A DNA stretch of 64,000 bases from Rhodococcus sp. W8901 (GTDB lineage: Bacteria; Actinomycetota; Actinomycetes; Mycobacteriales; Mycobacteriaceae). The stretch is taken from the NCBI RefSeq assembly GCF_013348805.1, contig NZ_CP054690.1:2480001-2544000 (forward strand). The letters run 5' to 3'. The notes beneath the pieces were generated by a model that saw only the letters and a program-made list of their open reading frames with translations, did not search any database and was not told the DNA's origin. Positions 1-64,000 of this stretch are shown here, piece after piece (the first letter of the stretch is position 1; each line of letters begins with the position of its first letter). The translations under genes and the position numbers were made by a program.

Positions 1-942
1 GGCACGCCCGCAGCGGAGAAGAAGGTGATCAGCTACCAGGAGGCCAACGACAGCGTCGGCGCCTACTGTCATCCGAGCACCCAGTGGACCGGCGGGAATC
101 CGCTCGACGGCGCCGCCTGGTCCGCGCTCGGACCGCTGGCGTTGATGTTCGGCAAGGGCTACGCGGTGGTCATCTCCGACGTCGGCAACGACGGCGACCC
201 CGACCCGCACGGCGTCTTCGCCGGAAAGTACGCCGGCCACGCCCAACTCGACGCCATTCGTGCCGCCGTGTCGGCCCCGAGCACGGGGCTCAGCGCACAC
301 GCCCCGATCTCTCTGTTCGGTATTGCGGGAGGCGGAGTCGGCGCAGGCTTCGCCGCCGAGGCGCAGGCGCAGTACGCCCCGGAGTTGGACATCCGGTCCA
401 CCGTCCTCGAGGGCATGGTGGTCAACACGCGGAACTTCATGCGCACCGCCGACGGTTCGATCGGCTCCGGGTTCGCCTTCGCCACGTTGCTCGGTCTGGA
501 GCCGAAGTACCCGGAGATGCGGATCGACGAGAAGCTGAACCCCGTCGGCAACGCGCTGGCCCACGTGTATCGAACGCAGTGCCAGACGCCCGCGTACTTC
601 ACGGCGCCGTTCGTTCCATTGGAGACGCTCTTCGTCGGTGGGCAGAACCCGGCCGACATTCCCGCGTTCCAGCACGTCTACGACGACAACCTGCTCGGGA
701 CCGAGGCTCCGAAGTCGAAGGTTCTCATCACGTCGTGCGCCAAGGACGACTCACCGATGTCCCTTGTGCCGGCAAAGGACTCACGGGAACTCGCCGACAA
801 GTATCGGGCCGGGGGAACCGACGTGACGTACGCGCCGAGTGACTGCAGCATGGTGCGGATGCTCACCGACCTCTACGGGTGGGGCACTGACCTGTTCGGG
901 ATGCAGACCATCGACTGGATCGAACAGAACTTCGCCGAATGA
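1..942 (+). CDS. Secretory-lipase-like protein, 5'-truncated by the window, probable pseudoenzyme
   Basis: The reading frame is open from base 1, so the N-terminus, including any signal peptide, lies outside the window; 313 codons are visible. The fold signature resembles the actinobacterial secretory lipase (LIP) family: an aspartate-rich SDVGNDGDPDPHGVFAGKYAGH-type loop where relatives have a DYxGP..FLAGR.AGHA stretch, then a strand-turn-helix where the nucleophile elbow should be. That elbow reads FGIAGGGVGAG, so alanine stands where the family has GxSxG serine. The acid-loop aspartates remain (CAKDDSPMSLVP), but the C-terminal histidine region reads SDCSMVRML with no His. Seen: Ser and His missing. 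Inferred: a non-hydrolytic binding or structural protein. Family call fairly sure, function unknown. Confidence 0.75.
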   Translation, partial: GTPAAEKKVISYQEANDSVGAYCHPSTQWTGGNPLDGAAWSALGPLALMFGKGYAVVISDVGNDGDPDPHGVFAGKYAGHAQLDAIRAAVSAPSTGLSAHAPISLFGIAGGGVGAGFAAEAQAQYAPELDIRSTVLEGMVVNTRNFMRTADGSIGSGFAFATLLGLEPKYPEMRIDEKLNPVGNALAHVYRTQCQTPAYFTAPFVPLETLFVGGQNPADIPAFQHVYDDNLLGTEAPKSKVLITSCAKDDSPMSLVPAKDSRELADKYRAGGTDVTYAPSDCSMVRMLTDLYGWGTDLFGMQTIDWIEQNFAE

Positions 943-979
943 GCAGCGCACGCCGCGAGAACGGGAGGAGGTGACCGAC

Positions 980-1072
980 GTGATCGATGCCATGTTCACC
1001 GGGAGCAGCTACATGTTCTCCCTGGGGCCTGTCGCATTTCTCGAAGCCTTCGGACGCATCTTCGGTTCCTGA
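980..1072 (+). CDS. Candidate 30-residue microprotein with perfect Shine-Dalgarno
   Basis: A 31-codon frame opens with GTG at 980. It is preceded by GGAGGTGA at 967-974, a full 8-base match to the 16S anti-Shine-Dalgarno, with a 5-nt spacer. It lies 37 nt after the lipase-like gene and is probably co-transcribed with it. The predicted peptide begins VIDAMFTGSSYMF and ends AFGRIFGS; it is hydrophobic and aromatic-rich, with a possible amphipathic C-terminal helix (VAFLEAFGRIF). An in-frame GTG at 971 is less likely because it lies inside the Shine-Dalgarno. No family recognised. The ribosome-binding site is the main support; the coding call is an inference. Confidence 0.5.
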   Translation: MIDAMFTGSSYMFSLGPVAFLEAFGRIFGS

Positions 1073-1111
1073 CCGCGGTCGCGGACGAGCCCGGCTCCGA
1101 ACGCGAAGTCG

Positions 1112-2128
1112 TCACGCAACCCGCTTCGCGGCCTCCGACAGCTGCGGGGCGATCCGGTCGATCACCCACGGTGTCGCGAGGACGCCCGTCCGGCTGAGGC
1201 CCGCAACCACCTGGGTGTCGGGCAGGGGCACCGCGCTGCCGCGCTGGACGGCGCCGAGCGAGTTGTACGTGGGGTTCTTCGTGGCCTCTCCCTCGTCCGG
1301 CACGAACACGACCACGACGTCCGCGTCGACCTCGGTGATGCGTTCGGCGGAGATGGTGGCGAAGAAGCTGTCCGGATCGCTCTCGGCCGCGAGCTTCTCG
1401 ACGCCCGGGGAGTTCACGAACCCGAGCTGGGTGAGGACCTGCACGCGCGGGTCGGTCGGCTTGTAGACGTTGACCTGACCGTTGGTGGTGTCGAGGTTGA
1501 TCACCGACAGGGTCTTGCCGGCGAACTCGGGGTGCGCGGTGGCGGTGTCGGCGAGCATCGTGTTCATGCCGTCGATGAGCTTCGTCGCCTCGTCGGACTT
1601 GCCCATCGCCTGACCGATCAGCGTGGTCTGGTCCTGCCACGTGGTCTGCCACGCCTTGCCGGGATAGGCGACCGTCGGTGCGAGGGAGGACAGCTGGCCG
1701 TAGGTGGCCTGGTCGAAGCCCTCGTACGGTGCCATGATCGCGTCGGGTGCCAGCGCGGCGATCGCCTCGACGGGCGTGGAGGACGTGGCGTCGAGCAGGG
1801 TGGTCTCGCGGGGGTCGTACTTGTCCGACAGCCACGGCATGACACCGTTCTCGTCGGCGCCGTAGGAGTTCTTCGGCATGCCCACCGGGGTGCCGCCGAG
1901 CGCGTAGACGACGTCCTCGGCGTTCCAGCCGAGCGTGACGATCCGCTCGGGGGTCGACTCGATCGTGGTCTCTCCGAACGTGTTCGCGATCGTGACGGGG
2001 AAGGCACCGTCGGAGGCCGTGGTCGTGGAATCGCTGTCGGTCGACGACGAGCAGGACGCGAGCAGTGCCGTCGCGCTCAGGATGGCGACGACCGTCGCAA
2101 CCTTGCGGCGGGTGGTGAGAGCGAACAC
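1112..2128 (-). CDS. Iron-siderophore ABC transporter substrate-binding lipoprotein (FecB/FepB type)
   Basis: 338 residues from a GTG start; AAGGAG at 2136-2141 gives a 7-nt spacer. The N-terminus is a lipoprotein signal with lipobox LLASC (Cys26) and a Ser/Thr-rich linker. The rest matches the periplasmic-binding TroA/FecB fold: an ITIxxxFGETTIxSTPERIVTLG entry motif and a helical linker between two lobes. The role would be capturing ferric siderophore at the cell surface for an ABC importer. No permease or ATPase gene is adjacent, so it must work with one encoded elsewhere. An IdeR-type box lies 33 bp upstream of the start, in agreement with an iron-uptake role. The exact siderophore is unknown. 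Confidence 0.88.
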   Translation of the reverse strand: MFALTTRRKVATVVAILSATALLASCSSSTDSDSTTTASDGAFPVTIANTFGETTIESTPERIVTLGWNAEDVVYALGGTPVGMPKNSYGADENGVMPWLSDKYDPRETTLLDATSSTPVEAIAALAPDAIMAPYEGFDQATYGQLSSLAPTVAYPGKAWQTTWQDQTTLIGQAMGKSDEATKLIDGMNTMLADTATAHPEFAGKTLSVINLDTTNGQVNVYKPTDPRVQVLTQLGFVNSPGVEKLAAESDPDSFFATISAERITEVDADVVVVFVPDEGEATKNPTYNSLGAVQRGSAVPLPDTQVVAGLSRTGVLATPWVIDRIAPQLSEAAKRVA

Positions 2129-2160
2129 CGGGGAACTCCTTCGGGATCGACGAGATCGGA

Positions 2161-2179
2161 GAAGGTGAGCCTAACCTGT
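2161..2179 (-). promoter_or_regulatory. IdeR/DtxR-type iron box upstream of the siderophore-binding gene
   Basis: On the minus strand the 19-mer reads ACAGGTTAGGCTCACCTTC. It matches 14 of 19 positions of the IdeR consensus TTAGGTTAGGCTAACCTAA, including the entire core AGGTTAGGCT. It sits 33-51 bp upstream of the GTG start at 2128, where binding of Fe-IdeR would block the promoter. It lies in the divergent region shared with the MMPL gene but is much closer to the siderophore gene. Confidence 0.75.
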
Positions 2180-2366
2180 GTCTCGGAGGCTGTGTGGCGG
2201 GGTGGGTCGGTCCGGCCCGACACGATCGCCTCGCGGCGAAATCGATCATGAACGTATGACGCGGTGGCGGCCCGTAATGTGAAGGCCTGTGCTCCACGGC
2301 GGCGACTGGTCACAGCCGCCGCCGTCCACTATCCGCGCTGCTCGTCGGGGGCTGAGGAGTCCATAG

Positions 2367-4634
2367 GTGTTTGCTCGCTGGGGGGATCTGGTCTACCGGG
2401 CCCGTTTCACCGTCATCGCGGTGATGGTGGCCGGACTGTTGGCGCTGGGCGCCTATGGTTCCGGGCTGGGTGCGCACCTCAGTCAGAGCGGGCTGGACGA
2501 TCCCGGCTCGGAGTCCGTGGCGGCGGCGAGACTGGCGGACGGCACGTTCGGCCGGGATGCCACCGGTGACGTCGTGGCGATGTACACCGCCCCCGACGGC
2601 AAGACGGTCGACGACCCGGCCTTCAGCGCGAAGGTCACCGACAGCCTGCAGCGACTGGTGCAGGACCACCCCGACCAGGTCGCGAAGATCAACGGCAGCT
2701 ACTTCCCGGTACCGAACACGCCGCGGCTGCCGGCTTTTGCAACGACGGACCGCACCCATGCGCTCGCGAGCATCGCCCTGAAGGGCGACAACGACACCGC
2801 GATCACCAACAACTTTCGTGAGATGAAGGACGCGTTCCAGATCGACGGGGTCGAGGTCCAACTCGCCGGCATGCAGCCGGTCGCGAGCGCGATCAACGAC
2901 ACGATCGCCAACGACATCCACCGCATGGAAATCCTCGCGATCCCGGCGGTCGCGGTGCTGCTGTTCTTCGTCTTCGGAGGCGCGGTCGCGGCGGCGTTGC
3001 CGCTGATCGTCGGTGGTCTGACGATCCTCAGCGCCAACGGGATCGTGCGGGTGATCACGCATTTCACCGAGGTCAATGCGTTCGTCGCGTCGGTGGTCTC
3101 ACTGATCGGGTTGGGTCTGGCGATCGACTACGGCCTGTTCATCGTCAGCCGGTTCCGCGAGGAACTCGGCGACGGGCGCAGCACCAGGGATGCGGTGCGC
3201 CGCAGCGTCATGACCGCCGGTCGCACCGTGTTGTTCTCCGCGACGATGATCATCGCGAGTCTCGGTGGCCTGCTGTTGTTCCCACAGGGCTTCCTGAAGT
3301 CGATGGCCTACGGCGCGATCGCGACGGTGTTGCTGGCCGCGTTCACCTCGGTCACGGTGCTGCCCGCGATCCTGAGCATCCTGGGCCGGCGGATCGACAA
3401 GTTCGGCCTCAAACGGTTCGGCCAGATCAAGTCGACCGAGGAGATCGAGTCCAGTGTCTGGGGTCGCCTGACGCGGTGGGTGATGCGTAACCCGCTCAAG
3501 GTGACGATCCCGATCGTGGTCGGTCTGTTGATGCTGATGGTCCCGCTGACGGGTATCAAGTTCGGTGGCATCAACGAGGAGTATCTGCCGACCGACAACC
3601 CGACGCGGATGGCGCAGGAGCAGTTCGACGAGCTGTTCCCGGGCAATCGCACCGAACCGGTGAAACTGGTGATCACCGGCGCCGACGGCACCCAGGTGGG
3701 CCAGATCCTCAAGACCGCGAGCGGGGCGCCCGGCCTGGTCGAGAAGTTCTCCATCACCGGCCCCGCGAAGGACGGCGTGCAGGTCATCAAGGCCGGTCTG
3801 GTCGACCGCAACGACTCCGCCCCCACCATCGACTACCTGCGGGCGATGGACGTCCCGGACGGCGTGGATGTCCTCGTCGGCGGCACCCCGGCGATCGAGC
3901 AGGACAGCATCAGCGCGCTGCTCGACAACCTGCCGCTCATGATCGTCACGGTCCTCACCGTCACGACGCTGCTGATGTTCCTGGCATTCGGCTCGCTGGT
4001 GTTGCCCATCAAGGCCGTGCTGATGAGCGCGCTCGGTCTCGGCGCGACGCTCGGCATCCTCACTTGGGTGTTCGTCGACGGCCACGGCTCGGGCGTGCTG
4101 GGCTTCACGCCCGGACCGATCACGTCGCCGATGCTGGTGCTGATCGTCGCGATCGTCTACGGCTTGTCCATCGACTACGAGGTGTTCCTGCTCTCCCGCA
4201 TGGTCGAGGCCAGATCGCAGGGCGCGAGTACCACCGAGGCCATCCGGATCGGTACCGCGCACACCGGCCGGATCATCACCGCGGCCGCACTGATCCTGAT
4301 CGTCGTCACCGGCGCGTTCGGATTCTCCGAGCTGGTGATGATGAAGTACATCGCGTACGGCATGATCTCGGCGCTCGTCATCGACGCGACCCTGATCCGC
4401 ATGTTCCTGGTGCCGGCGGTGATGAAGCTGCTCGGCGACGACTGCTGGTGGGCGCCTGCCTGGATGAAGCGCATCCAGGAGAAGGTCGGGCTGGGCGAAC
4501 CGATCCTCGACAGCGAACTGGCCCGGGGCGACGTGCGCGATCTCGCGGATCCGGATACCTCCGTCGTTCCGGAGTCGTCGGAGCCGGAAACGATCCCGGC
4601 ACGGGAGTCGCTTCCGGAGGATGCGATCTCCTGA
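2367..4634 (+). CDS. MMPL family (RND superfamily) membrane transporter
   Basis: 755 residues from GTG at 2367, with GAGGAG at 2354-2359. One N-terminal membrane helix (about 11-33) precedes an extracytoplasmic domain. A block of five helices starts near residue 190 and includes the MMPL signature GLGLAIDYGLFIVSRFREEL. A second helix follows near 375, then a second extracytoplasmic domain and a second five-helix block (about 520-700) with YGLSIDYEVFLLSRMVEA. The paired Asp-Tyr in each block are the proton-relay residues of this family. Relatives export or flip cell-envelope lipids by proton antiport. The C-terminal ~70 residues are hydrophilic and acidic. Substrate unknown; no lipid synthase gene is adjacent. 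Confidence 0.9.
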   Translation: MFARWGDLVYRARFTVIAVMVAGLLALGAYGSGLGAHLSQSGLDDPGSESVAAARLADGTFGRDATGDVVAMYTAPDGKTVDDPAFSAKVTDSLQRLVQDHPDQVAKINGSYFPVPNTPRLPAFATTDRTHALASIALKGDNDTAITNNFREMKDAFQIDGVEVQLAGMQPVASAINDTIANDIHRMEILAIPAVAVLLFFVFGGAVAAALPLIVGGLTILSANGIVRVITHFTEVNAFVASVVSLIGLGLAIDYGLFIVSRFREELGDGRSTRDAVRRSVMTAGRTVLFSATMIIASLGGLLLFPQGFLKSMAYGAIATVLLAAFTSVTVLPAILSILGRRIDKFGLKRFGQIKSTEEIESSVWGRLTRWVMRNPLKVTIPIVVGLLMLMVPLTGIKFGGINEEYLPTDNPTRMAQEQFDELFPGNRTEPVKLVITGADGTQVGQILKTASGAPGLVEKFSITGPAKDGVQVIKAGLVDRNDSAPTIDYLRAMDVPDGVDVLVGGTPAIEQDSISALLDNLPLMIVTVLTVTTLLMFLAFGSLVLPIKAVLMSALGLGATLGILTWVFVDGHGSGVLGFTPGPITSPMLVLIVAIVYGLSIDYEVFLLSRMVEARSQGASTTEAIRIGTAHTGRIITAAALILIVVTGAFGFSELVMMKYIAYGMISALVIDATLIRMFLVPAVMKLLGDDCWWAPAWMKRIQEKVGLGEPILDSELARGDVRDLADPDTSVVPESSEPETIPARESLPEDAIS

Positions 4635-4654
4635 CCGGTACCCCGTCGATGCGA

Positions 4655-4691
4655 AGAGGAGCGCGCCCCAATCTCGGGGACGCGCTCCTCT
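4655..4691. terminator. Bidirectional hairpin between MMPL gene and fadB
   Basis: Perfect 11-bp arms AGAGGAGCGCG (4655-4665) and CGCGCTCCTCT (4681-4691), with a 15-nt loop, between two convergent genes. There is no long T-run, as usual for high-GC actinobacteria. Confidence 0.75.
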
Positions 4692-4705
4692 CGTGACGGG
4701 TCGGG

Positions 4706-6811
4706 CTAGACGCTCGCGACGCCCTTGGCCAGGAACGTCTTGCCGTTCACGGCCTCCGAGGTTCCGGTCCGGTCCAGGTACGGCGTGATGCCACCGTTCC
4801 AGAAGCCGAAGCCGCCGCCCAGGATCAGGCACAGGTCGATGTCCTCGGGACCGGCGACGACGCCCTCCTCGAGCATGATCCGGATCTCCTCGGCGAACGC
4901 GCGACGCGTGCGCTCGAGCACCTCCTCCGACGTGGACGGCTTGTCGCCCTGCTGCCACAGCGCCGCGACCTCGGGGTCGACGACCTGGCCCTTGTCGGTC
5001 CAGGACCAGACGCCGGGCTTGCGGGCCTCGACGATGGCCTCGAGTCCGGGGGAAGGCTTGAAGCGCTCCGGGTAGGCAGCGTTGAGGGTCTCGCCGGTGT
5101 GCAGCGCGATGGCCGGGCCGACGAGCGCGAGCAGCGTGAACGGCGTCATCGGCATACCGAGTTCGGCGATCGCGTTGTCGGCGACGTCGAACGGGGTGCC
5201 CTCGTCGACCGCGTTCATGACCTCGCCGAGTGCGCGGATCAGCAGGCGGTTGAAGACGAAGCCCGGCAGGTCGGCGGATCCGACGGCCGACTTCTTGAGC
5301 GCCTTGGCGGTCGCGAACGCCGTTGCGAGGGTGGCGTCGTCGGTCTGCTGACCCTTGATGACCTCGAGCAGCGGGAGCACCGCGACCGGGTTGAAGAAGT
5401 GGAAGCCGACCACGCGCTCGGGATGCTTCAGGTCGGCGGCCATCTCCGTGATCGACAGCGACGAGGTGTTGGTCGCCAGGACCGTCTCGGGAGAGATGTG
5501 CTCCTCGAGTTCGGCGAACACCTTCTTCTTGACGTCCATGTTCTCGAAGACGGCCTCGATGACGAAGTCGGTCTTCGCGAACGCGGCCTTGTCGAGCGAG
5601 CCGGTCACCAGCGCCTTGAGGCGGTTCGCGCCGTCCGGCGACAGCCGGCCCTTGGCCAGCAGCTTGTCGATCTCGCCGTGGACGTAGCCGACGCCCTTGT
5701 CGATGCGCTCCTGGTCGATGTCGGTGAGGATGACCGGCACCTTGAGCTGCTTGACGAACAGCATCGCCAGCTGGCTCGCCATCAGGCCGGCACCGACGAT
5801 GCCGACACCGGTGACCTTGCGTGCCAACGACTTGTCGGGCGCTCCGGCGGGGCGCTTGGCGCGCTTGTTCACCAGGTCGAACGCGTACAGGCCGGCGCGT
5901 AGCTCGTCGGTCATGAGGAGGTCGGCGAGGGCGTTGTCCTCGGCGGCGAACCCGGCATCGAGGGACTTCGAGTCGGTGAGGTCGGTGGTGCGGGCCAGCT
6001 CGAGCAGTTCGACCGTGCGCACCGCGCCGGGCGCGTTGTTCTTGGTTTTGCCTTCGACGATCGCCTTGGCGCGGGCGATGGCCTCGTCCCAGCCCTGACC
6101 GCGGTCGATCTCCGGTCGCGCAGGCGTGATGTCACCGGCGAGAACCTGTGCGGCCCACGCCAGGGATTGCTCGATGAAGTCGGCGGAGCCGAGCACGACG
6201 TCGGCGATGCCGAGCTCGAGGGCCTTCTTCGAGTTGATGACCTTGCCGTTGTTGAGCGGGTTCTCGACCGCGACGGTGACCGCATTCGACGGCCCGATCA
6301 GGTTGGGCAGCAACTGGGTTCCGCCCCAGCCGGGAACCAGGCCGAGCATCGCCTCGGGCAGCCCGAGCGCGCCGACGTTGTCGGCGAAGGTGCGGTAGTG
6401 GCAGTGCAGACCCACCTCGAGGCCGCCGCCGAGCGCGACGCCGTTCACGAACGCGAACGTCGGCACCGACGACTCGCGCAGACGACGGAACACACGGTGC
6501 CCCAGCTGGCCGAGCTCGACGCCCTGCTCGCGGGTGCTGATGCTCGGGACGCCCTTGAGGTCGGCGCCGGCCGCGAAGATGAAGGGCTTACCGGTGACGG
6601 CGATGGCGGCCGGGTTGGCGGCGAAGGCCTCGTCGAGCGCCTTGTCGAACGCCAGCAGGCCCCGCGGGCCGAACGAGTTCGGCTTGGTGTGGTCGAAGCC
6701 GTTGTCGAGGGTGACCAGTGCGACCGGACCCTCGATGCCGGGCACCGAGATCAGCTTGGTGTAGGCGTTCGTGACGACTTCGTCGGCGAAAGCGGATGCA
6801 ATGTCGGTCAT
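4706..6811 (-). CDS. fadB: Fatty-acid oxidation multifunctional protein: enoyl-CoA hydratase / 3-hydroxyacyl-CoA dehydrogenase
   Basis: 701 residues from ATG. The N-terminal crotonase domain (about 20-210) has the two catalytic glutamates in GGGLE (Glu132) and LPEAMLG (Glu153). The NAD-binding domain starts near 335 with GIVGAGLMASQ, and the dehydrogenase active site carries the catalytic His in GFHFFNPV (near 470). C-terminal 3HCDH domains complete the subunit. It hydrates enoyl-CoA and oxidises the 3-hydroxyacyl-CoA formed, passing 3-ketoacyl-CoA to the thiolase made from the gene immediately upstream. The two genes abut: the fadA stop is followed at once by the fadB ATG. Length and order match mycobacterial fadA-fadB. 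High confidence. Confidence 0.96.
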   Translation of the reverse strand: MTDIASAFADEVVTNAYTKLISVPGIEGPVALVTLDNGFDHTKPNSFGPRGLLAFDKALDEAFAANPAAIAVTGKPFIFAAGADLKGVPSISTREQGVELGQLGHRVFRRLRESSVPTFAFVNGVALGGGLEVGLHCHYRTFADNVGALGLPEAMLGLVPGWGGTQLLPNLIGPSNAVTVAVENPLNNGKVINSKKALELGIADVVLGSADFIEQSLAWAAQVLAGDITPARPEIDRGQGWDEAIARAKAIVEGKTKNNAPGAVRTVELLELARTTDLTDSKSLDAGFAAEDNALADLLMTDELRAGLYAFDLVNKRAKRPAGAPDKSLARKVTGVGIVGAGLMASQLAMLFVKQLKVPVILTDIDQERIDKGVGYVHGEIDKLLAKGRLSPDGANRLKALVTGSLDKAAFAKTDFVIEAVFENMDVKKKVFAELEEHISPETVLATNTSSLSITEMAADLKHPERVVGFHFFNPVAVLPLLEVIKGQQTDDATLATAFATAKALKKSAVGSADLPGFVFNRLLIRALGEVMNAVDEGTPFDVADNAIAELGMPMTPFTLLALVGPAIALHTGETLNAAYPERFKPSPGLEAIVEARKPGVWSWTDKGQVVDPEVAALWQQGDKPSTSEEVLERTRRAFAEEIRIMLEEGVVAGPEDIDLCLILGGGFGFWNGGITPYLDRTGTSEAVNGKTFLAKGVASV

Positions 6812-8038
6812 TTACTTGGCTCCCGCTTCGTCGGCTGCGTAGTCCTTGTGATTGGGGTTCTCCCAGATGACGGTGCCGCCCATGCCGAGGCCGATGCACA
6901 TCGTGGTCAGGCCGTAGCGGACGTCCGGGTTCTGCGCGAACTGGCGCGACAGCTGGGTCATCAGGCGGACGCCCGAGGAGGCCAGCGGGTGGCCGCACGC
7001 GATGGCACCGCCCCACTGGTTGACCCGCGGATCGTCGTCGGCGATACCGAAATGCTCGAGGAAGGCGAGCACCTGTACGGCGAACGCCTCGTTGATCTCG
7101 AACAGGCCGATGTCCTCGATCTTCATGCCGGTGCGGGCGAGCAGCTTCTCGGTCGCGGGGACCGGACCGATGCCCATGACGGCGGGGTCGACGCCCTGGA
7201 AGGCGAAGCCGACCATGCGCATGCCGACGGGCAGGCCCAGCTCGCGGGCGGTGTCCTCACCGGCGAGGATCGCGGCGGTGGCGCCGTCGTTGAGGCCCGC
7301 CGCGTTACCGGCGGTGATGCGGCCGGCCGGCCGGAACGGGGTCTTGAGCTTGGCCAGGTCCTCGAGCGTCGTGCCCGGGCGCGGCGGCTCGTCCTCGGTG
7401 GCCAGGCCCCAGCCCGCCTCGGAACGGGTGGCGACCGGCACCAGGGTGTCGGCGATGAAACCGGCCTTCTTGGCGGCCTCGTACTTGTTCTGCGACGAGA
7501 CGGCGTAGGCGTCGGTGCGTTCCTTGGTGATGCTCGGGAACCGGTCGTGCAGGTTCTCGGCGGTGTTGCCCATCACCAGTGCGCTCGGGTCGACCAGGCG
7601 GTCGGCGAGGAAGCGGGGGTTCGGGTCGGCGCCCTGCCCCATCGGGTGGCGGCCCATGTGCTCGACGCCGCCGGCGATCACGACGTCGTACTGGCCGAAG
7701 CCGATGCCCGACGCGGTGGTGGTGACGGCGGTCATCGCGCCGGCGCACATGCGGTCGATCGCGAAGCCCGGGACCGTCTCGGGCAGACCCGCGAGGATCG
7801 CGGACGTGCGGCCGATGGTCAGGCCCTGGTCGCCGGTCTGGGTGGTCGCGGCGATCGCCACCTCGTCGATCCGCGAAGGATCGAGCTGGGGGTTGCGGCG
7901 CAGCAGCTCGCGGATGGCCTTGACGACCAGGTCGTCGGCCCGAGTTTCGGCGTAAATGCCCTTCGGGCCGGCCTTGCCGAACGGCGTGCGGATGCCGTCG
8001 ACGAAGACGACGTTTCTCTGGGTAGCGGATGCAGCCAC
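6812..8038 (-). CDS. fadA: Acetyl-CoA C-acyltransferase (3-ketoacyl-CoA thiolase)
   Basis: 408 residues from GTG, with AGGAGG at 8047-8052 giving an 8-nt spacer. The thiolase triad is visible: nucleophile Cys98 in IDRMCAGAM, His in CGHPLASSG (near 348) and the second Cys in CIGLGMGG (near 378). NEAFAVQ is the conserved active-site loop. The enzyme cleaves 3-ketoacyl-CoA to acetyl-CoA and a shortened acyl-CoA and is the alpha/beta partner of FadB. It is the first gene of a two-gene operon. An inverted repeat upstream (8112-8125) may be its operator. Very secure family call. Confidence 0.96.
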   Translation of the reverse strand: MAASATQRNVVFVDGIRTPFGKAGPKGIYAETRADDLVVKAIRELLRRNPQLDPSRIDEVAIAATTQTGDQGLTIGRTSAILAGLPETVPGFAIDRMCAGAMTAVTTTASGIGFGQYDVVIAGGVEHMGRHPMGQGADPNPRFLADRLVDPSALVMGNTAENLHDRFPSITKERTDAYAVSSQNKYEAAKKAGFIADTLVPVATRSEAGWGLATEDEPPRPGTTLEDLAKLKTPFRPAGRITAGNAAGLNDGATAAILAGEDTARELGLPVGMRMVGFAFQGVDPAVMGIGPVPATEKLLARTGMKIEDIGLFEINEAFAVQVLAFLEHFGIADDDPRVNQWGGAIACGHPLASSGVRLMTQLSRQFAQNPDVRYGLTTMCIGLGMGGTVIWENPNHKDYAADEAGAK

Positions 8039-8111
8039 GCTGGATTCCTCCTGGCGGGAGTGGAGCGGTCACGCCGAGTCGAAGACCCGACACGCACCAC
8101 TGTAGCGCTAA

Positions 8112-8125
8112 TTACCCGCCGGTAA
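8112..8125. promoter_or_regulatory. Inverted repeat TTACC-N4-GGTAA upstream of fadA
   Basis: A 14-bp imperfect palindrome, TTACC CGCC GGTAA, lies 74-87 bp upstream of the fadA GTG. It sits in an unusually A/T-containing stretch (GCTAATTACC...GGTAACATAC) of an otherwise GC-rich region. It may be a TetR-type operator for the fadAB operon. The regulator is unknown and no regulator gene is adjacent. Confidence 0.4.
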
Positions 8126-8158
8126 CATACGGGGCGTAGCTGACCCCATCGGCGCAGT

Positions 8159-9391
8159 TCAGGGCTGTGCCCGGACCGCTTCCGCGAGGATGGGCACGGT
8201 CAGTTCGCGCTGCCACGGACGCGCGCCGCCCACCGCGAGAGCCGCGTCGATCGCCGCCGACGGATCCGACTCGTCGACCGGCGGCTCCCAGCAGATCCGA
8301 CGCACCAGGTCGGGGCTGAGCAGGTTCTCGACAGGCACCTGCGCTCGCTCGCTGAGTTCGGTGATGCCGGCCTTGGCGGCGTTCAGGCGTGCGGCCGCCT
8401 CGGGGTCGCGCTTGGCCCATCGGCTGGGCGGCGGCGGCCCGGTGAAGGGCTGATTGATCGGGGGCAGTTCCGTCTGCGGCAGCGCACGGGCGCGCTCGAG
8501 AGCGGACAGCCACAGCCGTGACGACCGGCGCTGGCGCGGTCCGCCGAAAACGGGCAGGGCCCGTAGCGTCTCCATGCTCTTGGGATCGGCGCTCGCCGCG
8601 GCGACGATCGCCGAGTCCGGCAGGATGCGACTGGGGGAGATGTCGCGCTTGCGGGCCACCTCGTCGCGCGCGGTCCACAACTCGCGGACCGCGGCGAGTT
8701 GGCGGGGGCTCTTGAGGCTGTGGATCTGTGACGTCCGCCGCCACCGCTCCGGCTTGGGCTGCGGCGGTCCGGCGAGCCGGACGTGCTCGAACTCCTGCCT
8801 CGCCCATTCCGTCTTGTCCTGGGATGCAAGCTCTTTCGCCATGGCGTCCTGGAGCTCGAGGAGTACCTCGACGTCGAGGGCTGCGTAGTTGAGCCATGCG
8901 TCGGGCAGCGGACGCGACGACCAGTCGGCCGCCCCGTGACCCTTGCGGAGCTCGAGCCCGAGCGTGCGTTCGACGATCGCGGCCAGGCCCACGCGTTCGA
9001 AGCCGGCGAGCCGTCCGGCCAGTTCGGTGTCGAACAGTGCGGCCGGTTCGAGGCCGAGTTCGGCGAGACACGGCAGATCCTGGTCGGCGGAGTGCAGCAC
9101 CCACTCGAGGTCGTTGATCGCGTCACGAAGGGGTGCCAGATCCTCCGACGTCGGAATCGGATCGAGTAGGAACGTGCCGGCGCCGGCACGCCGCAACTGC
9201 ACCAGGTACGCGCGGGACGAGTAGCGGAATCCGGACGCGCGCTCCGCGTCGACGGCGAGGGGGCCGGTGCCCGCGGCGATGCGCTCGGCGGCGTCGCGGA
9301 CGCCGTCGGCCGTCTCGATCACCGGCGGCACCCCGTCTGCCGGAACCAGTAGTGGTACGGGGACGGGGGTGGGCTCGGTGGTATCTGGCAT
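8159..9391 (-). CDS. rnd: Ribonuclease D-like 3'-5' exonuclease with HRDC domain
   Basis: 410 residues from the ATG at 9391 (start of MPDTTEPTPV). A GTG twelve codons earlier also keeps the frame; neither has a clear Shine-Dalgarno. The DEDDy exonuclease signature is present: LAVDAERASGFRY (Exo I), VLHSADQDLPCL (Exo II) and YAALDVEVLLEL (Exo III with Tyr and Asp). A helical HRDC domain follows (about 215-300). This type trims 3' ends of structured RNA such as tRNA precursors. It corresponds to mycobacterial Rv2681, which in that genus adjoins the DUF3000 gene; here three lipid genes lie between them. Confidence 0.88.
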   Translation of the reverse strand: MPDTTEPTPVPVPLLVPADGVPPVIETADGVRDAAERIAAGTGPLAVDAERASGFRYSSRAYLVQLRRAGAGTFLLDPIPTSEDLAPLRDAINDLEWVLHSADQDLPCLAELGLEPAALFDTELAGRLAGFERVGLAAIVERTLGLELRKGHGAADWSSRPLPDAWLNYAALDVEVLLELQDAMAKELASQDKTEWARQEFEHVRLAGPPQPKPERWRRTSQIHSLKSPRQLAAVRELWTARDEVARKRDISPSRILPDSAIVAAASADPKSMETLRALPVFGGPRQRRSSRLWLSALERARALPQTELPPINQPFTGPPPPSRWAKRDPEAAARLNAAKAGITELSERAQVPVENLLSPDLVRRICWEPPVDESDPSAAIDAALAVGGARPWQRELTVPILAEAVRAQP

Positions 9392-9585
9392 AGGGGGCAA
9401 CTCTACGTGGCGAGGGCGCGATCTCACGTCGAGATCTGCGCGTCGCGCGGCAATTCTGTCAAAAAGTTGAACATGTGACCAAGACCACTCCGGCGGGTGA
9501 CGGTGCCTGGTCGGCGCACCGACCGGCCCGTCGGTGCGCCCGGGCGGAATGTCGGAATCGCTCGCGGGCAGTGCGGCCCATGAGG

Positions 9586-9599
9586 TAGAACGAGTTCCA
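9586..9599. promoter_or_regulatory. KstR-type operator upstream of the alpha/beta hydrolase
   Basis: The 14-mer TAGAACGAGTTCCA matches the published KstR motif TnnAACnnGTTnnA at every fixed position. It lies 58 bp before the hydrolase ATG at 9658. The site at 11893-11906 has the same outer sequence (TAGAAC-nn-GTTCCA). KstR is the TetR-family repressor of sterol and lipid catabolism genes in Rhodococcus and Mycobacterium. The motif match is seen; regulation by KstR is inferred. Confidence 0.65.
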
Positions 9600-9657
9600 G
9601 TTTTGTCCGCTCGGCTTCTCCGGGCGGATCGAGGACACCTGATCGGAAGGCAGATCG

Positions 9658-10509
9658 ATGCTCAACCTTGCGGCCGCCGTCGCTCCCGTCGGCGAGGTGC
9701 CGGCCGGGTCCATGGTGGAGTTACCGGGCCGGGGCAGCACCTACGTCATCGATACGGGTGCCACCCCGGAGAACCGTGGAAAGCCGACGCTGGTGCTGCT
9801 GCACGCGCTCGCGTGCACCGGCACGCTGACGTGGTACCCGGCCATCGCCAAGCTCGCGGCGAAGTCGCGGGTGGTGGTCCTCGATCAGCGTTGGCACGGG
9901 CGTGGCATCCGCTCGGAGCGATTCACGCTCGAGGACTGCGCCGACGACGTCGTCGCGCTCGCCGACACTCTGGAGCTCGACCGTGTCGTGCCGGTCGGGT
10001 ACTCGATGGGTTCGTTGGTCTCGCAGCTCACGTGGAAGCGGCACCGCGACCGCGTCGCGGGTCTGGTGCTGTGCGCGGGCGCGGCGCACTTCAAGCGGAA
10101 CTCGCGTGAACGGGTGGCGCTCGAATCGCTCAGTGCGGGGCTCGGTGCGCTCAAGCCGCGTCCCGGTCCGGTCCCGGTCGGCGGGCCGCGGTTCGGCGGA
10201 GATCGGGTGTGGGCGTACTCCCAGTTCCGGGAGACCAGTTACGGCGCGATCGGTCGGGCCACCGCCGAGATCGGCAAGTTCGATTCGACGGCGTGGGTCG
10301 GCGACATCGACGTCCCCACCGCCGTCGTGGTGCCCACGAAGGACCTGATCATCCCCCCGCGGCGCCAGCGCTGGCTCGCTCGCCAGATCGCCGGCGCCGC
10401 CACGTACGAGGTGGACTGCGGTCACTCGTCGTGCGTCATGAACGCCGGGCCGTTCACCGAGGGACTGCTGGCTGCTTCTTCTTCCGTGCTTGCGCGCGTG
10501 CGGCCTTGA
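9658..10509 (+). CDS. Alpha/beta hydrolase, possible lipase or esterase
   Basis: 283 residues from ATG, with GGAAGG about 7 nt upstream. The alpha/beta-hydrolase core is intact: an LLHALACTGTLTWYPAIAKLA oxyanion region, nucleophile elbow VGYSMGSLV (Ser), acid in PTKDLIIPP and His in VDCGHSSCVMNAG. No signal peptide is evident, so it is probably cytoplasmic. Its last 56 bp overlap tail-to-tail with the WS/DGAT gene on the other strand. A KstR-type operator lies upstream, which suggests a role in ester or lipid breakdown. Substrate cannot be read from sequence. Confidence 0.85.
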   Translation: MLNLAAAVAPVGEVPAGSMVELPGRGSTYVIDTGATPENRGKPTLVLLHALACTGTLTWYPAIAKLAAKSRVVVLDQRWHGRGIRSERFTLEDCADDVVALADTLELDRVVPVGYSMGSLVSQLTWKRHRDRVAGLVLCAGAAHFKRNSRERVALESLSAGLGALKPRPGPVPVGGPRFGGDRVWAYSQFRETSYGAIGRATAEIGKFDSTAWVGDIDVPTAVVVPTKDLIIPPRRQRWLARQIAGAATYEVDCGHSSCVMNAGPFTEGLLAASSSVLARVRP

Positions 10510-11881
10510 CGAGTTCGGCCAGGGCCGCCGGGAACGCGTCCGCCAGATCCCACAGGTGCGGCGCGAGTTCCTTGCAGGAGACCAGGCCCACGTCGAGTCG
10601 GCCCTCGAGCGACATCACCGTCACGTTGAGGCCGGCGCCGTGGAAGACCGGTCCGAGCGGATACATCTGCTTGATGCGCGCGCCCAGGAAGTAGAGCGGC
10701 ATCGGCGGGCCGGGGACGTTCGAGACCACGAGGTTGTGCACCACGGGGTGACGCTCGGCCAGCTTCAGCTTGGAGTACACCCGCATCGCGCTGCCGAACG
10801 TGGCCGGCGCCGCGAACTGCGCCCAGTCCTGCAGCAGGGTCGCGCCCAGCGCCTCGTTGTGGTGGTCCTTGTTGATCGCGTTGTGCTCGGCGATGAAGTG
10901 CAGCCGCTCGACCGGATCGGCGATGTCGGTCCCGAGCTGGGTGAACATGACCGAGATCTGGTTGGTGCCCGGACGGTCCGACTTGTCGTGGACGGAGACC
11001 GGTACCGTCGCGACCAGTGAGCTGTCGGGGAGTTCGTTGCGGTCCTCGAGGTACTTGCGCAGCGCGCCGGCGCACATCGTCAGCACGACGTCGTTGACCT
11101 TGACGCCGAAAGCGTTCTTGACGAGCTTGACGTCGTCGAGGCTCAGTTCGTTGTACGCGATGGTCCGGCGTCCGGTGATCGCGCCGTTGAACGAGGTGCG
11201 CGGCGCGGTGAACGGCGTCGGCATCGCCTCGCCCTTGCGGGCCCGCCCGATCCAGTTCGGCAGCAGCGACACGCTGTCCGGGAGCAGCTTCGCCATCTTC
11301 AATGGTCGCGTGGCGAACGACAGCAGGCCGTTGACGGCGATGTCGAGTGAGCTCGCGCGACCGGCTCCCTCGGGAAGCTGATCGAACTCGGGCCTGGGGG
11401 CGTCGGGCTCGAGCCCGCACAGCTGTGACATGAGGTTGGAGCCGGTGACACCGTCGACGTTGGCGTGGTGCATCTTCGACATCACGGCTACCGAGCCGTC
11501 TTCGAGGCCCTCGATGACGAACATTTCCCACAGCGGGCGGGTGCGGTCCATGGGCTGGCTGGCGATCGAACTGCACATTTCCGAAAGCTCGTCACGGCCG
11601 CCCGGCGCGGGTACCGCGATCCGGTGGAAGTGGCGATCGATGTCGAAGTCGGTGTCGTCGACCCACACGGGGTGGTCCAGGTTGAAGCGCGTGTCCTTGA
11701 GCCGACGCTTGAAGCTCGGCATCGATTTGACGCGAACGGCCAACTCGTCTCGCAGCTTTGCGAAAGAATAGCCACCCGGGATGGTGGACCCGTCGAGAAT
11801 GATGAGGCCACACACGTGAAGCATCTGGGTCGGGGTTTCGAGATAGAGGAAGCTGGCATCCAATCCACTGAGTCTCTCCAT
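10454..11881 (-). CDS. Wax ester synthase/diacylglycerol acyltransferase (WS/DGAT) family
   Basis: 475 residues from the ATG at 11881 (MERLSGLDASFLYLETP, the usual start of this family); upstream in-frame codons are not needed. The acyltransferase motif HHANVDG (HHxxxDG) lies in MSKMHHANVDGVTG, with catalytic second His. The C-terminal WES domain carries the conserved NVPGPPMPLY-type stretch (VVSNVPGPPMPLYFLGA). It esterifies diacylglycerol or alcohols with acyl-CoA to make storage triacylglycerol or wax, at the membrane/lipid-droplet surface. It is divergent from a LipM-like esterase, as in the mycobacterial Rv2285/Rv2284 pair. There is no clear Shine-Dalgarno; TACCGT at 11889-11894 could serve as -10 of a leaderless transcript. 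Its 3' end overlaps the hydrolase gene. Confidence 0.93.
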   Translation of the reverse strand: MERLSGLDASFLYLETPTQMLHVCGLIILDGSTIPGGYSFAKLRDELAVRVKSMPSFKRRLKDTRFNLDHPVWVDDTDFDIDRHFHRIAVPAPGGRDELSEMCSSIASQPMDRTRPLWEMFVIEGLEDGSVAVMSKMHHANVDGVTGSNLMSQLCGLEPDAPRPEFDQLPEGAGRASSLDIAVNGLLSFATRPLKMAKLLPDSVSLLPNWIGRARKGEAMPTPFTAPRTSFNGAITGRRTIAYNELSLDDVKLVKNAFGVKVNDVVLTMCAGALRKYLEDRNELPDSSLVATVPVSVHDKSDRPGTNQISVMFTQLGTDIADPVERLHFIAEHNAINKDHHNEALGATLLQDWAQFAAPATFGSAMRVYSKLKLAERHPVVHNLVVSNVPGPPMPLYFLGARIKQMYPLGPVFHGAGLNVTVMSLEGRLDVGLVSCKELAPHLWDLADAFPAALAELVKAARAQARKKKQPAVPR

Positions 11882-11892
11882 GCAGCTAACGG

Positions 11893-11906
11893 TAGAACCT
11901 GTTCCA
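11893..11906. promoter_or_regulatory. KstR-type operator between the WS/DGAT gene and the lipM-like gene
   Basis: TAGAACCTGTTCCA matches TnnAACnnGTTnnA at all eight fixed positions and shares its flanks with the site at 9586-9599. It starts 12 bp from the acyltransferase ATG and overlaps the candidate -10 at 11889-11894. A further AACAGGTT core with 7-bp arms (TAACAGG-TT-CCTGTTA, 11962-11977) lies in the first codons of the lipM-like gene. Confidence 0.65.
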
Positions 11907-11950
11907 TTTTGACGTGGGCGTTGTGACAAACATCATGGTTAAATAGGTTT

Positions 11951-13264
11951 ATGAGGATTGATAACAGGTTCCTGTTACGTCAGGTGGCAAATACTGCGCT
12001 GACGGCCAACGCGCTGCGACCGGTGCCGGGGATGCCGATGTCGGTGCCGACGTTCCTGTCCGGATGGCTGACCACGGAACTCGCTCCTCAGTTGCTTGCT
12101 GCGACCGCGGCCGATGCTGCTGTCCACGTCGCCCGCCACGGCGTCCGGAGTCGCGGCGACGCCGTCGGACTCGCCGCCGCCGGGGCTTCGATCGCGGGAC
12201 TCGCAGCCGTGATCGCGACCGGACGTGGGGCGCGGGCCGAGGTGGAGTCGGCGCTCGAATCGGCGTTGGGACCCGACTATCGATCGGTGGGCGGCGCGGC
12301 GCGTCCGGTCCCGCAGACGCCGTGGCGGCAGTTGGCGTTCCCGTTCCGGATGCGCCGGGACGACGTCGTGCGGGTGAAGAACCTGGACTATGCGCCCGGC
12401 GGTCGACGATTCCGGATCGACATCTACCACCGCCGGGACACTCCGGCGAATGCGCCTGTCCTGCTGCAGATCCACGGTGGCGGGTGGGTCATCGGCACCA
12501 AGGATCATCAGGGCATCCCGCTGATGCTGGAGATGGCGTCGCGTGGGTGGGTGTGCGCCGCGATCAACTATCCGCTGTCGCCGAAGGCGGTGTGGCCGGA
12601 GCACCTCATCGCCATCAAGCGGGCGGTCTCGTGGTTGCGCGGCAATGTCGCCCGGTTCGGCGGGGATCCCGATTTCATCGCTGTCACCGGCGGTTCGGCC
12701 GGCGGCCACTTGGCAGCGATGTTGGCGTTGACGGGTGGCGACGCCGGCCTGCAACCCGGTTTCGAGGATGCGGACACCTCGGTCCAGGCGTGCGCCCCGC
12801 ACTACGGCGTGTACGACTTCGCGGGAGAGACGGGGATCAAGGCGACACGTCAGCGGGTCGAATCCGCGCTCTCACCGATGGTGCTGGGCAAGAAGGCGCA
12901 GTTCCCGCGGGACTACCTCGCGGCGTCGCCGCGTGCGCACCTGCGCGAGGATGCGCCCCCGTTCTTCGTGGTGCACGGGACCAGCGACTCGTTCATTCCC
13001 GTCGCCGAGGCCCGCGAGTTCGTCGATCGTCTGCGTGAGGTGTCGGCGAATCCGGTGGCGTACGCCGAGCTGCGGGGCGCCCAGCACGCGTTCGACATCT
13101 TCCCGTCCATCCGGAGTTTCCGGGTGGCGCAGGGTGTCGCCGACTTCCTCGACTGGGCGCACGCCCGCCGGCTGTCGGCGGGCGTCCCGGGGCATGCCGG
13201 CACCCGAGCCGGCGCAGCGGACACCGTGGATGCGGACGATGTGGACGAGGAAGGGACGGGTTAG
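11951..13264 (+). CDS. LipM/LipC-like esterase of the hormone-sensitive-lipase family
   Basis: 437 residues from ATG. An N-terminal ~110-residue segment with hydrophobic helices (LTTELAPQLLAATAADAA, AVGLAAAGASIAGLAAVIATG) suggests membrane association. The catalytic domain shows the HSL-family oxyanion motif IHGGGWVIG (near 174), nucleophile in VTGGSAGGHLAAM (near 247), acid in HGTSDSFIPV and His in GAQHAFDIFP. It would hydrolyse short- to medium-chain acyl esters. It is divergent from the WS/DGAT gene; that pairing and the N-terminal extension resemble mycobacterial LipM. The C-terminal tail is Asp-rich. The KstR-like box in the shared promoter links it to lipid turnover. Confidence 0.88.
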   Translation: MRIDNRFLLRQVANTALTANALRPVPGMPMSVPTFLSGWLTTELAPQLLAATAADAAVHVARHGVRSRGDAVGLAAAGASIAGLAAVIATGRGARAEVESALESALGPDYRSVGGAARPVPQTPWRQLAFPFRMRRDDVVRVKNLDYAPGGRRFRIDIYHRRDTPANAPVLLQIHGGGWVIGTKDHQGIPLMLEMASRGWVCAAINYPLSPKAVWPEHLIAIKRAVSWLRGNVARFGGDPDFIAVTGGSAGGHLAAMLALTGGDAGLQPGFEDADTSVQACAPHYGVYDFAGETGIKATRQRVESALSPMVLGKKAQFPRDYLAASPRAHLREDAPPFFVVHGTSDSFIPVAEAREFVDRLREVSANPVAYAELRGAQHAFDIFPSIRSFRVAQGVADFLDWAHARRLSAGVPGHAGTRAGAADTVDADDVDEEGTG

Positions 13265-13309
13265 CGGATGGAGCGGCGTCGAGGTGTAGCGATCGGTGGC
13301 CGCTGCGGC

Positions 13310-13897
13310 TCAGGGCCGCCGACCCAGCCTCGCGATTCCGGCCGGCGGCAGGCCGGCGGCGTAGGCGAGGACCTCGCAGAAGGCCTCGACATGGGAGGCC
13401 AGGGCGGTGGACGTCGCCGTCCACGACGCCCGGAGCTCGAGTTGATGGGCCCGCGGTGGCCCCGCGATGTCGCCGTACCGTACCGAGCTGGTCGCCGTCA
13501 CCGTGCCGCCGAGCGCGACCACCTCGTCGGCCCGCTCGTCGAGGGCGTCGACCAGCCAGCTCCACGCAACCTCGGGGAGGAGGGGATCGGCGGCGAGGGC
13601 CGGCTCGAGGTCGGCCTGGATGTAGGCGACCAGCCGCATGGTGCCGTTCCACGCCTCGTCGCCGTCGGGATCGTGAAGCAGGATCAGGCGTCCGAATGCG
13701 TCCCCTTCGGACTGCTCCGCGACGGCCGCGTCGTCGGGGTGGCGGACCTCCGCGCCGATCGCGTAGCTGAACGGCGCGAGGCGCTGCGGGGGACGGATCG
13801 GGCCGAGCTCGATATCCGGGTGAACCTCGGCCGAGTTCATCGCGTCGACAGCGGCGCGGAACTGGGCTGGTTCGTTGGGTAATCCCGGGGTCGTCAC
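13310..13897 (-). CDS. DUF3000 family protein
   Basis: 195 residues from the GTG at 13897 (VTTPGLPNEPAQFRAAV). The frame stays open further upstream, but that part runs into the divergent hemE gene. The protein matches the actinobacterial DUF3000 family, the counterpart of Rv2680, recognised from its position between rnd and hemE and from the RPPQRLAPFSYAIGAEV, GRLILLHDPDGDEAWNGTMRLVAYI and WSWLVDALDERA stretches. No catalytic motif or membrane segment is seen. Function unknown; conserved linkage to heme genes is suggestive only. Confidence 0.8.
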   Translation of the reverse strand: MTTPGLPNEPAQFRAAVDAMNSAEVHPDIELGPIRPPQRLAPFSYAIGAEVRHPDDAAVAEQSEGDAFGRLILLHDPDGDEAWNGTMRLVAYIQADLEPALAADPLLPEVAWSWLVDALDERADEVVALGGTVTATSSVRYGDIAGPPRAHQLELRASWTATSTALASHVEAFCEVLAYAAGLPPAGIARLGRRP

Positions 13898-13985
13898 ACC
13901 AGCGGACGTTAGACGCCGCACCTGGTAGGGCGTCGGAGGCGCGCCGATTCCGCCCCGGCGCCGGGCCATGGCAGCATGGAGCCCG

Positions 13986-15083
13986 ATGAGCGGCTTGGAA
14001 GATACGAATGCAGGTATGACCGGGCGTGCCGAGTACCCGTCTCGACGGGTCCTGGGCGACGCACCGTTGTTGGCGGCGGCCACCGGCCGTCCGGTGAAGC
14101 ATCGACCCGTGTGGTTCATGCGTCAGGCCGGACGCTCGTTGCCGGAGTACCGGGAGATCCGGGCGGGAATCGGGATGCTCGAGTCCTGCTTCGATCCCGA
14201 GTTGGTCTGCGAGATCACGATGCAGCCCGTGCGGCGGCACAAGGTCGACGCGGCGATCCTGTTCTCCGACATCGTCGTTCCGCTGAAGGCTGCGGGCATC
14301 GACCTCGACATCGTGGCCGGTGTCGGACCCGTCGTCGCGAACCCCGTGCGGACCACCGCCGACGTCGCGGCGCTGCCCCGCCTGGTTCCCGACGAGGTCG
14401 GCGCCGTGTCGCAGGCTGTCCGGCTGCTCACCGCCGAGCTCGGCGAGACGCCGCTGATCGGTTTCGCCGGTGCCCCGTTCACGCTCGCGTCGTACCTGGT
14501 CGAGGGCGGCCCGAGTCGCAACCACGAGCGCACCAAGGCGCTCATGCACGCCGATCCCAAGACCTGGCACGCGCTCCTCGGCACCATCACCGACACCACC
14601 ATCGCGTTCCTGCAGGCGCAGCTGCATGCCGGCGTCGACGCGGTCCAGTTGTTCGATTCGTGGGCGGGCGCGCTGTCGCTGGCCGAGTACCGCGAGTTCG
14701 TGCTGCCGCACTCGGAGCGGGTGTTCGCCGAGGTCGAGTCGGCCCAGGTGCCGCGCATCCACTTCGGTGTCGGCACCGGTGAACTCCTCGGTGCGATGGG
14801 CGAGGCCGGCGCCGACGTCGTCGGCGTCGACTGGCGGATCCCGCTGGACGTCGCCGCCCGCCGCGTCGGGCCAGGCAAGGGGCTGCAGGGCAACCTCGAT
14901 CCCGCCGTCCTGTTCGCGGGCTGGCCCGCGATCGAGAAGCAGGTGCGGCGCATCGCCGCGGAGGCGGACGCCGCGATCGCGGCCGGCGCCACCGGGCACA
15001 TCTTCAACCTCGGCCACGGCGTGCTGCCGGAGACCGATCCGGCCGTGCTCACCGACGTCGTGGAGCTGGTGCATTCGTTGTGA
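13986..15083 (+). CDS. hemE: Uroporphyrinogen decarboxylase
   Basis: 365 residues from the ATG at 13986, with GGAG 5 nt upstream; an ATG at 14016 is an alternative and one at 13968 is less likely. Signatures: [22 protein letters not shown] (substrate-binding Arg) and [20 protein letters not shown] with the catalytic Asp, plus [17 protein letters not shown]. It removes four acetate carboxyls from uroporphyrinogen III to give coproporphyrinogen III in the cytoplasm. It is first in a hemE-cgoX-hemQ operon joined by 4-bp overlaps, so the product passes to the next enzyme. Confidence 0.96.
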
Positions 15084-16444
15084 CCGGTCGGCGCGTCTCG
15101 GTAGCGGTCGTCGGTGGCGGCGTCACCGGGCTCGTCGCGGCCTATCGGCTGCGGCAGCGGCTCGGTGACGGCGCCCGGATCACCGTCGTCGAGGCGGGCT
15201 CACGGACCGGTGGCAAGCTGCGGACCGTCGATCTCGCGGGCGATCCCGTCGACGTGGGCGCCGAGGCGTTCATCGCGCGCCGCCCGGAGGTTGCGGACCT
15301 CATCGTCGAGCTGGGCCTGCAGGACCAGTTGGTCCATCCGACGGGACGATCGCCGCTGATCTGGTCGCAGGGCTCGCTCCACCCGTTGCCCTCACGGACG
15401 CTGATGGGCATCCCGTCGGATCCGCAGTCGATGGCCGGACTTGTCGACGCGGACACCCTCGCGCGCATCGTCGCCGAGCCGACCGTGCCGTTCGAGTGGG
15501 ATCCGGCGGCCGATGTGGACGTCGCGACCCTGGTCGGCGGCCGTTTCGGTGAGCAGGTGGTGCGCCGGTCGGTCGATCCGCTCCTCGGTGGTGTCTATTC
15601 GGGGTTGTCGGACTCGATCGGGGTCCGGGCCGCGCTGCCGACGCTGGCCGCCGCGCTCGACTCGGGTGCCCCGAGCCTGTCCGCGGCCGTGCGGGCGGCG
15701 CTGCCGACACCGTCCCCGGGGCCGGTGTTCGGCACCCTGCGCGACGGCTACGGCGTCCTGCTCGCCGCGCTGCGCGACGCCGCCGCACCCGAGATGGTCC
15801 TGGACGCGTCCGCGACTGGCCTGCGCCGGGACGAGGACGGCTGGTGGATCGATCCCCTCGACCACGTCGACGGGATCGTGCTCGCGGTGCCGGCGCCGCA
15901 GATGGTCGGCCTGGTCGCCGACGCCGCACCCCCGCTGGCCGAGGCGGCCCGCGGCATCGAACTCGCATCCTCCGCGGTCGTCGCGCTGGCCCTGCCCACC
16001 GACGCCGGTGTCCCGGAGAACTCCGGGGTCCTCGTCGCGACGGGGGAGTCGTTGGGCGCGAAGGCGTTCACGCTGTCGAGCCGCAAGTGGCCGCACCTGG
16101 CCGACCGGGACGTCACGCTGGTGCGGGCGTCGTACGGACGGTTCGGGGACGCCGCCGTCGTCGATTCCACCGACGAGCAGTTGATCGCGAAGGCCCGCGC
16201 CGATCTGGAGACCGTCACGGGCGTGCGCGCCGACCCGGTCGACGCGATCGTCGCGCGCTGGCACGGCGGGCTGCCGCAGTATGCACCCGGTCACCTGGAT
16301 CGGGTGGCCGCGATCGAGGCCGCCGCGGCCGACGTGGACGGGCTCGAGATCGCGGGTGCGTACCTGCACGGAGTCGGCGTCCCGGCATGCGTGGCGTCCG
16401 CGACGACGGCGGCGACACGGCTCGCGGCCCGAGTGGCAGGATGA
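15080..16444 (+). CDS. cgoX: Coproporphyrinogen III oxidase (protoporphyrinogen oxidase HemY/HemG family)
   Basis: 454 residues from GTG, overlapping the hemE stop by 4 bp. The N-terminal FAD-binding Rossmann motif is [17 protein letters not shown], followed by the GGKLRT loop. The C-terminus has the family [20 protein letters not shown] segment that closes the FAD site. Older annotation calls this hemY or hemG. Next to hemQ in an actinobacterium it most likely oxidises coproporphyrinogen III to coproporphyrin III, in the coproporphyrin-dependent heme route, rather than making protoporphyrin. It is associated with the inner face of the membrane. Confidence 0.92.
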
Positions 16445-17145
16445 GCGGCATGGCACGCCTCGATTTCGACAAGCTCAATTCCACCCTTCGCTACGCGATG
16501 TTCTCCGTCTTCCAGGTGCAGCCCGGCGTCCTCGGTGACGACCGCGCCGCAGCCGTGAAGCAGGCGCAGGCGTTCTTCGACTCGTTCGAGGACACCGACG
16601 TCGTCGTGCGCGGCATCTACGACGTCGCCGGCGTCCGCGCCGACGCCGACTTCATGATCTGGACGCACGCGGAGCGCCTCGAGGATCTGCAGAAGCTGTA
16701 CAAGGACTTCCGCCGCACCACCGACCTCGGCCAGGTGAGCGACCCGGTGTGGTCCAACGTCGCGCTGCACCGTCCCGCCGAGTTCAACAAGAGCCACGTT
16801 CCGGCCTTCATCGCCGGCGAGGATGCGGGCGACTACATCTGCGTGTACCCGTTCGTCCGCTCGTACGAGTGGTACCTGCTGCCCGACGCCGACCGTCGCA
16901 AGATGCTCGCCGATCACGGCATGGCCGGCCGCACCTACCCGGATGTCCGCGCCAACACGATCCCGGCGTTCGCGCTCGGCGACTACGAGTGGATCCTCGC
17001 GTTCGAGGCCCCGGAGCTGGACCGCATCGTCGACCTGATGCGCGACCTGCGCGCTACCGAGGCCCGCATGCACGTGCGTGAGGAGACCCCGTTCTTCACC
17101 GGTCCGCGGGTCACCGTCGAGCAGCTGGTCAACTCGCTGCCCTGA
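16441..17145 (+). CDS. hemQ: Coproheme decarboxylase HemQ (chlorite-dismutase-like)
   Basis: 234 residues from ATG at 16441 (ATGA overlap with cgoX); a second ATG at 16450 is possible. It matches the actinobacterial HemQ/ChdC family: [16 protein letters not shown] start, a [17 protein letters not shown] core, [13 protein letters not shown] and [15 protein letters not shown]. The latter holds the proximal heme His, and the [10 protein letters not shown] stretch includes the tyrosine that forms the reaction radical. It removes two propionate carboxyls from iron-coproporphyrin to form heme b, the last step of this pathway. A hairpin terminator follows directly. Confidence 0.95.
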
Positions 17146-17157
17146 CCCGATACGACC

Positions 17158-17190
17158 ACACCCCGCACCCGACAGGTGGCGGGGTGTTTC
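17158..17190 (+). terminator. Terminator after the heme operon
   Basis: Arms ACACCCCGC (17158-17166) and GCGGGGTGT (17179-17187), 12-nt loop, followed by TTC. It begins 12 nt after the hemQ stop. Confidence 0.75.
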
Positions 17191-17264
17191 GTGTGTACCG
17201 CGGCGCGAGGTGGCTCGGCCCTCGTATCCTGAGCACATCAGCGGGCCCACGAGAGGGGCATGCG

Positions 17265-17684
17265 ATGTGGAGTCCACGACGGTTCCTCGGTGCGGGTGTC
17301 CTGACGGTCGGCGTCGTGATTGGTGTCGCGATGTGTCCGATTCCCCAAGCATCGGCCACACCCACCATGAACACCTTTCAGGTTCCGTTCGTCACGAACT
17401 GCAGCACTTTCTTCAACCCCTGCTCGTTCAACCCGGTGGCGATCACCGGTGAGGTGCCGGGGACGGTGACGTTCCCCGCTCTGTATCCGACCGAGCCTGG
17501 GCAACCGAACGTCAAGGGCAGCTACTACATGCACTGGAGGAACCTCGGCACCGGAACCGCCGGGATGCTGGTGCTTCCCTACAGCGAGGCGGTCAGCGTG
17601 TTCACCGGGGCGGGACTCGTGACCGCATCGATGACGACGGGCTTCGAGTTCATCGCCGGAACAGGTGTCTTCTCCGTGCCCTGA
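17265..17684 (+). CDS. Small secreted protein of unknown function
   Basis: 139 residues from the ATG at 17265 (MWSPRRFLGAG), with GAGAGGGG at 17251-17258; an upstream GTG in frame is unlikely because it lies in the preceding terminator. A Sec-type signal peptide is clear: basic start, hydrophobic LGAGVLTVGVVIGVAM, and an AxA site (QASA-TPTM). The mature part is about 105 residues with two cysteines, NCSTFFNPC, that could pair. It is rich in Thr, Val, Gly and Pro, looks all-beta, and contains GEVPGTVTFPALYP. No family recognised. It may be exported to or through the mycolate envelope. Confidence 0.75.
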   Translation: MWSPRRFLGAGVLTVGVVIGVAMCPIPQASATPTMNTFQVPFVTNCSTFFNPCSFNPVAITGEVPGTVTFPALYPTEPGQPNVKGSYYMHWRNLGTGTAGMLVLPYSEAVSVFTGAGLVTASMTTGFEFIAGTGVFSVP

Positions 17685-17706
17685 GTCCGGCTGGAAGACT
17701 GAGGCC

Positions 17707-20004
17707 GTGACTTCGTCGGCGCGGTACCAGCACATGGCGCACTGGGGCATGTTCGAGGTCGAGTCCGCCGGCGGCGACGTCAGCGCGGTGAACCCGTTCT
17801 CCGGGGACGCTGATCCGTCACCCATTCTGGGTAACCTGCCCGGGTCGGTGCGCCACCGTTCACGCATCGCCGGCCCCGCGGTCCGCCGCGGCTGGCTCGA
17901 GCAGGGGCCCGGGCCGTCCGACGTCCGCGGCTCCGACGAGTTCGTGGCCGTGTCGTGGGACGAGTTGCTCGATCTGCTGGCGCACGAACTGCGTCGCGTC
18001 GTCGACACCCACGGCAATCGCGCGATCTTCGGCGGCTCGTACGGCTGGGCCAGCGCCGGACGATTCCATCATGCGCAGAGCCAGATCCACCGCTTCCTCA
18101 ACATGCTCGGCGGCTACACCCGCTCGGTGCACAGCTATTCGCTCGGCGCTACCGGCGTCATCATGCCGCGCGTGGTGGGCACCCACTGGAAGCTGTTCGC
18201 CCGCTCCACCAACTGGGACGTGATCGCCGACCACACCGATCTGATGGTGTGCTTCGGCGGCGTGCCGCTCAAGAACACCGCCGTCAACAGCGGCGGCACC
18301 AGCGCACATCCCACGCGCGGTGCCCTCGACCGATTTCGGGATCGCGGCGGCGAGGTGGTCTCGATCAGCCCGCTGCGCGACGACCTGCACGGCCGGTGCG
18401 AGTGGATCGCACCGATCCCCGGCACCGACGTCGCGATCATGCTCGCGCTCGCGTACGTACTGGCGTCGGAGGGATTGCACGACAAGGCATTCCTGAGCCG
18501 CTACTGCGTGGGGTACGACCGATTCGAGGATTATCTCCTGGGACGCACCGACGGCGTGCCCAAGACGCCGGGCTGGGCGTCGGCACTCTCCGGCGTCCCG
18601 GCGGAGCAGATCGCCGCGCTGGCCCGACGGATGGCCGGCGGACGCACGATGGTGACGGTGACGTGGTCGCTGCAGCGCGTCCGGTTCGGCGAGCAGGCCC
18701 CGTGGATGGGCGTGACGCTCGCGGCGATGCTCGGCCAGATCGGGCTTCCCGGAGGCGGATTCGGGCACGGCTACGGATCGATGAACGAACCCGGGCTGGC
18801 GCCGGTGCCGTACCCGCTGCCGACGCTGTTCCAGGGCGCCAACCCCGTCCCGGACTTCATCCCCGTCGCGGCGATCTCGGACCTGCTGCTGCATCCGGGG
18901 GAGGAGTTCGACTACGACGGCCGACGCCTCACCTACCCGGACATCCGACTCGTGCACTGGGCCGGCGGCAATCCGTTCCACCATCATCAGGACCTGGCCC
19001 GGCTGCGGCGTGCGCTGGCCCGACCGGACACGATCGTCGTGCACGAGCCGTACTGGACGCCGATGGCCCGGCACGCTGACATCGTGGTGCCGTCGACCAC
19101 ATCGCTCGAACGCGACGATCTCGCGTGCACCCGCAACGATCCGCTGCTGGTCGCGATGCACCGCGCGGTGCCCCGGTACGCCGATGCGCGCGACGACTAC
19201 GACACGTTCGCCGCGCTCGCGCACCGTCTCGGGTTCGGGGCCCGGTTCACCGAGGGCCGCACCGCACATCAGTGGATCGAGCACCTGTACGAGCAGTGGC
19301 GAGGATTCGTGCTCACGGACCCGGCGCACCTCGAAGCACCCCCGTTCGGCGAGTTCTGGCGGCGCGGGCACGTGCGGATGCGGACGGAGGACGGTCTGTC
19401 GCTGTTCTCCGAGTTCCGTGACGATCCCGAGCGCAACCCGCTCACCACCCCGAGCGGGAGGATAGAGATTTTCTCCGCCGACATCGACGGTTTCGGCTAC
19501 GACGACTGTGCCGGGCACCCGCGCTGGTACGAACCGGACGAGTGGCTCGGCGGCGAGCGGGCGCAGCGTTTCCCGTTGCACCTGATCGCCAATCAGCCGA
19601 AGACCCGGTTGCACGGGCAGTTGGACCACGGTGCGGTCAGTCAGGCGTCGAAGATCCGTGGGCGGGAGCCGATCCGGATCCATCCGTCCGACGCGGCCGC
19701 GCGGGGACTCGGCGCCGGTGAGGTGGTGCGGGTGTTCAACGACCGCGGTGCGTGTCTCGCGGGTGTGGTGCTCGACGACCAGGTGCGGGCGGGAGTGGTG
19801 CAACTGGCCACCGGGGCCTGGTACGACCCGCTCGATCCGTCCGACCCCGACTCGATGTGCGTGCACGGCAATCCGAACGTGCTGACCGCGGACGTCGGCG
19901 CCTCGTGGCTGTCGCACGGCTGCTCCGGGCAGCACGCACTGGTGCAGGTCGAGCGGTTCGACGGGGTGCTCCCGCCGATCAAGGCGTTCGACCCGCCGCT
20001 CTGA
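17707..20004 (+). CDS. Molybdopterin-dependent S-/N-oxide reductase (BisC-like)
   Basis: 765 residues from the GTG at 17707, just after the secreted-protein gene; an earlier frame-compatible codon overlaps that gene. The protein matches the DMSO reductase family, bis-MGD class with serine ligand: GSYGWASAGRFHHAQSQ, then SYSLGATGVIMPRVVGTHW, where Ser145 aligns with the Mo-ligand serine of DMSO/TMAO reductases. The C-terminal MoCo-dinucleotide-binding domain contains LIANQPKTRLHGQLDHG. No twin-arginine signal and no iron-sulfur motif are present, pointing to a soluble cytoplasmic enzyme like biotin or methionine sulfoxide reductase. No electron-transfer partner is encoded alongside. Substrate uncertain. 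Confidence 0.9.
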   Translation: MTSSARYQHMAHWGMFEVESAGGDVSAVNPFSGDADPSPILGNLPGSVRHRSRIAGPAVRRGWLEQGPGPSDVRGSDEFVAVSWDELLDLLAHELRRVVDTHGNRAIFGGSYGWASAGRFHHAQSQIHRFLNMLGGYTRSVHSYSLGATGVIMPRVVGTHWKLFARSTNWDVIADHTDLMVCFGGVPLKNTAVNSGGTSAHPTRGALDRFRDRGGEVVSISPLRDDLHGRCEWIAPIPGTDVAIMLALAYVLASEGLHDKAFLSRYCVGYDRFEDYLLGRTDGVPKTPGWASALSGVPAEQIAALARRMAGGRTMVTVTWSLQRVRFGEQAPWMGVTLAAMLGQIGLPGGGFGHGYGSMNEPGLAPVPYPLPTLFQGANPVPDFIPVAAISDLLLHPGEEFDYDGRRLTYPDIRLVHWAGGNPFHHHQDLARLRRALARPDTIVVHEPYWTPMARHADIVVPSTTSLERDDLACTRNDPLLVAMHRAVPRYADARDDYDTFAALAHRLGFGARFTEGRTAHQWIEHLYEQWRGFVLTDPAHLEAPPFGEFWRRGHVRMRTEDGLSLFSEFRDDPERNPLTTPSGRIEIFSADIDGFGYDDCAGHPRWYEPDEWLGGERAQRFPLHLIANQPKTRLHGQLDHGAVSQASKIRGREPIRIHPSDAAARGLGAGEVVRVFNDRGACLAGVVLDDQVRAGVVQLATGAWYDPLDPSDPDSMCVHGNPNVLTADVGASWLSHGCSGQHALVQVERFDGVLPPIKAFDPPL

Positions 20005-20005
20005 C

Positions 20006-20034
20006 TTGTTCTATTTGAACTAGAACAATATGGT
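20006..20034 (+). promoter_or_regulatory. Leaderless promoter with embedded operator for the gntR gene
   Basis: TTGTTC (20006-20011) and TATGGT (20029-20034), separated by exactly 17 nt, form a -35/-10 pair. The GTG start at 20041 falls 6 nt after the -10, so the transcript is probably leaderless. A perfect 8-bp inverted repeat, TTGTTCTA (20006-20013) and TAGAACAA (20021-20028), fills the -35 box and spacer, an arrangement suited to self-repression. Confidence 0.65.
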
Positions 20035-20040
20035 GGGTGT

Positions 20041-20391
20041 GTGCTCATTCGCATCGATCAGTCGTCGTCCGTCCCGCTGTACGAGCAGTTCGCCGCGTCG
20101 GTGCGAGGCGCGATCGCCGACGGGTCCGTCGTCGCGGGGGAGCGGTTGCCCTCCGCCCGGGATCTGGCGTCGTCCCTCGACCTCAACGTGCACACCGTGC
20201 TGCGCGGCTACCAGATGCTGCGGGACGAGGGGTTGATCGAACTGCGCCGCGGTCGCGGTGCCGTCGTCTCGGCAGATGCCTCGGTGCGGGGCCGGCTGCA
20301 GGAGGCGGTCCGCGGTCTCGTCGCGGAGGCGCGGCGGCACGGCATGAGCGCGGCAGACCTGCTCGACCTGGTGAAGAAGGAGATGACATGA
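20041..20391 (+). CDS. GntR-family transcriptional regulator, YtrA subfamily
   Basis: 116 residues from GTG. The N-terminal winged helix-turn-helix has the GntR signature: VPLYEQFAASVRGAIADGSVVAGERLPSARDLASSLDLNVHTVLRGYQML, then a wing ELRRGRGAVV. Only a short C-terminal tail follows (about 45 residues), typical of YtrA-type regulators that have no large effector domain. It is the first gene of a two-gene operon with a DUF1648 membrane protein; ATGA overlap. It probably represses its own operon through the inverted repeat just upstream. Effector unknown. Confidence 0.92.
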   Translation: MLIRIDQSSSVPLYEQFAASVRGAIADGSVVAGERLPSARDLASSLDLNVHTVLRGYQMLRDEGLIELRRGRGAVVSADASVRGRLQEAVRGLVAEARRHGMSAADLLDLVKKEMT

Positions 20392-21392
20392 CCGACTCGA
20401 CTGCGGTGCAAAACGTTTCGTGGGTTCGGGGGCTGGGTGGTGCGTTACTCGCCTCGGTCGCCGCGGCGACCGCCGCGATCGCCGTCCTGGCGGCATGGTC
20501 CGGTGACCTGCCCGACCCGGTCGCCGTCCACTTCGGTCCCGGCGGCGCCGCCGACGGCTTCGCCTCCCGCGCGGCCGCGCAGTGGTCGCCGGTGCTCGGT
20601 CTCGCCTTCGCCGTGCTGCTCGGGGGAATCCTGTTGGCGCTCACCCGTCGTGACGTGCGTGCCGCGCGGACGGGTGCGGCGGTGTCGGCGGGAACGGGCA
20701 CCGCGGTCGCGATCCTGCCCGTCGCCCTGTTGTCCTCGCAGCGAGGCCTCGCCGACGCGGCGGATGCGTCGTTCGGTGGATGGTGGCTCCTGCCGGTTGC
20801 CGCGGTGGGCGTCGTCGCCGCATTCGCCGGCCTGGCGCTGATCGGGCGACCGGCGCCGGCGGCGGCGGCCTCGGCCCCGCCGGCGGACGCGGCTCGCCTC
20901 GATCTGGCCGATACCGAGACCGTCGTGTGGACCGGGTCGGCCGCGATGTCCTGGTGGCTCGGGGCGGCGCTGGCGCTGCTGCCGACTGCGCTGATCGCCT
21001 GGTCGGCCGCGACCGCGTCGAGCGGAGCCGTCCTGATGCTGCTCGGTGCGGCCGTGCTGGGCGCGGTGTTGATGGGCCTCACGCTCGCGCCGGTGTACGT
21101 CGTCGTGGACGGGCGTGGACTCGAGACGCGCTACGTGCTCACCGGCGGTCGTCGGCGGATCCCGCTCGACGAGATCGCCCGCGCCGATGTCGTACACATC
21201 GGGCTGATCAACCGGTACGGCGGCATCGGCTACCGTGTCGGCCCGGACGGCGTCGGCCTGCTGGTCCGGCCCGGTGCCGCGTTGCGCGTCACGCGCGGTG
21301 ACGGCTCCAAGTTCACCGTTACCGTCGACGGCGCCGACCAGGCCGCGGCCGTGCTGAACTCGCTCGCCGCGCGGGGGCGTGTCGCCAGGTAG
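20388..21392 (+). CDS. DUF1648 domain membrane protein
   Basis: 334 residues from ATG overlapping the gntR stop by 4 bp. An N-terminal DUF1648 signature follows the first helix (LPDPVAVHFGPGGAADGFAS), with further helices near residues 65-80, 95-115, 130-160 and a pair around 185-235. The C-terminal ~90 residues are soluble and PH-like (YVVVDGRGLETRYVLTGGRRRIPLDEIARADV). DUF1648 proteins are often co-encoded with YtrA-type GntR or ArsR repressors and linked to envelope stress or antibiotic response. That link is a family tendency, not shown here. Confidence 0.82.
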   Translation: MTDSTAVQNVSWVRGLGGALLASVAAATAAIAVLAAWSGDLPDPVAVHFGPGGAADGFASRAAAQWSPVLGLAFAVLLGGILLALTRRDVRAARTGAAVSAGTGTAVAILPVALLSSQRGLADAADASFGGWWLLPVAAVGVVAAFAGLALIGRPAPAAAASAPPADAARLDLADTETVVWTGSAAMSWWLGAALALLPTALIAWSAATASSGAVLMLLGAAVLGAVLMGLTLAPVYVVVDGRGLETRYVLTGGRRRIPLDEIARADVVHIGLINRYGGIGYRVGPDGVGLLVRPGAALRVTRGDGSKFTVTVDGADQAAAVLNSLAARGRVAR

Positions 21393-21443
21393 CGGGACCG
21401 ACGGCGGACCAGGCGGTCTCGGGGTTCTGTACAGTCGTGTCCG

Positions 21444-21884
21444 ATGGCCGGCGGATTTCCCGTGTTTCGCTTGTACCGAGACTCGGACAGCTCCCACGTA
21501 TTGTGTTGCGCACGTTTCCCGGAGTTCGCCGGGTGGGCTGCGGACGAGGAAGTCTGTGCCCAGCGAGCTTTCGACGATGCGGTCGCGAGCATCCTTCTCG
21601 ACGCCGACCTCGCACCGGAAGCGCTCACGCTGGTCGGCGAGCAGCAGGGGTATCCCGTCGGCGATCGACTGTTCGCTACGACGATTCCCCGCATCGGAAC
21701 GGTCTCGTACGCGTACCAGCAAGCCGGGTCGCCGTGGATCGTTCTGGGCCTCGATGTCTCGGCGGACGAGTTCTGGGCCGAGATCGAGGACGACGAGGAT
21801 CTCCGGGAACTCGACCCGATCCCGCCGCTGAGGGCGGTGCCGGCCGTGGTCTTGACTCAACCCGGCTGGCCGGACCGCCCGTAG
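21444..21884 (+). CDS. Hypothetical acidic protein
   Basis: 146 residues from ATG. No recognised domain, signal peptide or membrane helix. The centre is Ala/Leu-rich (EEVCAQRAFDDAVASILLDADLAPEAL). The second half is very acidic (DEFWAEIEDDEDLRELDP) and ends in a Pro-rich tail. Two adjacent cysteines (VLCCARF) lie near residue 20. It stands alone between a membrane-protein gene and a terminator shared with msrB. The long frame, lack of an overlapping better gene and protein-like composition support coding. Function unknown. Confidence 0.65.
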   Translation: MAGGFPVFRLYRDSDSSHVLCCARFPEFAGWAADEEVCAQRAFDDAVASILLDADLAPEALTLVGEQQGYPVGDRLFATTIPRIGTVSYAYQQAGSPWIVLGLDVSADEFWAEIEDDEDLRELDPIPPLRAVPAVVLTQPGWPDRP

Positions 21885-21912
21885 GCGGTTGTCCGGCCGG
21901 CTGTGGCGCCCG

Positions 21913-21946
21913 GCTGCCCCCGACAGCCCGGGTTGCCGGGGGCAGC
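21913..21946. terminator. Bidirectional terminator between convergent genes
   Basis: Perfect 10-bp arms GCTGCCCCCG (21913-21922) and CGGGGGCAGC (21937-21946), with a GC-rich loop. It lies between the stops of the acidic protein gene and msrB. Confidence 0.75.
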
Positions 21947-21952
21947 GTCGTT

Positions 21953-22390
21953 CTACGAGCCGTCGGCCGGCTGCAGCCGCAACGAGATGCTGTTGATGCA
22001 GTACCGCTGGTCGGTCGGGGTGGGGTAGCCCTCGCCCTCGAAGACGTGCCCGAGGTGGCTGTGGCAGTTGCTGCACAGCACCTCGACGCGGTGCATGCCG
22101 AGCGTGTTGTCGGCTCGCAGGATGACGGCGTCCGAGTCCGCGGGGTCGAAGAACGACGGCCATCCGCAGTGCGACTCGAACTTCTCGGTGCTGCGGAACA
22201 ACTCGGCACCGCACGCGCGGCACGAGTACACACCCTCGGTGGTCGTGTCGGTGTACTCGCCGACGTGGGGACGCTCGGTCCCCGCCTGGCGGAGCACCTG
22301 GTACTCCTCGGGTGTCAGATGTGCGCGCCATTCGGCGTCACTGCGCCGGAACGTGGGTGCGGGCAGGCCGGAATCCTGTGTGGAACTCAT
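21953..22390 (-). CDS. msrB: Peptide-methionine (R)-S-oxide reductase
   Basis: 145 residues from ATG. The MsrB fold shows zinc ligands Cys57/Cys60 (YSCRACGAELF) and Cys106/Cys109 (LCSNCHSHLGHVF), the substrate segment FESHCGWPSFF, and catalytic Cys131 in RYCINSISLRL. It reduces methionine-R-sulfoxide in oxidised proteins using thioredoxin. It follows aftC by 34 bp on the same strand, matching the mycobacterial Rv2674-Rv2673 neighbourhood, so it may be the last gene of the operon. Confidence 0.96.
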   Translation of the reverse strand: MSSTQDSGLPAPTFRRSDAEWRAHLTPEEYQVLRQAGTERPHVGEYTDTTTEGVYSCRACGAELFRSTEKFESHCGWPSFFDPADSDAVILRADNTLGMHRVEVLCSNCHSHLGHVFEGEGYPTPTDQRYCINSISLRLQPADGS

Positions 22391-22424
22391 GGCCTCACGC
22401 TAATACGATCCGCGAACCCGTGCG

Positions 22425-23717
22425 TCAGACCTTGGCCGGCACCGGGGTGTCGGCGCTCTGTTCGGCGACGAGGAAGTCCGGATCGATACCCGAGTCCAGC
22501 CGTCCTTCGCGCTTCGACGTCAGGTAGCGGTTCGCGAGCACCGCGAAGATGACGATCAGCAGCAGGCTCCAGCCCATCGTCGGCTTCAGGTATTCGGCTG
22601 CGCGGCCGGTCTCGATGAACCGGTTCGAGAACCAGGCGTCCGCACTGAGGAACCCGTACACCGCGAGCCACGCCGGCCAGTTACGCATCACGGAGTTGCG
22701 CAGCACCACCGTCATGATCAGCGGGAACAGCAGCATCGAGTAGTACATCTGGCCCAGCGACAGCAGCAGGAACGACGCTCCCATGATCACGCCCGAGGCG
22801 GTCGCGACGAAGAACAGTTCGTCGTGCCGGTAGTACCGGTACAGCAGCCACAGCGACACCAGGACCATCGCCGTGAAAGCGATACGCAGAGCCCAGATCA
22901 GCGCGACGGGCAGGCCGAAGTAGGTGCCATTTCCGACGATCGCGCTGTTGAAGTAGTCGCGGGACTCCGACAGGTACGGCAGCGTGTGCTCGATGAACGC
23001 CATCGGATCCGCCGACAGCGGCCAGGCCACGGCCATCAGGACCACCGGGATGCCGATCGCGGTGACGAACACCTTCCACTGACCCCGCACCAGCGGCAGC
23101 AGCAGCAGGGGCGCGAGGATCGGTTTGACCGCGAGCGTCAGTCCGATCGCGGCGCCGGACCACAGGTCCCGCCGTCGCAGGAGCAGGAACAGGAACGCCA
23201 CCTCGCCCAGCAGGATGATGCCGTTGATGTTCGAGAAGACGAGCGTGTTCGTGACGGTTTCCGTCGAGAACGCTGCGAACAGCAGGATCGGTGCGGCCAC
23301 CGAGTTCAGTGCCAGGTCGAACATCTTCAGCAACAGATACAGCGCGATGATCACGGCGATCGCGTTGGCGAGGATGAACAGCCAGCGCGACTTCTCGGGA
23401 TCGATGAGCGCGAGCGGCGACATCAACAACGTGCCGCTGGGCTGGTAGAGGTAGTGCGGATCCACCGAGTTGAAATCGGCGGTGTAGACCTCACGGCGAT
23501 TGAGGAACGCCAGGGTCGCTCGGTACACCGGGGCGAAGTCGTCGGTGTGGGATCCGTTGACCGCCAACACGAACACTCGATGCAGCACAGTCATCACTGC
23601 GATAGGCCACAGAGCGAAGTTGATGACCTCGGCGGTGGTGCGGCCGGTACGCGGCTCGAATCGTCGAAGGAACACTACGGCACGGTACACCGCCGCGGCC
23701 TCGGTCAGCCGCGGCAA
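22425..23717 (-). CDS. aftC: Arabinofuranosyltransferase AftC (GT-C, GT87-like)
   Basis: 430 residues from a TTG at 23717; a GTG at 23690 with GAGG upstream is a good alternative. About ten membrane helices. The protein follows mycobacterial AftC (Rv2673) closely: FEPRTG near the start, SHTDDFAPVYRATLAFLNR with the GT-C Asp-Asp pair, DPHYLYQPSGTLLMSPLA, FATETVTNTLVF-like FSTETVTNTLVFSNING, and SRDYFNSAIVGNGTYFGLP. It adds the alpha-1,3 branch in arabinan of arabinogalactan and lipoarabinomannan from decaprenyl-phosphoarabinose on the outer membrane face. It lies 10 bp after the hydrolase gene, in one operon. Confidence 0.92.
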   Translation of the reverse strand: MPRLTEAAAVYRAVVFLRRFEPRTGRTTAEVINFALWPIAVMTVLHRVFVLAVNGSHTDDFAPVYRATLAFLNRREVYTADFNSVDPHYLYQPSGTLLMSPLALIDPEKSRWLFILANAIAVIIALYLLLKMFDLALNSVAAPILLFAAFSTETVTNTLVFSNINGIILLGEVAFLFLLLRRRDLWSGAAIGLTLAVKPILAPLLLLPLVRGQWKVFVTAIGIPVVLMAVAWPLSADPMAFIEHTLPYLSESRDYFNSAIVGNGTYFGLPVALIWALRIAFTAMVLVSLWLLYRYYRHDELFFVATASGVIMGASFLLLSLGQMYYSMLLFPLIMTVVLRNSVMRNWPAWLAVYGFLSADAWFSNRFIETGRAAEYLKPTMGWSLLLIVIFAVLANRYLTSKREGRLDSGIDPDFLVAEQSADTPVPAKV

Positions 23718-23727
23718 CCCCCGCGCG

Positions 23728-25302
23728 TCACGCCGGGCACGCGCTGCCGTCGGTCGGGAGCTCGGCCGAAGCGAGGTAGCGGGTCAGGGATTGACGCGCG
23801 CAGTCCGAATGCGTCGTCACCGGGTGGCCGTAGCCCGCCCACGTCATGCTCGACCACTCGGCGCCGGCGCTCGCGAGGGAGCCGGTCACGGTGGGCAGGC
23901 CCGCATTGCCGACGACGGGGTCCGCCGCGCCGCTGAACACCAGGACCGGTACGTCGAGGCGTCCGGGGAGCGGGGGCGGCGACATGGTCGGCCACGCCGA
24001 GCAGCGCATCAGCCCGACAGCGGCGTCGGCGCCGAACATCGGATACTTCACGCCCCACGCCTCCTGCAGTTCGCGGGCTCGTCCCGGGCCCGGCCACTGC
24101 TGGCCGTCGCTGCATCGTGCGACGAACTGTCCGTCGGTGCCGATCGCGGCGTCGGTCGTGCCGATCAGTCCGAGCAACGGGCCGGTATCGCCGCGTCCCG
24201 CGGCCGAGAGCACGTCCGCCAGTTCGCGCACGCGCGCAGGTTGGTCGCCGCGCGGGGATCCCAGGAATGCGGAGACCGTCGCCAGCAGTGCGCTCGACGA
24301 CACCGTCGCCAGCTCGCCGGCGGCGGCGCGGTCTCGCAGCGCCGTGATCGCGGCCGTCGGATCCGGTCCGAGCGAGCAGTTCAGGGCGGCGCAGCGCCGG
24401 CTGAAGTCGGCGAGTGCCGCTTCCTGGCCCTGCACCCGGTGTTCGGCCGCCGTTGCGGCATCGACGGTCGTGGCGGCCGGCGCGTCGAGCACCAGCCGGC
24501 CCACCTGGTCGGGGTACCGAGCCGCGTACGCCAGGGCGACCGACGCGCCGTTGCCGGTGCCGAGGATGCCCAGGCGCTCGACCTGCCAGATGCGCCGCAG
24601 CTGTTCGAGATCGTCGGCGGCGTTCGCGGTGTCGTACGCCAGCTCGGACGGCTGCAGGGCATCGGTGCACGCCACCGTCGCGTCCCGGGCCAGCGTCGCC
24701 ACCTCGTCCACACCCTGCGAAGCGGCCGGATCAGCGGGACCGAACTGTCCCAGATCGGCGAGGGCGCGTCGGTCCATCGACCGGCCGCAATCGATCGGCG
24801 TCGACGACCCGATCCCGCGTCGATCGATCGCGACGATCGGCTGCCGCTCGAGCAGCGTGGAACTCGGGCCGGTCGCGAGCGCCGCGAGGGTGGTCGAGGA
24901 CGCGACGTCGGACCCGGACGTCAGCACCACGGGCGCGGCATCGGCGGGCGTCTGCGGCAGACGCGCGCGCAGTGCGCCCACCTCGACGGGGCCCATCGCC
25001 GACCCGGTGGCGTCGAGGGGCGCCGCGTAATCGGCGCATTCCAGCGACAGCCCGGCCGGGCCGGGTTCGAGGCCGGCGGCGGCGAGCGTGGCGTCCTTGC
25101 AGTCGACCCAGTTCAGATCCTTCACCGGTGTCTGCAGTTTCGGCGCCGGTGCGTCGGTCTCCGTGGTCGTCGGGTTGCCGCCGCCCTGCTCGACAACGGC
25201 GACGTCGGGTCGAACCGACGGGCCCGCGCCGCACGCGGTGCAGACGGCCAGAACGGCCCCGGCGATCGCGGCGACCCCGATCCTGCTCACAAGCGACTGC
25301 AT
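23728..25302 (-). CDS. Exported TAP-type alpha/beta hydrolase with degenerate nucleophile (Rv2672-like)
   Basis: 524 residues from the ATG at 25302 (MQSLVSRIGVAAIAG); a start ten codons earlier is possible. A signal sequence ends AVLAVCTACGAG, an atypical lipobox with Cys24 as possible lipidation site. The body has tripeptidyl-aminopeptidase-like features: IVAIDRRGIGSSTPIDC, a helical cap, and C-terminal SGAADPVVGNAG and WAGYGHPVTTHSDC, which carry acid and His. The nucleophile elbow reads ILGTGNGASVALAYAARYP, with Gly where GxSxG serine is expected. It is the homologue of mycobacterial Rv2672 by position and length. Peptidase activity is doubtful. Confidence 0.82.
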   Translation of the reverse strand: MQSLVSRIGVAAIAGAVLAVCTACGAGPSVRPDVAVVEQGGGNPTTTETDAPAPKLQTPVKDLNWVDCKDATLAAAGLEPGPAGLSLECADYAAPLDATGSAMGPVEVGALRARLPQTPADAAPVVLTSGSDVASSTTLAALATGPSSTLLERQPIVAIDRRGIGSSTPIDCGRSMDRRALADLGQFGPADPAASQGVDEVATLARDATVACTDALQPSELAYDTANAADDLEQLRRIWQVERLGILGTGNGASVALAYAARYPDQVGRLVLDAPAATTVDAATAAEHRVQGQEAALADFSRRCAALNCSLGPDPTAAITALRDRAAAGELATVSSSALLATVSAFLGSPRGDQPARVRELADVLSAAGRGDTGPLLGLIGTTDAAIGTDGQFVARCSDGQQWPGPGRARELQEAWGVKYPMFGADAAVGLMRCSAWPTMSPPPLPGRLDVPVLVFSGAADPVVGNAGLPTVTGSLASAGAEWSSMTWAGYGHPVTTHSDCARQSLTRYLASAELPTDGSACPA

Positions 25303-25324
25303 GCGGAACAGCCTGCCAGGTGCG

Positions 25325-26122
25325 TCACACACCGCGGGCGCGTACCCATCGCGTGAGCAGTGTGCCGTCGTCGTCGCCGAGCACGTGCGCTCGGCTCATC
25401 GGCGTGGGGTTCGCCGCAGGGGACATCGCGATGCGGCCCGCGCCGCCGGCAACCAGTTGCGGAGACGTCGTCAGACACAACTCGTCGACGACGCCGTCGG
25501 CGACCAGGGTGCCGAACAGGCCGGGTCCGCCCTCGCACAGCACCCGTCGCAGCCCGCGACGCTCGAGAGTGGCGACCACGGCGGGCCCGGTGACGTCCCG
25601 ATCGGAGACGATCTCGACGTCGGCTCCGGCGTCGCGGAGCCGGGCCAGGCGGTCCGGGTCCGCGGAGGCAGAGGTCAGGACGAGCGGTGGGACGGACGTG
25701 TCGGTGAACAGTCGCGATTCGGGGTCGAGGTTCGCGCTCGCGGTCACCACCGCGATCGGAGGCACCGCCGCCAGGCCCGCGTCCCGTCGCCGCCGGGCCA
25801 ATTCGGGGGAGGTGCGGGCGCCGCCGTAGTTCTCCGCGCGGACGGTGCCGGCGCCGACGACGATCACCTCGGCGAGCTCACGCAAAACGGTGAACACCCG
25901 CTTGTCCGCAGGGGTCCCGAGCCCCGCGCTGGCGCCGTCGACGGACACGGCGCCGTCGACGCTGGCGACGAAGTTGACGCGAACCCACGGTCTGTCGAGA
26001 CCCGCCGGATATCCGTACAGTGAGCGCAGGTCGTCGTCGCTCAGCTCGGACGGCCGGTCGCTGCTGTCTGCTTCTCGTGTGAGGTAGGTCGCAATATCCA
26101 GACGGTGCACGTGTTCGATCAC
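25325..26122 (-). CDS. RibD C-terminal-domain reductase (dihydrofolate-reductase fold)
   Basis: 265 residues from ATG. One RibD C-terminal domain: RVNFVASVDGAVSVDGASAGLGTPADKRVF, VIVVGAGTVRAENYG, VLCEGGPGLFGTLVADGVVDELCLT. There is no deaminase domain, unlike full RibD. In mycobacteria the orthologue (Rv2671) can supply dihydrofolate reductase activity and affect antifolate response; the physiological role may be pyrimidine reduction in flavin metabolism. It is first in the ribD-hydrolase-aftC(-msrB) operon and divergent from zapE with a 22-bp gap, so the two promoters overlap each other's 5' regions. Confidence 0.88.
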   Translation of the reverse strand: MIEHVHRLDIATYLTREADSSDRPSELSDDDLRSLYGYPAGLDRPWVRVNFVASVDGAVSVDGASAGLGTPADKRVFTVLRELAEVIVVGAGTVRAENYGGARTSPELARRRRDAGLAAVPPIAVVTASANLDPESRLFTDTSVPPLVLTSASADPDRLARLRDAGADVEIVSDRDVTGPAVVATLERRGLRRVLCEGGPGLFGTLVADGVVDELCLTTSPQLVAGGAGRIAMSPAANPTPMSRAHVLGDDDGTLLTRWVRARGV

Positions 26123-26132
26123 AGCACGTCGA

Positions 26133-26138
26133 TACGCT
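26133..26138 (+). promoter_or_regulatory. Candidate -10 for a leaderless zapE transcript
   Basis: TACGCT (TANNNT) ends 6 nt before the ATG at 26145, and no Shine-Dalgarno precedes the ATG. Both are the pattern of actinobacterial leaderless mRNA. This is pattern-based only. Confidence 0.35.
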
Positions 26139-26144
26139 CAGTGC

Positions 26145-27158
26145 ATGCATGCACGTCTTGTCGATCGCAATCCGGTGGTGCCGGCCGATCAATTGGTTGC
26201 TCAAATGGTGCCCCCGGCGATGTTCGACGAGGTCAGTTTCGCGTCCTATATTCCCGATCCCAAGGAGCCGAGCCAGGCTGCCGCGGTCAGCAAGGCCGAG
26301 GAGTTCGCGGGCAAGGTCGCGAAGATCCGTGGCGGCGGACGCCGCGGCCTGTTCGGCAAGAAGGCGCCGTCCACGGGCGCCGGTCTGTACCTCGACGGCG
26401 GCTTCGGCGTCGGTAAGACTCACCTGCTCGCATCGATCTTCCACAGCTCGCCCTCGCCCAAAGCGTTCGGCACGTTCGTCGAGCTGACGCACGTCGTCGG
26501 TGCCCTCGGCTTCAACCGGGCGGTCGAGGAACTGTCGTCCCACAGCGTGCTCTGCATCGACGAGTTCGAACTCGACGATCCGGGCGACACCATGCTGGTC
26601 TCGCGTCTGCTGACCGAGCTGTCGGCGCGCGGCGTCTCGATCGTCGCGACGTCGAACACGCTGCCCGGCCAGCTCGGTGAGGGGCGCTTCGCGGCGCAGG
26701 ACTTCCTGCGCGAGATCAAGAAGCTCGGTTCGATCTTCGAGACCATCCGCGTCGACGGACCCGACTACCGCCACCGGGACCTGCCGCCCGCCCCCGAGCC
26801 CACCGACGACGCCGATCTACTCGAGCGCGCCGATGCGATCGAGGGCGCCACGCTCGACGACTTCGACGAGCTGTGCGCGCACCTGAGCACGCTGCACCCG
26901 TCGCGCTACGGCAAGCTCGTCGCGGGCGTCCCGGCCGTGTTCATCAAGGGCGTCCACCCGGCCGCGGACCAGTCCGTCGCCCTGCGACTGGTGGTTCTCG
27001 CCGACCGCCTCTACGACGCCAGCATCCCGGTGACGGTGTCGGGCGCGAAGCTCGACGAGATCTTCACCCCGGAGATGGTCGCCGGTGGCTACCGCAAGAA
27101 GTACCTGCGTGCCACGTCGCGCCTGCTCGCGCTGTCGCGCTTCGAGGTCGCTGCCTGA
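26145..27158 (+). CDS. zapE: AFG1/ZapE-family ATPase
   Basis: 337 residues from ATG. Walker A is GLYLDGGFGVGKTHLLAS and Walker B VLCIDEFELDDPGDTM; sensor region SIVATSNTLPGQLGEGRF, with arginine-finger candidates in the family motif DGPDYRHRDLP. An N-terminal helical part precedes the ATPase core. In E. coli ZapE interacts with FtsZ and the divisome; the mitochondrial AFG1 relatives are linked to quality control. The mycobacterial counterpart is Rv2670c, and the divergent arrangement with ribD is conserved. Confidence 0.88.
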   Translation: MHARLVDRNPVVPADQLVAQMVPPAMFDEVSFASYIPDPKEPSQAAAVSKAEEFAGKVAKIRGGGRRGLFGKKAPSTGAGLYLDGGFGVGKTHLLASIFHSSPSPKAFGTFVELTHVVGALGFNRAVEELSSHSVLCIDEFELDDPGDTMLVSRLLTELSARGVSIVATSNTLPGQLGEGRFAAQDFLREIKKLGSIFETIRVDGPDYRHRDLPPAPEPTDDADLLERADAIEGATLDDFDELCAHLSTLHPSRYGKLVAGVPAVFIKGVHPAADQSVALRLVVLADRLYDASIPVTVSGAKLDEIFTPEMVAGGYRKKYLRATSRLLALSRFEVAA

Positions 27159-27190
27159 TCTGATCCACGCCTCGTGAGGCGGCGCAGCGG

Positions 27191-27721
27191 TCAGACGCTG
27201 CGCTGCATCACGAAGTCGTGGTGGGTCTGGGCGCCCACCTGAAACGTCTTGGTGCCGACCTTCTCGAAGCCGTTCTTGACATAGAACCGCTGCGCCCGCT
27301 CGTTCTCCTGGTTGACGCCCAGCCACACCCCGGCGCAGTTCGCGTTCCGTGCATGATCGACCGCCGCGTCCATCAGCGCCGCCGAGACGCCGGTGCCGTG
27401 CCGACCGGGCAGCACGTACAGCTTGCTGATCTCGGTGGTGGGGTGCAGGGACACCGCGGACCGCACCGCGTCGTCGTCAGGGGTTCCGTCGATCAGCATC
27501 ACGTAGCCGACGATCTCCCCGTTGCTGGTGGCCTTGAGCACTGTGCGGGTCGAGTCGGTGAGGTACTCGCTGAACTTCTCCGCGGAGAGCACGTTGTCGA
27601 TGAACGCCGCGATGTCCTCCCGCGTGGCGTGCGGCGGGCATGCGAGCGGGAACGTCACCGCGGCGACGTCGGCCAATGCCTCGGCATCCCAGAGTCCGGC
27701 CCGGTCGACGGAAATCGTCAC
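27191..27721 (-). CDS. GNAT-family N-acetyltransferase
   Basis: 176 residues from the GTG at 27721 (VTISVDRAGLWDAEALADV), with GAGGTGGAG just upstream; longer frame extension enters the structured intergenic repeat and is not coding-like. GNAT motifs: EISKLYVLPGRHGTGVSAALMDAAVDHAR (acetyl-CoA pyrophosphate loop Q/R-x-x-G-x-G/A as RHGTGV) and VWLGVNQENERAQRFYVKNGFEKVGTKTFQVG. It resembles the N-acetyltransferase of mycobacterial Rv2669, again next to zapE. The acceptor substrate is unknown. Convergent with zapE. Confidence 0.88.
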   Translation of the reverse strand: MTISVDRAGLWDAEALADVAAVTFPLACPPHATREDIAAFIDNVLSAEKFSEYLTDSTRTVLKATSNGEIVGYVMLIDGTPDDDAVRSAVSLHPTTEISKLYVLPGRHGTGVSAALMDAAVDHARNANCAGVWLGVNQENERAQRFYVKNGFEKVGTKTFQVGAQTHHDFVMQRSV

Positions 27722-27740
27722 AGCTCCACCTCGTGTACGT

Positions 27741-27832
27741 CGTGTGTGTCCCGGGTAAGTACACCACTGTCCGGGACGGACTCGAAGACTCGGTCTTGGA
27801 CGGACCGGATGGCTCGGTCCGGGACACACACG
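27741..27832. repeat. Long inverted repeat with internal quasi-repeats between MFS and GNAT genes
   Basis: Perfect 14-bp arms CGTGTGTGTCCCGG (27741-27754) and CCGGGACACACACG (27819-27832) enclose 64 bp. The interior holds smaller inverted and direct quasi-repeats: GTCCGGGAC, GGACTCGAAGACTCGGTC, and GGACCG...CGGTCC. The right arm ends one base before the MFS stop codon. It may act as a terminator or structured RNA for minus-strand transcription. Confidence 0.6.
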
Positions 27833-27833
27833 G

Positions 27834-29051
27834 TCAGGCGCCGGTGGGCGCGGATTCGGTCGGGGTGGTGCCGGACGGTACGCGGCGCGGCGCGAATGCG
27901 GGCGCGAGCAGGAACAATGCCACCGCGAACAGCAGCGGGGCGACGAATCCGACCCGCAGGTCCGACACCGCCGCGATGCCGCCGATGACGGCGCCGGCGA
28001 TCACGGTCCCGGCGTAGTTGAACAGGTTGATGCGGGCGACGACCACGTCGGTCTGGTCCGGGGGCGCGAGCCGGCCCGCGGCACTGAAGCTCAGGGGCGC
28101 GATGACGGGGGCGCCGAGGCCGACCACGAAGAATCCGGCGATCGCGAACGCCGGTGCCTGCGCGACGACCACCATCAGAAGACCGATCACGCTGATGATC
28201 GCCCCGACCCGCACCACGGCGATCTCGCCGAACTTCCGGACCCAGAGGTCGCCGGTCAGCCGCGAGATCAGCGCGGTCACCTGGTAGGCCGCCATCGCGA
28301 GGGCTGCGGTACCGGCATCGGACAGCAGTACCTCCTTGAGATACAGCGGTGAGTAGGTGCCGACGCCGAAGTCGATCGCGTAGAACAGCATCATCGCGAT
28401 CCCGAGTGCGAGGAACGGTCGTAGCGGGATCGCGACCGGGACGGCGGCAGCGGTCGCGGACCGCTGGTGGCCGGCGTGCAGCAGGCGCGGGCCGATCCAT
28501 GCACAGATCGCCGCGACCAGTACGGCTGCGACGAGCACGGACGCCATGACCGACAGCTCGAGCGTCGAGAAGACCGCGACGAACCCGGCACCGACGATCG
28601 CGCCGACGCTCCACGATGCGTGGAACGACGAGAGGATGACGCGGCCGTACGCGTGCTGAATCGACACCGCCTGCATGTTGGCCGACGCGTCGACGATGCC
28701 GAGTCCGATTCCGTAGAACGCGAAGGCGGCCAGGAACGCCGGTGTCGATGTCGCGAGCGCGATCACCACCGCACCGGCCGCAATGACGAACAGGCCCACG
28801 CGGAGCGTGGTGCGACTGGAGGTGGCCTTCGCGAGTTGCTCGGCGACGACGCTGCCGACACCCGCGACGACCGAGACACCCACGACCGTCACGGCCACGA
28901 GGGTGTCGCTGAACCCGAGGTCCTCCTTGAACTGGGGGAGCTGGGTGAGCAGTACGGCCAGCATGAACCCCTGCAGGCCGAAGGCGACGGAGGCCGAGAC
29001 GCGCGCGCCGCTAAGGGTTTTCGTGTTTCGAATCACTGGACGAGTGTCCAA
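27834..29051 (-). CDS. Major facilitator superfamily transporter
   Basis: 405 residues from a TTG at 29051 that has GGAG (29059-29062) 7 nt upstream. GTG at 29036 lacks a Shine-Dalgarno, and ATG at 29096 would collide with the divergent glycosidase ATG. Twelve membrane helices in two halves: SASVAFGLQGFMLAVLLTQLPQF opens the first, and the second starts near ALGIAMMLFYAIDFG. The motif GIVDASANMQAVSIQHAYGR between helices resembles sugar-proton symporters of the FucP-like MFS group. It is back-to-back with a GH1 glycosidase, which suggests sugar uptake or efflux, but substrate is not readable. Confidence 0.85.
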   Translation of the reverse strand: MDTRPVIRNTKTLSGARVSASVAFGLQGFMLAVLLTQLPQFKEDLGFSDTLVAVTVVGVSVVAGVGSVVAEQLAKATSSRTTLRVGLFVIAAGAVVIALATSTPAFLAAFAFYGIGLGIVDASANMQAVSIQHAYGRVILSSFHASWSVGAIVGAGFVAVFSTLELSVMASVLVAAVLVAAICAWIGPRLLHAGHQRSATAAAVPVAIPLRPFLALGIAMMLFYAIDFGVGTYSPLYLKEVLLSDAGTAALAMAAYQVTALISRLTGDLWVRKFGEIAVVRVGAIISVIGLLMVVVAQAPAFAIAGFFVVGLGAPVIAPLSFSAAGRLAPPDQTDVVVARINLFNYAGTVIAGAVIGGIAAVSDLRVGFVAPLLFAVALFLLAPAFAPRRVPSGTTPTESAPTGA

Positions 29052-29094
29052 TATTTCGCTCCGTTTCGTGGGGTTCTCTGCTTCACTGCTCATC

Positions 29095-30480
29095 ATGGCG
29101 GTACAACGAACAATTCCCGAATTCCCCGACGATTTCGTCTTCGGTGTCGCGGCAGCGGCGTACCAGATCGAAGGGGCGGTGACCGAGGACGGGCGTGGCC
29201 GTTCGATCTGGGACGAATTCTGCTCTGTCCCTGGAGCAATCGTGCGCGGCGAAACCGGCGACATCGCGATCGACCACTATCACCGCTACCGCGACGACGT
29301 GCGCCTGATGCGCGAGCTCGGCACCGACTCGTACCGGCTGTCCGTGTCGTGGCCGCGGATCCAGCCCGACGGCAAGGGCGAAGTCAATCCCGCCGGCCTC
29401 GACTTCTACGACCGGCTCGTCGACGAACTGTGTGCGGCCGGAATCACGCCGGCGGTCACGCTGTTCCACTGGGATCTGCCGCAGGCCCTCCAGGACGACG
29501 GGGGATGGCTGAACCGGGCGACGGCGCAGCGCCTGGCCGAGTACGCCGCCATCGTGGGGGAGCGACTCGGTGACCGGGTCGGAATGTGGATGCCGCTCAA
29601 CGAGCCCGTCGTACATACGCTCTACGGTCACGCCCTCGGAGTCCACGCGCCCGGGCTGTCGCTCGGCTTCGGCGCACTGCAGGCCGCGCACCATCAGCTG
29701 CTCGGCCACGGCCTGTCGGTGCAGGCACTGCGTTCGGCGGGCTGCGGCAACATCGGAATCGCGTCCAACCACGCGCCCGTCCATGCAGCGAGCGACTCCG
29801 AGGCCGACATCGAGGCCGCCGACATCTACGACCACATCGTCAACTGGACGTTCGCCGACCCGGTCCTGCTCGGCAAGTATCCGGCCGACGAACTCGCGGC
29901 CCTGCTCACCGGACCCGTCGACGACGACCTGGCGATCATCGCCCAGCCACTCGACTGGTTCGGTATCAACTACTACGAGCCCACGATCATCGCCGCGCCC
30001 CGGGACGGCGAGGGAACGGAGGGGGTGCTCGAGGTCGATCTGCCGCCAGGGATGCCGTTCGCGCCGGTGCCGCTGGAAGGCTATCCGAAGACCGACTTCG
30101 GCTGGCCGATCGTCCCGGACGGCCTGCGGGAGATCCTCACGATCTTCCGGGACCGGTTCGGAGCGGCTCTGCCGCCGGTGTACATCACCGAGAGCGGGTG
30201 CTCGTTCCACGACCCGGATCCGGACTCGTCGGGTCGTGTGCGCGATGATCGTCGAATCGCGTATCACGCGGACCACCTGGCCGCAGTTCGCGAGGCGATG
30301 GATGCCGGCGTGGACGTCCGTGGCTATTTCGTGTGGTCGATCCTCGACAACTTCGAATGGGCCGCCGGGTACCGCGAACGCTTCGGGCTCGTTCATGTGG
30401 ACTACGACACTTTGGAGCGGACGCCCAAGGATTCTTACTACTGGTTCCGCGATCTGCTCGCGAAGCGGCACGGCGGGTAG
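29095..30480 (+). CDS. Glycoside hydrolase family 1, beta-glucosidase type
   Basis: 461 residues from ATG. GH1 hallmarks: FVFGVAAAAYQIEGAVTEDGRGRSIWDEF at the N-terminus, acid/base Glu170 in MPLNEPVV, nucleophile Glu366 in YITESGCSF (usually TENG), and aglycone-site WSILDNFEWAAGYRERFGLVHVD. No signal peptide is seen, so it would be cytoplasmic and split imported disaccharides or beta-glucosides. It is divergent from an MFS transporter that may import its substrate. No local regulator gene. No strong Shine-Dalgarno precedes the ATG, but the protein start aligns with the family. Confidence 0.95.
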   Translation: MAVQRTIPEFPDDFVFGVAAAAYQIEGAVTEDGRGRSIWDEFCSVPGAIVRGETGDIAIDHYHRYRDDVRLMRELGTDSYRLSVSWPRIQPDGKGEVNPAGLDFYDRLVDELCAAGITPAVTLFHWDLPQALQDDGGWLNRATAQRLAEYAAIVGERLGDRVGMWMPLNEPVVHTLYGHALGVHAPGLSLGFGALQAAHHQLLGHGLSVQALRSAGCGNIGIASNHAPVHAASDSEADIEAADIYDHIVNWTFADPVLLGKYPADELAALLTGPVDDDLAIIAQPLDWFGINYYEPTIIAAPRDGEGTEGVLEVDLPPGMPFAPVPLEGYPKTDFGWPIVPDGLREILTIFRDRFGAALPPVYITESGCSFHDPDPDSSGRVRDDRRIAYHADHLAAVREAMDAGVDVRGYFVWSILDNFEWAAGYRERFGLVHVDYDTLERTPKDSYYWFRDLLAKRHGG

Positions 30481-30524
30481 GCGCGACGGGCGGGTGGCGG
30501 GAGGCTGCCCGCCCGGAAATGAGT

Positions 30525-30562
30525 GAGCCCCAGCCGTGGATGGGGGGTCAGGGCTGGGGCTC
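30525..30562 (+). terminator. Terminator after the GH1 gene
   Basis: Perfect 11-bp arms GAGCCCCAGCC (30525-30535) and GGCTGGGGCTC (30552-30562) with a 16-nt loop. A second GC hairpin, CGGGCGGG (30488-30495) with GCCCGCCCG (30507-30515), lies just before it. Confidence 0.75.
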
Positions 30563-30660
30563 CGCACCATCGGGGGGGATGGCACGCCCGACGATACATG
30601 AGGAATCCCTCAGGTTCGAATCGAGCGGGCGCCCCGGAACTCGATGGGGATCGAACGCAA

Positions 30661-30690
30661 GAAGGGCACCTCCAGTGGAGGTGCCCTTCT
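30661..30690 (-). terminator. Terminator at the end of the tRNA cluster
   Basis: Near-perfect hairpin AAGGGCACCTCCA / TGGAGGTGCCCTT with a minimal loop, immediately 3' of the last minus-strand tRNA gene; the minus-strand read continues with CTTCTTG. Confidence 0.8.
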
Positions 30691-30696
30691 CGGTGG

Positions 30697-30768
30697 TGCG
30701 CGATACTGGGATTGAACCAGTGACCTCTTCCGTGTCAGGGAAGCGCTCTCCCGCTGAGCTAATCGCGC
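30697..30768 (-). tRNA. tRNA-Val (GAC), copy 1
   Basis: 72 nt, cloverleaf complete: acceptor GCGCGAT/ATCGCGC, anticodon loop CTGACAC giving GAC, T-arm ACTGG-TTCAATC-CCAGT, discriminator A. An encoded CCA follows at 30694-30696. Identical in sequence to the copy at 30953-31024. It is the last gene of a minus-strand tRNA run. Confidence 0.97.
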
Positions 30769-30783
30769 GGGTCAAAGATCGGA

Positions 30784-30801
30784 AGCCCGGAAAACCGGGC
30801 T
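30784..30801. other. Small hairpin between tRNA-Gly and tRNA-Val
   Basis: AGCCCGG-AAAA-CCGGGCT forms a 7-bp stem with a tetraloop in the spacer between two tRNA genes. It may be an RNA-processing signal or a weak terminator. Confidence 0.4.
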
Positions 30802-30831
30802 CCCTTGGCCGGCTACCAGGGCCGACCGTGG

Positions 30832-30904
30832 AGCGGATGACGGGATTCGAACCCGCGACCCTCACCTTGGCAAGGTGATGCGCTACCAGCTGCGCTACAT
30901 CCGC
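30832..30904 (-). tRNA. tRNA-Gly (GCC), copy 1
   Basis: 73 nt: acceptor GCGGATG/CATCCGC, anticodon loop TTGCCAA giving GCC, T-arm GCGGG-TTCGAAT-CCCGT, discriminator T, and an encoded CCA at 30829-30831. Identical to the copy at 31122-31194, which lacks CCA. Confidence 0.97.
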
Positions 30905-30952
30905 ATGTTGTAACACTCAAGATTCTCAGCAGCATACTGCCTCGAAACTTGG

Positions 30953-31024
30953 TGCGCGATACTGGGATTGAACCAGTGACCTCTTCCGTGTCAGGGAAGC
31001 GCTCTCCCGCTGAGCTAATCGCGC
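30953..31024 (-). tRNA. tRNA-Val (GAC), copy 2
   Basis: 72 nt, identical to the first tRNA-Val(GAC), with encoded CCA at 30950-30952. Its 5' end is separated from the 3' end of the upstream tRNA-Cys by one base (31025), so RNase P cutting here would almost finish the tRNA-Cys 3' end. Confidence 0.97.
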
Positions 31025-31025
31025 G

Positions 31026-31096
31026 AGGTGGAGACGGGAATCGAACCCGTGTGCACGGCTTTGCAGGCCGTTGCCTCACCACTCGGCCACTCCACC
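31026..31096 (-). tRNA. tRNA-Cys (GCA)
   Basis: 71 nt: acceptor GGTGGAG/CTCCACC, anticodon loop CTGCAAA giving GCA, T-arm CACGGG-TTCGATT-CCCGT, and discriminator T as expected for cysteine. No CCA is encoded, so it needs CCA-adding enzyme. Confidence 0.97.
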
Positions 31097-31121
31097 ATAA
31101 AAGGTCGAGTCCAACCTCTCG

Positions 31122-31194
31122 AGCGGATGACGGGATTCGAACCCGCGACCCTCACCTTGGCAAGGTGATGCGCTACCAGCTGCGCTACATCCGC
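31122..31194 (-). tRNA. tRNA-Gly (GCC), copy 2
   Basis: 73 nt, identical body to the copy at 30832-30904, but followed by CGA rather than CCA. It is the first gene of the five-tRNA minus-strand run (Gly-Cys-Val-Gly-Val). Confidence 0.97.
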
Positions 31195-31664
31195 ATTCGC
31201 ACCGGCGGGGCGTTTCCGCTTCCCCGGTGCGGTGAGAACATTAGCGGACCATTCGAGAAAGGCACAAATCAGCAGGTCAGCGGCGAAATATGGCAGACCT
31301 TCGGGTCGAGTGCGCTGGTGAACGCCCGATGAATACCGGACCGACAGGCACGAACGGTTCTTTCCGGCGTCGGCGAAGCGGGCGGAAGCGAGGCGAAGTG
31401 GCGCGCCCATCGAGGCGCTCCTGGAAGTGATTCACCCACGTGCGCGCGTGCGCGCGAGCGCATACCTGGGAGCGTGGCTGCTAGCGCCGTCCTGAGGACC
31501 TGGGTCGCGCGGTGACCGGCGCGCGGTCGGGTGCGATCGGTGAGCTTCGGTCCTACGTCGAGGCGTCGCGGGCCCGAAAACGAATAACAACCAGGGGATT
31601 CGTGTTCGCGACAAGTGCGTGTTAGTGTTTCGTCTCGTTCGACCGCGAGTGGTTAGCGCGGTTC
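31195..31664. other. 470-bp gene-free region between divergent tRNA transcription units
   Basis: No convincing coding frame is seen. An inverted repeat, CGCACCGG (31198-31205) with CCGGTGCG (31224-31231), lies just upstream of the five-tRNA run. The A/T-rich tract near 31575-31640 (AACGAATAACAACCAGGGG, GTGCGTGTTAGTGTTTCG) is a likely promoter zone for tRNA-Val(CAC). No attachment-site duplication of the tRNA ends is seen. Confidence 0.5.
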
Positions 31665-31736
31665 GGTCCCGTGGCTCAGTGGAAGAGCGTCCCGTTCACA
31701 CCGGGAAGGTCGCTGGTTCGATCCCAGCCGGGACCA
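31665..31736 (+). tRNA. tRNA-Val (CAC)
   Basis: 72 nt on the plus strand: acceptor GGTCCCG/CGGGACC, anticodon loop TTCACAC giving CAC, T-arm GCTGG-TTCGATC-CCAGC, discriminator A. No CCA encoded. It is followed by a strong terminator. With the two GAC copies the window holds three valine tRNA genes. Confidence 0.96.
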
Positions 31737-31778
31737 CAGAAGATAACCAAGGTCGGGGTTCGCCACGGCTGATTGCAG

Positions 31779-31806
31779 AATCGCCCCTCTCCGAGGGGCG
31801 ATTTTT
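31779..31806 (+). terminator. Rho-independent terminator after tRNA-Val(CAC)
   Basis: Perfect 11-bp arms AATCGCCCCTC (31779-31789) and GAGGGGCGATT (31793-31803), a 3-nt loop, then TTT. This is the clearest T-tailed terminator in the window. It also faces the 3' end of pknG. Confidence 0.85.
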
Positions 31807-31839
31807 GCGTTCGGGCGGAAATCGTGGATCTGGTCACCG

Positions 31840-35212
<3,373 letters not shown>

Positions 35213-35258
35213 GTGGCCCCTGAAACCGTGGCCTTCTTCATCAGTTGTACTCGCTTTG

Positions 35259-36608
35259 TCACTGGTACTCGCTCAAACGGGGCCAGATGCCGGCGCCGAC
35301 GGCGAATCCGCACAGCACGCCGAGCGTCGCACCGCCGACGTCGAGGTGGCTCAGCGACGAGGAGGAGCGCGCGATGTACTCGCTGGACTGCCCCCGCAGG
35401 CTCGCAATCCCACTTTCCAACGTGTCGTCGAGCCGGGTGAACTGCGCCGCCGCATCGTGCGGCCCGCCGCCCACTGCGACGTCGACCGCGCCGACGTAGT
35501 CTCCCGCGCCGAGTCGTTGGCGCTGGTCCCGGTGGGCGCTCTCCCAGCCGTCGAGCGCGGCGATGGCGTCGTTCAGCTGGGCATCCGCCGCATCGTTCTG
35601 TGCGGTCGTGGCCCGGAAACCGTCGAGTATCCGGGCGAGTTCCGCGGTGTGTTGGGCATATTCCTGTTCGCTCTGAGTGTCGGAATCCCGACGGAGCAGA
35701 CCCAAGGTCTCGTCGGCGCGGGCCTGCTGGGCCAGGATTCGCGCCCGAACGAGCGCGTCCATCGACTCGGCGGACGCCATCTCGTTTGCGCTGGCGTTGG
35801 CCGAGAGCAGTCCGGCGATCGACAGCCAGATCGCCAGCAGGGCCATCAACGCCGAGGCCACGATCAGGCCCGGATTGAAACGGCGATGGCTGAGCCTGGT
35901 CAAATACATCTGGGCGCCGATCAGCGCGACCAGCGTGAACATACACAGCGCGATCGTGGTCCACGGCGGCCGAGCAAGGCTCTGTTGGGTGTTCGCTTGG
36001 GCGTCGGCCTGTTTGGTGTACAGATGCTGCGCCGCCGGCAGCATGGTGTCGTGCATCAGCGCGGAAGACTCGTTGATGTACGAGACCCCGACCGCGTTTC
36101 CGACCCGGCTGTTCGCACGTGCAGTAGAGGCGATTCCGGTGTACGTGGACAGGCCTCTGGAGATCTCCGCGAGCAACTCCTGCGACTGCGTGTCGTTCGC
36201 CGAGATGCCGTTCGCCGCCGAGATCAGTGCGGTCGACGCCTCGCCGATCGCCTGACGGTAGCGGTATCGGATGGCCTGCGGTGCCACTCTGCCCGAGAGG
36301 AACCCTGCCGTGGCGGCCGCATCCGCGATCGACAGCGAGCTGTAGAGCTCCTGGGCGGAGTTGGTGAGTGGCCCTGTCTCCAGATGCAGGGTGTCGATCC
36401 GCTTCTCGCGGGCGACGATCGCGACGGAAGTCAGGGCGCCCGCGAGGAGCACGATCGTGATCAACCCCACCCCGATGAGCGCCAGCTTGCCGGGCGTGGA
36501 GGAGACCAACCCGCGCGCCGACCGAGGACTGGGCTCGGGATCGATGAGACGCGTTTCGTCGAGAGTTGGGCCTGGACCGGCCGTGCCGGAACCGCGGCGG
36601 AGAAACAC
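35259..36608 (-). CDS. glnX: GlnX, transmembrane sensor partner of GlnH and PknG
   Basis: 449 residues from the GTG at 36608; GGAGGA lies 9 nt upstream, while the GTG at 36617 is too close to it. Four membrane helices: LALIGVGLITIVLLAGALTSVAIV, TIALCMFTLVALIGAQMYL, LIVASALMALLAIWLSIAGLL, and one near the C-terminus (VGGATLGVLCGFAVGAGIW). Two extracytoplasmic helical regions between them, rich in Ala, Glu and Gln, resemble four-helix chemoreceptor-type sensor bundles. The frame remains open upstream but lacks signals there. In the known pathway GlnX takes the GlnH ligand state across the membrane to PknG. Counterpart of Rv0412c. Confidence 0.88.
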   Translation of the reverse strand: MFLRRGSGTAGPGPTLDETRLIDPEPSPRSARGLVSSTPGKLALIGVGLITIVLLAGALTSVAIVAREKRIDTLHLETGPLTNSAQELYSSLSIADAAATAGFLSGRVAPQAIRYRYRQAIGEASTALISAANGISANDTQSQELLAEISRGLSTYTGIASTARANSRVGNAVGVSYINESSALMHDTMLPAAQHLYTKQADAQANTQQSLARPPWTTIALCMFTLVALIGAQMYLTRLSHRRFNPGLIVASALMALLAIWLSIAGLLSANASANEMASAESMDALVRARILAQQARADETLGLLRRDSDTQSEQEYAQHTAELARILDGFRATTAQNDAADAQLNDAIAALDGWESAHRDQRQRLGAGDYVGAVDVAVGGGPHDAAAQFTRLDDTLESGIASLRGQSSEYIARSSSSLSHLDVGGATLGVLCGFAVGAGIWPRLSEYQ

Positions 36609-36846
36609 CGGCGTCACTCCTCCCGGGCGGTGAGGGTTCGACTTCCGACGGTGGCGATCCAATCCGCGTGATTCACCGCCGACGGTCGGGAGATGCGACA
36701 ACGAATACGTGGCCGGGTCTGCCCGTACCCATCTTCCTACCGTCGGCGCCGTGGCGGGTGGATCCGGTCGACCATCGCCGTCGGTACGCTGGATCTGTCG
36801 GTAGGTCGACTGGCAGAAAACTCGAAGCGACGGTGGGTGTGGACGT

Positions 36847-37335
36847 GTGGGTGACCGAACTGTGAACGACCGAACGGTCGGCGGGAAGGCCGGCGCCGGG
36901 TCGGGCCACGACGGCTTCCATCCGATCGAGGCACTCGAAGAAGTCGAGAACCGCTGGCGCCGTCGACGCCGGCGGATCGCCGCGAACACCTCACTGAATC
37001 TCGCCTACCGGATCGGTGTCGGGATCGTCGGTCTCCTCGTTCTCTCGGCCGGAATCGTGGCAATTCCGTACCCCGGGCCGGGTTGGCTGATCGTCTTCGC
37101 CGGGCTGGGCATCCTCGCGTCCGAATTCGCGTGGGCGCACCGATTGCTGCACTGGGTACGCGCTCGCTACGACCGCTTCATGGTGTGGTTCTCGCGCCAG
37201 TCCGTCGTCATCAAGGCACTCGGCGTGCTCTTCACCACGATCGTCGTCATCGCGACTCTGTGGGTGCTCGGCACGTTCGGCCTGATCGGAACGTGGGTGG
37301 GGCTCGATCAGTCGTGGTTGGAGAGCCCCCTGTAG
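36847..37335 (+). CDS. PGPGW-motif membrane protein (TIGR02611 type)
   Basis: 162 residues from GTG; a GTG at 36862 is an alternative. A basic stretch (NRWRRRRRRIAAN) precedes the first helix (YRIGVGIVGLLVLSAGIVAIP), then the hallmark YPGPGWLIVFAGLGILASEF second helix, and a third helix near VIKALGVLFTTIVVIATLWVLG. This family is conserved in actinobacteria, often beside thrS, and has no established function. The position ahead of the thrS-PIM gene group is consistent with that. Confidence 0.82.
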   Translation: MGDRTVNDRTVGGKAGAGSGHDGFHPIEALEEVENRWRRRRRRIAANTSLNLAYRIGVGIVGLLVLSAGIVAIPYPGPGWLIVFAGLGILASEFAWAHRLLHWVRARYDRFMVWFSRQSVVIKALGVLFTTIVVIATLWVLGTFGLIGTWVGLDQSWLESPL

Positions 37336-37445
37336 CCGTCTGTCGGCGCGACGGCGGGACGGTGCCACTGATGGCGACGCGGTGCCGATAACATGGGATC
37401 GCCCCTCATCCCGGGGCACACCCTCATACCTAGGAGCGCATCGCC

Positions 37446-39497
37446 GTGACCACGCCCGCATCCGCCACCCCAGCCGCACGCGTCCGAGTGCCCGCCGGGA
37501 CGACCGCGGGCACGGCGGTGCGCGAGGCCGGACTGCCCGGTAAGGGCTCCGACGCCGTCGTCGTCGTCCGCGATGCCGAGGGTCAGCTCAAGGACCTGTC
37601 CTGGATTCCCGACGTCGACGTCGAGGTCGAGGCGGTTGCCGCCGACACCGAGGACGGCCGCAGCGTGATCCGGCACTCGGCCGCGCACGTCCTCGCGCAG
37701 GCCGTGCAGCAGGAGTTCCCCGAGGCCAAGCTCGGCATCGGCCCGCCGATCAAGGACGGCTTCTACTACGACTTCCAGGTGGACCGCCCGTTCACGCCGG
37801 AGGATCTGGCGAAGCTCGAGAAGCGGATGAAGAAGATCATCAAGGATGCGCAGCGCTTCTCCCGCCGCGTCGTCGACGACATCGAGGACGCCCGCACCGA
37901 ACTCGCGAACGAGCCGTTCAAGCTCGAGCTCATCAGCGACAAGTCGGGCATCGACGACCCCGAGGTCATGGAGGTCGGCGGCAACGAGCTGACGATCTAC
38001 GACAACCTCAATCCGCGCACCGGCGAGGTGATCTGGAAGGACCTGTGCCGCGGCCCGCACATCCCGACCACGAAGTACATCCCGGCGTTCAAGATCACCC
38101 GCAGCTCGGCCGCGTACTGGCGCGGTGATCAGAGCCGTGAGGACCTGCAGCGCGTCTACGGCACGGCGTGGGAGTCGACCGAAGCGCTCGACAAGCACCT
38201 CGAGCTGCTCGCCGAGGCCGAGCGTCGCGACCACCGCAAGCTCGGTGCCGAGCTGGACCTGTTCTCCTTCCCCGACGAGCTGGGCTCCGGCCTGCCGGTG
38301 TTCCACCCCAAGGGCGGCATCATCCGTCAGGAGATGGAGAACTACTCCCGCCAGCGCCACGTGCAGGAGGGCTACGAGTTCGTCTACTCGCCGCACATCA
38401 CCAAGGGACATCTGTACGAGGTCTCCGGTCACCTCGACTGGTACCGCGACGGCATGTTCCCGGCGATGCACATCGACGAGGAACTCAACGAGGACGGCAC
38501 GGTGCGCAAGCCGGGCCAGGACTACTACCTCAAGCCGATGAACTGCCCGATGCACAACCTGGTCTTCGGGTCGCGTGGCCGTTCGTACCGCGAGCTGCCG
38601 CTGCGGCTGTTCGAGTTCGGTTCGGTGTACCGCTACGAGAAGTCCGGCGTCGTGCACGGCCTCACGCGCGTCCGCGGCATGACGCAGGACGACGCGCACA
38701 TCTACTGCACCAAGGAGCAGATGCGCGACGAGCTGACCACGACGCTGAAGTTCGTGCTGGGCCTGCTCAAGGACTACGGCCTCGACGACTTCTACCTGGA
38801 GCTGTCGACCAAGAACCCCGACAAGTTCGTGGGCGACGACGCGCTGTGGGAAGAGGCGACCGAGACGCTGCGCGAGGTCGGTGAGGCGTCCGGGCTGAAC
38901 CTGGTGCCGGATCCGGGCGGAGCCGCGTTCTACGGCCCCAAGATCTCCGTGCAGGTGCAGGACGCACTGGGCCGCAGCTGGCAGATGTCGACCATTCAGC
39001 TCGACTTCAATCTGCCCGAGCGGTTCGACCTCGAGTTCACCGGTTCGGACGGCACCAAGCAGCGACCGGTGATGATCCACCGCGCGCTGTTCGGCTCGAT
39101 CGAGCGGTTCTTCGGCGTGCTCACCGAGCACTACGCGGGCGCGTTCCCGGCGTGGCTCGCGCCCGTCCAGGTGGTCGGTATCCCGGTCGCCGAGGCGTTC
39201 GAGGATCACCTGTTCGACGTCGTCAAGCAGCTCAAGGCCGCCGGCGTTCGGGCCGACGTGGACGTCAGCGACGACCGCATGCAGAAGAAGATCCGGAACC
39301 ACACCACCCAGAAGGTGCCGTTCATGCTGCTCGCGGGCGAGCGGGACGTCGAGGCGGGCGCGGTCAGCTTCCGCTTCCGTGACGGCACCCAGGTCAACGG
39401 CGTACCGGTCGCGGATGCGGTCGAGACGATCGTGTCGTGGATCGGCCGTCGCGAGAACGCCTCGCCCACAGCCGAACTCGTCGGCGGTGCCCAGTGA
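37446..39497 (+). CDS. thrS: Threonyl-tRNA synthetase
   Basis: 683 residues from GTG. An N-terminal TGS-like domain leads to the editing domain, whose zinc motif [12 protein letters not shown] and later CRGPHIPTT are intact. The class II core follows, with motif 1/2 ([52 protein letters not shown]), the active-site zinc Cys in MNCPMHNL, and motif 3 [15 protein letters not shown]. The C-terminal anticodon-binding domain ends the protein. It charges tRNA-Thr. First of a run of translation and PIM genes. TAACAT at 37389-37394 is a possible -10. Confidence 0.97.
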
Positions 39498-40054
39498 CCG
39501 AGCAGTCGAACGGCACCAACGAAGCCGGTGCGCTCGTCGACACGGGTCCGGGTGACCCGGATCGGCTGCAGCGGCTGTGGTCGCCGCACCGCATGTCGTA
39601 CATCGCGGAGGCGCCCAAGACGTCCAGCACGAGCGAGGGCCCGTTCAGCGAGATCCCGAAGATGAGCGACGAAGAGGGGCTCATCGTCGCTCGTGGCGAG
39701 TCGGTGTACGCGGTGCTCAACCTGTACCCGTACAACCCCGGTCACCTGATGGTGGTGCCGTACCGGCGGGTCGCGGCGATCGAGGATCTGACGCCGGAGG
39801 AGAGCGCCGAGCTGATGGCGTTCACGCAGAAGGCGATCCGGGTCATCAAGCGGGTCTCGCGTCCGGACGGCTTCAACGTAGGACTCAATCTCGGGGCGGC
39901 GGCCGGAGGTTCGCTGGCCGAGCACCTGCACCAGCACATCGTTCCGCGCTGGGGTGGGGACGCGAACTTCATCACCATCCTCGGGGGTGCGAAGGTGATG
40001 CCGCAGTTGCTGCGCGAGACGCGTGCGCTGCTCGCGGGGGCCTGGAACGAGTGA
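39494..40054 (+). CDS. HIT-family hydrolase / Ap4A phosphorylase
   Basis: 186 residues from GTG overlapping the thrS stop by 4 bp. The HIT motif is [10 protein letters not shown] with catalytic middle His. The N-terminal [16 protein letters not shown] and core [22 protein letters not shown] match the actinobacterial family typified by Rv2613c. That enzyme was characterised as a diadenosine tetraphosphate phosphorylase. Linkage with thrS is meaningful, because aminoacyl-tRNA synthetases make Ap4A as a side product. Cytoplasmic. Confidence 0.93.
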
Positions 40055-40157
40055 TCGACAGAGTCGGCCGGGTCCCTCGGGGATTCGGAATGGCAGGATC
40101 GGAAGCCGGGTCCGACAGGGCCCGGCACCTCTACCGGTGGCGAGAGGGGGGAGCGGA

Positions 40158-40850
40158 ATGCTGAGTTTCTTCGGCCGTGCGTCGGTGTCCAAGGTGACGG
40201 CGCCGATGGGTCAGGCACTGGTGAAGACCGGGCTGACGCCGGACACGGTGACGGTGATCGGCACCGTCGCGAGTATCGCGGGTGCGCTCACGCTCTTCCC
40301 GTCCGGTCATTTGTTCTGGGGAACCATCTTCATCTGGTTCTTCGTGATGTTCGACATGCTCGACGGTGCCATGGCGCGTGCCCGAGGGGGCGGCACGCGC
40401 TACGGGGCGGTGCTCGATGCCACGTGCGACCGGATCGCCGACGGCGCGATCTTCGCCGGTCTGGCGTGGTGGGCCGTCTACCACGAGAACAGCAAGAGCC
40501 TGCTGATCGCGACATTGATCTGCCTCGTGAGCTCGCAGGTGATCTCGTACGCGAAGGCGCGGGCGGAGGCCAGCGGCCTGTCCGCGGACGGTGGGCTCAT
40601 CGAGCGTCCGGACCGGTTGATCATCGTGCTCGTCGGTGCCGGACTCACCGGTATCGCAGGACATTTCGACATCGGCTGGTTGCACTGGGCGGTCTACGTC
40701 GCGATGTGGATCCTCGCCGTCGCGAGCATCATCACCGTCTTCCAGCGTGTCCTCGCGGTACGTAATTCGGCGGGTGCGCGGGATCTGCTGCCGATCGCAC
40801 CGAAGGGTGTCGACGAGAAGCCCGGTGGCGGAGAGGAATCCGCGTCGTGA
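40158..40850 (+). CDS. pgsA: Phosphatidylinositol phosphate synthase (CDP-alcohol phosphatidyltransferase)
   Basis: 230 residues from the ATG at 40158, with GGGGGAG at 40146-40152. The CDP-alcohol phosphatidyltransferase motif is complete: DGAMARARGGGTRYGAVLDATCDRIAD (D-G-x2-A-R-x8-G-x3-D-x3-D). Six membrane helices. In this actinobacterial context it joins CDP-diacylglycerol with inositol 1-phosphate to give phosphatidylinositol phosphate, the base of PIM and LAM glycolipids. It is the first of four genes joined by 4-bp overlaps (pgsA-patA-pimA-Nudix). Confidence 0.95.
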   Translation: MLSFFGRASVSKVTAPMGQALVKTGLTPDTVTVIGTVASIAGALTLFPSGHLFWGTIFIWFFVMFDMLDGAMARARGGGTRYGAVLDATCDRIADGAIFAGLAWWAVYHENSKSLLIATLICLVSSQVISYAKARAEASGLSADGGLIERPDRLIIVLVGAGLTGIAGHFDIGWLHWAVYVAMWILAVASIITVFQRVLAVRNSAGARDLLPIAPKGVDEKPGGGEESAS

Positions 40851-41752
40851 GTTTCTCGGAACGGGTGACGGATCTCGGCTACGCGACGGGGTGGCGCGTC
40901 GTCCGAGCCCTGCCCGAGCGGGTGGCAACGGCATTGTTCGACGCGGGTGCCGACTTCGCGGCACGCCGGAACGGTGGCCCGCAGCAGTTGCGCCGGAACC
41001 TCGCTCGGGTGCTGGGTGTGCCAGCCGAGGACGTGCCGGACGAGGTGATCCGGGACTCCCTCCGGTCGTACGCCCGCTACTGGCGGGAAGCGTTCCGCCT
41101 GCCGTCGATGGATCTGGAGGCGACCGCGGCGGCGATCGATTCGAGTGTCGAGGGTCAGGAGTACCTCGAACACGCGATGGCCCAGGGCCGCGGTGCGGTA
41201 CTGGCCTTGCCACACACCGGCAACTGGGACATGGCCGGCGTGTGGTGCACCCAGAACTGGGGTGGTCTGTCGACCGTGGCCGAACGCCTGAAGCCGGAGT
41301 CGCTGTACCAGCGCTTCGTCGACTACCGCGAGGGGCTCGGATTCGAGATCTTCCCACTCAGCGGTGGCGAGACCCCGCCGTTCGGCGAGCTCGCGGCACG
41401 CCTGCGGGACAACAAGATCGTGTGCCTGCTCGGCGAGCGGGACCTGGCCGCCAGGGGGGTTCCGGTCACGTTCTTCGGTGAACCGACCCGGATGCCCGCC
41501 GGGCCGGCGAAGCTCGCGATCGAAACCGGTGCGGCCCTGTTGCCCGTGCACTGCTGGTTCACGGACGACGGTTGGGGTTTCTCGGTCGATCCGCCGATCG
41601 ACGTCTCGGGCGGGCTGAGCGCCGCCACCCAGGCGTTGGCGTCGCGTTTCGAGACGAACATCGCGGCGCACCCGGCAGACTGGCACATGCTCCAACCGCT
41701 GTGGATGGACGACCTGTCGGCAGCCCGCCGGGCCCGGATGGAGTCGCGATGA
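40847..41752 (+). CDS. patA: Phosphatidylinositol mannoside acyltransferase
   Basis: 301 residues from GTG overlapping pgsA by 4 bp. It belongs to the lysophospholipid/HtrB acyltransferase family with the catalytic HX4D motif in LALPHTGNWDMAG, and the substrate-site stretches LLGERDLAARGVPVTFFGEPTRMPAGPAKLA and LLPVHCWF. It moves palmitate from acyl-CoA to the 6-position of the mannose in PIM1 or PIM2 on the cytoplasmic membrane face. Its position between pgsA and pimA matches the mycobacterial order (Rv2612c-2611c-2610c). Confidence 0.94.
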   Translation: MSFSERVTDLGYATGWRVVRALPERVATALFDAGADFAARRNGGPQQLRRNLARVLGVPAEDVPDEVIRDSLRSYARYWREAFRLPSMDLEATAAAIDSSVEGQEYLEHAMAQGRGAVLALPHTGNWDMAGVWCTQNWGGLSTVAERLKPESLYQRFVDYREGLGFEIFPLSGGETPPFGELAARLRDNKIVCLLGERDLAARGVPVTFFGEPTRMPAGPAKLAIETGAALLPVHCWFTDDGWGFSVDPPIDVSGGLSAATQALASRFETNIAAHPADWHMLQPLWMDDLSAARRARMESR

Positions 41753-42876
41753 AGATCGGCATGGTCTGCCCGTACTCCTTCGACGTTCCGGGCGGTGTGC
41801 AGGCGCACGTCGTCGAACTGGCACAGGTGCTGATCGAACGCGGTCACAAGGTGAGCGTCCTCGCGCCGGCGTCCGAGGGCACCGAACTCCCGGATTTCGT
41901 GGTCTCGGCCGGTCGGGCCGTCGCGATTCCCTACAACGGTTCGGTGGCCCGACTGACGTTCGGCCCCGTCTCCTATGCGCGGGTGCGCCGCTGGATCGCC
42001 GACAACGATTTCGACGTGCTCCACATCCACGAACCCAACGCGCCGAGCCTGTCGATGCTCGCAATGAAGATCGCGGAGGGGCCGATCGTCGCGACGTTCC
42101 ACACGTCCACCACGAAATCGTTGGTGCTCAGCACTTTCCAGGGCGTCCTACAGCCCTATCTCGAGAAGATCAGCGGCCGGATCGCGGTGTCGGAACTGGC
42201 GCGTCGCTGGCAGGTCGAGTCGCTCGGCTCCGATGCGGTGGAGATCCCGAACGGCGTGGATGTGCCGGCGTTCGCGAACGCCGTACCGCTGCCCGGCTAT
42301 CCGCGCCCCGGCAAGACGGTCCTGTTCCTCGGACGCTACGACGAATCCCGCAAGGGCATGGCGGTGTTGTTGGGGGCGCTGCCGACGCTCGCCGAGAAGT
42401 ACCCGGACATCGAGATTCTCGTGGTGGGTCGCGGCGACGAGGACAAACTCCGCAAGGAAGCCGGACGGTACGCCCGGCACCTGCGCCTGCTCGGGCAGGT
42501 GAGCGACGCGGAGAAGGCGTCGGCGCTGCGCAGCGCCGACGTGTACTGCGCGCCCAACCTCGGCGGCGAGAGCTTCGGCATCGTGCTGGTGGAGGCGATG
42601 GCCGCCGGGACCCCGGTCGTGGCCAGCGAACTGGACGCGTTCCGCCGGGTGCTGCGCGACGGCACCGCGGGCCTGTTGGTGCCGGTCGGCGACTCGGTGT
42701 CGCTCGCCGCCGCGATCGACGGCGTCCTCGGCGACGACGGCCGCCGTCGCGCGCTCACCGACGTGGCGAGTGTGGTGGTGGCCGAGTACGACTGGCCGGT
42801 GGTCGCCGAGCAGATCCTGCGGGTCTACGAGACGGTCACCGTCGGCGGCAGCGGCGTCCGTGAGGTTCGCTCGTGA
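41749..42876 (+). CDS. pimA: Phosphatidylinositol alpha-mannosyltransferase
   Basis: 375 residues from ATG overlapping patA by 4 bp. GT4/GT-B fold: N-terminal PYSFDVPGGVQAHVVELA (the GGVQ glycine loop), HIHEPNAPSLSMLA, then the C-terminal nucleotide-sugar domain VLFLGRYDESRKGMAVLLGA and GGESFGIVLVEAMAAGTPVVASEL with the EX7E motif. It transfers mannose from GDP-mannose to the 2-position of inositol in phosphatidylinositol, the first PIM step, bound to the inner membrane face. Length and motifs are those of mycobacterial PimA. Confidence 0.97.
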   Translation: MKIGMVCPYSFDVPGGVQAHVVELAQVLIERGHKVSVLAPASEGTELPDFVVSAGRAVAIPYNGSVARLTFGPVSYARVRRWIADNDFDVLHIHEPNAPSLSMLAMKIAEGPIVATFHTSTTKSLVLSTFQGVLQPYLEKISGRIAVSELARRWQVESLGSDAVEIPNGVDVPAFANAVPLPGYPRPGKTVLFLGRYDESRKGMAVLLGALPTLAEKYPDIEILVVGRGDEDKLRKEAGRYARHLRLLGQVSDAEKASALRSADVYCAPNLGGESFGIVLVEAMAAGTPVVASELDAFRRVLRDGTAGLLVPVGDSVSLAAAIDGVLGDDGRRRALTDVASVVVAEYDWPVVAEQILRVYETVTVGGSGVREVRS

Positions 42877-43889
42877 CATTCTCCGCGATGACGATCCTGA
42901 TCCTCGCGCTGGTTGCCGCGGTGATCGTGACGGTCGGGGCGTGGGCCTATGCGACCGCCAATCGGCTCGACCGGTTGCACGTGCGCTCCGATCTGTCCTG
43001 GCAGGCCCTCGATGCCGCGCTCGCGCGCCGGGCCGTCGTGGTCCGCGCGATCGCGTCGGCGATGACGTCCACCTCGGTCGAGGGCAAGCGACTGTCGGCG
43101 TTGGCGGACCAGGCCGAACGGGCGGACCGGGCGCATCGAGAGGTCGCCGAGAACGCGCTGTCCGGCGCTCTGACGGCGCTCGACACCCATCGTCTGCGAC
43201 CCCAGCTGGTCGCCGAGCTGGCCGACGCCGAGGCGCGGGTACTGATCGCGCGGCGCTTCCACAACGACGCCGTGCGCGACACCCTCGCCCTGCGCACGCG
43301 CCGACCGGTGCGGTGGCTCCACCTGGGCGGTACCGCACCGCTGCCGACGTACTTCGAGATCGCCGAACGGTCCGAGCCGTCGGGGCTCGAGCTCGCCGAG
43401 GTCCGGACCTCGGCGCGGGTGGTGCTGCTCGACCGCAACGGTCGGGTCCTGCTCATGCGGGGCCACGATCCCGCGACCCCCGAGGTGTCGTTCTGGTTCA
43501 CGATCGGCGGTGCCGTGGAGACGGGGGAGACCCTCCGTGCGGCGGCGGTGCGTGAGATCGAGGAGGAGACCGGTCGTGTGGTCCCGCCGGACGCCCTGCG
43601 CGGTCCGTTGTGGCGGCGCGTCGCGATCTTCCCGTTCGCGGGTGAACTGATCCGGTCCGAGGAACTGTTCTTCGCCGCGCAGACCGACGAGTTCGTCCCG
43701 CACCGAGGCGGATTCACCGAACTGGAACAGCGCACGATCAGCGAACACCGGTGGTGCACCGGGGCCGAGATCCGTGCGATCCAGAACGGTGGGGAGGCGG
43801 TGTATCCGCAGGATCTGCCCGATCTGCTGGAGGAGGCGAACATGGCGGTTATCCGGATCGAAGAACCCGAGGTTCGCGCGATCCGGTGA
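42873..43889 (+). CDS. Membrane-anchored LemA-like domain fused to a Nudix hydrolase
   Basis: 338 residues from GTG overlapping pimA by 4 bp. One N-terminal membrane helix (ILILALVAAVIVTVGAWAYA) is followed by a LemA-like helical segment (NRLDRLHVRSDLSWQALDAALARRAVVVRAI) to about residue 140. The Nudix domain spans about 180-310, and its box is GGAVETGETLRAAAVREIEEETGR with the metal-binding Glu residues. It would hydrolyse a nucleoside-diphosphate-linked compound near the membrane. The counterpart in M. tuberculosis is Rv2609c, in the same place. Co-transcription with PIM genes suggests GDP-mannose, CDP-lipid or nucleotide clean-up, which is only inference. Confidence 0.88.
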   Translation: MTFSAMTILILALVAAVIVTVGAWAYATANRLDRLHVRSDLSWQALDAALARRAVVVRAIASAMTSTSVEGKRLSALADQAERADRAHREVAENALSGALTALDTHRLRPQLVAELADAEARVLIARRFHNDAVRDTLALRTRRPVRWLHLGGTAPLPTYFEIAERSEPSGLELAEVRTSARVVLLDRNGRVLLMRGHDPATPEVSFWFTIGGAVETGETLRAAAVREIEEETGRVVPPDALRGPLWRRVAIFPFAGELIRSEELFFAAQTDEFVPHRGGFTELEQRTISEHRWCTGAEIRAIQNGGEAVYPQDLPDLLEEANMAVIRIEEPEVRAIR

Positions 43890-43954
43890 TGTGACCGACG
43901 CCACAGCAAGCCAGCTATCTGGCACTGGATATGGGTGGTTCCGCGACGGCGTCC

Positions 43955-43960
43955 TAGAAT
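43955..43960 (+). promoter_or_regulatory. Candidate -10 of the pdxS promoter
   Basis: TAGAAT lies 89 bp before the pdxS GTG in the 159-bp gap after the Nudix gene. No clear -35 partner and no regulator motif recognised. Confidence 0.4.
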
Positions 43961-44048
43961 TGCCAATGCGCTGCGGTGCCGCGACGGCCCGTCAGCGTCA
44001 GAAGTGTCAGATCTTCATCCGAAGCCGGCGAGAACCCAGGAGTTTGCT

Positions 44049-44951
44049 GTGAGCACCCCCGACACCACCCCCACTACCGGCACTGCACGCGTCAAGCGGG
44101 GCATGGCCGAGATGCTCAAGGGCGGCGTCATCATGGACGTGGTCACCGCCGAGCAGGCCAAGATCGCCGAGGACGCCGGCGCTGTCGCGGTCATGGCGCT
44201 CGAGCGTGTGCCCGCCGACATCCGCGCGCAGGGCGGCGTCTCGCGCATGTCGGACCCGGACATGATCGACGGCATCATCGAGGCCGTCTCCATCCCCGTG
44301 ATGGCCAAGGCCCGCATCGGCCACTTCGTCGAGGCGCAGATCCTGCAGTCCCTCGGCGTGGACTACATCGACGAGTCCGAGGTCCTCACCCCGGCCGACT
44401 ACGAGAACCACATCGACAAGTTCTCGTTCACCGTCCCGTTCGTGTGTGGCGCCACCAACCTCGGCGAGGCCCTGCGTCGCATCAACGAAGGCGCGGCGAT
44501 GATCCGCTCCAAGGGCGAGGCCGGCACCGGCGACGTCTCCAACGCCACCACCCACATGCGCAAGATCCGCCAGGAGATCCGCCGCCTGACCTCGCTGCCC
44601 GAGGACGAACTGTACGTCGCGGCCAAGGAACTGCAGGCCCCCTACGACCTCGTCGTCGAGGTCGCCAAGGCCGGCAAGCTGCCCGTCACCCTGTTCACCG
44701 CCGGCGGCATCGCGACCCCCGCGGACGCGGCGATGATGATGCAGCTCGGCGCCGAGGGCGTGTTCGTCGGCTCCGGCATCTTCAAGTCCGGCAACCCCGC
44801 CGAGCGCGCCGCCGCGATCGTCAAGGCCACCACCTTCCACGACGACCCCGACGTGCTCGCCAAGGTCTCCCGCGGACTCGGCGAGGCCATGGTCGGCATC
44901 AACGTCGACGACATCCCGCAGCCGCACCGCCTCGCCGAGCGCGGCTGGTGA
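44049..44951 (+). CDS. pdxS: Pyridoxal 5'-phosphate synthase lyase subunit PdxS
   Basis: 300 residues from GTG, with AGGAG at 44038-44042 and a 6-nt spacer. Highly conserved TIM barrel: [35 protein letters not shown] with the catalytic Asp and Lys, [14 protein letters not shown], and the phosphate loop GEAGTGDV. It condenses ribose 5-phosphate, glyceraldehyde 3-phosphate and ammonia into PLP; the ammonia comes from PdxT, encoded 1 kb downstream with tesB between them. Codon use is strongly biased to C/G third positions, which suggests high expression. A terminator follows. Confidence 0.97.
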
Positions 44952-44980
44952 TCTGACTTCGGTCGATCGAGATCTCTGAC

Positions 44981-45010
44981 GCGGTGAGGGCCCGAAGCGG
45001 CCCTCACCGC
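44981..45010 (+). terminator. Terminator after pdxS
   Basis: Perfect 10-bp arms GCGGTGAGGG (44981-44990) and CCCTCACCGC (45001-45010), then GTTTCTCTTT. It implies that tesB has its own promoter or depends on read-through. Confidence 0.8.
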
Positions 45011-45059
45011 GTTTCTCTTTGCGCGTTGCTAGCCTGATCCATCGGCGAAAGGGACCGTC

Positions 45060-45881
45060 ATGGCGAAGATCGAACAGATCCTGGAACTCGAGCGACTCGA
45101 GAAGGACATCTTCCGCGGTTTCGCAACCGAGACGATGCTCCCGCGGACCTTCGGCGGCCAGGTGGCCGGCCAGGCGCTGGTGTCCGCGGTGCGCACCGTG
45201 GACGAACAGTTCCACGTCCATTCGCTGCACGGGTACTTCCTGCGCCCGGGCAACCCGGTGATGCCGATCGTCTACCTGGTGGACCGGATCCGGGACGGCC
45301 GCTCGTTCGTGACGCGGCGGGTCACAGCAGTTCAGGACGGCCAGGCGATCTTCACGATGTCCGCCTCGTTCCACGTCCTCGACGAGGGAATCGAGCACCG
45401 GGACGAGATGCCGCCGGTGCCCGATCCGGAGGACCTGCCGGACGCGTCGACCCTCACGTCGGAGGAGCAGTCGTGGGAGTTCCGCGAGTGGGCCGATTGG
45501 GACCTGCGGTACGTGCCGGCCGAGCAGATCCAGCGCCGTCGCGGGGTGCCGGTGCAGCAGCAGGTGTGGTTCCGGTCCCGCGAGGCGCTCCCGGACGACC
45601 CCGTCTTCCACATCTGCACCCTCGCGTACATGAGTGACATGACGCTGCTGGCCTCGGCGAGCACCACCCATCCGGACGCGCAGATCCAGAGCGCGTCACT
45701 CGATCACGCGTTGTGGTTCATGCGGCCGTTCCGGGCCGACGACTGGCTCCTCTACGACCAGTCGTCGCCGTCGGCGGGCTTCGGGCGCGCGCTCACCCAG
45801 GGCCGCATCTTCAACCGCGAAGGTGTTCTGGTGGCCGCGGTGGTTCAGGAAGGGCTCACCCGGTTCCTGCGGCGGGACTGA
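45060..45881 (+). CDS. tesB: Acyl-CoA thioesterase II
   Basis: 273 residues from ATG, with AAAGGGA upstream. Double hot-dog fold: RGFATETMLPRTFGGQVAGQALVSAVRTVDE, HSLHGYFLRPGNPVMPIVYLVDRIRDGRSFVTRRV, and second half HALWFMRPFRADDWLLYDQ with GRIFNREGVLVAAVVQEG. The active-site Asp-Thr/Ser-Gln set typical of TesB is in place. It releases free fatty acids from acyl-CoA in the cytoplasm. Its place between pdxS and pdxT is conserved in mycobacteria (Rv2605c) without an obvious functional link. Confidence 0.95.
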   Translation: MAKIEQILELERLEKDIFRGFATETMLPRTFGGQVAGQALVSAVRTVDEQFHVHSLHGYFLRPGNPVMPIVYLVDRIRDGRSFVTRRVTAVQDGQAIFTMSASFHVLDEGIEHRDEMPPVPDPEDLPDASTLTSEEQSWEFREWADWDLRYVPAEQIQRRRGVPVQQQVWFRSREALPDDPVFHICTLAYMSDMTLLASASTTHPDAQIQSASLDHALWFMRPFRADDWLLYDQSSPSAGFGRALTQGRIFNREGVLVAAVVQEGLTRFLRRD

Positions 45882-45971
45882 TCGCGGGCGTCCGGCGCGT
45901 GCACCGGCGTCCTCGCGCGGCTGATAGCGTTTCCGGGGTCAATAGCCTCGAATAGTGCAGGAATTTCACTC

Positions 45972-46577
45972 GTGACAAATCAACCGACGATCGGCGTGCT
46001 CGCACTACAAGGCGACGTTCGCGAACACCTCGCGGCACTCGAATCGAGTGGGGCGCGAGCGATCGGTGTGCGCAGGCTCGCGGAACTCGAATCCGTGGAC
46101 GGACTGGTCATTCCGGGCGGTGAGTCGACGACCATGAGTCGGTTGCTGACGGTCTTCGAACTGCTCGAGCCGCTCCGTGCCCGACTCAAGGCCGGCATGC
46201 CCGCCTACGGTTCGTGCGCGGGCATGATCCTGCTCGCCAGTGAAGTCCTCGACACGCGGCCCGACGCCGAGCACCTCAACGGTCTCGATATGGCGGTGCG
46301 GCGCAACGCTTTCGGTCGCCAGGTGGATTCGTTCGAGGCCGATCTCGATTTCGACGGCATCGACGGCGACCCGGTACGCGCCGTGTTCATCCGCGCCCCG
46401 TGGGTGGAGCGGGTCGGTCCCGGCGTCGACGTGCTGGCGCGGGTACCGGAAGGCCCTGCCGCCGGACACATCGTCGCGGTGCGGCAGGGCGCTGTCCTGG
46501 CCACGTCGTTCCATCCCGAGGTCACCGGGGACCGGCGTGTGCACGGGCTTTTCGTGGACATGGTGCGGGGGAACTGA
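45972..46577 (+). CDS. pdxT: Pyridoxal 5'-phosphate synthase glutaminase subunit PdxT
   Basis: 201 residues from GTG. Class I glutaminase: [17 protein letters not shown] at the N-terminus, oxyanion [11 protein letters not shown], nucleophile Cys82 in GSCAGM and catalytic pair His181/Glu183 in FHPEVTGD. It splits glutamine and channels ammonia to PdxS in the 12+12 synthase complex. The stop codon lies inside the loop of a terminator hairpin, so release and termination signals coincide. Confidence 0.96.
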
Positions 46578-46587
46578 CCCCCGCACC
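46562..46587. terminator. Terminator hairpin spanning the pdxT stop codon
   Basis: Perfect 10-bp arms GGTGCGGGGG (46562-46571) and CCCCCGCACC (46578-46587) with a 6-nt loop AACTGA that contains the pdxT stop. It lies between pdxT and the convergent mycolyltransferase gene and could serve both. Confidence 0.75.
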
Positions 46588-46607
46588 GGGTCACCGGCGG
46601 GCGACCG

Positions 46608-47642
46608 TCACCACGCGTTCAGGGTGTCCAGGATCTGGGGACGGGACTTCCACAGTTCCTCCGACCAGTACCCCCACGCGTGGGTGCCGCGGGGGGTGAA
46701 GTCGTACGTCGCGGGAATACCGAGGCTGTCCAACCGAACCTGGAATGAGCGCGTGTTCGCCCAGGCGATCGTCTCGAGTCCCATGGCGTTGGACGTGTTG
46801 AACGAGGTCACCGAGCCGGACGAGCCCAGCGATCCCGACAGGTCGGACGATCCCAGTGAGCCGAGCAGCGCACCTGGGGCGTCGTACTGTCCGGGCAGTC
46901 CGTTGCCCGACGCGATGTACAGCGACAGGCCGCGAAGCTGCGGTGCGAACACGAACGGGTCGTTGCGCATCCAGGCCCCGTTCCAGGGCGGACCCCACAT
47001 CGAGTCGGAGTTGTAGCCACCGGAGTCGAGCATCGCGATGCGGATCAACTCGCGCATGCCGGGAGCCGACAGATTGAGGTAGCCGGAGTACGAACCGGCG
47101 AACTTGAACTGGTCGCGGTGATACGCGGCGAGGGTCAGTGCGGCCGAGCCGCCCATCGACAGACCGGTCACCGCGTTGTTGCTGCGCGAGACGCCGCGGG
47201 TTTCGAGGTACGCGGGCAGATCCCGGGTGAGGAACGTTTCCCACTTGTAAGTGATCTTCTGCCCGTTGAAGTTGCTGGGCGCGTACCAGTCCGAATAGAA
47301 GCTGGACTGGCCGCCGACCGGCAACACCAGGGTGACGTTGTCGAGGCGGAACTGGTCGAACGCGTTGGTCTCGAAGCTCCACGCGTTCGCGTCGTCGCGG
47401 GCGCGCATGCCGTCGAGCAGGTACAGCGCGGCGTTCCCGCCGCGCGACGCCCACTGGATCTGGACCTTGATCGGGCCCATCTCCGAATTGACGAACACTT
47501 CCTCGTAGCCGCCCGCCGGCGCGGCCGATGCGACCGGGGCCCCAGCGATGGCCGCGAACAGCGGAAGCGCGAGTGCCGCTGCTGCGACACCGATCAGACG
47601 CTTCTTCAGTCGCTTCGAGAAACCTGCTCTGTCAGTGCGCAT
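46608..47642 (-). CDS. Mycolyltransferase, antigen 85/Cmt family
   Basis: 344 residues from the ATG at 47642 (MRTDRAGFSKRLKKR), with GGGGAAGG upstream; longer starts are less likely. The signal peptide ends ASAAPAGG. Alpha/beta-hydrolase core of the family: ALYLLDGMRARDDANAWSFET, nucleophile in VTGLSMGGSAAL, Glu in AMGLETIAWANT and His in GTHAWGYW. It transfers mycoloyl groups from trehalose monomycolate to arabinogalactan or another trehalose monomycolate outside the membrane. Unusual: a Gly/Ser/Leu-rich segment of about 25 residues between LPGQYDAPG and the catalytic Glu. Inserted between pdxT and yebC, which are adjacent in M. tuberculosis. Confidence 0.92.
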   Translation of the reverse strand: MRTDRAGFSKRLKKRLIGVAAAALALPLFAAIAGAPVASAAPAGGYEEVFVNSEMGPIKVQIQWASRGGNAALYLLDGMRARDDANAWSFETNAFDQFRLDNVTLVLPVGGQSSFYSDWYAPSNFNGQKITYKWETFLTRDLPAYLETRGVSRSNNAVTGLSMGGSAALTLAAYHRDQFKFAGSYSGYLNLSAPGMRELIRIAMLDSGGYNSDSMWGPPWNGAWMRNDPFVFAPQLRGLSLYIASGNGLPGQYDAPGALLGSLGSSDLSGSLGSSGSVTSFNTSNAMGLETIAWANTRSFQVRLDSLGIPATYDFTPRGTHAWGYWSEELWKSRPQILDTLNAW

Positions 47643-47935
47643 TCGTTCGCCTTCCCCCAACGGCCCGGCATGTTGTCGTGTGCGCCCCCGCGCGAAATGC
47701 CGTTCCGTCGTCATCGATGTCCAGTCACGGATGTCCCTGGAAGGCTTCCAACGAACCGGACGGACTGTCCACCGAACCTATCAAGAGGTATCGGATCGTG
47801 ACCTTCACTCGGAGGCGGTGTATCCGGCGTGGAGAGGTATGCAGGTAGCATCGAACATCCGACAAATGTGCAGTCGATTTCGTCGTGGGATTTGTCGTAT
47901 CTGCCACGGCGCACTGCAGGAAGGGGCTCCCACGA

Positions 47936-48688
47936 ATGAGCGGCCACTCCAAATGGGCCACCACCAAGCACAAGAAGGCCGTGATCGACGCCAAGCGCGG
48001 CAAAGCCTTCGCGAAGCTGATCAAGAACATCGAGGTGGCGGCTCGTACCGGTGGCGGTGACCCGGCGGGCAACCCGACGCTGTACGACGCCATCCAGAAG
48101 GCCAAGAAGACCTCGGTTCCCAACGACAACATCGAGCGTGCGCGCAAGCGCGGTGCCGGTGAAGAGGCGGGCGGCGCGGACTGGCAGACCATCATGTACG
48201 AGGGCTACGGCCCGAACGGTGTCGCGGTGCTCATCGAATGTCTCACCGACAACCGCAACCGTGCGGCCGGTGAGGTCCGTACCGCGATGACCCGCAACGG
48301 CGGCAACATGGCCGATCCGGGCTCGGTGTCCTACCTCTTCACCCGCAAGGGCGTCGTGGTGCTCGAGAAGAACGGTCGCACCGAGGACGATCTTCTGGAG
48401 ATCGTGCTCGAGGCCGGCGCCGAGGAGATCAACGATCTTGGCGACTCGTTCGAGATCGTGTGCGAGGCCGGGGACCTGATCCCCGTGCGCACCGCGCTCG
48501 TCGATGCCGGCGTCGACTACGAGTCGGCCGACCCCGACTTCCGGGCATCCGTGGAGGTCCCCGTCGACGTCGAGGGCGCCCGCAAGGTGTTCAAGCTGGT
48601 CGACGCTCTCGAGGAATCCGACGACGTCCAGAACGTCTACACCAACGTGGACGTCTCCGACGAGGTTCTCGCCGAACTCGACGCGTAG
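47936..48688 (+). CDS. YebC/PmpR family protein
   Basis: 250 residues from the ATG at 47936 ([25 protein letters not shown], the family start). Three-domain YebC fold with [27 protein letters not shown] in the middle. The family was annotated as a transcriptional regulator; some members are now linked to ribosome function at proline stretches. Here it is directly upstream of ruvC with a 112-bp gap holding an SOS box, the usual neighbourhood. Preceded by a 293-bp spacer carrying the upstream regions of both divergent genes and no other feature I can support. Confidence 0.94.
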
Positions 48689-48759
48689 TTCCACCTCGCG
48701 CAGCGGACGCTCCGGCGCCCGGCTGCGTGTTGGTACATCCACCCGCGCCCACCTCCCGC

Positions 48760-48780
48760 TATGATCGAACAGCTGTTCGG
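48760..48780 (+). promoter_or_regulatory. SOS (LexA) box and -10 of the ruvCAB promoter
   Basis: TCGAAC-AGCT-GTTCGG at 48765-48780 matches the actinobacterial LexA box TCGAAC-N4-GTTCGA in 11 of 12 fixed positions and contains a 14-bp perfect palindrome. TATGAT at 48760-48765 is a likely -10 that abuts it. LexA would cover the transcription start. Confidence 0.8.
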
Positions 48781-48800
48781 AAATGGCGAGAGGTGGGCGC

Positions 48801-49376
48801 GTGCGTGTTCTGGGAGTCGACCCCGGCCTGACGCGGTGCGGGTTCGGCGTCGTGGACTCCGGTCGAGGTCGTGCGGTGATACCCGTCGCGGTGGACGTCG
48901 TTCGCACGCCGCCGGACATGGAGCTGTCCCAGCGCCTGCTGGGGATCTCGAATGCCGCCGACGAGTGGCTCGACAGGTACCGGCCCACCGTCGTCGCCGT
49001 CGAGCGGGTGTTCTCGCAGCACAATGTGCGGACCGCGATGGCGACCGCGCAGGCCGGCGGGGTCGTCGCGTTGGCTGCGGCCAAGCGGGGGATCGATGTG
49101 TGCTTCCACACCCCCAGCCAGGTCAAGGCGGCCGTCACGGGCAGCGGAACCGCGGACAAGAAGCAGGTGACCGCGATGATCACCCGCATCCTGGGGCTCG
49201 ATACCGCGCCCAAACCGGCCGACGCGGCGGACGCGCTCGCGCTCGCGATCTGCCATTGTTGGCGCGCTCCGATGCTCGATCGGATGGCCGCGGCCGAGGC
49301 CGCCGCCGCCGAACAGAAGCGACGGTACGAAATGCGGCTGAAGCAAGTCGCCGCGGGGAAGGCAGGAACACGGTGA
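48801..49376 (+). CDS. ruvC: Crossover junction endodeoxyribonuclease RuvC
   Basis: 191 residues from the GTG at 48801, with GAGAGG 7 nt upstream; an ATG six codons earlier at 48783 overlaps the Shine-Dalgarno region. RuvC motifs: [18 protein letters not shown] (first catalytic Asp), [17 protein letters not shown] (Glu), and [15 protein letters not shown] (Asp pair). It resolves Holliday junctions together with RuvAB. It is first of the ruvC-ruvA-ruvB operon behind an SOS box. The C-terminal tail is Ala- and basic-rich. Confidence 0.96.
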
Positions 49377-49978
49377 TCGCTTCGGTACGGGGTGAGGTCC
49401 TCGAGATCGGGTTGGACCACGCGGTGATCGAGGCCGCGGGCGTCGGCTATCGCGTCAACGCCACACCCGCCACGTTGGCGACGCTGCGCCGCGGTGACGA
49501 TGCACGACTGCTGACCGCGATGATCGTCCGTGAGGATTCGATGACGCTGTACGGCTTTGCCGACGCGGAATCCCGGGATCTGTTCGGCCTCCTGCAGACG
49601 GTGTCCGGTGTCGGCCCACGGCTGGCGATGGCGATCCTCGCGGTGCTCGAGCCCGTGGCCCTGCGCAAGGCACTCGCCGAGGGCAATGTCACGGCCTTGA
49701 CCCGGGTGCCCGGCATCGGCAAGCGCGGCGCGGAGCGGATGGTCGTCGAGTTGCGGGACAAGGTCGAGGCCGTCCCGGCTGCCGGGGACCTGCCGGGCGC
49801 GGCGCCGGGCGGATCTCCGAGTGTCGTGCGCGATGACGTCGTCGAGGCGCTCACCGGACTGGGCTTCCGGCTCGACCAGGCCGAGAAGGCGACCGACACG
49901 GTCGTGGCCGCCGACCCGACCGCCACGACGTCGGTCGTGCTGCGCTCCGCGCTGGCGCTGCTCGGTAAGACACGATGA
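49373..49978 (+). CDS. ruvA: Holliday junction DNA helicase subunit RuvA
   Basis: 201 residues from GTG overlapping ruvC by 4 bp. OB-fold N-terminus ([28 protein letters not shown]), then tandem helix-hairpin-helix motifs [17 protein letters not shown] and [22 protein letters not shown]. The C-terminal domain [25 protein letters not shown], contacts RuvB. It binds the four-way junction and loads RuvB rings. Confidence 0.96.
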
Positions 49979-51114
49979 ATTTCGACGCCGGGCACGGCGA
50001 CGAAGCGTCGGACATCCACGCCGACGGGTCTGCCGGTTCCGAGGTCACCGCCAACTTCGTCGCGTCGGACGGTGAGATCGAGGCCAGCCTGCGGCCCAAG
50101 AGCCTGACCGATTTCATCGGCCAGCCGCGGGTGCGTGAACAGCTTCAGTTGGTGCTCACCGGCGCGAAGATGCGCGGCGGGACGCCGGACCACATCCTGC
50201 TTTCCGGTCCGCCCGGGCTGGGCAAGACCAGCATGGCGATGATCATCGCGGCCGAACTCGGGACGTCGCTGCGCCTCACGTCCGGGCCGGCGCTCGAGCG
50301 TGCCGGCGATCTCGCGGCGATGCTGAGCAATCTCGTCGAGGGCGACGTGTTGTTCATCGACGAGATCCATCGGATCGCGCGTCCCGCCGAGGAGATGCTG
50401 TACCTGGCGATGGAGGATTTCCGGGTCGACGTCGTGGTCGGCAAGGGGCCGGGTGCGACGTCCATTCCTCTCGAGGTGGCGCCGTTCACGCTGGTCGGGG
50501 CCACGACGCGGTCCGGCGCGCTCACCGGCCCGCTGCGCGACCGGTTCGGCTTCACCGCTCACATGGACTTTTACGAGCCCGCCGAGTTGGAGCAGATCCT
50601 GCTGCGGTCGGCGGGCATTCTCGGCGTCGATCTCGGACCCGAGGCGAGCGCGGAGATCGCCGGCCGATCGCGGGGCACACCCCGTATCGCGAACCGTCTG
50701 CTGCGTCGCGTCCGCGACTACGCGGAGGTGCGGGCCGACGGCATCGTCACCTGCGAGGTGGCCCAGGCGGCCCTCGCGGTGTACGACGTGGACGCTCTCG
50801 GTCTCGACCGTCTCGACCGGGCGGTGCTCGGCGCACTCGTGCGGAGCTTCGGCGGCGGACCGGTCGGTGTTTCGACGCTCGCCGTCGCGGTGGGGGAGGA
50901 GCCGGCGACGGTCGAGGAGGTGTGCGAGCCGTTCCTGGTGCGGGCCGGCATGATCGCCCGGACCCCTCGCGGTCGAGTCGCGACCGCGGCGGCGTGGGCG
51001 CAGCTGGGGTTGACCCCGCCACCCGATGCCGCAGTCGGCGGAATCGAGGTGCGTGCCCGGGAGCCGCAGCTGGGATTGTTCGACTCGGGGGAGCCCGACA
51101 CCGAGGAACGCTGA
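49975..51114 (+). CDS. ruvB: Holliday junction branch migration ATPase RuvB
   Basis: 379 residues from ATG overlapping ruvA by 4 bp. AAA+ motor: [19 protein letters not shown], Walker [13 protein letters not shown], Walker [10 protein letters not shown], sensor [19 protein letters not shown] with the arginine finger, and the C-terminal winged helix with TPRGRVAT. It drives branch migration at RuvA-bound junctions. An acidic N-terminal extension of about 25 residues ([18 protein letters not shown]) precedes the conserved core, as in other actinobacteria. Confidence 0.97.
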
Positions 51115-51280
51115 GCGGGTTCGTCCGGCGCTCCCGTGACGCTTGTTCGGTATAAGCGAAATGGGATCGGTGCCGAATTCCCTTTCGACGGCCCTGCTAA
51201 TGGCACACTGGTGGGTGGCGCGGCACCGACCCGGATCCGTGCCGTAGAAGTGTGTGACAACCCTGAGGACTGACTTTCCG

Positions 51281-51616
51281 ATGCTCGAGTTGCTGTTTCC
51301 CGTTCTGATTCTCGCTCTGCTGGTGCCGATGTTCCTCGGCATCCGGCGCCAGAAGAAGGAGATGGCCAAGACCGCTGAACTCCAGGATTCCCTGCAGATC
51401 GGTGACCGGGTGATGACGACGGCGGGGCTGCACGCCACCGTCGCCGGCCTCGGCGACGGAACCGTCGACCTCGAGATCGCTCCCGGTGTCGTCACGACGT
51501 GGTCGCGCATGGTCATCCGTGAGCACCTCGTCGACGAGGACGCCGCCGGCGACGACGTGGTCGACGAGTCTGACGAGACGCCCGATGAAACGCAGCGTCG
51601 TCTGAACGGCGAGTAG
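51281..51616 (+). CDS. yajC: Sec translocase accessory subunit YajC
   Basis: 111 residues from the ATG at 51281 (MLELLFPVLILALLVPMFLG), with GAGGA about 10 nt upstream; a GTG at 51254 would add nine residues. One membrane helix, then RRQKKEMAKTAELQDSLQIGDRVMTTAGLHATVAGLGDGTVDLEIAPGVVTTW, the YajC core. It has an acidic C-terminal tail. It acts with SecDF to support Sec-dependent protein export. TATAAG at 51151-51156 is a possible -10. A very stable hairpin follows and separates it from secD. Confidence 0.93.
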   Translation: MLELLFPVLILALLVPMFLGIRRQKKEMAKTAELQDSLQIGDRVMTTAGLHATVAGLGDGTVDLEIAPGVVTTWSRMVIREHLVDEDAAGDDVVDESDETPDETQRRLNGE

Positions 51617-51626
51617 TGCGTCGGCC

Positions 51627-51662
51627 GCCCCCGTAGGCAGGTTCAAGCCTGCCTACGGGGGC
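51627..51662. terminator. Very stable hairpin between yajC and secD
   Basis: Perfect 15-bp arms GCCCCCGTAGGCAGG (51627-51641) and CCTGCCTACGGGGGC (51648-51662) with a 6-nt loop, the longest perfect hairpin of this type in the window. It is followed by GTGTTCG rather than a T-run. It may terminate yajC, or attenuate or stabilise a shared transcript. Confidence 0.7.
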
Positions 51663-51754
51663 GTGTTCGCGCCTGGCTCGCCGAGAGGCAGTGAGAATCT
51701 GCGACCCATTGCGTCATTCACCTGAACCGCACGTACCGAGGAGACAGACAGACC

Positions 51755-53455
51755 GTGGCACCTTCGACAGGATCGGTGCATCCAGTGCGCGCGCTCGCCG
51801 TTTTCACGACGATCGTCGCCGCGCTGTATGCGTTGGTCTTCTTCACCGGAGACAAGTCCCCGACCCCGGAACTGGGGATCGACCTGCAAGGTGGGACACG
51901 AGTCACACTCACCGCGCGAACGCCTGACGGCAGCACTCCCAGCCAGGACAGCCTGCGTCAGGCACAGCAGATCATCGAGACCCGCGTCAACGGCCTGGGT
52001 GTCTCGGGCTCCGAGGTCGTGATCGACGGCGACAACCTCGTCATCACGGTCCCCGGCGACGACAGCTCGCAGGCCCGTTCGCTGGGACAGACCGCGCGTC
52101 TGTACATCCGTCCGGTGCTCGCCTCGCAGCCCGCGGCCGCGCCCGGCGCGCCGGTCCAGGCGCCGAACACGCAGGCCCCTGCTCCGACGGAGCCGAACAC
52201 GACTCCGGGGGCGGAGGAGCCGGCGGCGCAGGAGCGCCCGTTCCCGGCGCAGAATCCCACCGAGCCGGCACCGTCGCCGACTCCGGTACCCGAGGCTCCT
52301 GCCACCCAGGCGCCGGAGCCCGGTTCGCCCGAGGCCGCGGCTGCGGAGATCTCGAAGGCCAAGGCCACCCGTCAGAGCGAGGACCCCGCGGTCCAGCAGC
52401 AGGCGATGGCCACGCTCGACTGCTCGGCGCCCGACCCGCTCCAGGGCAACGACGATCCGGCGCTGCCGTTGGTCGCGTGCTCCACTGACGGCACCACCGT
52501 GTACCTTCTCGCCCCGAGCATCATCGACGGCCAGGAGATCTCCGACGCGTCGTCCGGCTTCAACGCGCAGCAGTCGCGCTACGAGGTGAGCCTGAGCTTC
52601 AAGTCCAGTGGCAGCTCCACGTGGGCGCAGTTCACGTCGGCGAACATCGGTAAGCAGGCCGCCTTCACGCTCGACTCGAAGGTCGTCAGCGCGCCGGTCG
52701 TGCAGGGCGCGACCCCGGTCGGCAGCTCGACGTCGATCACCGGTCAGTTCACACAGACCCAGGCGCAGGAGCTCGCCAACACACTCAAGTACGGTTCGCT
52801 GCCGCTGTCGTTCGAGGCGTCGGAGGCCGAAACCGTCTCCGCGACCCTCGGCCTCCAGTCACTCGAGGCGGGTCTGATCGCGGGCGCCGTCGGTCTCGTG
52901 CTGGTGCTGGTCTACTGCCTCGTCTACTACCGCATGCTCGGCGTGCTCACGGCGCTCTCGCTCGTGCTGTCGGGCGTCATGGTGTACGCGGTGATGGTTC
53001 TGTTGGGCCGGTACATCGGCTTCACCCTGGACCTCGCCGGCATCGCGGGTCTGATCATCGGTATCGGTATGACCGCGGACTCGTTCGTGGTGTTCTTCGA
53101 ACGCATCAAGGACGAGATGCGTGAGGGCCGCAGCTTCCGTTCGGCGGTGCCCCGCGGTTGGGCGCGCGCACGTCGGACGATCCTGTCCGGCAACGCGGTC
53201 AGCTTCATCGCGGCCGCGGTGCTGTACGCCCTCGCTGTGGGCCAGGTGCGTGGCTTCGCGTTCACGCTCGGCCTCACGACGATCCTCGACGTGGTCGTGG
53301 TGTTCCTGGTGACGTGGCCGCTGGTCTACATGGCGTCGAAGTCGCGCTTCTGGTCCAAGCCGAGCGTCAACGGGCTCGGGGCCGTCCAGCAGGTCGCCCG
53401 CGAACGCAAGATGGTCGCCGCGTCGACCTCCGCATCGTCCGACATGGAGGCATGA
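51755..53455 (+). CDS. secD: Protein translocase subunit SecD
   Basis: 566 residues from GTG, with GAGGAG upstream. First membrane helix near residues 8-28, then the P1 region opening with [18 protein letters not shown] Pro/Ala-rich linker (about 115-200) interrupts the extracytoplasmic domain, a usual actinobacterial feature. P1-head ([19 protein letters not shown]) and five helices follow, with the family motif [27 protein letters not shown]. It works with SecF and uses proton-motive force to pull secreted proteins outward. Four bases separate it from secF. Confidence 0.97.
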
Positions 53456-53459
53456 AGCA

Positions 53460-54641
53460 ATGAGTGAGTCGAACACCTCCGCCGTCGACACGAACGTCAC
53501 CGACGCCGGCGTCAACCAGGCACTGCTGCCGCACCACAGCTGGCTCCAGCGCCTGTACACCGGCACCGGTGGCTTCGAGGTCATCGGTCGCCGGAAGTTC
53601 TACTACCTGCTGACCGGCGCGATCGTCGCGTTGTCGCTGCTGAGCATCGTCGTTCGTGGATTCACACTCGGAATCGAGTTCGAGGGTGGCACTCGCATCC
53701 AGTTCCCGACGCCGGCCGGTGTCACCACCGAGCAGGTCGAGACGGTGTACTCGGACAGCCTCGGCAACGAGCCGGTGTCGGTCCAGACCGTGGGATCCGG
53801 TTCCAGTTCGTCGATCGAGATCCGCTCCGAGGCACTCGACGTCGCGCAGGTGGCCACGCTGCAGAATGCGCTGTTCGATGCGTTCCATCCTGAGGACAGC
53901 AACGGCAACCCGTCGAAGAACGCCATCAGTGTCGCGGACGTCAGTGAGACGTGGGGCGGCCAGATCACCCAGAAGGCGCTGATAGCGCTCGTGGTGTTCC
54001 TGATCATCGTCAGTATCTACATCGCGGTCCGGTTCGAACGCGACATGGCGATCGCGGCGATCATCTCGCTGTTCTTCGACATGATCGTCACCGCCGGCGT
54101 GTACTCGCTCATCGGTTTCGAGGTCACGCCCGCCACGGTGATCGGTTTCCTGACGATCCTCGGCTTCTCGCTCTACGACACCGTCGTCGTGTTCGACAAG
54201 GTCGAGGAGAACACCCGCGGCATCCTGCACCTGAACCGCCGTACCTACGCCGAACAGGCCAACCTGGCCGTCAACCAGACCCTGATGCGGTCGATCAACA
54301 CGACGGTGATCTCGATCCTGCCGGTGCTCGGCCTGATGGTCGTCGCAGTGTGGCTCCTCGGTGTCGGCACGCTGAAGGACCTGGCGCTGGTGCAGCTCGT
54401 GGGCATCCTGGTCGGTGCCTATTCGTCGATCTTCACCGCGACCCCGATGCTGGTGAGCATCAAGGAGCGGTGGGGTCCCGTCGCCGCACACACCAAGAAG
54501 GTGCTGGCCAAGCGTGAGGCGGCGTCCGGTGTGAAGAGTGTTTCGGCCGAGCGGGTAGAGCCGCGGGTGCGTCCGACCGCGGGCGGTGCGCCCAGGCCGG
54601 GAGCCACGCCGACCGGAAAGCGCAACAAGAAGAGGCACTGA
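53460..54641 (+). CDS. secF: Protein translocase subunit SecF
   Basis: 393 residues from ATG. First helix about residues 42-62 (FYYLLTGAIVALSLLSIVVRG), then LGIEFEGGTRIQF, the extracytoplasmic P1 domain, and five helices with ATVIGFLTILGFSLYDTVVVFDKVEEN, the SecF motif carrying the Asp involved in proton transfer. The C-terminal tail is basic (GKRNKKRH). Pairs with SecD. The next gene begins one base after the stop. Confidence 0.97.
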   Translation: MSESNTSAVDTNVTDAGVNQALLPHHSWLQRLYTGTGGFEVIGRRKFYYLLTGAIVALSLLSIVVRGFTLGIEFEGGTRIQFPTPAGVTTEQVETVYSDSLGNEPVSVQTVGSGSSSSIEIRSEALDVAQVATLQNALFDAFHPEDSNGNPSKNAISVADVSETWGGQITQKALIALVVFLIIVSIYIAVRFERDMAIAAIISLFFDMIVTAGVYSLIGFEVTPATVIGFLTILGFSLYDTVVVFDKVEENTRGILHLNRRTYAEQANLAVNQTLMRSINTTVISILPVLGLMVVAVWLLGVGTLKDLALVQLVGILVGAYSSIFTATPMLVSIKERWGPVAAHTKKVLAKREAASGVKSVSAERVEPRVRPTAGGAPRPGATPTGKRNKKRH

Positions 54642-54642
54642 C

Positions 54643-56397
54643 ATGCCGGATGCGAAAACCTCCCGTCGTGCCCCCCGTCCCACCCGCCGCGTCGTCAGGT
54701 CGATCGTTGCCCTGACGGCCGCGGCGGCGGTCGGTGCGACCGCCGCCTGCGGCGAGCCCGCCGATCAGGTGCCGTCGCTGGGCTTCGCGATCGACAACGT
54801 CGTGACGACCTACAACGGCAACACCGTCGAGGGCGCGGCGACGGGTGCGCGGCAGGCGCTCGGCCGGGTGCTCACCGGCATGAGCTACACCGGTCCCGCC
54901 GGTGGGCCGGTCGCGGACACCGATTTCGGCACGGCCAGCGTGCTTCCCGGCGACGTGCTCACCGTGCAATACCGGCTCAACCCGGCATCGGTGTACTCCG
55001 ACGGTGTGCCCGTCTCCTGCGACGACCTCGTGCTGACGTGGGCGGCGGGCAGTGGACGGTTCACCCGGCCCGGTGACGGCGGCACCGGACCGATGTTCGA
55101 GGCGGCCACGAGGGCCGGCTACTCCGACATCGACCGCGTCGACTGCCAACCCGGATCGAAGGACGCCACCGTCGTCTTCAAGCCCGGCCGCGGCTACCTG
55201 GACTGGCGTTCGCTGTTCGGGGCGACCGAGGTGATGCCGGCTCACGTCGCGGCGCAGGCCGCGGGTGTGCCGGACCTGGTCGGTGCAGTCCATTCGGGTG
55301 ATGCCGACGCAGTCGGTCGCATCGCCGACTTCTGGAACACGGGCTGGACACTGACGCCTGGTGAACCGGATCTGACGAGACTGCCGTCGTCGGGTCCGTA
55401 TCGGATCGACTCCTACACCGCCGACGGCGGGCTGGTGCTCGTCGAGAACGAGCGCTGGTGGGGCAACAAGCCCGCCACGTCCCGAATCGTGGTGTGGCCC
55501 AAGGGTTCGGATGTGCAGTCCCGCATCGACGACGGTGACATCGAGGTCGTCGACATCGGTTCCGGATCGATCGAGGGCCTGAATCTGGGCGACGGCTTCG
55601 ACGTCGTGGACCAGCCGTCGCGCAGCGTCGAGCAGTTGGTGCTGGCTACGCGCGGCACCCTCGGCTCGGTCGAGGCCCGGCGGGCGTTGGCATTGTGTCT
55701 GCCGCGTCAGCAGTTGTTCGACCAACTCGGTCATCCCGGTTTCGACGTGCCGACCGGGCTGGGTTCGGGCGTGGTCGACTCCCGGATCACGGCGCCCGAC
55801 ACGCTCTTCTACGCGTCGGCAGTCGCCGCCGAGGGCGGGATCTACACCGATCCGGACATCCCCGGCGCGACTGCGGCGCGGGAGGAGACGGGGCAGCAGC
55901 ACCTCACGGTGCGTGTCGGCTACCTCGGACCCGACGAGCGGCGCGCGCAGACCGTTCAGGAGATCGCCGCGTCGTGCGCGGGTGCCGGGATCACCGTCGA
56001 GGACGCCGGCTCGCCCGACTTCCGGCCGACGGCCCTCGGCGCGGGCCAGGTCGATGCCGTGCTCGCCGGAACGGGTTCGGCGGCGGGTGCCGCCGGCGTG
56101 AGCGCGACGACCGACGCGGCCTTCGCGTTGCACTCGGGCAACGGCGACAACTTCGGCGGGTTCGCCAATGGTCGCTTCGATCAGATCGCCGATCAGCTCG
56201 CGGTCGACGGTTCCCTGGCGGCGCGGATGTCGCTGGCGGGGGAGGCGGAGGCGATCCTCTGGAACGAGATGCCGACGATTCCGCTGTTCGACCAGCCGCG
56301 GACGACCGCGCATTCGAAGGGGATGCACGCGGTGGTGCCGAACCCTACGAGGTCCGGTGCCGGGTGGAACATGGACAGGTGGATACTTCTCAGGTGA
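54643..56397 (+). CDS. Family-5 solute-binding lipoprotein (peptide/nickel type)
   Basis: 584 residues from the ATG at 54643, one base after the secF stop. A basic start, hydrophobic stretch and lipobox ATAAC (Cys36) mark a lipoprotein. The mature part is an SBP_bac_5 fold: VLTVQYRLNPASVYSDGVPVSCDDLVLTWAAGSG, then SGPYRIDSYTADGGLVLVENERWWGNKPATSRIVV, and a C-terminal lobe. Counterpart of mycobacterial Rv2585c between secF and apt. No ABC permease or ATPase is adjacent, so ligand and partner are unknown. It may be a binding protein with a non-transport role. Confidence 0.88.
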   Translation: MPDAKTSRRAPRPTRRVVRSIVALTAAAAVGATAACGEPADQVPSLGFAIDNVVTTYNGNTVEGAATGARQALGRVLTGMSYTGPAGGPVADTDFGTASVLPGDVLTVQYRLNPASVYSDGVPVSCDDLVLTWAAGSGRFTRPGDGGTGPMFEAATRAGYSDIDRVDCQPGSKDATVVFKPGRGYLDWRSLFGATEVMPAHVAAQAAGVPDLVGAVHSGDADAVGRIADFWNTGWTLTPGEPDLTRLPSSGPYRIDSYTADGGLVLVENERWWGNKPATSRIVVWPKGSDVQSRIDDGDIEVVDIGSGSIEGLNLGDGFDVVDQPSRSVEQLVLATRGTLGSVEARRALALCLPRQQLFDQLGHPGFDVPTGLGSGVVDSRITAPDTLFYASAVAAEGGIYTDPDIPGATAAREETGQQHLTVRVGYLGPDERRAQTVQEIAASCAGAGITVEDAGSPDFRPTALGAGQVDAVLAGTGSAAGAAGVSATTDAAFALHSGNGDNFGGFANGRFDQIADQLAVDGSLAARMSLAGEAEAILWNEMPTIPLFDQPRTTAHSKGMHAVVPNPTRSGAGWNMDRWILLR

Positions 56398-56972
56398 TTT
56401 CTCAGATGGATGCGCCTGAAGCTGCCACGCCGAACCTCGCGACTGCGCTGGAGAAGGCCGGCGAAGCGGTGTCGCGTCTGACGCGCTGGTGTGACGACTT
56501 CCCGACGCCCGGGGTTCGGTTCGCCGACCTGACTCCGGTCTTCGCGGACGGTCCCGGTTACCGCGCCGTGATCGACGGTCTCGCGGCGGCGGGCACCGGT
56601 GCCGACCTCGTCGCGGGCGTCGACGCTCGGGGCTTCCTGCTCGGTGGCGGCGTCGCGCTCGAGTTGGGCTGTGGTGTGCTGGCGGTGCGCAAGGCGGGCA
56701 AGCTGCCGCCGCCGGTGTATGCGGAGAGCTATGCGCTCGAGTACGGCGCGGCGACGCTGGAGATCCCGTGCGACGCGCCCGACCTGAAGGGCCGGCGGGT
56801 GTTCGTGATCGACGACGTCCTCGCCACCGGCGGAACGCTGTTGGCGGCCGCCGAACTGCTGGCCCGGGCCGGTGCCGAGGTGGTCGGCGTCGCGGTGGTT
56901 CTCGAGATCGAGGAACTGGGTGGCCGGGAGCGGTTCGAGCGGTACCCGCTGACGTCGCTCGTGCGAGTCTGA
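56394..56972 (+). CDS. apt: Adenine phosphoribosyltransferase
   Basis: 192 residues from the GTG at 56394, which gives a 4-bp overlap with the preceding stop; ATG at 56406 would be four codons shorter. Type I phosphoribosyltransferase: [53 protein letters not shown], and the PRPP loop [14 protein letters not shown]. It salvages adenine to AMP with PRPP. Sits just before rel, as in mycobacteria. Confidence 0.96.
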
Positions 56973-57054
56973 GGACTACAGTTGTGCCTGGTGGTGTTGC
57001 AGTGCCGCCGGGTCCCGAGGGACCGCCCGCAGCGCGGTGGCAGGAGGTGACGGC

Positions 57055-59397
57055 ATGACCCAGCATCTTGATCGGTCTCAGAACACAGGTGCACCCGGTA
57101 CAGGGGCGACGCCACCTGCGGAGAAGTCCGCACCCGCGCCCGTACCGACCTCCGCGTCGCGACGGGTGCGCGCCCGGTTGGCACGGCGCATCACCGGTCA
57201 GCGCAACGCCCCGGTCCGCCCGGTGCTCGAACCGCTGGTGACCCTGCACCGCGAGCTGTACCCCAAGGCCGACTTCTCGCTGCTGCAGCGGGCGTACGAC
57301 GTCGCCGAGCAGCGGCACGCCACGCAGTTCCGCAAGTCCGGCGACCCGTACATCACCCATCCGCTCGCGGTCGCGAACATCCTCGCCGAACTCGGCATGG
57401 ACACCACCACCCTGGTGGCGGCGCTCCTCCACGACACCGTCGAGGACACCGGGTATTCGCTCGAGGAACTGACCGCCGAGTTCGGTGAGGAGGTGGCGCA
57501 CCTCGTCGACGGCGTCACCAAGCTGGACAAGGTGGTCCTGGGATCGGCTGCCGAGGGCGAGACGATCCGCAAGATGATCATCGCGATGGCGCGCGATCCA
57601 CGGGTGCTGGTCATCAAGGTCGCCGACCGGCTCCACAACATGCGCACGATGCGGTTCCTGCCGCCGGAGAAGCAGGCGCGCAAGGCCCGCGAGACGTTGG
57701 AAGTGATTGCGCCGCTGGCGCATCGACTCGGCATGGCGACCGTGAAGTGGGAGCTCGAGGACCTGTCGTTCGCGATCCTGCATCCGAAGAAGTACGAGGA
57801 GATCGTCCGGCTGGTCGCGGACCGGGCACCGTCGCGCGACACCTACCTGGCGAAAGTGCGGGCGGAGATCAACGCGACCCTGTCGGCGTCACGGATCAAT
57901 GCCGTCGTCGAGGGCCGCCCCAAGCACTACTGGTCGATCTACCAGAAGATGATCGTCAAGGGCCGCGACTTCGACGACATCCACGACCTGGTGGGCGTGC
58001 GGATCCTGTGCGACGAGATCCGCGACTGCTACGCCGCGGTCGGCGTCGTGCACTCGCTGTGGCAGCCGATGGCGGGCCGGTTCAAGGACTACATCGCGCA
58101 GCCGCGGTACGGGGTCTACCAGTCGCTGCACACCACCGTGATCGGCCCCGAGGGCAAGCCGCTGGAGGTGCAGATCCGCACGCGGGACATGCACCGCACG
58201 GCGGAGTTCGGTATCGCCGCGCACTGGCGCTACAAGGAGACCAAGGGGCGGCACTCCGGCGATGTCGCCGAGGTCGACGACATGGCGTGGATGCGTCAGC
58301 TGCTCGACTGGCAGCGGGAGGCCGCCGATCCCGGTGAGTTCCTCGAGTCGCTCCGGTACGACCTCGCGGTCAAGGAGATCTTCGTCTTCACGCCGAAGGG
58401 CGATGTGGTGACGTTGCCCGCCGGCTCGACGCCGGTCGACTTCGCCTACGCGGTGCACACCGAGGTCGGACACCGATGTATCGGTGCCCGCGTCAACGGC
58501 CGGTTGGTGGCGCTCGAGCGCACGCTCGAGAACGGTGAGGTCGTCGAGGTCTTCACATCGAAGGCGGCCAACGCCGGGCCGAGTCGGGACTGGCAGTCGT
58601 TCGTGGTGTCGCCGCGGGCGAAGACCAAGATTCGGCAGTGGTTCGCGAAGGAACGCCGCGAGGAAGCGCTCGAAGCCGGCAAGGACGCCATCGCGAAGGA
58701 GGTTCGCCGCGGTGGACTTCCCTTGCAGCGCTTGATGAATGCCGAGTCGATGACGGCGATCGCGCACGAGTTGCGGTATGCCGACGTCTCGGCGCTCTAC
58801 ACCGCGGTGGGCGAGCACAACGTCTCGGCTCAGCACGTCGTGCAGCGCCTGGTCGCGCATCTCGGCGGCGTCGGCGCCGTCGAGGAGGAGTTGGCCGAGC
58901 GGTCGACGCCGTCGACCATCCCCACCCGCCCGCGTGGCACCGGCGACGTGGGCGTGCTGGTGCCCGGAGCGCCGGGCACGGTCGCCAAGCTCGCGAAGTG
59001 TTGCACCCCGGTGCCGGGCGACGAGATCATGGGCTTCGTGACGCGCGGCGGTGCGGTGAGCGTGCACCGCACGGACTGCACCAACGCGGCCTCGCTGCGA
59101 CAGCAGTCGGAGCGGATCATCGAAGTCCAGTGGGCGCCGTCGCCGTCGTCGGTGTTCCTGGTGGCCATCCAGATCGAGGCACTCGACAGGCATCGGTTGC
59201 TGTCGGACGTGACCAAGGCTCTCGCCGACGAGAAGGTGAACATCCTGTCGGCGTCGGTGACTACGTCGGGGGACCGGGTCGCGGTCAGCAAGTTCACGTT
59301 CGAGATGGGCGACCCGAAGCACCTGGGTCATGTGCTGAACGTGGTGCGCAACGTCGAGGGCGTCTACGACGTCTACCGCGTGACGTCGGCCGCCTAG
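57055..59397 (+). CDS. rel: Bifunctional (p)ppGpp synthetase/hydrolase Rel
   Basis: 780 residues from the ATG at 57055, with GGAGGTG upstream. Hydrolase HD domain: [36 protein letters not shown]. Synthetase domain: [35 protein letters not shown] and [25 protein letters not shown] domain near residue 440 ([28 protein letters not shown]), zinc-finger region with KCCTPVPGD, and the C-terminal ACT/RRM domain. It makes and destroys the starvation alarmone at the ribosome. Synthetase residues and the HD pair are both intact, so it is dual-function. Confidence 0.97.
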
Positions 59398-59420
59398 CGG
59401 GTTCGAGCCTCCGGAACGGG

Positions 59421-59467
59421 CTGAAGGGGCCCTTCGTGCGCTGTGAGCGTACGAAGGGCCCCTTCAG
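59421..59467. terminator. Bidirectional terminator between rel and the cyclophilin genes
   Basis: Perfect 17-bp arms at 59421-59437 and 59451-59467 (core GAAGGGGCCCTTCG / CGAAGGGCCCCTTC) with a 13-nt loop. The genes on both sides converge on it. The arms are themselves partly palindromic. Confidence 0.8.
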
Positions 59468-59485
59468 CTGTGCAGGGGAGGCGTG

Positions 59486-60274
59486 TCAGCCGAGTTTGGC
59501 GGTCTCGATGGTGACCGGGTTGGTCGGGGCGCCGTCGCCGGGCGACGTGGAGCCCTTCACGCCGGCCGCGGCGATCTTGTCCAGGGTGGCGAGCCCCTCG
59601 TCCGAGATCGTGCCGACCACCGTGTAGTTCGGCTGGAGCAGCGAGTCCTCGAAGACCAGGAAGAACTGGCTGCCGTTGGTGTCGGCGCCGGCGTTGGCCA
59701 TCGCGACGGTGCCGCGGGGATACACGACGGGGTTGTTCAGCGCGGGATCGTTCGCGGCGAACTGATTGGTCGGGTACTCGTTGGCGTACTGGTAGCCGGG
59801 TCCGCCGCTGCCGCGTCCGGACGGGTCACCGCACTGCAGCATGCCCAGGCCGGGGACGGTGGAGATGCGGTGGCAGGGGGTGCCGTCGTAGTACGCCTGC
59901 TCGGTGAGGCTGACGAAGCTGTTGACCGTGCAGGGTGCCTTCGCGCGGTCGAGGGTGAGGCCGATCGGACCCGCATCGGTGGCGAGAGCGACCGGGACGG
60001 TGCCCTCGGTCGAGACGCCCGTTCCGTTCGGAGCCTTCACGTCCTTCGCGGCCGGACCGGCCGGGGCGTAGCTGCAGTCGACCGTCGGCGCGGCGGGTGC
60101 GGCGGCCGCGGGCAGGGCCGCGAAACGGGACATGTCGATCGACGGCGCGGCCGGTGTCGTCCAGGTGCTCGATGCGCTCGTGGAGGTGTCGGTGGAGCTG
60201 TCGTTGTCGGAGGAGCACCCGGTCAGGACGAGTGCCACGCCCAGTCCGACTGCGGCTAATGCTGTGCGCTTCAT
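59486..60274 (-). CDS. Cyclophilin-type peptidyl-prolyl isomerase, lipoprotein
   Basis: 262 residues from ATG, overlapping the stop of the upstream cyclophilin gene by one base. The lipoprotein signal ends VLTGC (Cys20), followed by a Ser/Asp/Thr-rich linker. The cyclophilin domain (about 95-262) has APCTVNSFVSLTEQAYYDGTPCHRI with the catalytic Arg and MLQCGDPSGRGSGGPGYQYANEYP, ending GLATLDKIAAAGV. It would speed proline isomerisation of exported proteins at the outer membrane face. It is a tandem paralogue of the next gene; mycobacteria have only one at this place. Confidence 0.93.
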   Translation of the reverse strand: MKRTALAAVGLGVALVLTGCSSDNDSSTDTSTSASSTWTTPAAPSIDMSRFAALPAAAAPAAPTVDCSYAPAGPAAKDVKAPNGTGVSTEGTVPVALATDAGPIGLTLDRAKAPCTVNSFVSLTEQAYYDGTPCHRISTVPGLGMLQCGDPSGRGSGGPGYQYANEYPTNQFAANDPALNNPVVYPRGTVAMANAGADTNGSQFFLVFEDSLLQPNYTVVGTISDEGLATLDKIAAAGVKGSTSPGDGAPTNPVTIETAKLG

Positions 60275-61143
60275 CAGTCCAGTCTCACACTCGTGATCTC
60301 GACGGGCAGGTTCGGCTTGCCGTCACCGGGCTGGTTGGACGCGTCGTTTCCGGCCGCGGCAACCTTGTCGAGGGTCGCGAGGCCGGTCTCGTCGATCGTG
60401 CCGAACACGGTGTAGTCCGGCGGCAGCTGCGAATCGCCGTAGACCATGAAGAATTGGCTGCCGTTGCTGTTCGGCACGGCGCTGTGCGCCATCGCCAGGG
60501 TGCCGCGGGGGTACAGCGCGGGCGTGCTCAACGCGGGATCGCCCTCGGCGTACTGGTCGGTCGGGAACTCGTTGGCGAAGCCGTAGCCGGGCCCGCCGGT
60601 CCCGGTCCCGGTGGGGTCGCCGCACTGCAGGACCTGCAGGCTGTCACCTGTGGTGAGCCGGTGGCAGCTGGTGGCGTCGAAGTAGCCCTGCGAGGCGAGG
60701 CTGACGAAATTGTTGACCGTGCAGGGCGATTCGCCGTTGTTCAGCGTCAGGCCGATGTTGCCCTGCGAAGTCTCCATGCTGGCGCTGACAGTCGCGACGG
60801 TGGTGTCGATGCCCTCGGTGCGCGGCGGAGTGTTGGGCTTCGACGGCGCGCTGCCGTCGGGCGTGTAGGTGCAGTTCACGAGATTCGCGAGCGCCTCGGC
60901 GCGACCGGCCGGCAACGCGCCGGCGGTCTGCGTCGGGGAGGCCGCGGTGTTCTCGGAGGACTTGTCCTCGTCCTTGCCGCTCAGCGTCACCACGACGGCC
61001 CCGACCGCGACCACGACGATGACGCCGACGATCGAACCGGCGATCGTCAACTGCTTGCGCTTTCGTGCGCGCGCGGCGCGCCGTTCGAGCTGGCGTTCCA
61101 GCTTTCTCTTCGCTGCTTCCCGGCGCTGCTGATTGCTCGGCAC
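60274..61143 (-). CDS. ppiB: Cyclophilin-type peptidyl-prolyl isomerase, membrane-anchored
   Basis: 289 residues from ATG. A strongly basic start (NQQRREAAKRKLERQLERRAARARKRKQ) and one membrane helix (LTIAGSIVGVIVVVAVGAVVV) anchor the protein with the enzyme outside. The cyclophilin domain has SPCTVNNFVSLASQGYFDATSCHRL and VLQCGDPTGTGTGGPGYGFANEFP. It matches mycobacterial Rv2582 in place and in the basic N-terminal pattern. Its partner gene downstream is a lipoprotein paralogue, so the two isomerases differ by how they are anchored. Confidence 0.94.
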   Translation of the reverse strand: MPSNQQRREAAKRKLERQLERRAARARKRKQLTIAGSIVGVIVVVAVGAVVVTLSGKDEDKSSENTAASPTQTAGALPAGRAEALANLVNCTYTPDGSAPSKPNTPPRTEGIDTTVATVSASMETSQGNIGLTLNNGESPCTVNNFVSLASQGYFDATSCHRLTTGDSLQVLQCGDPTGTGTGGPGYGFANEFPTDQYAEGDPALSTPALYPRGTLAMAHSAVPNSNGSQFFMVYGDSQLPPDYTVFGTIDETGLATLDKVAAAGNDASNQPGDGKPNLPVEITSVRLD

Positions 61144-61263
61144 TGCGGTAGTCCTCCCGTACGTCTCGTTCGGTTTGTTCCGGAATATCTCGTGGCACCC
61201 GTCGCCGCCCGAGGGCTTCGGGCGAGTCTGTCATTCCAACCTGAGAAGATCCTGGCGCGACGA

Positions 61264-61295
61264 CAGCCTAGGCTGTATGCGGTCCGCAACGGACC
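61264..61295. promoter_or_regulatory. Two adjacent palindromes upstream of the metallo-hydrolase gene
   Basis: A perfect 12-bp palindrome CAGCCTAGGCTG (61264-61275) is followed by GGTCCG-CAA-CGGACC (61281-61295). They lie 34-65 bp before the GTG at 61329, in the divergent region with ppiB. Possible operator or structured 5' leader. Confidence 0.35.
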
Positions 61296-61328
61296 CCGTA
61301 ATCGACCCGTACTTTAGGAGCTGCCGCC

Positions 61329-62009
61329 GTGCTCGTCACCGGATTCCCGGCCGGGATGTTCCAGACCAACTGTTACATCCTCGCGCAGGACGACTCGACG
61401 GACTGCGTTGTCGTCGATCCCGGCCAGGACGCGGCCGAACCGTTGGCGCAGTTCCTCGCCCAGTCGGAGCTCGAGCCCCGGGCGGTGCTGTTGACACACG
61501 GCCATCTCGATCACACGTGGTCGGTGCAGCCGGTCTGCGAGCGGTACGGCATTCCGGCCTACATCCACCCCGAGGACCGGTACATGCTCAGCGATCCCGC
61601 GCGCGGGATCGGACCGACCATGAACCAGTTCATCGCCGGGGTCGAGTTCCGTGAGCCGGCCGAGGTGATCGAACTCGCCGACGGTGACGAGTTCTCCGTC
61701 GCCGGGATCGACTTCGTGGTCGACCACACCCCCGGGCACACGCAGGGTTCGGTCGTCTTCCGCACCGAACTGTCGACCGATGACGGACCGCTGCAGGTCG
61801 CACTGACCGGAGACACGCTGTTCCAGGGTTCGATCGGCCGCAGCGACCTTCCCGGGGGCAACCACGAGCAGTTGCTGCGCTCGATCGCGCGCAAGTTGCT
61901 CGTGCTCGACGACAGCACCGCAATCCTGCCCGGCCACGGTGGATCGAGTTCGATCGGCCAGGAGCGTGCCGCGAACCCGTTCCTCGTTGGACTGACCGCC
62001 TCCCAGTAA
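61329..62009 (+). CDS. MBL-fold metallo-hydrolase (glyoxalase II-like)
   Basis: 226 residues from GTG, with AGGAG upstream. Metallo-beta-lactamase fold with metal motif LLTHGHLDHTWS (HxHxDH), a second His in DHTPGHTQGSVVF, Asp in LTGDTLFQGSIGRSD and His in ILPGHGGSSSIGQE. Relatives hydrolyse thioesters such as S-lactoyl conjugates; in this mycothiol-using group the natural thiol is unknown. Counterpart of Rv2581c beside hisS. It is 15 bp upstream of hisS and probably in one transcript with it. Confidence 0.92.
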   Translation: MLVTGFPAGMFQTNCYILAQDDSTDCVVVDPGQDAAEPLAQFLAQSELEPRAVLLTHGHLDHTWSVQPVCERYGIPAYIHPEDRYMLSDPARGIGPTMNQFIAGVEFREPAEVIELADGDEFSVAGIDFVVDHTPGHTQGSVVFRTELSTDDGPLQVALTGDTLFQGSIGRSDLPGGNHEQLLRSIARKLLVLDDSTAILPGHGGSSSIGQERAANPFLVGLTASQ

Positions 62010-62024
62010 GGAAAAGTAAGCACC

Positions 62025-63299
62025 GTGAGTAAGTCCAGCACCTTCTCGGCCCCCAAGGGCATTCCCGACTATGTCCCGCCGCAGTCCGCGGAGTTCGTCG
62101 CCGTGCGCGACGGGCTGACCCGCGCGGCGAGGTTGGCCGGCTACGGACACATCGAGTTGCCGATCTTCGAGGACACGGGTCTGTTCGCCCGCGGCGTCGG
62201 TGAGTCCACCGACGTCGTGTCGAAGGAGATGTACACGTTCGCCGACCGCGGCGATCGTTCGGTGACGCTCCGGCCCGAGGGCACCGCCGGTGTGATGCGC
62301 GCCGTGATCGAGCACGGCCTCGACCGCGGCCAACTCCCGGTCAAGCTCAGCTACGCCGGCCCGTTCTTCCGCTACGAGCGCCCCCAGGCGGGCCGCTACC
62401 GTCAGCTGCAGCAGGTGGGCGTCGAGGCGATCGGCGTGGACGATCCGGCGCTCGACGCCGAGGTCATCGCGATCGCCGACGCCGGTTTCCGGTCCCTCGG
62501 ACTCGACGGTTTCCGGCTCGAGATCACCTCGCTCGGTGACGAGACGTGCCGCCCGCAGTATCGGGAGCGGTTGCAGGAGTTCCTGTTCGCGCTGCCGCTG
62601 GACGAAGAAACGCAGGCACGAGCCCGAATCAACCCGCTGCGCGTGCTCGACGACAAGCGCAAGGAGGTCCGCGAGATGACGGCGGACGCCCCGCTCATGC
62701 TCGATCACCTCTCGGAGAGTGCGAAGTCGCACTTCGATCAGGTCCTCGCACACCTCGACGCGCTCGGTGTGCCCTACGTCGTGAATCCGCGCATGGTGCG
62801 CGGCCTCGACTACTACACCAAGACCACGTTCGAGTTCGTCCACGACGGTCTCGGTGCACAGTCCGGCATCGGCGGCGGTGGTCGCTACGACGGCCTCATG
62901 GAGCAGCTCGGCGGTCAGCCGTTGTCCGGTATCGGCTTCGGCCTCGGTGTGGACCGCACCATCCTGGCGCTCGCGGCGGAGGGCAAGTCCGCCGGCAACC
63001 CCGCGCGCTGCGAGGTGTTCGGCGTGCCGATCGGTGACGCGGCGAAGGCGCGGATGGTCACGATCGCGCGGGACCTGCGGGCGGCCGGCATCCGCGTCGA
63101 CATGGTGTACGGCGATCGCGGGATCAAGGGCTCGATGAAGGCGGCGGACCGTTCGGGTGCACGGTTCGCGCTCGTGCTCGGCGACGAGGACCTCGCGGCC
63201 GACACGATCGGCGTCAAGAACCTGGGCACCGGCGAACAGACCTCGGTCCCGTTGGAAGATATTGTCGCGCAGATCGGTTCGATTCTTGCCGACGCCTGA
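62025..63299 (+). CDS. hisS: Histidyl-tRNA synthetase
   Basis: 424 residues from GTG, with AAGGAAAAG upstream. Class II core: [14 protein letters not shown], motif 2 [28 protein letters not shown], histidine-specific [14 protein letters not shown] and motif 3 [15 protein letters not shown]. The C-terminal anticodon-binding domain ends at [15 protein letters not shown]. It charges tRNA-His. The next gene may start inside its last five codons. Confidence 0.97.
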
Positions 63300-63927
63300 C
63301 GGCGCGGGTGGGGAGCAGTTCTCCCTCGACCTCATCCCGGCGTCGATGTTGGCGCCCCGCATGCGCCGGATCGCCGTCGTCTCGATCGTGATCGGGATCG
63401 TGGTGGGCGCCGTGGTGGCGTTCTTCGCCGACCCGCTGGTCGCCGTCGCCGTCGGCGCGGTGATCGGCCTGCCGACCGCGCTGTCGGCGCTGCTGGCAAC
63501 CCGGCGCCGAATGTGGTTGGACGGCACCGTGATCCACGCATCGAACGGACTCCGGCACCGTCGGATCGAGGTGGGCAAGGCGGTCAGTGTCGAGTTCGTC
63601 GTCCGGGCCGGGCGGATCAGTCAGGTCGCGGTACGGATCGGGGACGGCCGGGCTGCGCAGACCGTGCCGCTCGCGCTCTACACCGCGGACGGCGGGCGCG
63701 AACTCGAGGTGCTCGGGTTGCGCAAGCTCGCCGACGCCCTCTCCGCGAGCGAACTGGCACCCGCGGCCGCCGCGGCATCGCTGCTCATCGAGCAGTTGCG
63801 AGCGGAGGCCCGGGGTGCCGGTCTGGAGGAGCGCCCGCTGTACCGAGCGGTCGTACTGGTCCGCGATGCGGGCCGGGTCCCGCAGACCGTGCTCACCGAC
63901 CAGGAAGTCGCGACCCTGTCGATCTGA
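63286..63927 (+). CDS. Conserved membrane protein of unknown function
   Basis: 213 residues if started at the TTG at 63286, which overlaps hisS by 14 bp and keeps a protein-like N-terminus ([19 protein letters not shown]). ATG at 63346 gives 193 residues and is a fair alternative; neither has a strong Shine-Dalgarno. Two membrane helices as a hairpin ([19 protein letters not shown] and [22 protein letters not shown]) are followed by a ~130-residue soluble domain opening [33 protein letters not shown]-like in pattern. No known family assigned. Probably co-transcribed with hisS. Confidence 0.72.
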
Positions 63928-64000
63928 CGTCCGTGCGCCGAGACGGACTGACCGGGCGGTAACTCCCTGGTTGCGGGTTCGGCCGTTCGCTTCGCTGCGC

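Follow-up and report, generated by a model that had tools for sequence, protein, structure and literature searches.

The closest described system is the mycobacterial KstR regulon (Kendall et al. 2007, PMC1995591). In the accessible portions of that paper, the KstR operators have the same palindrome, TnnAACnnGTTnnA, as the two sites described here; they occur at divergent genes and, in the kstR promoter, overlap a putative -10 element, an arrangement like that of site 2 below. Table 3 of the same paper lists a site at MSMEG_3515/3516 whose core is identical to the 14-mer of site 2. In those portions, Rv1425, Rv1426, Rv2284, Rv2285, Rv0220, and Rv0221 are not named as KstR targets, nor is a WS/DGAT-LipM pair described as one.

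Ester storage on sterols has been described in a related genus: Rhodococcus jostii RHA1 accumulates steryl esters and triacylglycerol (TAG) on sterols (Holert et al. 2020, via the review PMC8401914, available in part). The available part of the review describes no link from this storage to KstR or to the gene block examined here and reports that oleaginous rhodococci bear many WS/DGAT genes with unclear individual roles. All 5 of 5 WS/DGAT-LipM gaps from genus g23 carried the operator. No literature combining KstR with "wax ester synthase" was found, and searches pairing KstR with lipM, lipQ, lipO, Rv2485c, or Rv1426c returned nothing on the block among the matches listed. PMC7807495, PMC9782250, and PMC7593942 were inspected for the words acyltransferase, esterase, and lipase; no acyltransferase was found, and constitutive steroid esterases are mentioned in the available part of PMC7807495. 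In the available text of PMC3388012, Rv1425, Rv2484, and Rv2285 are not mentioned and no KstR site is linked to an acyltransferase, and PMC3161971, on R. equi steroid catabolism, contains no acyltransferase, esterase, or lipM. One acyltransferase, G155_01310, which may or may not be related to the WS/DGAT of the block, is named in a partly available report as one of the genes that phytosterols induce and that have putative KstR sites. The main risk to the novelty of the enzyme assignment is that Holert et al. (2020) could already name the enzyme.

The window (the whole 64-kb stretch of DNA analyzed, from a Prescottella genome) contains a block of one acyltransferase gene and two esterase-like genes, with the following features.

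8159 to 9427, minus strand: rnd, left neighbor; DNA_pol_A_exo1 and HRDC; TIGR01388 at 142.8 bits, below the cut-off of 298.95
9586 to 9599, no strand assigned: site 1, predicted KstR-type operator of sequence TAGAACGAGTTCCA, before the hydrolase gene; exact motif; 17.7 bits; motif present in 9 of 17 gaps between rnd and the hydrolase gene
9658 to 10509, plus strand: alpha/beta hydrolase, 283 aa; Pfam Abhydrolase_1 and Abhydrolase_6; GYSMG in the translation
10454 to 11881, minus strand: WS/DGAT acyltransferase, 475 aa; convergent with the hydrolase gene, whose end it overlaps; TIGR02946; HHANVDG
11889 to 11894, minus strand: TACCGT, candidate -10 for WS/DGAT, whose promoter is probably leaderless; TANNNT sharing its TA with the operator
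11893 to 11906, no strand assigned: site 2, predicted KstR-type operator of sequence TAGAACCTGTTCCA, between the two divergent genes; exact motif; 22.2 bits; motif present in 22 of 32 gaps versus 0 of 32 for each other palindrome of this layout
11951 to 13264, plus strand: LipM-like esterase (HSL-type), 437 aa; Pfam BD-FAE and Abhydrolase_3; HGGG and GGSAG
13310 to 14119, minus strand: DUF3000 gene, right neighbor; PF11452 at 246.7 bits; ORF as listed, with the true start probably further in

The acyltransferase exceeded the curated cut-off of TIGR02946 (505.4 versus 309.95 bits) and contains the active-site motif HHxxxDG as HHANVDG. The label "LipM-like" denotes family resemblance only, as no LipM model was matched; the score of this protein against the LipQ equivalog NF052354 (NCBIfam) was 314.6 bits, below the cut-off of 700. 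Its translation contains HGGG and GGSAG (GxSxG), which we take to be the motifs of HSL-type esterases. The hydrolase scored 104.3 bits against the PcaD enol-lactonase model TIGR02427, below its cut-off of 255.85. Sequence comparison with solved structures gave no match to a sterol-specific enzyme. The block probably carries out acyl-ester chemistry. Six WS/DGAT genes were found in the genome, and the motif lay near one of the six, the copy in the block. The original prediction had placed the block between rnd and DUF3000 and held these two genes to be neighbors in mycobacteria. Gene order comparison agreed on both points, with rnd and DUF3000 directly adjacent in 4 of 4 genomes examined from genus g29, which we infer to be Mycobacterium.

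As had been predicted, sites 1 and 2 match the palindrome exactly and have identical twelve outer bases; they were the only exact matches in the window. Chance had been considered an unlikely source of the pair, and the controls agree: shuffled windows contained a mean of 0.10 matches and reached two in 1 of 100 shuffles, and the genome contained 64 matches versus 8 with the pattern read backwards. For TNGAACNNGTTCNA, 20 genomic sites were found versus 0 in the control, and sites 1 and 2 are 2 of the 20. A KstR matrix was trained on the published sites of PMC1995591 except the one negative by EMSA (46 of 47). By this matrix, site 2 was typical of KstR sites (training median, 23.4 bits), site 1 was weak (17.7 bits, against 18.6 bits at the 10th percentile of the training sites), and the next-best position in the window scored 9.6 bits. 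The distance from the end of site 1 to the hydrolase ATG is 58 bases. The divergent gap is 69 bases long and contains site 2, at a distance of 11 bases from the start of WS/DGAT and 44 bases from the ATG of the LipM-like gene. Placement of site 2 within a longer WS/DGAT frame (TTG start at 11929) was judged unlikely, the gap at locus L162 being one base longer and homologues aligning from the later ATG.

Comparison with relatives separated the two sites. The WS/DGAT operator was present in 14 of 14 genomes examined from the genus, and the motif occurred in 12 of 12 WS/DGAT-LipM gaps within the genus and in the stated 22 of 32 across eight genera. Site 1 was less widely present: of the 12 genus members with the hydrolase, 6 have it and 6 do not; outside the genus, its motif was found at the hydrolase in g15 (2/2) and g21 (1/2). 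The expectation of conserved operators was upheld for site 2 and in part contradicted for site 1, as missing sites in close relatives that keep the genes had been named beforehand as a refutation. When all 64 palindromes of the same layout were used as controls, none of the others occurred in any WS/DGAT-LipM gap and they reached at most 1 in the rnd-hydrolase gaps. Counts within the genus are weak evidence alone because the whole gap is conserved there, with 35 of 58 other columns invariant in a 10-row alignment. Chance as the origin of site 2 was rejected on the whole-genome controls together with the palindrome controls.

The exact operator was missing from 10 of 32 WS/DGAT-LipM gaps though kstR was present. 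Counts in the low-scoring genera were 0/5 (g13), 0/1 (g25), 1/4 (g21), and 1/2 (g17), and loss of kstR was rejected as the cause in these genera because the gene was found in 36 of 36 genomes searched. In all 22 operator-bearing gaps (22/22), a TANNNT hexamer shares its TA with the operator. The predicted overlap of site 2 with a -10 element therefore stands for the WS/DGAT gene, whose candidate hexamer has 2 bases in common with the site; for the LipM-like gene, no convincing -10 was found.

In this genome, kstR lies at L011:822-1436 (match to PDB KstR at 2e-88) and bears the same palindrome as sites 1 and 2. Igr and KstR identities were assigned by PDB matches. The presence of kstR and the conservation of the motif across genera support the predicted KstR-type operators; site 2 is very likely a KstR operator, and site 1 likely one. 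Here kstR, fadE34, and igr are contiguous and lack the WS/DGAT-LipM-hydrolase block. KstR orthologues adjoin igr genes in Jatrophihabitantaceae and Pseudonocardiaceae; these lie outside the Mycobacterium-Rhodococcus line in which the available part of PMC3388012 places the origin of KstR.

In other families, the WS/DGAT-LipM pair, often with the hydrolase, adjoins igr (sterol side-chain) and fadE34-kstR genes, an association that is new here. Among 72 loci outside the rnd context, sterol neighbors were present at 40 of 45 with the pair versus 6 of 27 without it. An operator near LipM was found at 21 of 46 loci with a sterol neighbor versus 0 of 26 without; the exact operator was missing at 25 of the 46, among which are the Amycolatopsis loci with the pair (7 of 7). 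Because the block has KstR-type operators and its relatives lie within sterol degradation loci, its probable role is in the handling of fatty-acid esters during growth on sterols.

The explanation we favor, at a probability of roughly 0.7 and drawn from sequence comparison, is a KstR-repressed, sterol-induced block that makes and cleaves acyl esters and moved from a sterol locus. Counted against it were the gaps and sterol-neighbor loci without the exact operator, the weakness and patchy occurrence of site 1, and the absence of a sterol-specific enzyme among the structural matches. Without sterol, KstR would bind both predicted operators; at the WS/DGAT gene, whose promoter is probably leaderless, it would cover one edge of the -10 and so block transcription. 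The KstR ligand is an early sterol side-chain acyl-CoA. Sterol breakdown would produce it, lift repression, and allow the block to be expressed with the sterol pathway. The WS/DGAT would then transfer the acyl group of acyl-CoA to an alcohol, in all likelihood a sterol and/or diacylglycerol, giving steryl esters and/or TAG for storage, and the LipM-like esterase and the hydrolase would hydrolyze these products. The kstR-fadE34-igr locus appears to have included the block from early on; in part of the family, the block and its operators would later have moved to a place between rnd and DUF3000; the WS/DGAT tree was counted in favor of this explanation.

That one or both sites are functionless matches is hardly credible. 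Site 1 gives the idea some footing, since about 2.3 places as good by the KstR matrix are expected in the genome by chance and half of the genus members with the hydrolase lack it, but its recurrence at the hydrolase in g15 and g21, and that of site 2 across genera with no comparable control motif, argue against it. Binding of the palindromes by another TetR regulator is very improbable. Regulators about 48 to 50% identical to KstR, found in all 5 g23 genomes searched, could read similar DNA, but a single protein of this genome resembles KstR at E 1e-20 or better, and the gene for that protein carries the palindrome.

The product is less certain, and the odds that it is mainly a steryl rather than a glyceryl ester are somewhat below even. 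KstR control could be real and the product TAG, with propionyl- and acetyl-CoA from sterols converted to fatty acids, stored by the WS/DGAT, and later mobilized by LipM; this is possible, though we do not favor it. Rhodococcal WS/DGATs are known for TAG and TAG is reported alongside steryl esters on sterols (available part of PMC8401914), and the nearest solved relatives of the WS/DGAT include diacylglycerol O-acyltransferase (6chj). Five further WS/DGAT genes without the operator could, however, supply TAG, and the pair adjoins sterol side-chain genes; both facts are still compatible with TAG. A mainly catabolic block is rather unlikely: the LipM-like esterase and the hydrolase would open imported steryl or other esters, and the WS/DGAT would merely re-esterify the freed fatty acids. 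The pairing of an HSL-type esterase with another hydrolase in the block favors such a role, as does a sterol locus (L022) with a LipM-like gene and no WS/DGAT, whereas two of two genus members lacking the LipM-like gene and hydrolase there (G011 and G013) retain the WS/DGAT and its operator. In view of the same two genomes, the store-and-release module of the original prediction is no more than a possibility. More specifically, and only tentatively, the WS/DGAT may be a steryl ester synthase (acyl-CoA:sterol acyltransferase, ACAT-like) of sterol-degrading actinobacteria, with the LipM-like esterase and hydrolase as its steryl ester hydrolases, all KstR-switched and forming an ancestral part of the kstR-igr locus across several families.

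Under the favored explanation, the operator marks one of six WS/DGAT copies, whose orthologues adjoin sterol side-chain genes in other families, and the two together single out one testable gene set for ester storage on sterols; if true, the KstR regulon would extend from breakdown to storage.

Mycobacterial WS/DGAT genes have lipM, lipO, or lipQ neighbors. LipM-like homologues of 40 to 47% identity occur in g29 and a few other genera, and 20 of 26 lower-scoring places, mostly from g29, were fetched. Operators directly at these homologues were rejected, as none of the 20 loci had an exact operator within 400 bases. In the four loci for which genes were called, the operon begins with a PlsC-like gene (named by eye) after the site and continues with FadD (in some cases) and Lip, and WS/DGAT lies downstream in the opposite direction; unlike the window block, they have no divergent pair sharing a gap. 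As here, a KstR-type site lies upstream in 8 of the 20 loci, including these four, at about -0.9 or -2.5 kb (-883 to -933 or -2460 to -2516).

Two 14-mers, at 9586-9599 before the alpha/beta hydrolase gene (site 1) and at 11893-11906 in the gap between the WS/DGAT and LipM-like genes (site 2), had been predicted to be operators of the sterol-sensing repressor KstR; both were found at these coordinates and matched all fixed bases of TnnAACnnGTTnnA. They were the only exact matches in the 64-kb window (0.10 expected). Across the genome, a single contig of 5.71 Mb, the pattern occurred 64 times versus 8 for a reversed control, and the tighter pattern TNGAACNNGTTCNA occurred 20 times versus 0, with 2 of the 20 in the window. 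A scoring matrix was built from 46 published KstR sites, and 50 of the genome's 64 sites were scored, as listed. Among these 50 listed sites, site 2 (22.2 bits) ranked 19th and site 1 (17.7 bits) ranked 31st, and both were well above the rest of the window (next-best position, 9.6 bits). By these scores, site 2 is a typical KstR-type match and site 1 a weaker one. A half-degenerate palindrome where the LipM-like coding region begins (GATAACAGGTTCCT; window positions 11960-11973) had the window's fifth best matrix score (8.6 bits).

The block between rnd and DUF3000 comprises three open frames:

9658-10509, alpha/beta hydrolase, open frame with GYSMG in the translation
10454-11881, WS/DGAT acyltransferase, open frame with HHANVDG in the translation
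11951-13264, LipM-like esterase, open frame with HGGG and GGSAG in the translation

The WS/DGAT protein scored above the curated family cut-off; in profile searches, the LipM-like esterase and the hydrolase were below the curated cut-offs for LipQ and PcaD, respectively. Sequences of solved structures that matched the block proteins were general esterases and two WS/DGAT-type acyltransferases, with no sterol-specific enzymes among the matches listed. The LipM-like protein was 88% and 78% identical to those of P. defluvii and P. equi, Prescottella being the nearest named relatives. Six WS/DGAT genes were found in the genome, and within the fetched stretches (about 1.5 kb either side of each match) the KstR motif was near the window copy only.

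Among 201 sampled genomes of the family, the locus was taken from the 33 others with a LipM-like match of at least 57% identity, and 32 WS/DGAT-LipM gaps were compared, including that of the window and leaving out loci L179 and L180, which had no WS/DGAT gene there. The exact motif was present in 22 of the 32 gaps, and none of the 63 alternative palindromes with this layout, used as a control, occurred in any gap (0/32). By genus, the motif occurred in 12/12 gaps of the window's genus (g1), 5/5 of g23, 2/2 of g15, 1/1 of g26, 1/2 of g17, 1/4 of g21, 0/1 of g25, and 0/5 of g13; in L167 and L169, the motif was repeated at the LipM end of the gap. Because the whole gap is conserved within the genus (in 10 equally long rows, 35 of 58 columns outside the motif were invariant), the weight rests on the comparison across genera. 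Two smaller genomes of the genus, G011 and G013, kept WS/DGAT between rnd and DUF3000 with neither a LipM-like gene nor a hydrolase there, and an operator (TAGAACCAGTTCTA or TAGAACTGGTTCTA, strand as fetched; L240:2143 in G011 and L239:6591 in G013) stood 11 bases upstream of the WS/DGAT start. With these included, the WS/DGAT operator was conserved in 14/14 genomes of the genus. The operator thus follows WS/DGAT, and the retention of WS/DGAT without the hydrolases in G011 and G013 argues against store-and-release as an obligatory unit. Conservation of site 1 held in part: the motif was found in 9 of 17 rnd-hydrolase gaps (g1, 6/12; g15, 2/2; g21, 1/2; g25, 0/1), compared to 1/17 for the best other palindrome, but half of the genus was without it. 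Site 1 thus appears to be real in some lineages and dispensable in others.

TANNNT is a -10 consensus. On the WS/DGAT strand, the operator's first TA completed a TANNNT hexamer in all 22 operator-bearing gaps, 6 to 7 bases upstream of the WS/DGAT start in 20 of them; the exceptions were L160 (5 bases, the start being cut by a split alignment) and L185 (18 bases). Such a hexamer was likewise present at 6 to 7 bases in all 10 gaps without the exact operator. We read it as the putative -10 of a leaderless WS/DGAT promoter. The overlap of operator and -10 resembles that at the kstR promoter, where the operator overlaps a putative -10 according to Kendall et al. (PMC1995591), and this geometry is therefore already known.

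The KstR protein of the genome (205 residues) was matched by PDB KstR at 2e-88 and was its only KstR-like protein at an E value of 1e-20 or better; a close homologue (at least 69%) was present in 36/36 genomes searched. Most other genus members had, at 1e-20, a KstR-related regulator (about 35% identity) for which the window genome gave no match at that cut-off. TAGAACACGTTCTA was located between kstR and a divergent acyl-CoA dehydrogenase gene, which we take by position to be fadE34. By rough gene calls, the 18 tight sites outside the window were intergenic (10) or within called genes (8), and gene products identified nearby by family searches include a thiolase, an SDR, an FAD-binding protein, an alcohol dehydrogenase, and an HsaD-like hydrolase, as well as cysD. 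Some of the 20 tight sites need not be operators, and the match preceding cysD (TGGAACCGGTTCTA; genome position G000:C1:2112920-2112933) is possibly due to chance.

The gene content of the block was widely conserved beside sterol genes. The LipM-like protein was scanned against named GTDB contigs, and the best 80 loci (842 kb) were kept. These contained 96 occurrences of the KstR pattern versus 0 to 2 for each of five control patterns; a sixth control, which has the AACnnGTT core in common with the KstR pattern, occurred 10 times. Between -350 and +50 of the LipM start were 28 of the 96, in 27 of the 80 loci, compared to 0 for the five controls and 4 for the sixth. Outside the rnd context, the divergent WS/DGAT-LipM pair was present in 45 of the 72 loci, and a sterol neighbor lay within 5 kb in 40 of these 45 versus 6 of the 27 without the pair; the hydrolase was also present in 25 of the 40. 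Of the 46 loci with a sterol neighbor, 21 had an operator near LipM (16 among the 40 that also had the pair), versus 0 of the 26 lacking such a neighbor; the exact operator was absent there from the other 25 of the 46, including every one of the seven pair-bearing loci of Amycolatopsis. The order in Jatrophihabitans (L026) was two FadE genes, site, hydrolase, WS/DGAT, site, LipM-like gene, fadE34-like gene, site, and kstR; L022, from a Pseudonocardiales MAG, had the LipM-like gene between an igr operon (sterol side-chain genes) and kstR, without WS/DGAT. Flanking proteins matched 4x28 (4.5e-110; presumably ChsE1-ChsE2), ChsH2 4wnb (3e-70), and KstR. Outside Mycobacteriaceae, eight loci (L022, L026, L028, L032, L035, L037, L038, and L042) had kstR less than 5 kb from the LipM-like gene.

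Co-location and predicted co-regulation tie the block to sterol catabolism, and the pairing of a WS/DGAT with an HSL-type esterase suggests that acyl esters are made and broken. Steryl ester is tentatively proposed as the main WS/DGAT product (probability of roughly 0.4), with TAG only slightly less probable. When grown on sterols with limiting nitrogen, R. jostii RHA1 is reported to form both TAG and steryl esters, the latter at up to 7% of dry weight (review PMC8401914). In the passages searched of the literature on KstR, sterol catabolism, and storage lipids, no WS/DGAT-LipM block under KstR control was found to be described. According to PMC3388012, KstR sites are conserved as far as Rhodococcus and Nocardia and lie near many lipid genes, and further regulon members are therefore expected in kind; the block genes are filed as putative new members of the known KstR regulon.

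In the window genome, kstR, its site, fadE34, and the four igr genes were contiguous, with 131 bases from the end of fadE34 to the first igr gene and the block absent there. In a WS/DGAT tree (36 rows; a quick method with long outgroup branches), proteins of the sterol and rnd loci grouped together, apart from four included paralogues of the window genome, and all 13 rnd-locus rows lay to one side of a branch with an SH-aLRT of 96. The simplest history would be a single relocation of the block, operators included, within the family, from the sterol locus to the rnd/DUF3000 gap, the direction and number of moves being what we infer. In g17 (L182 and L185), rnd and sterol genes were both absent around the block within the stretches examined, and in four genomes of g29 (inferred to be Mycobacterium) rnd adjoined DUF3000 with the block absent. 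In probable mycobacteria, a KstR-type site headed an operon of PlsC-like, (FadD), and LipM-like genes, at about -0.9 kb from Lip in L206 and L211 and about -2.5 kb in L210 and L215.
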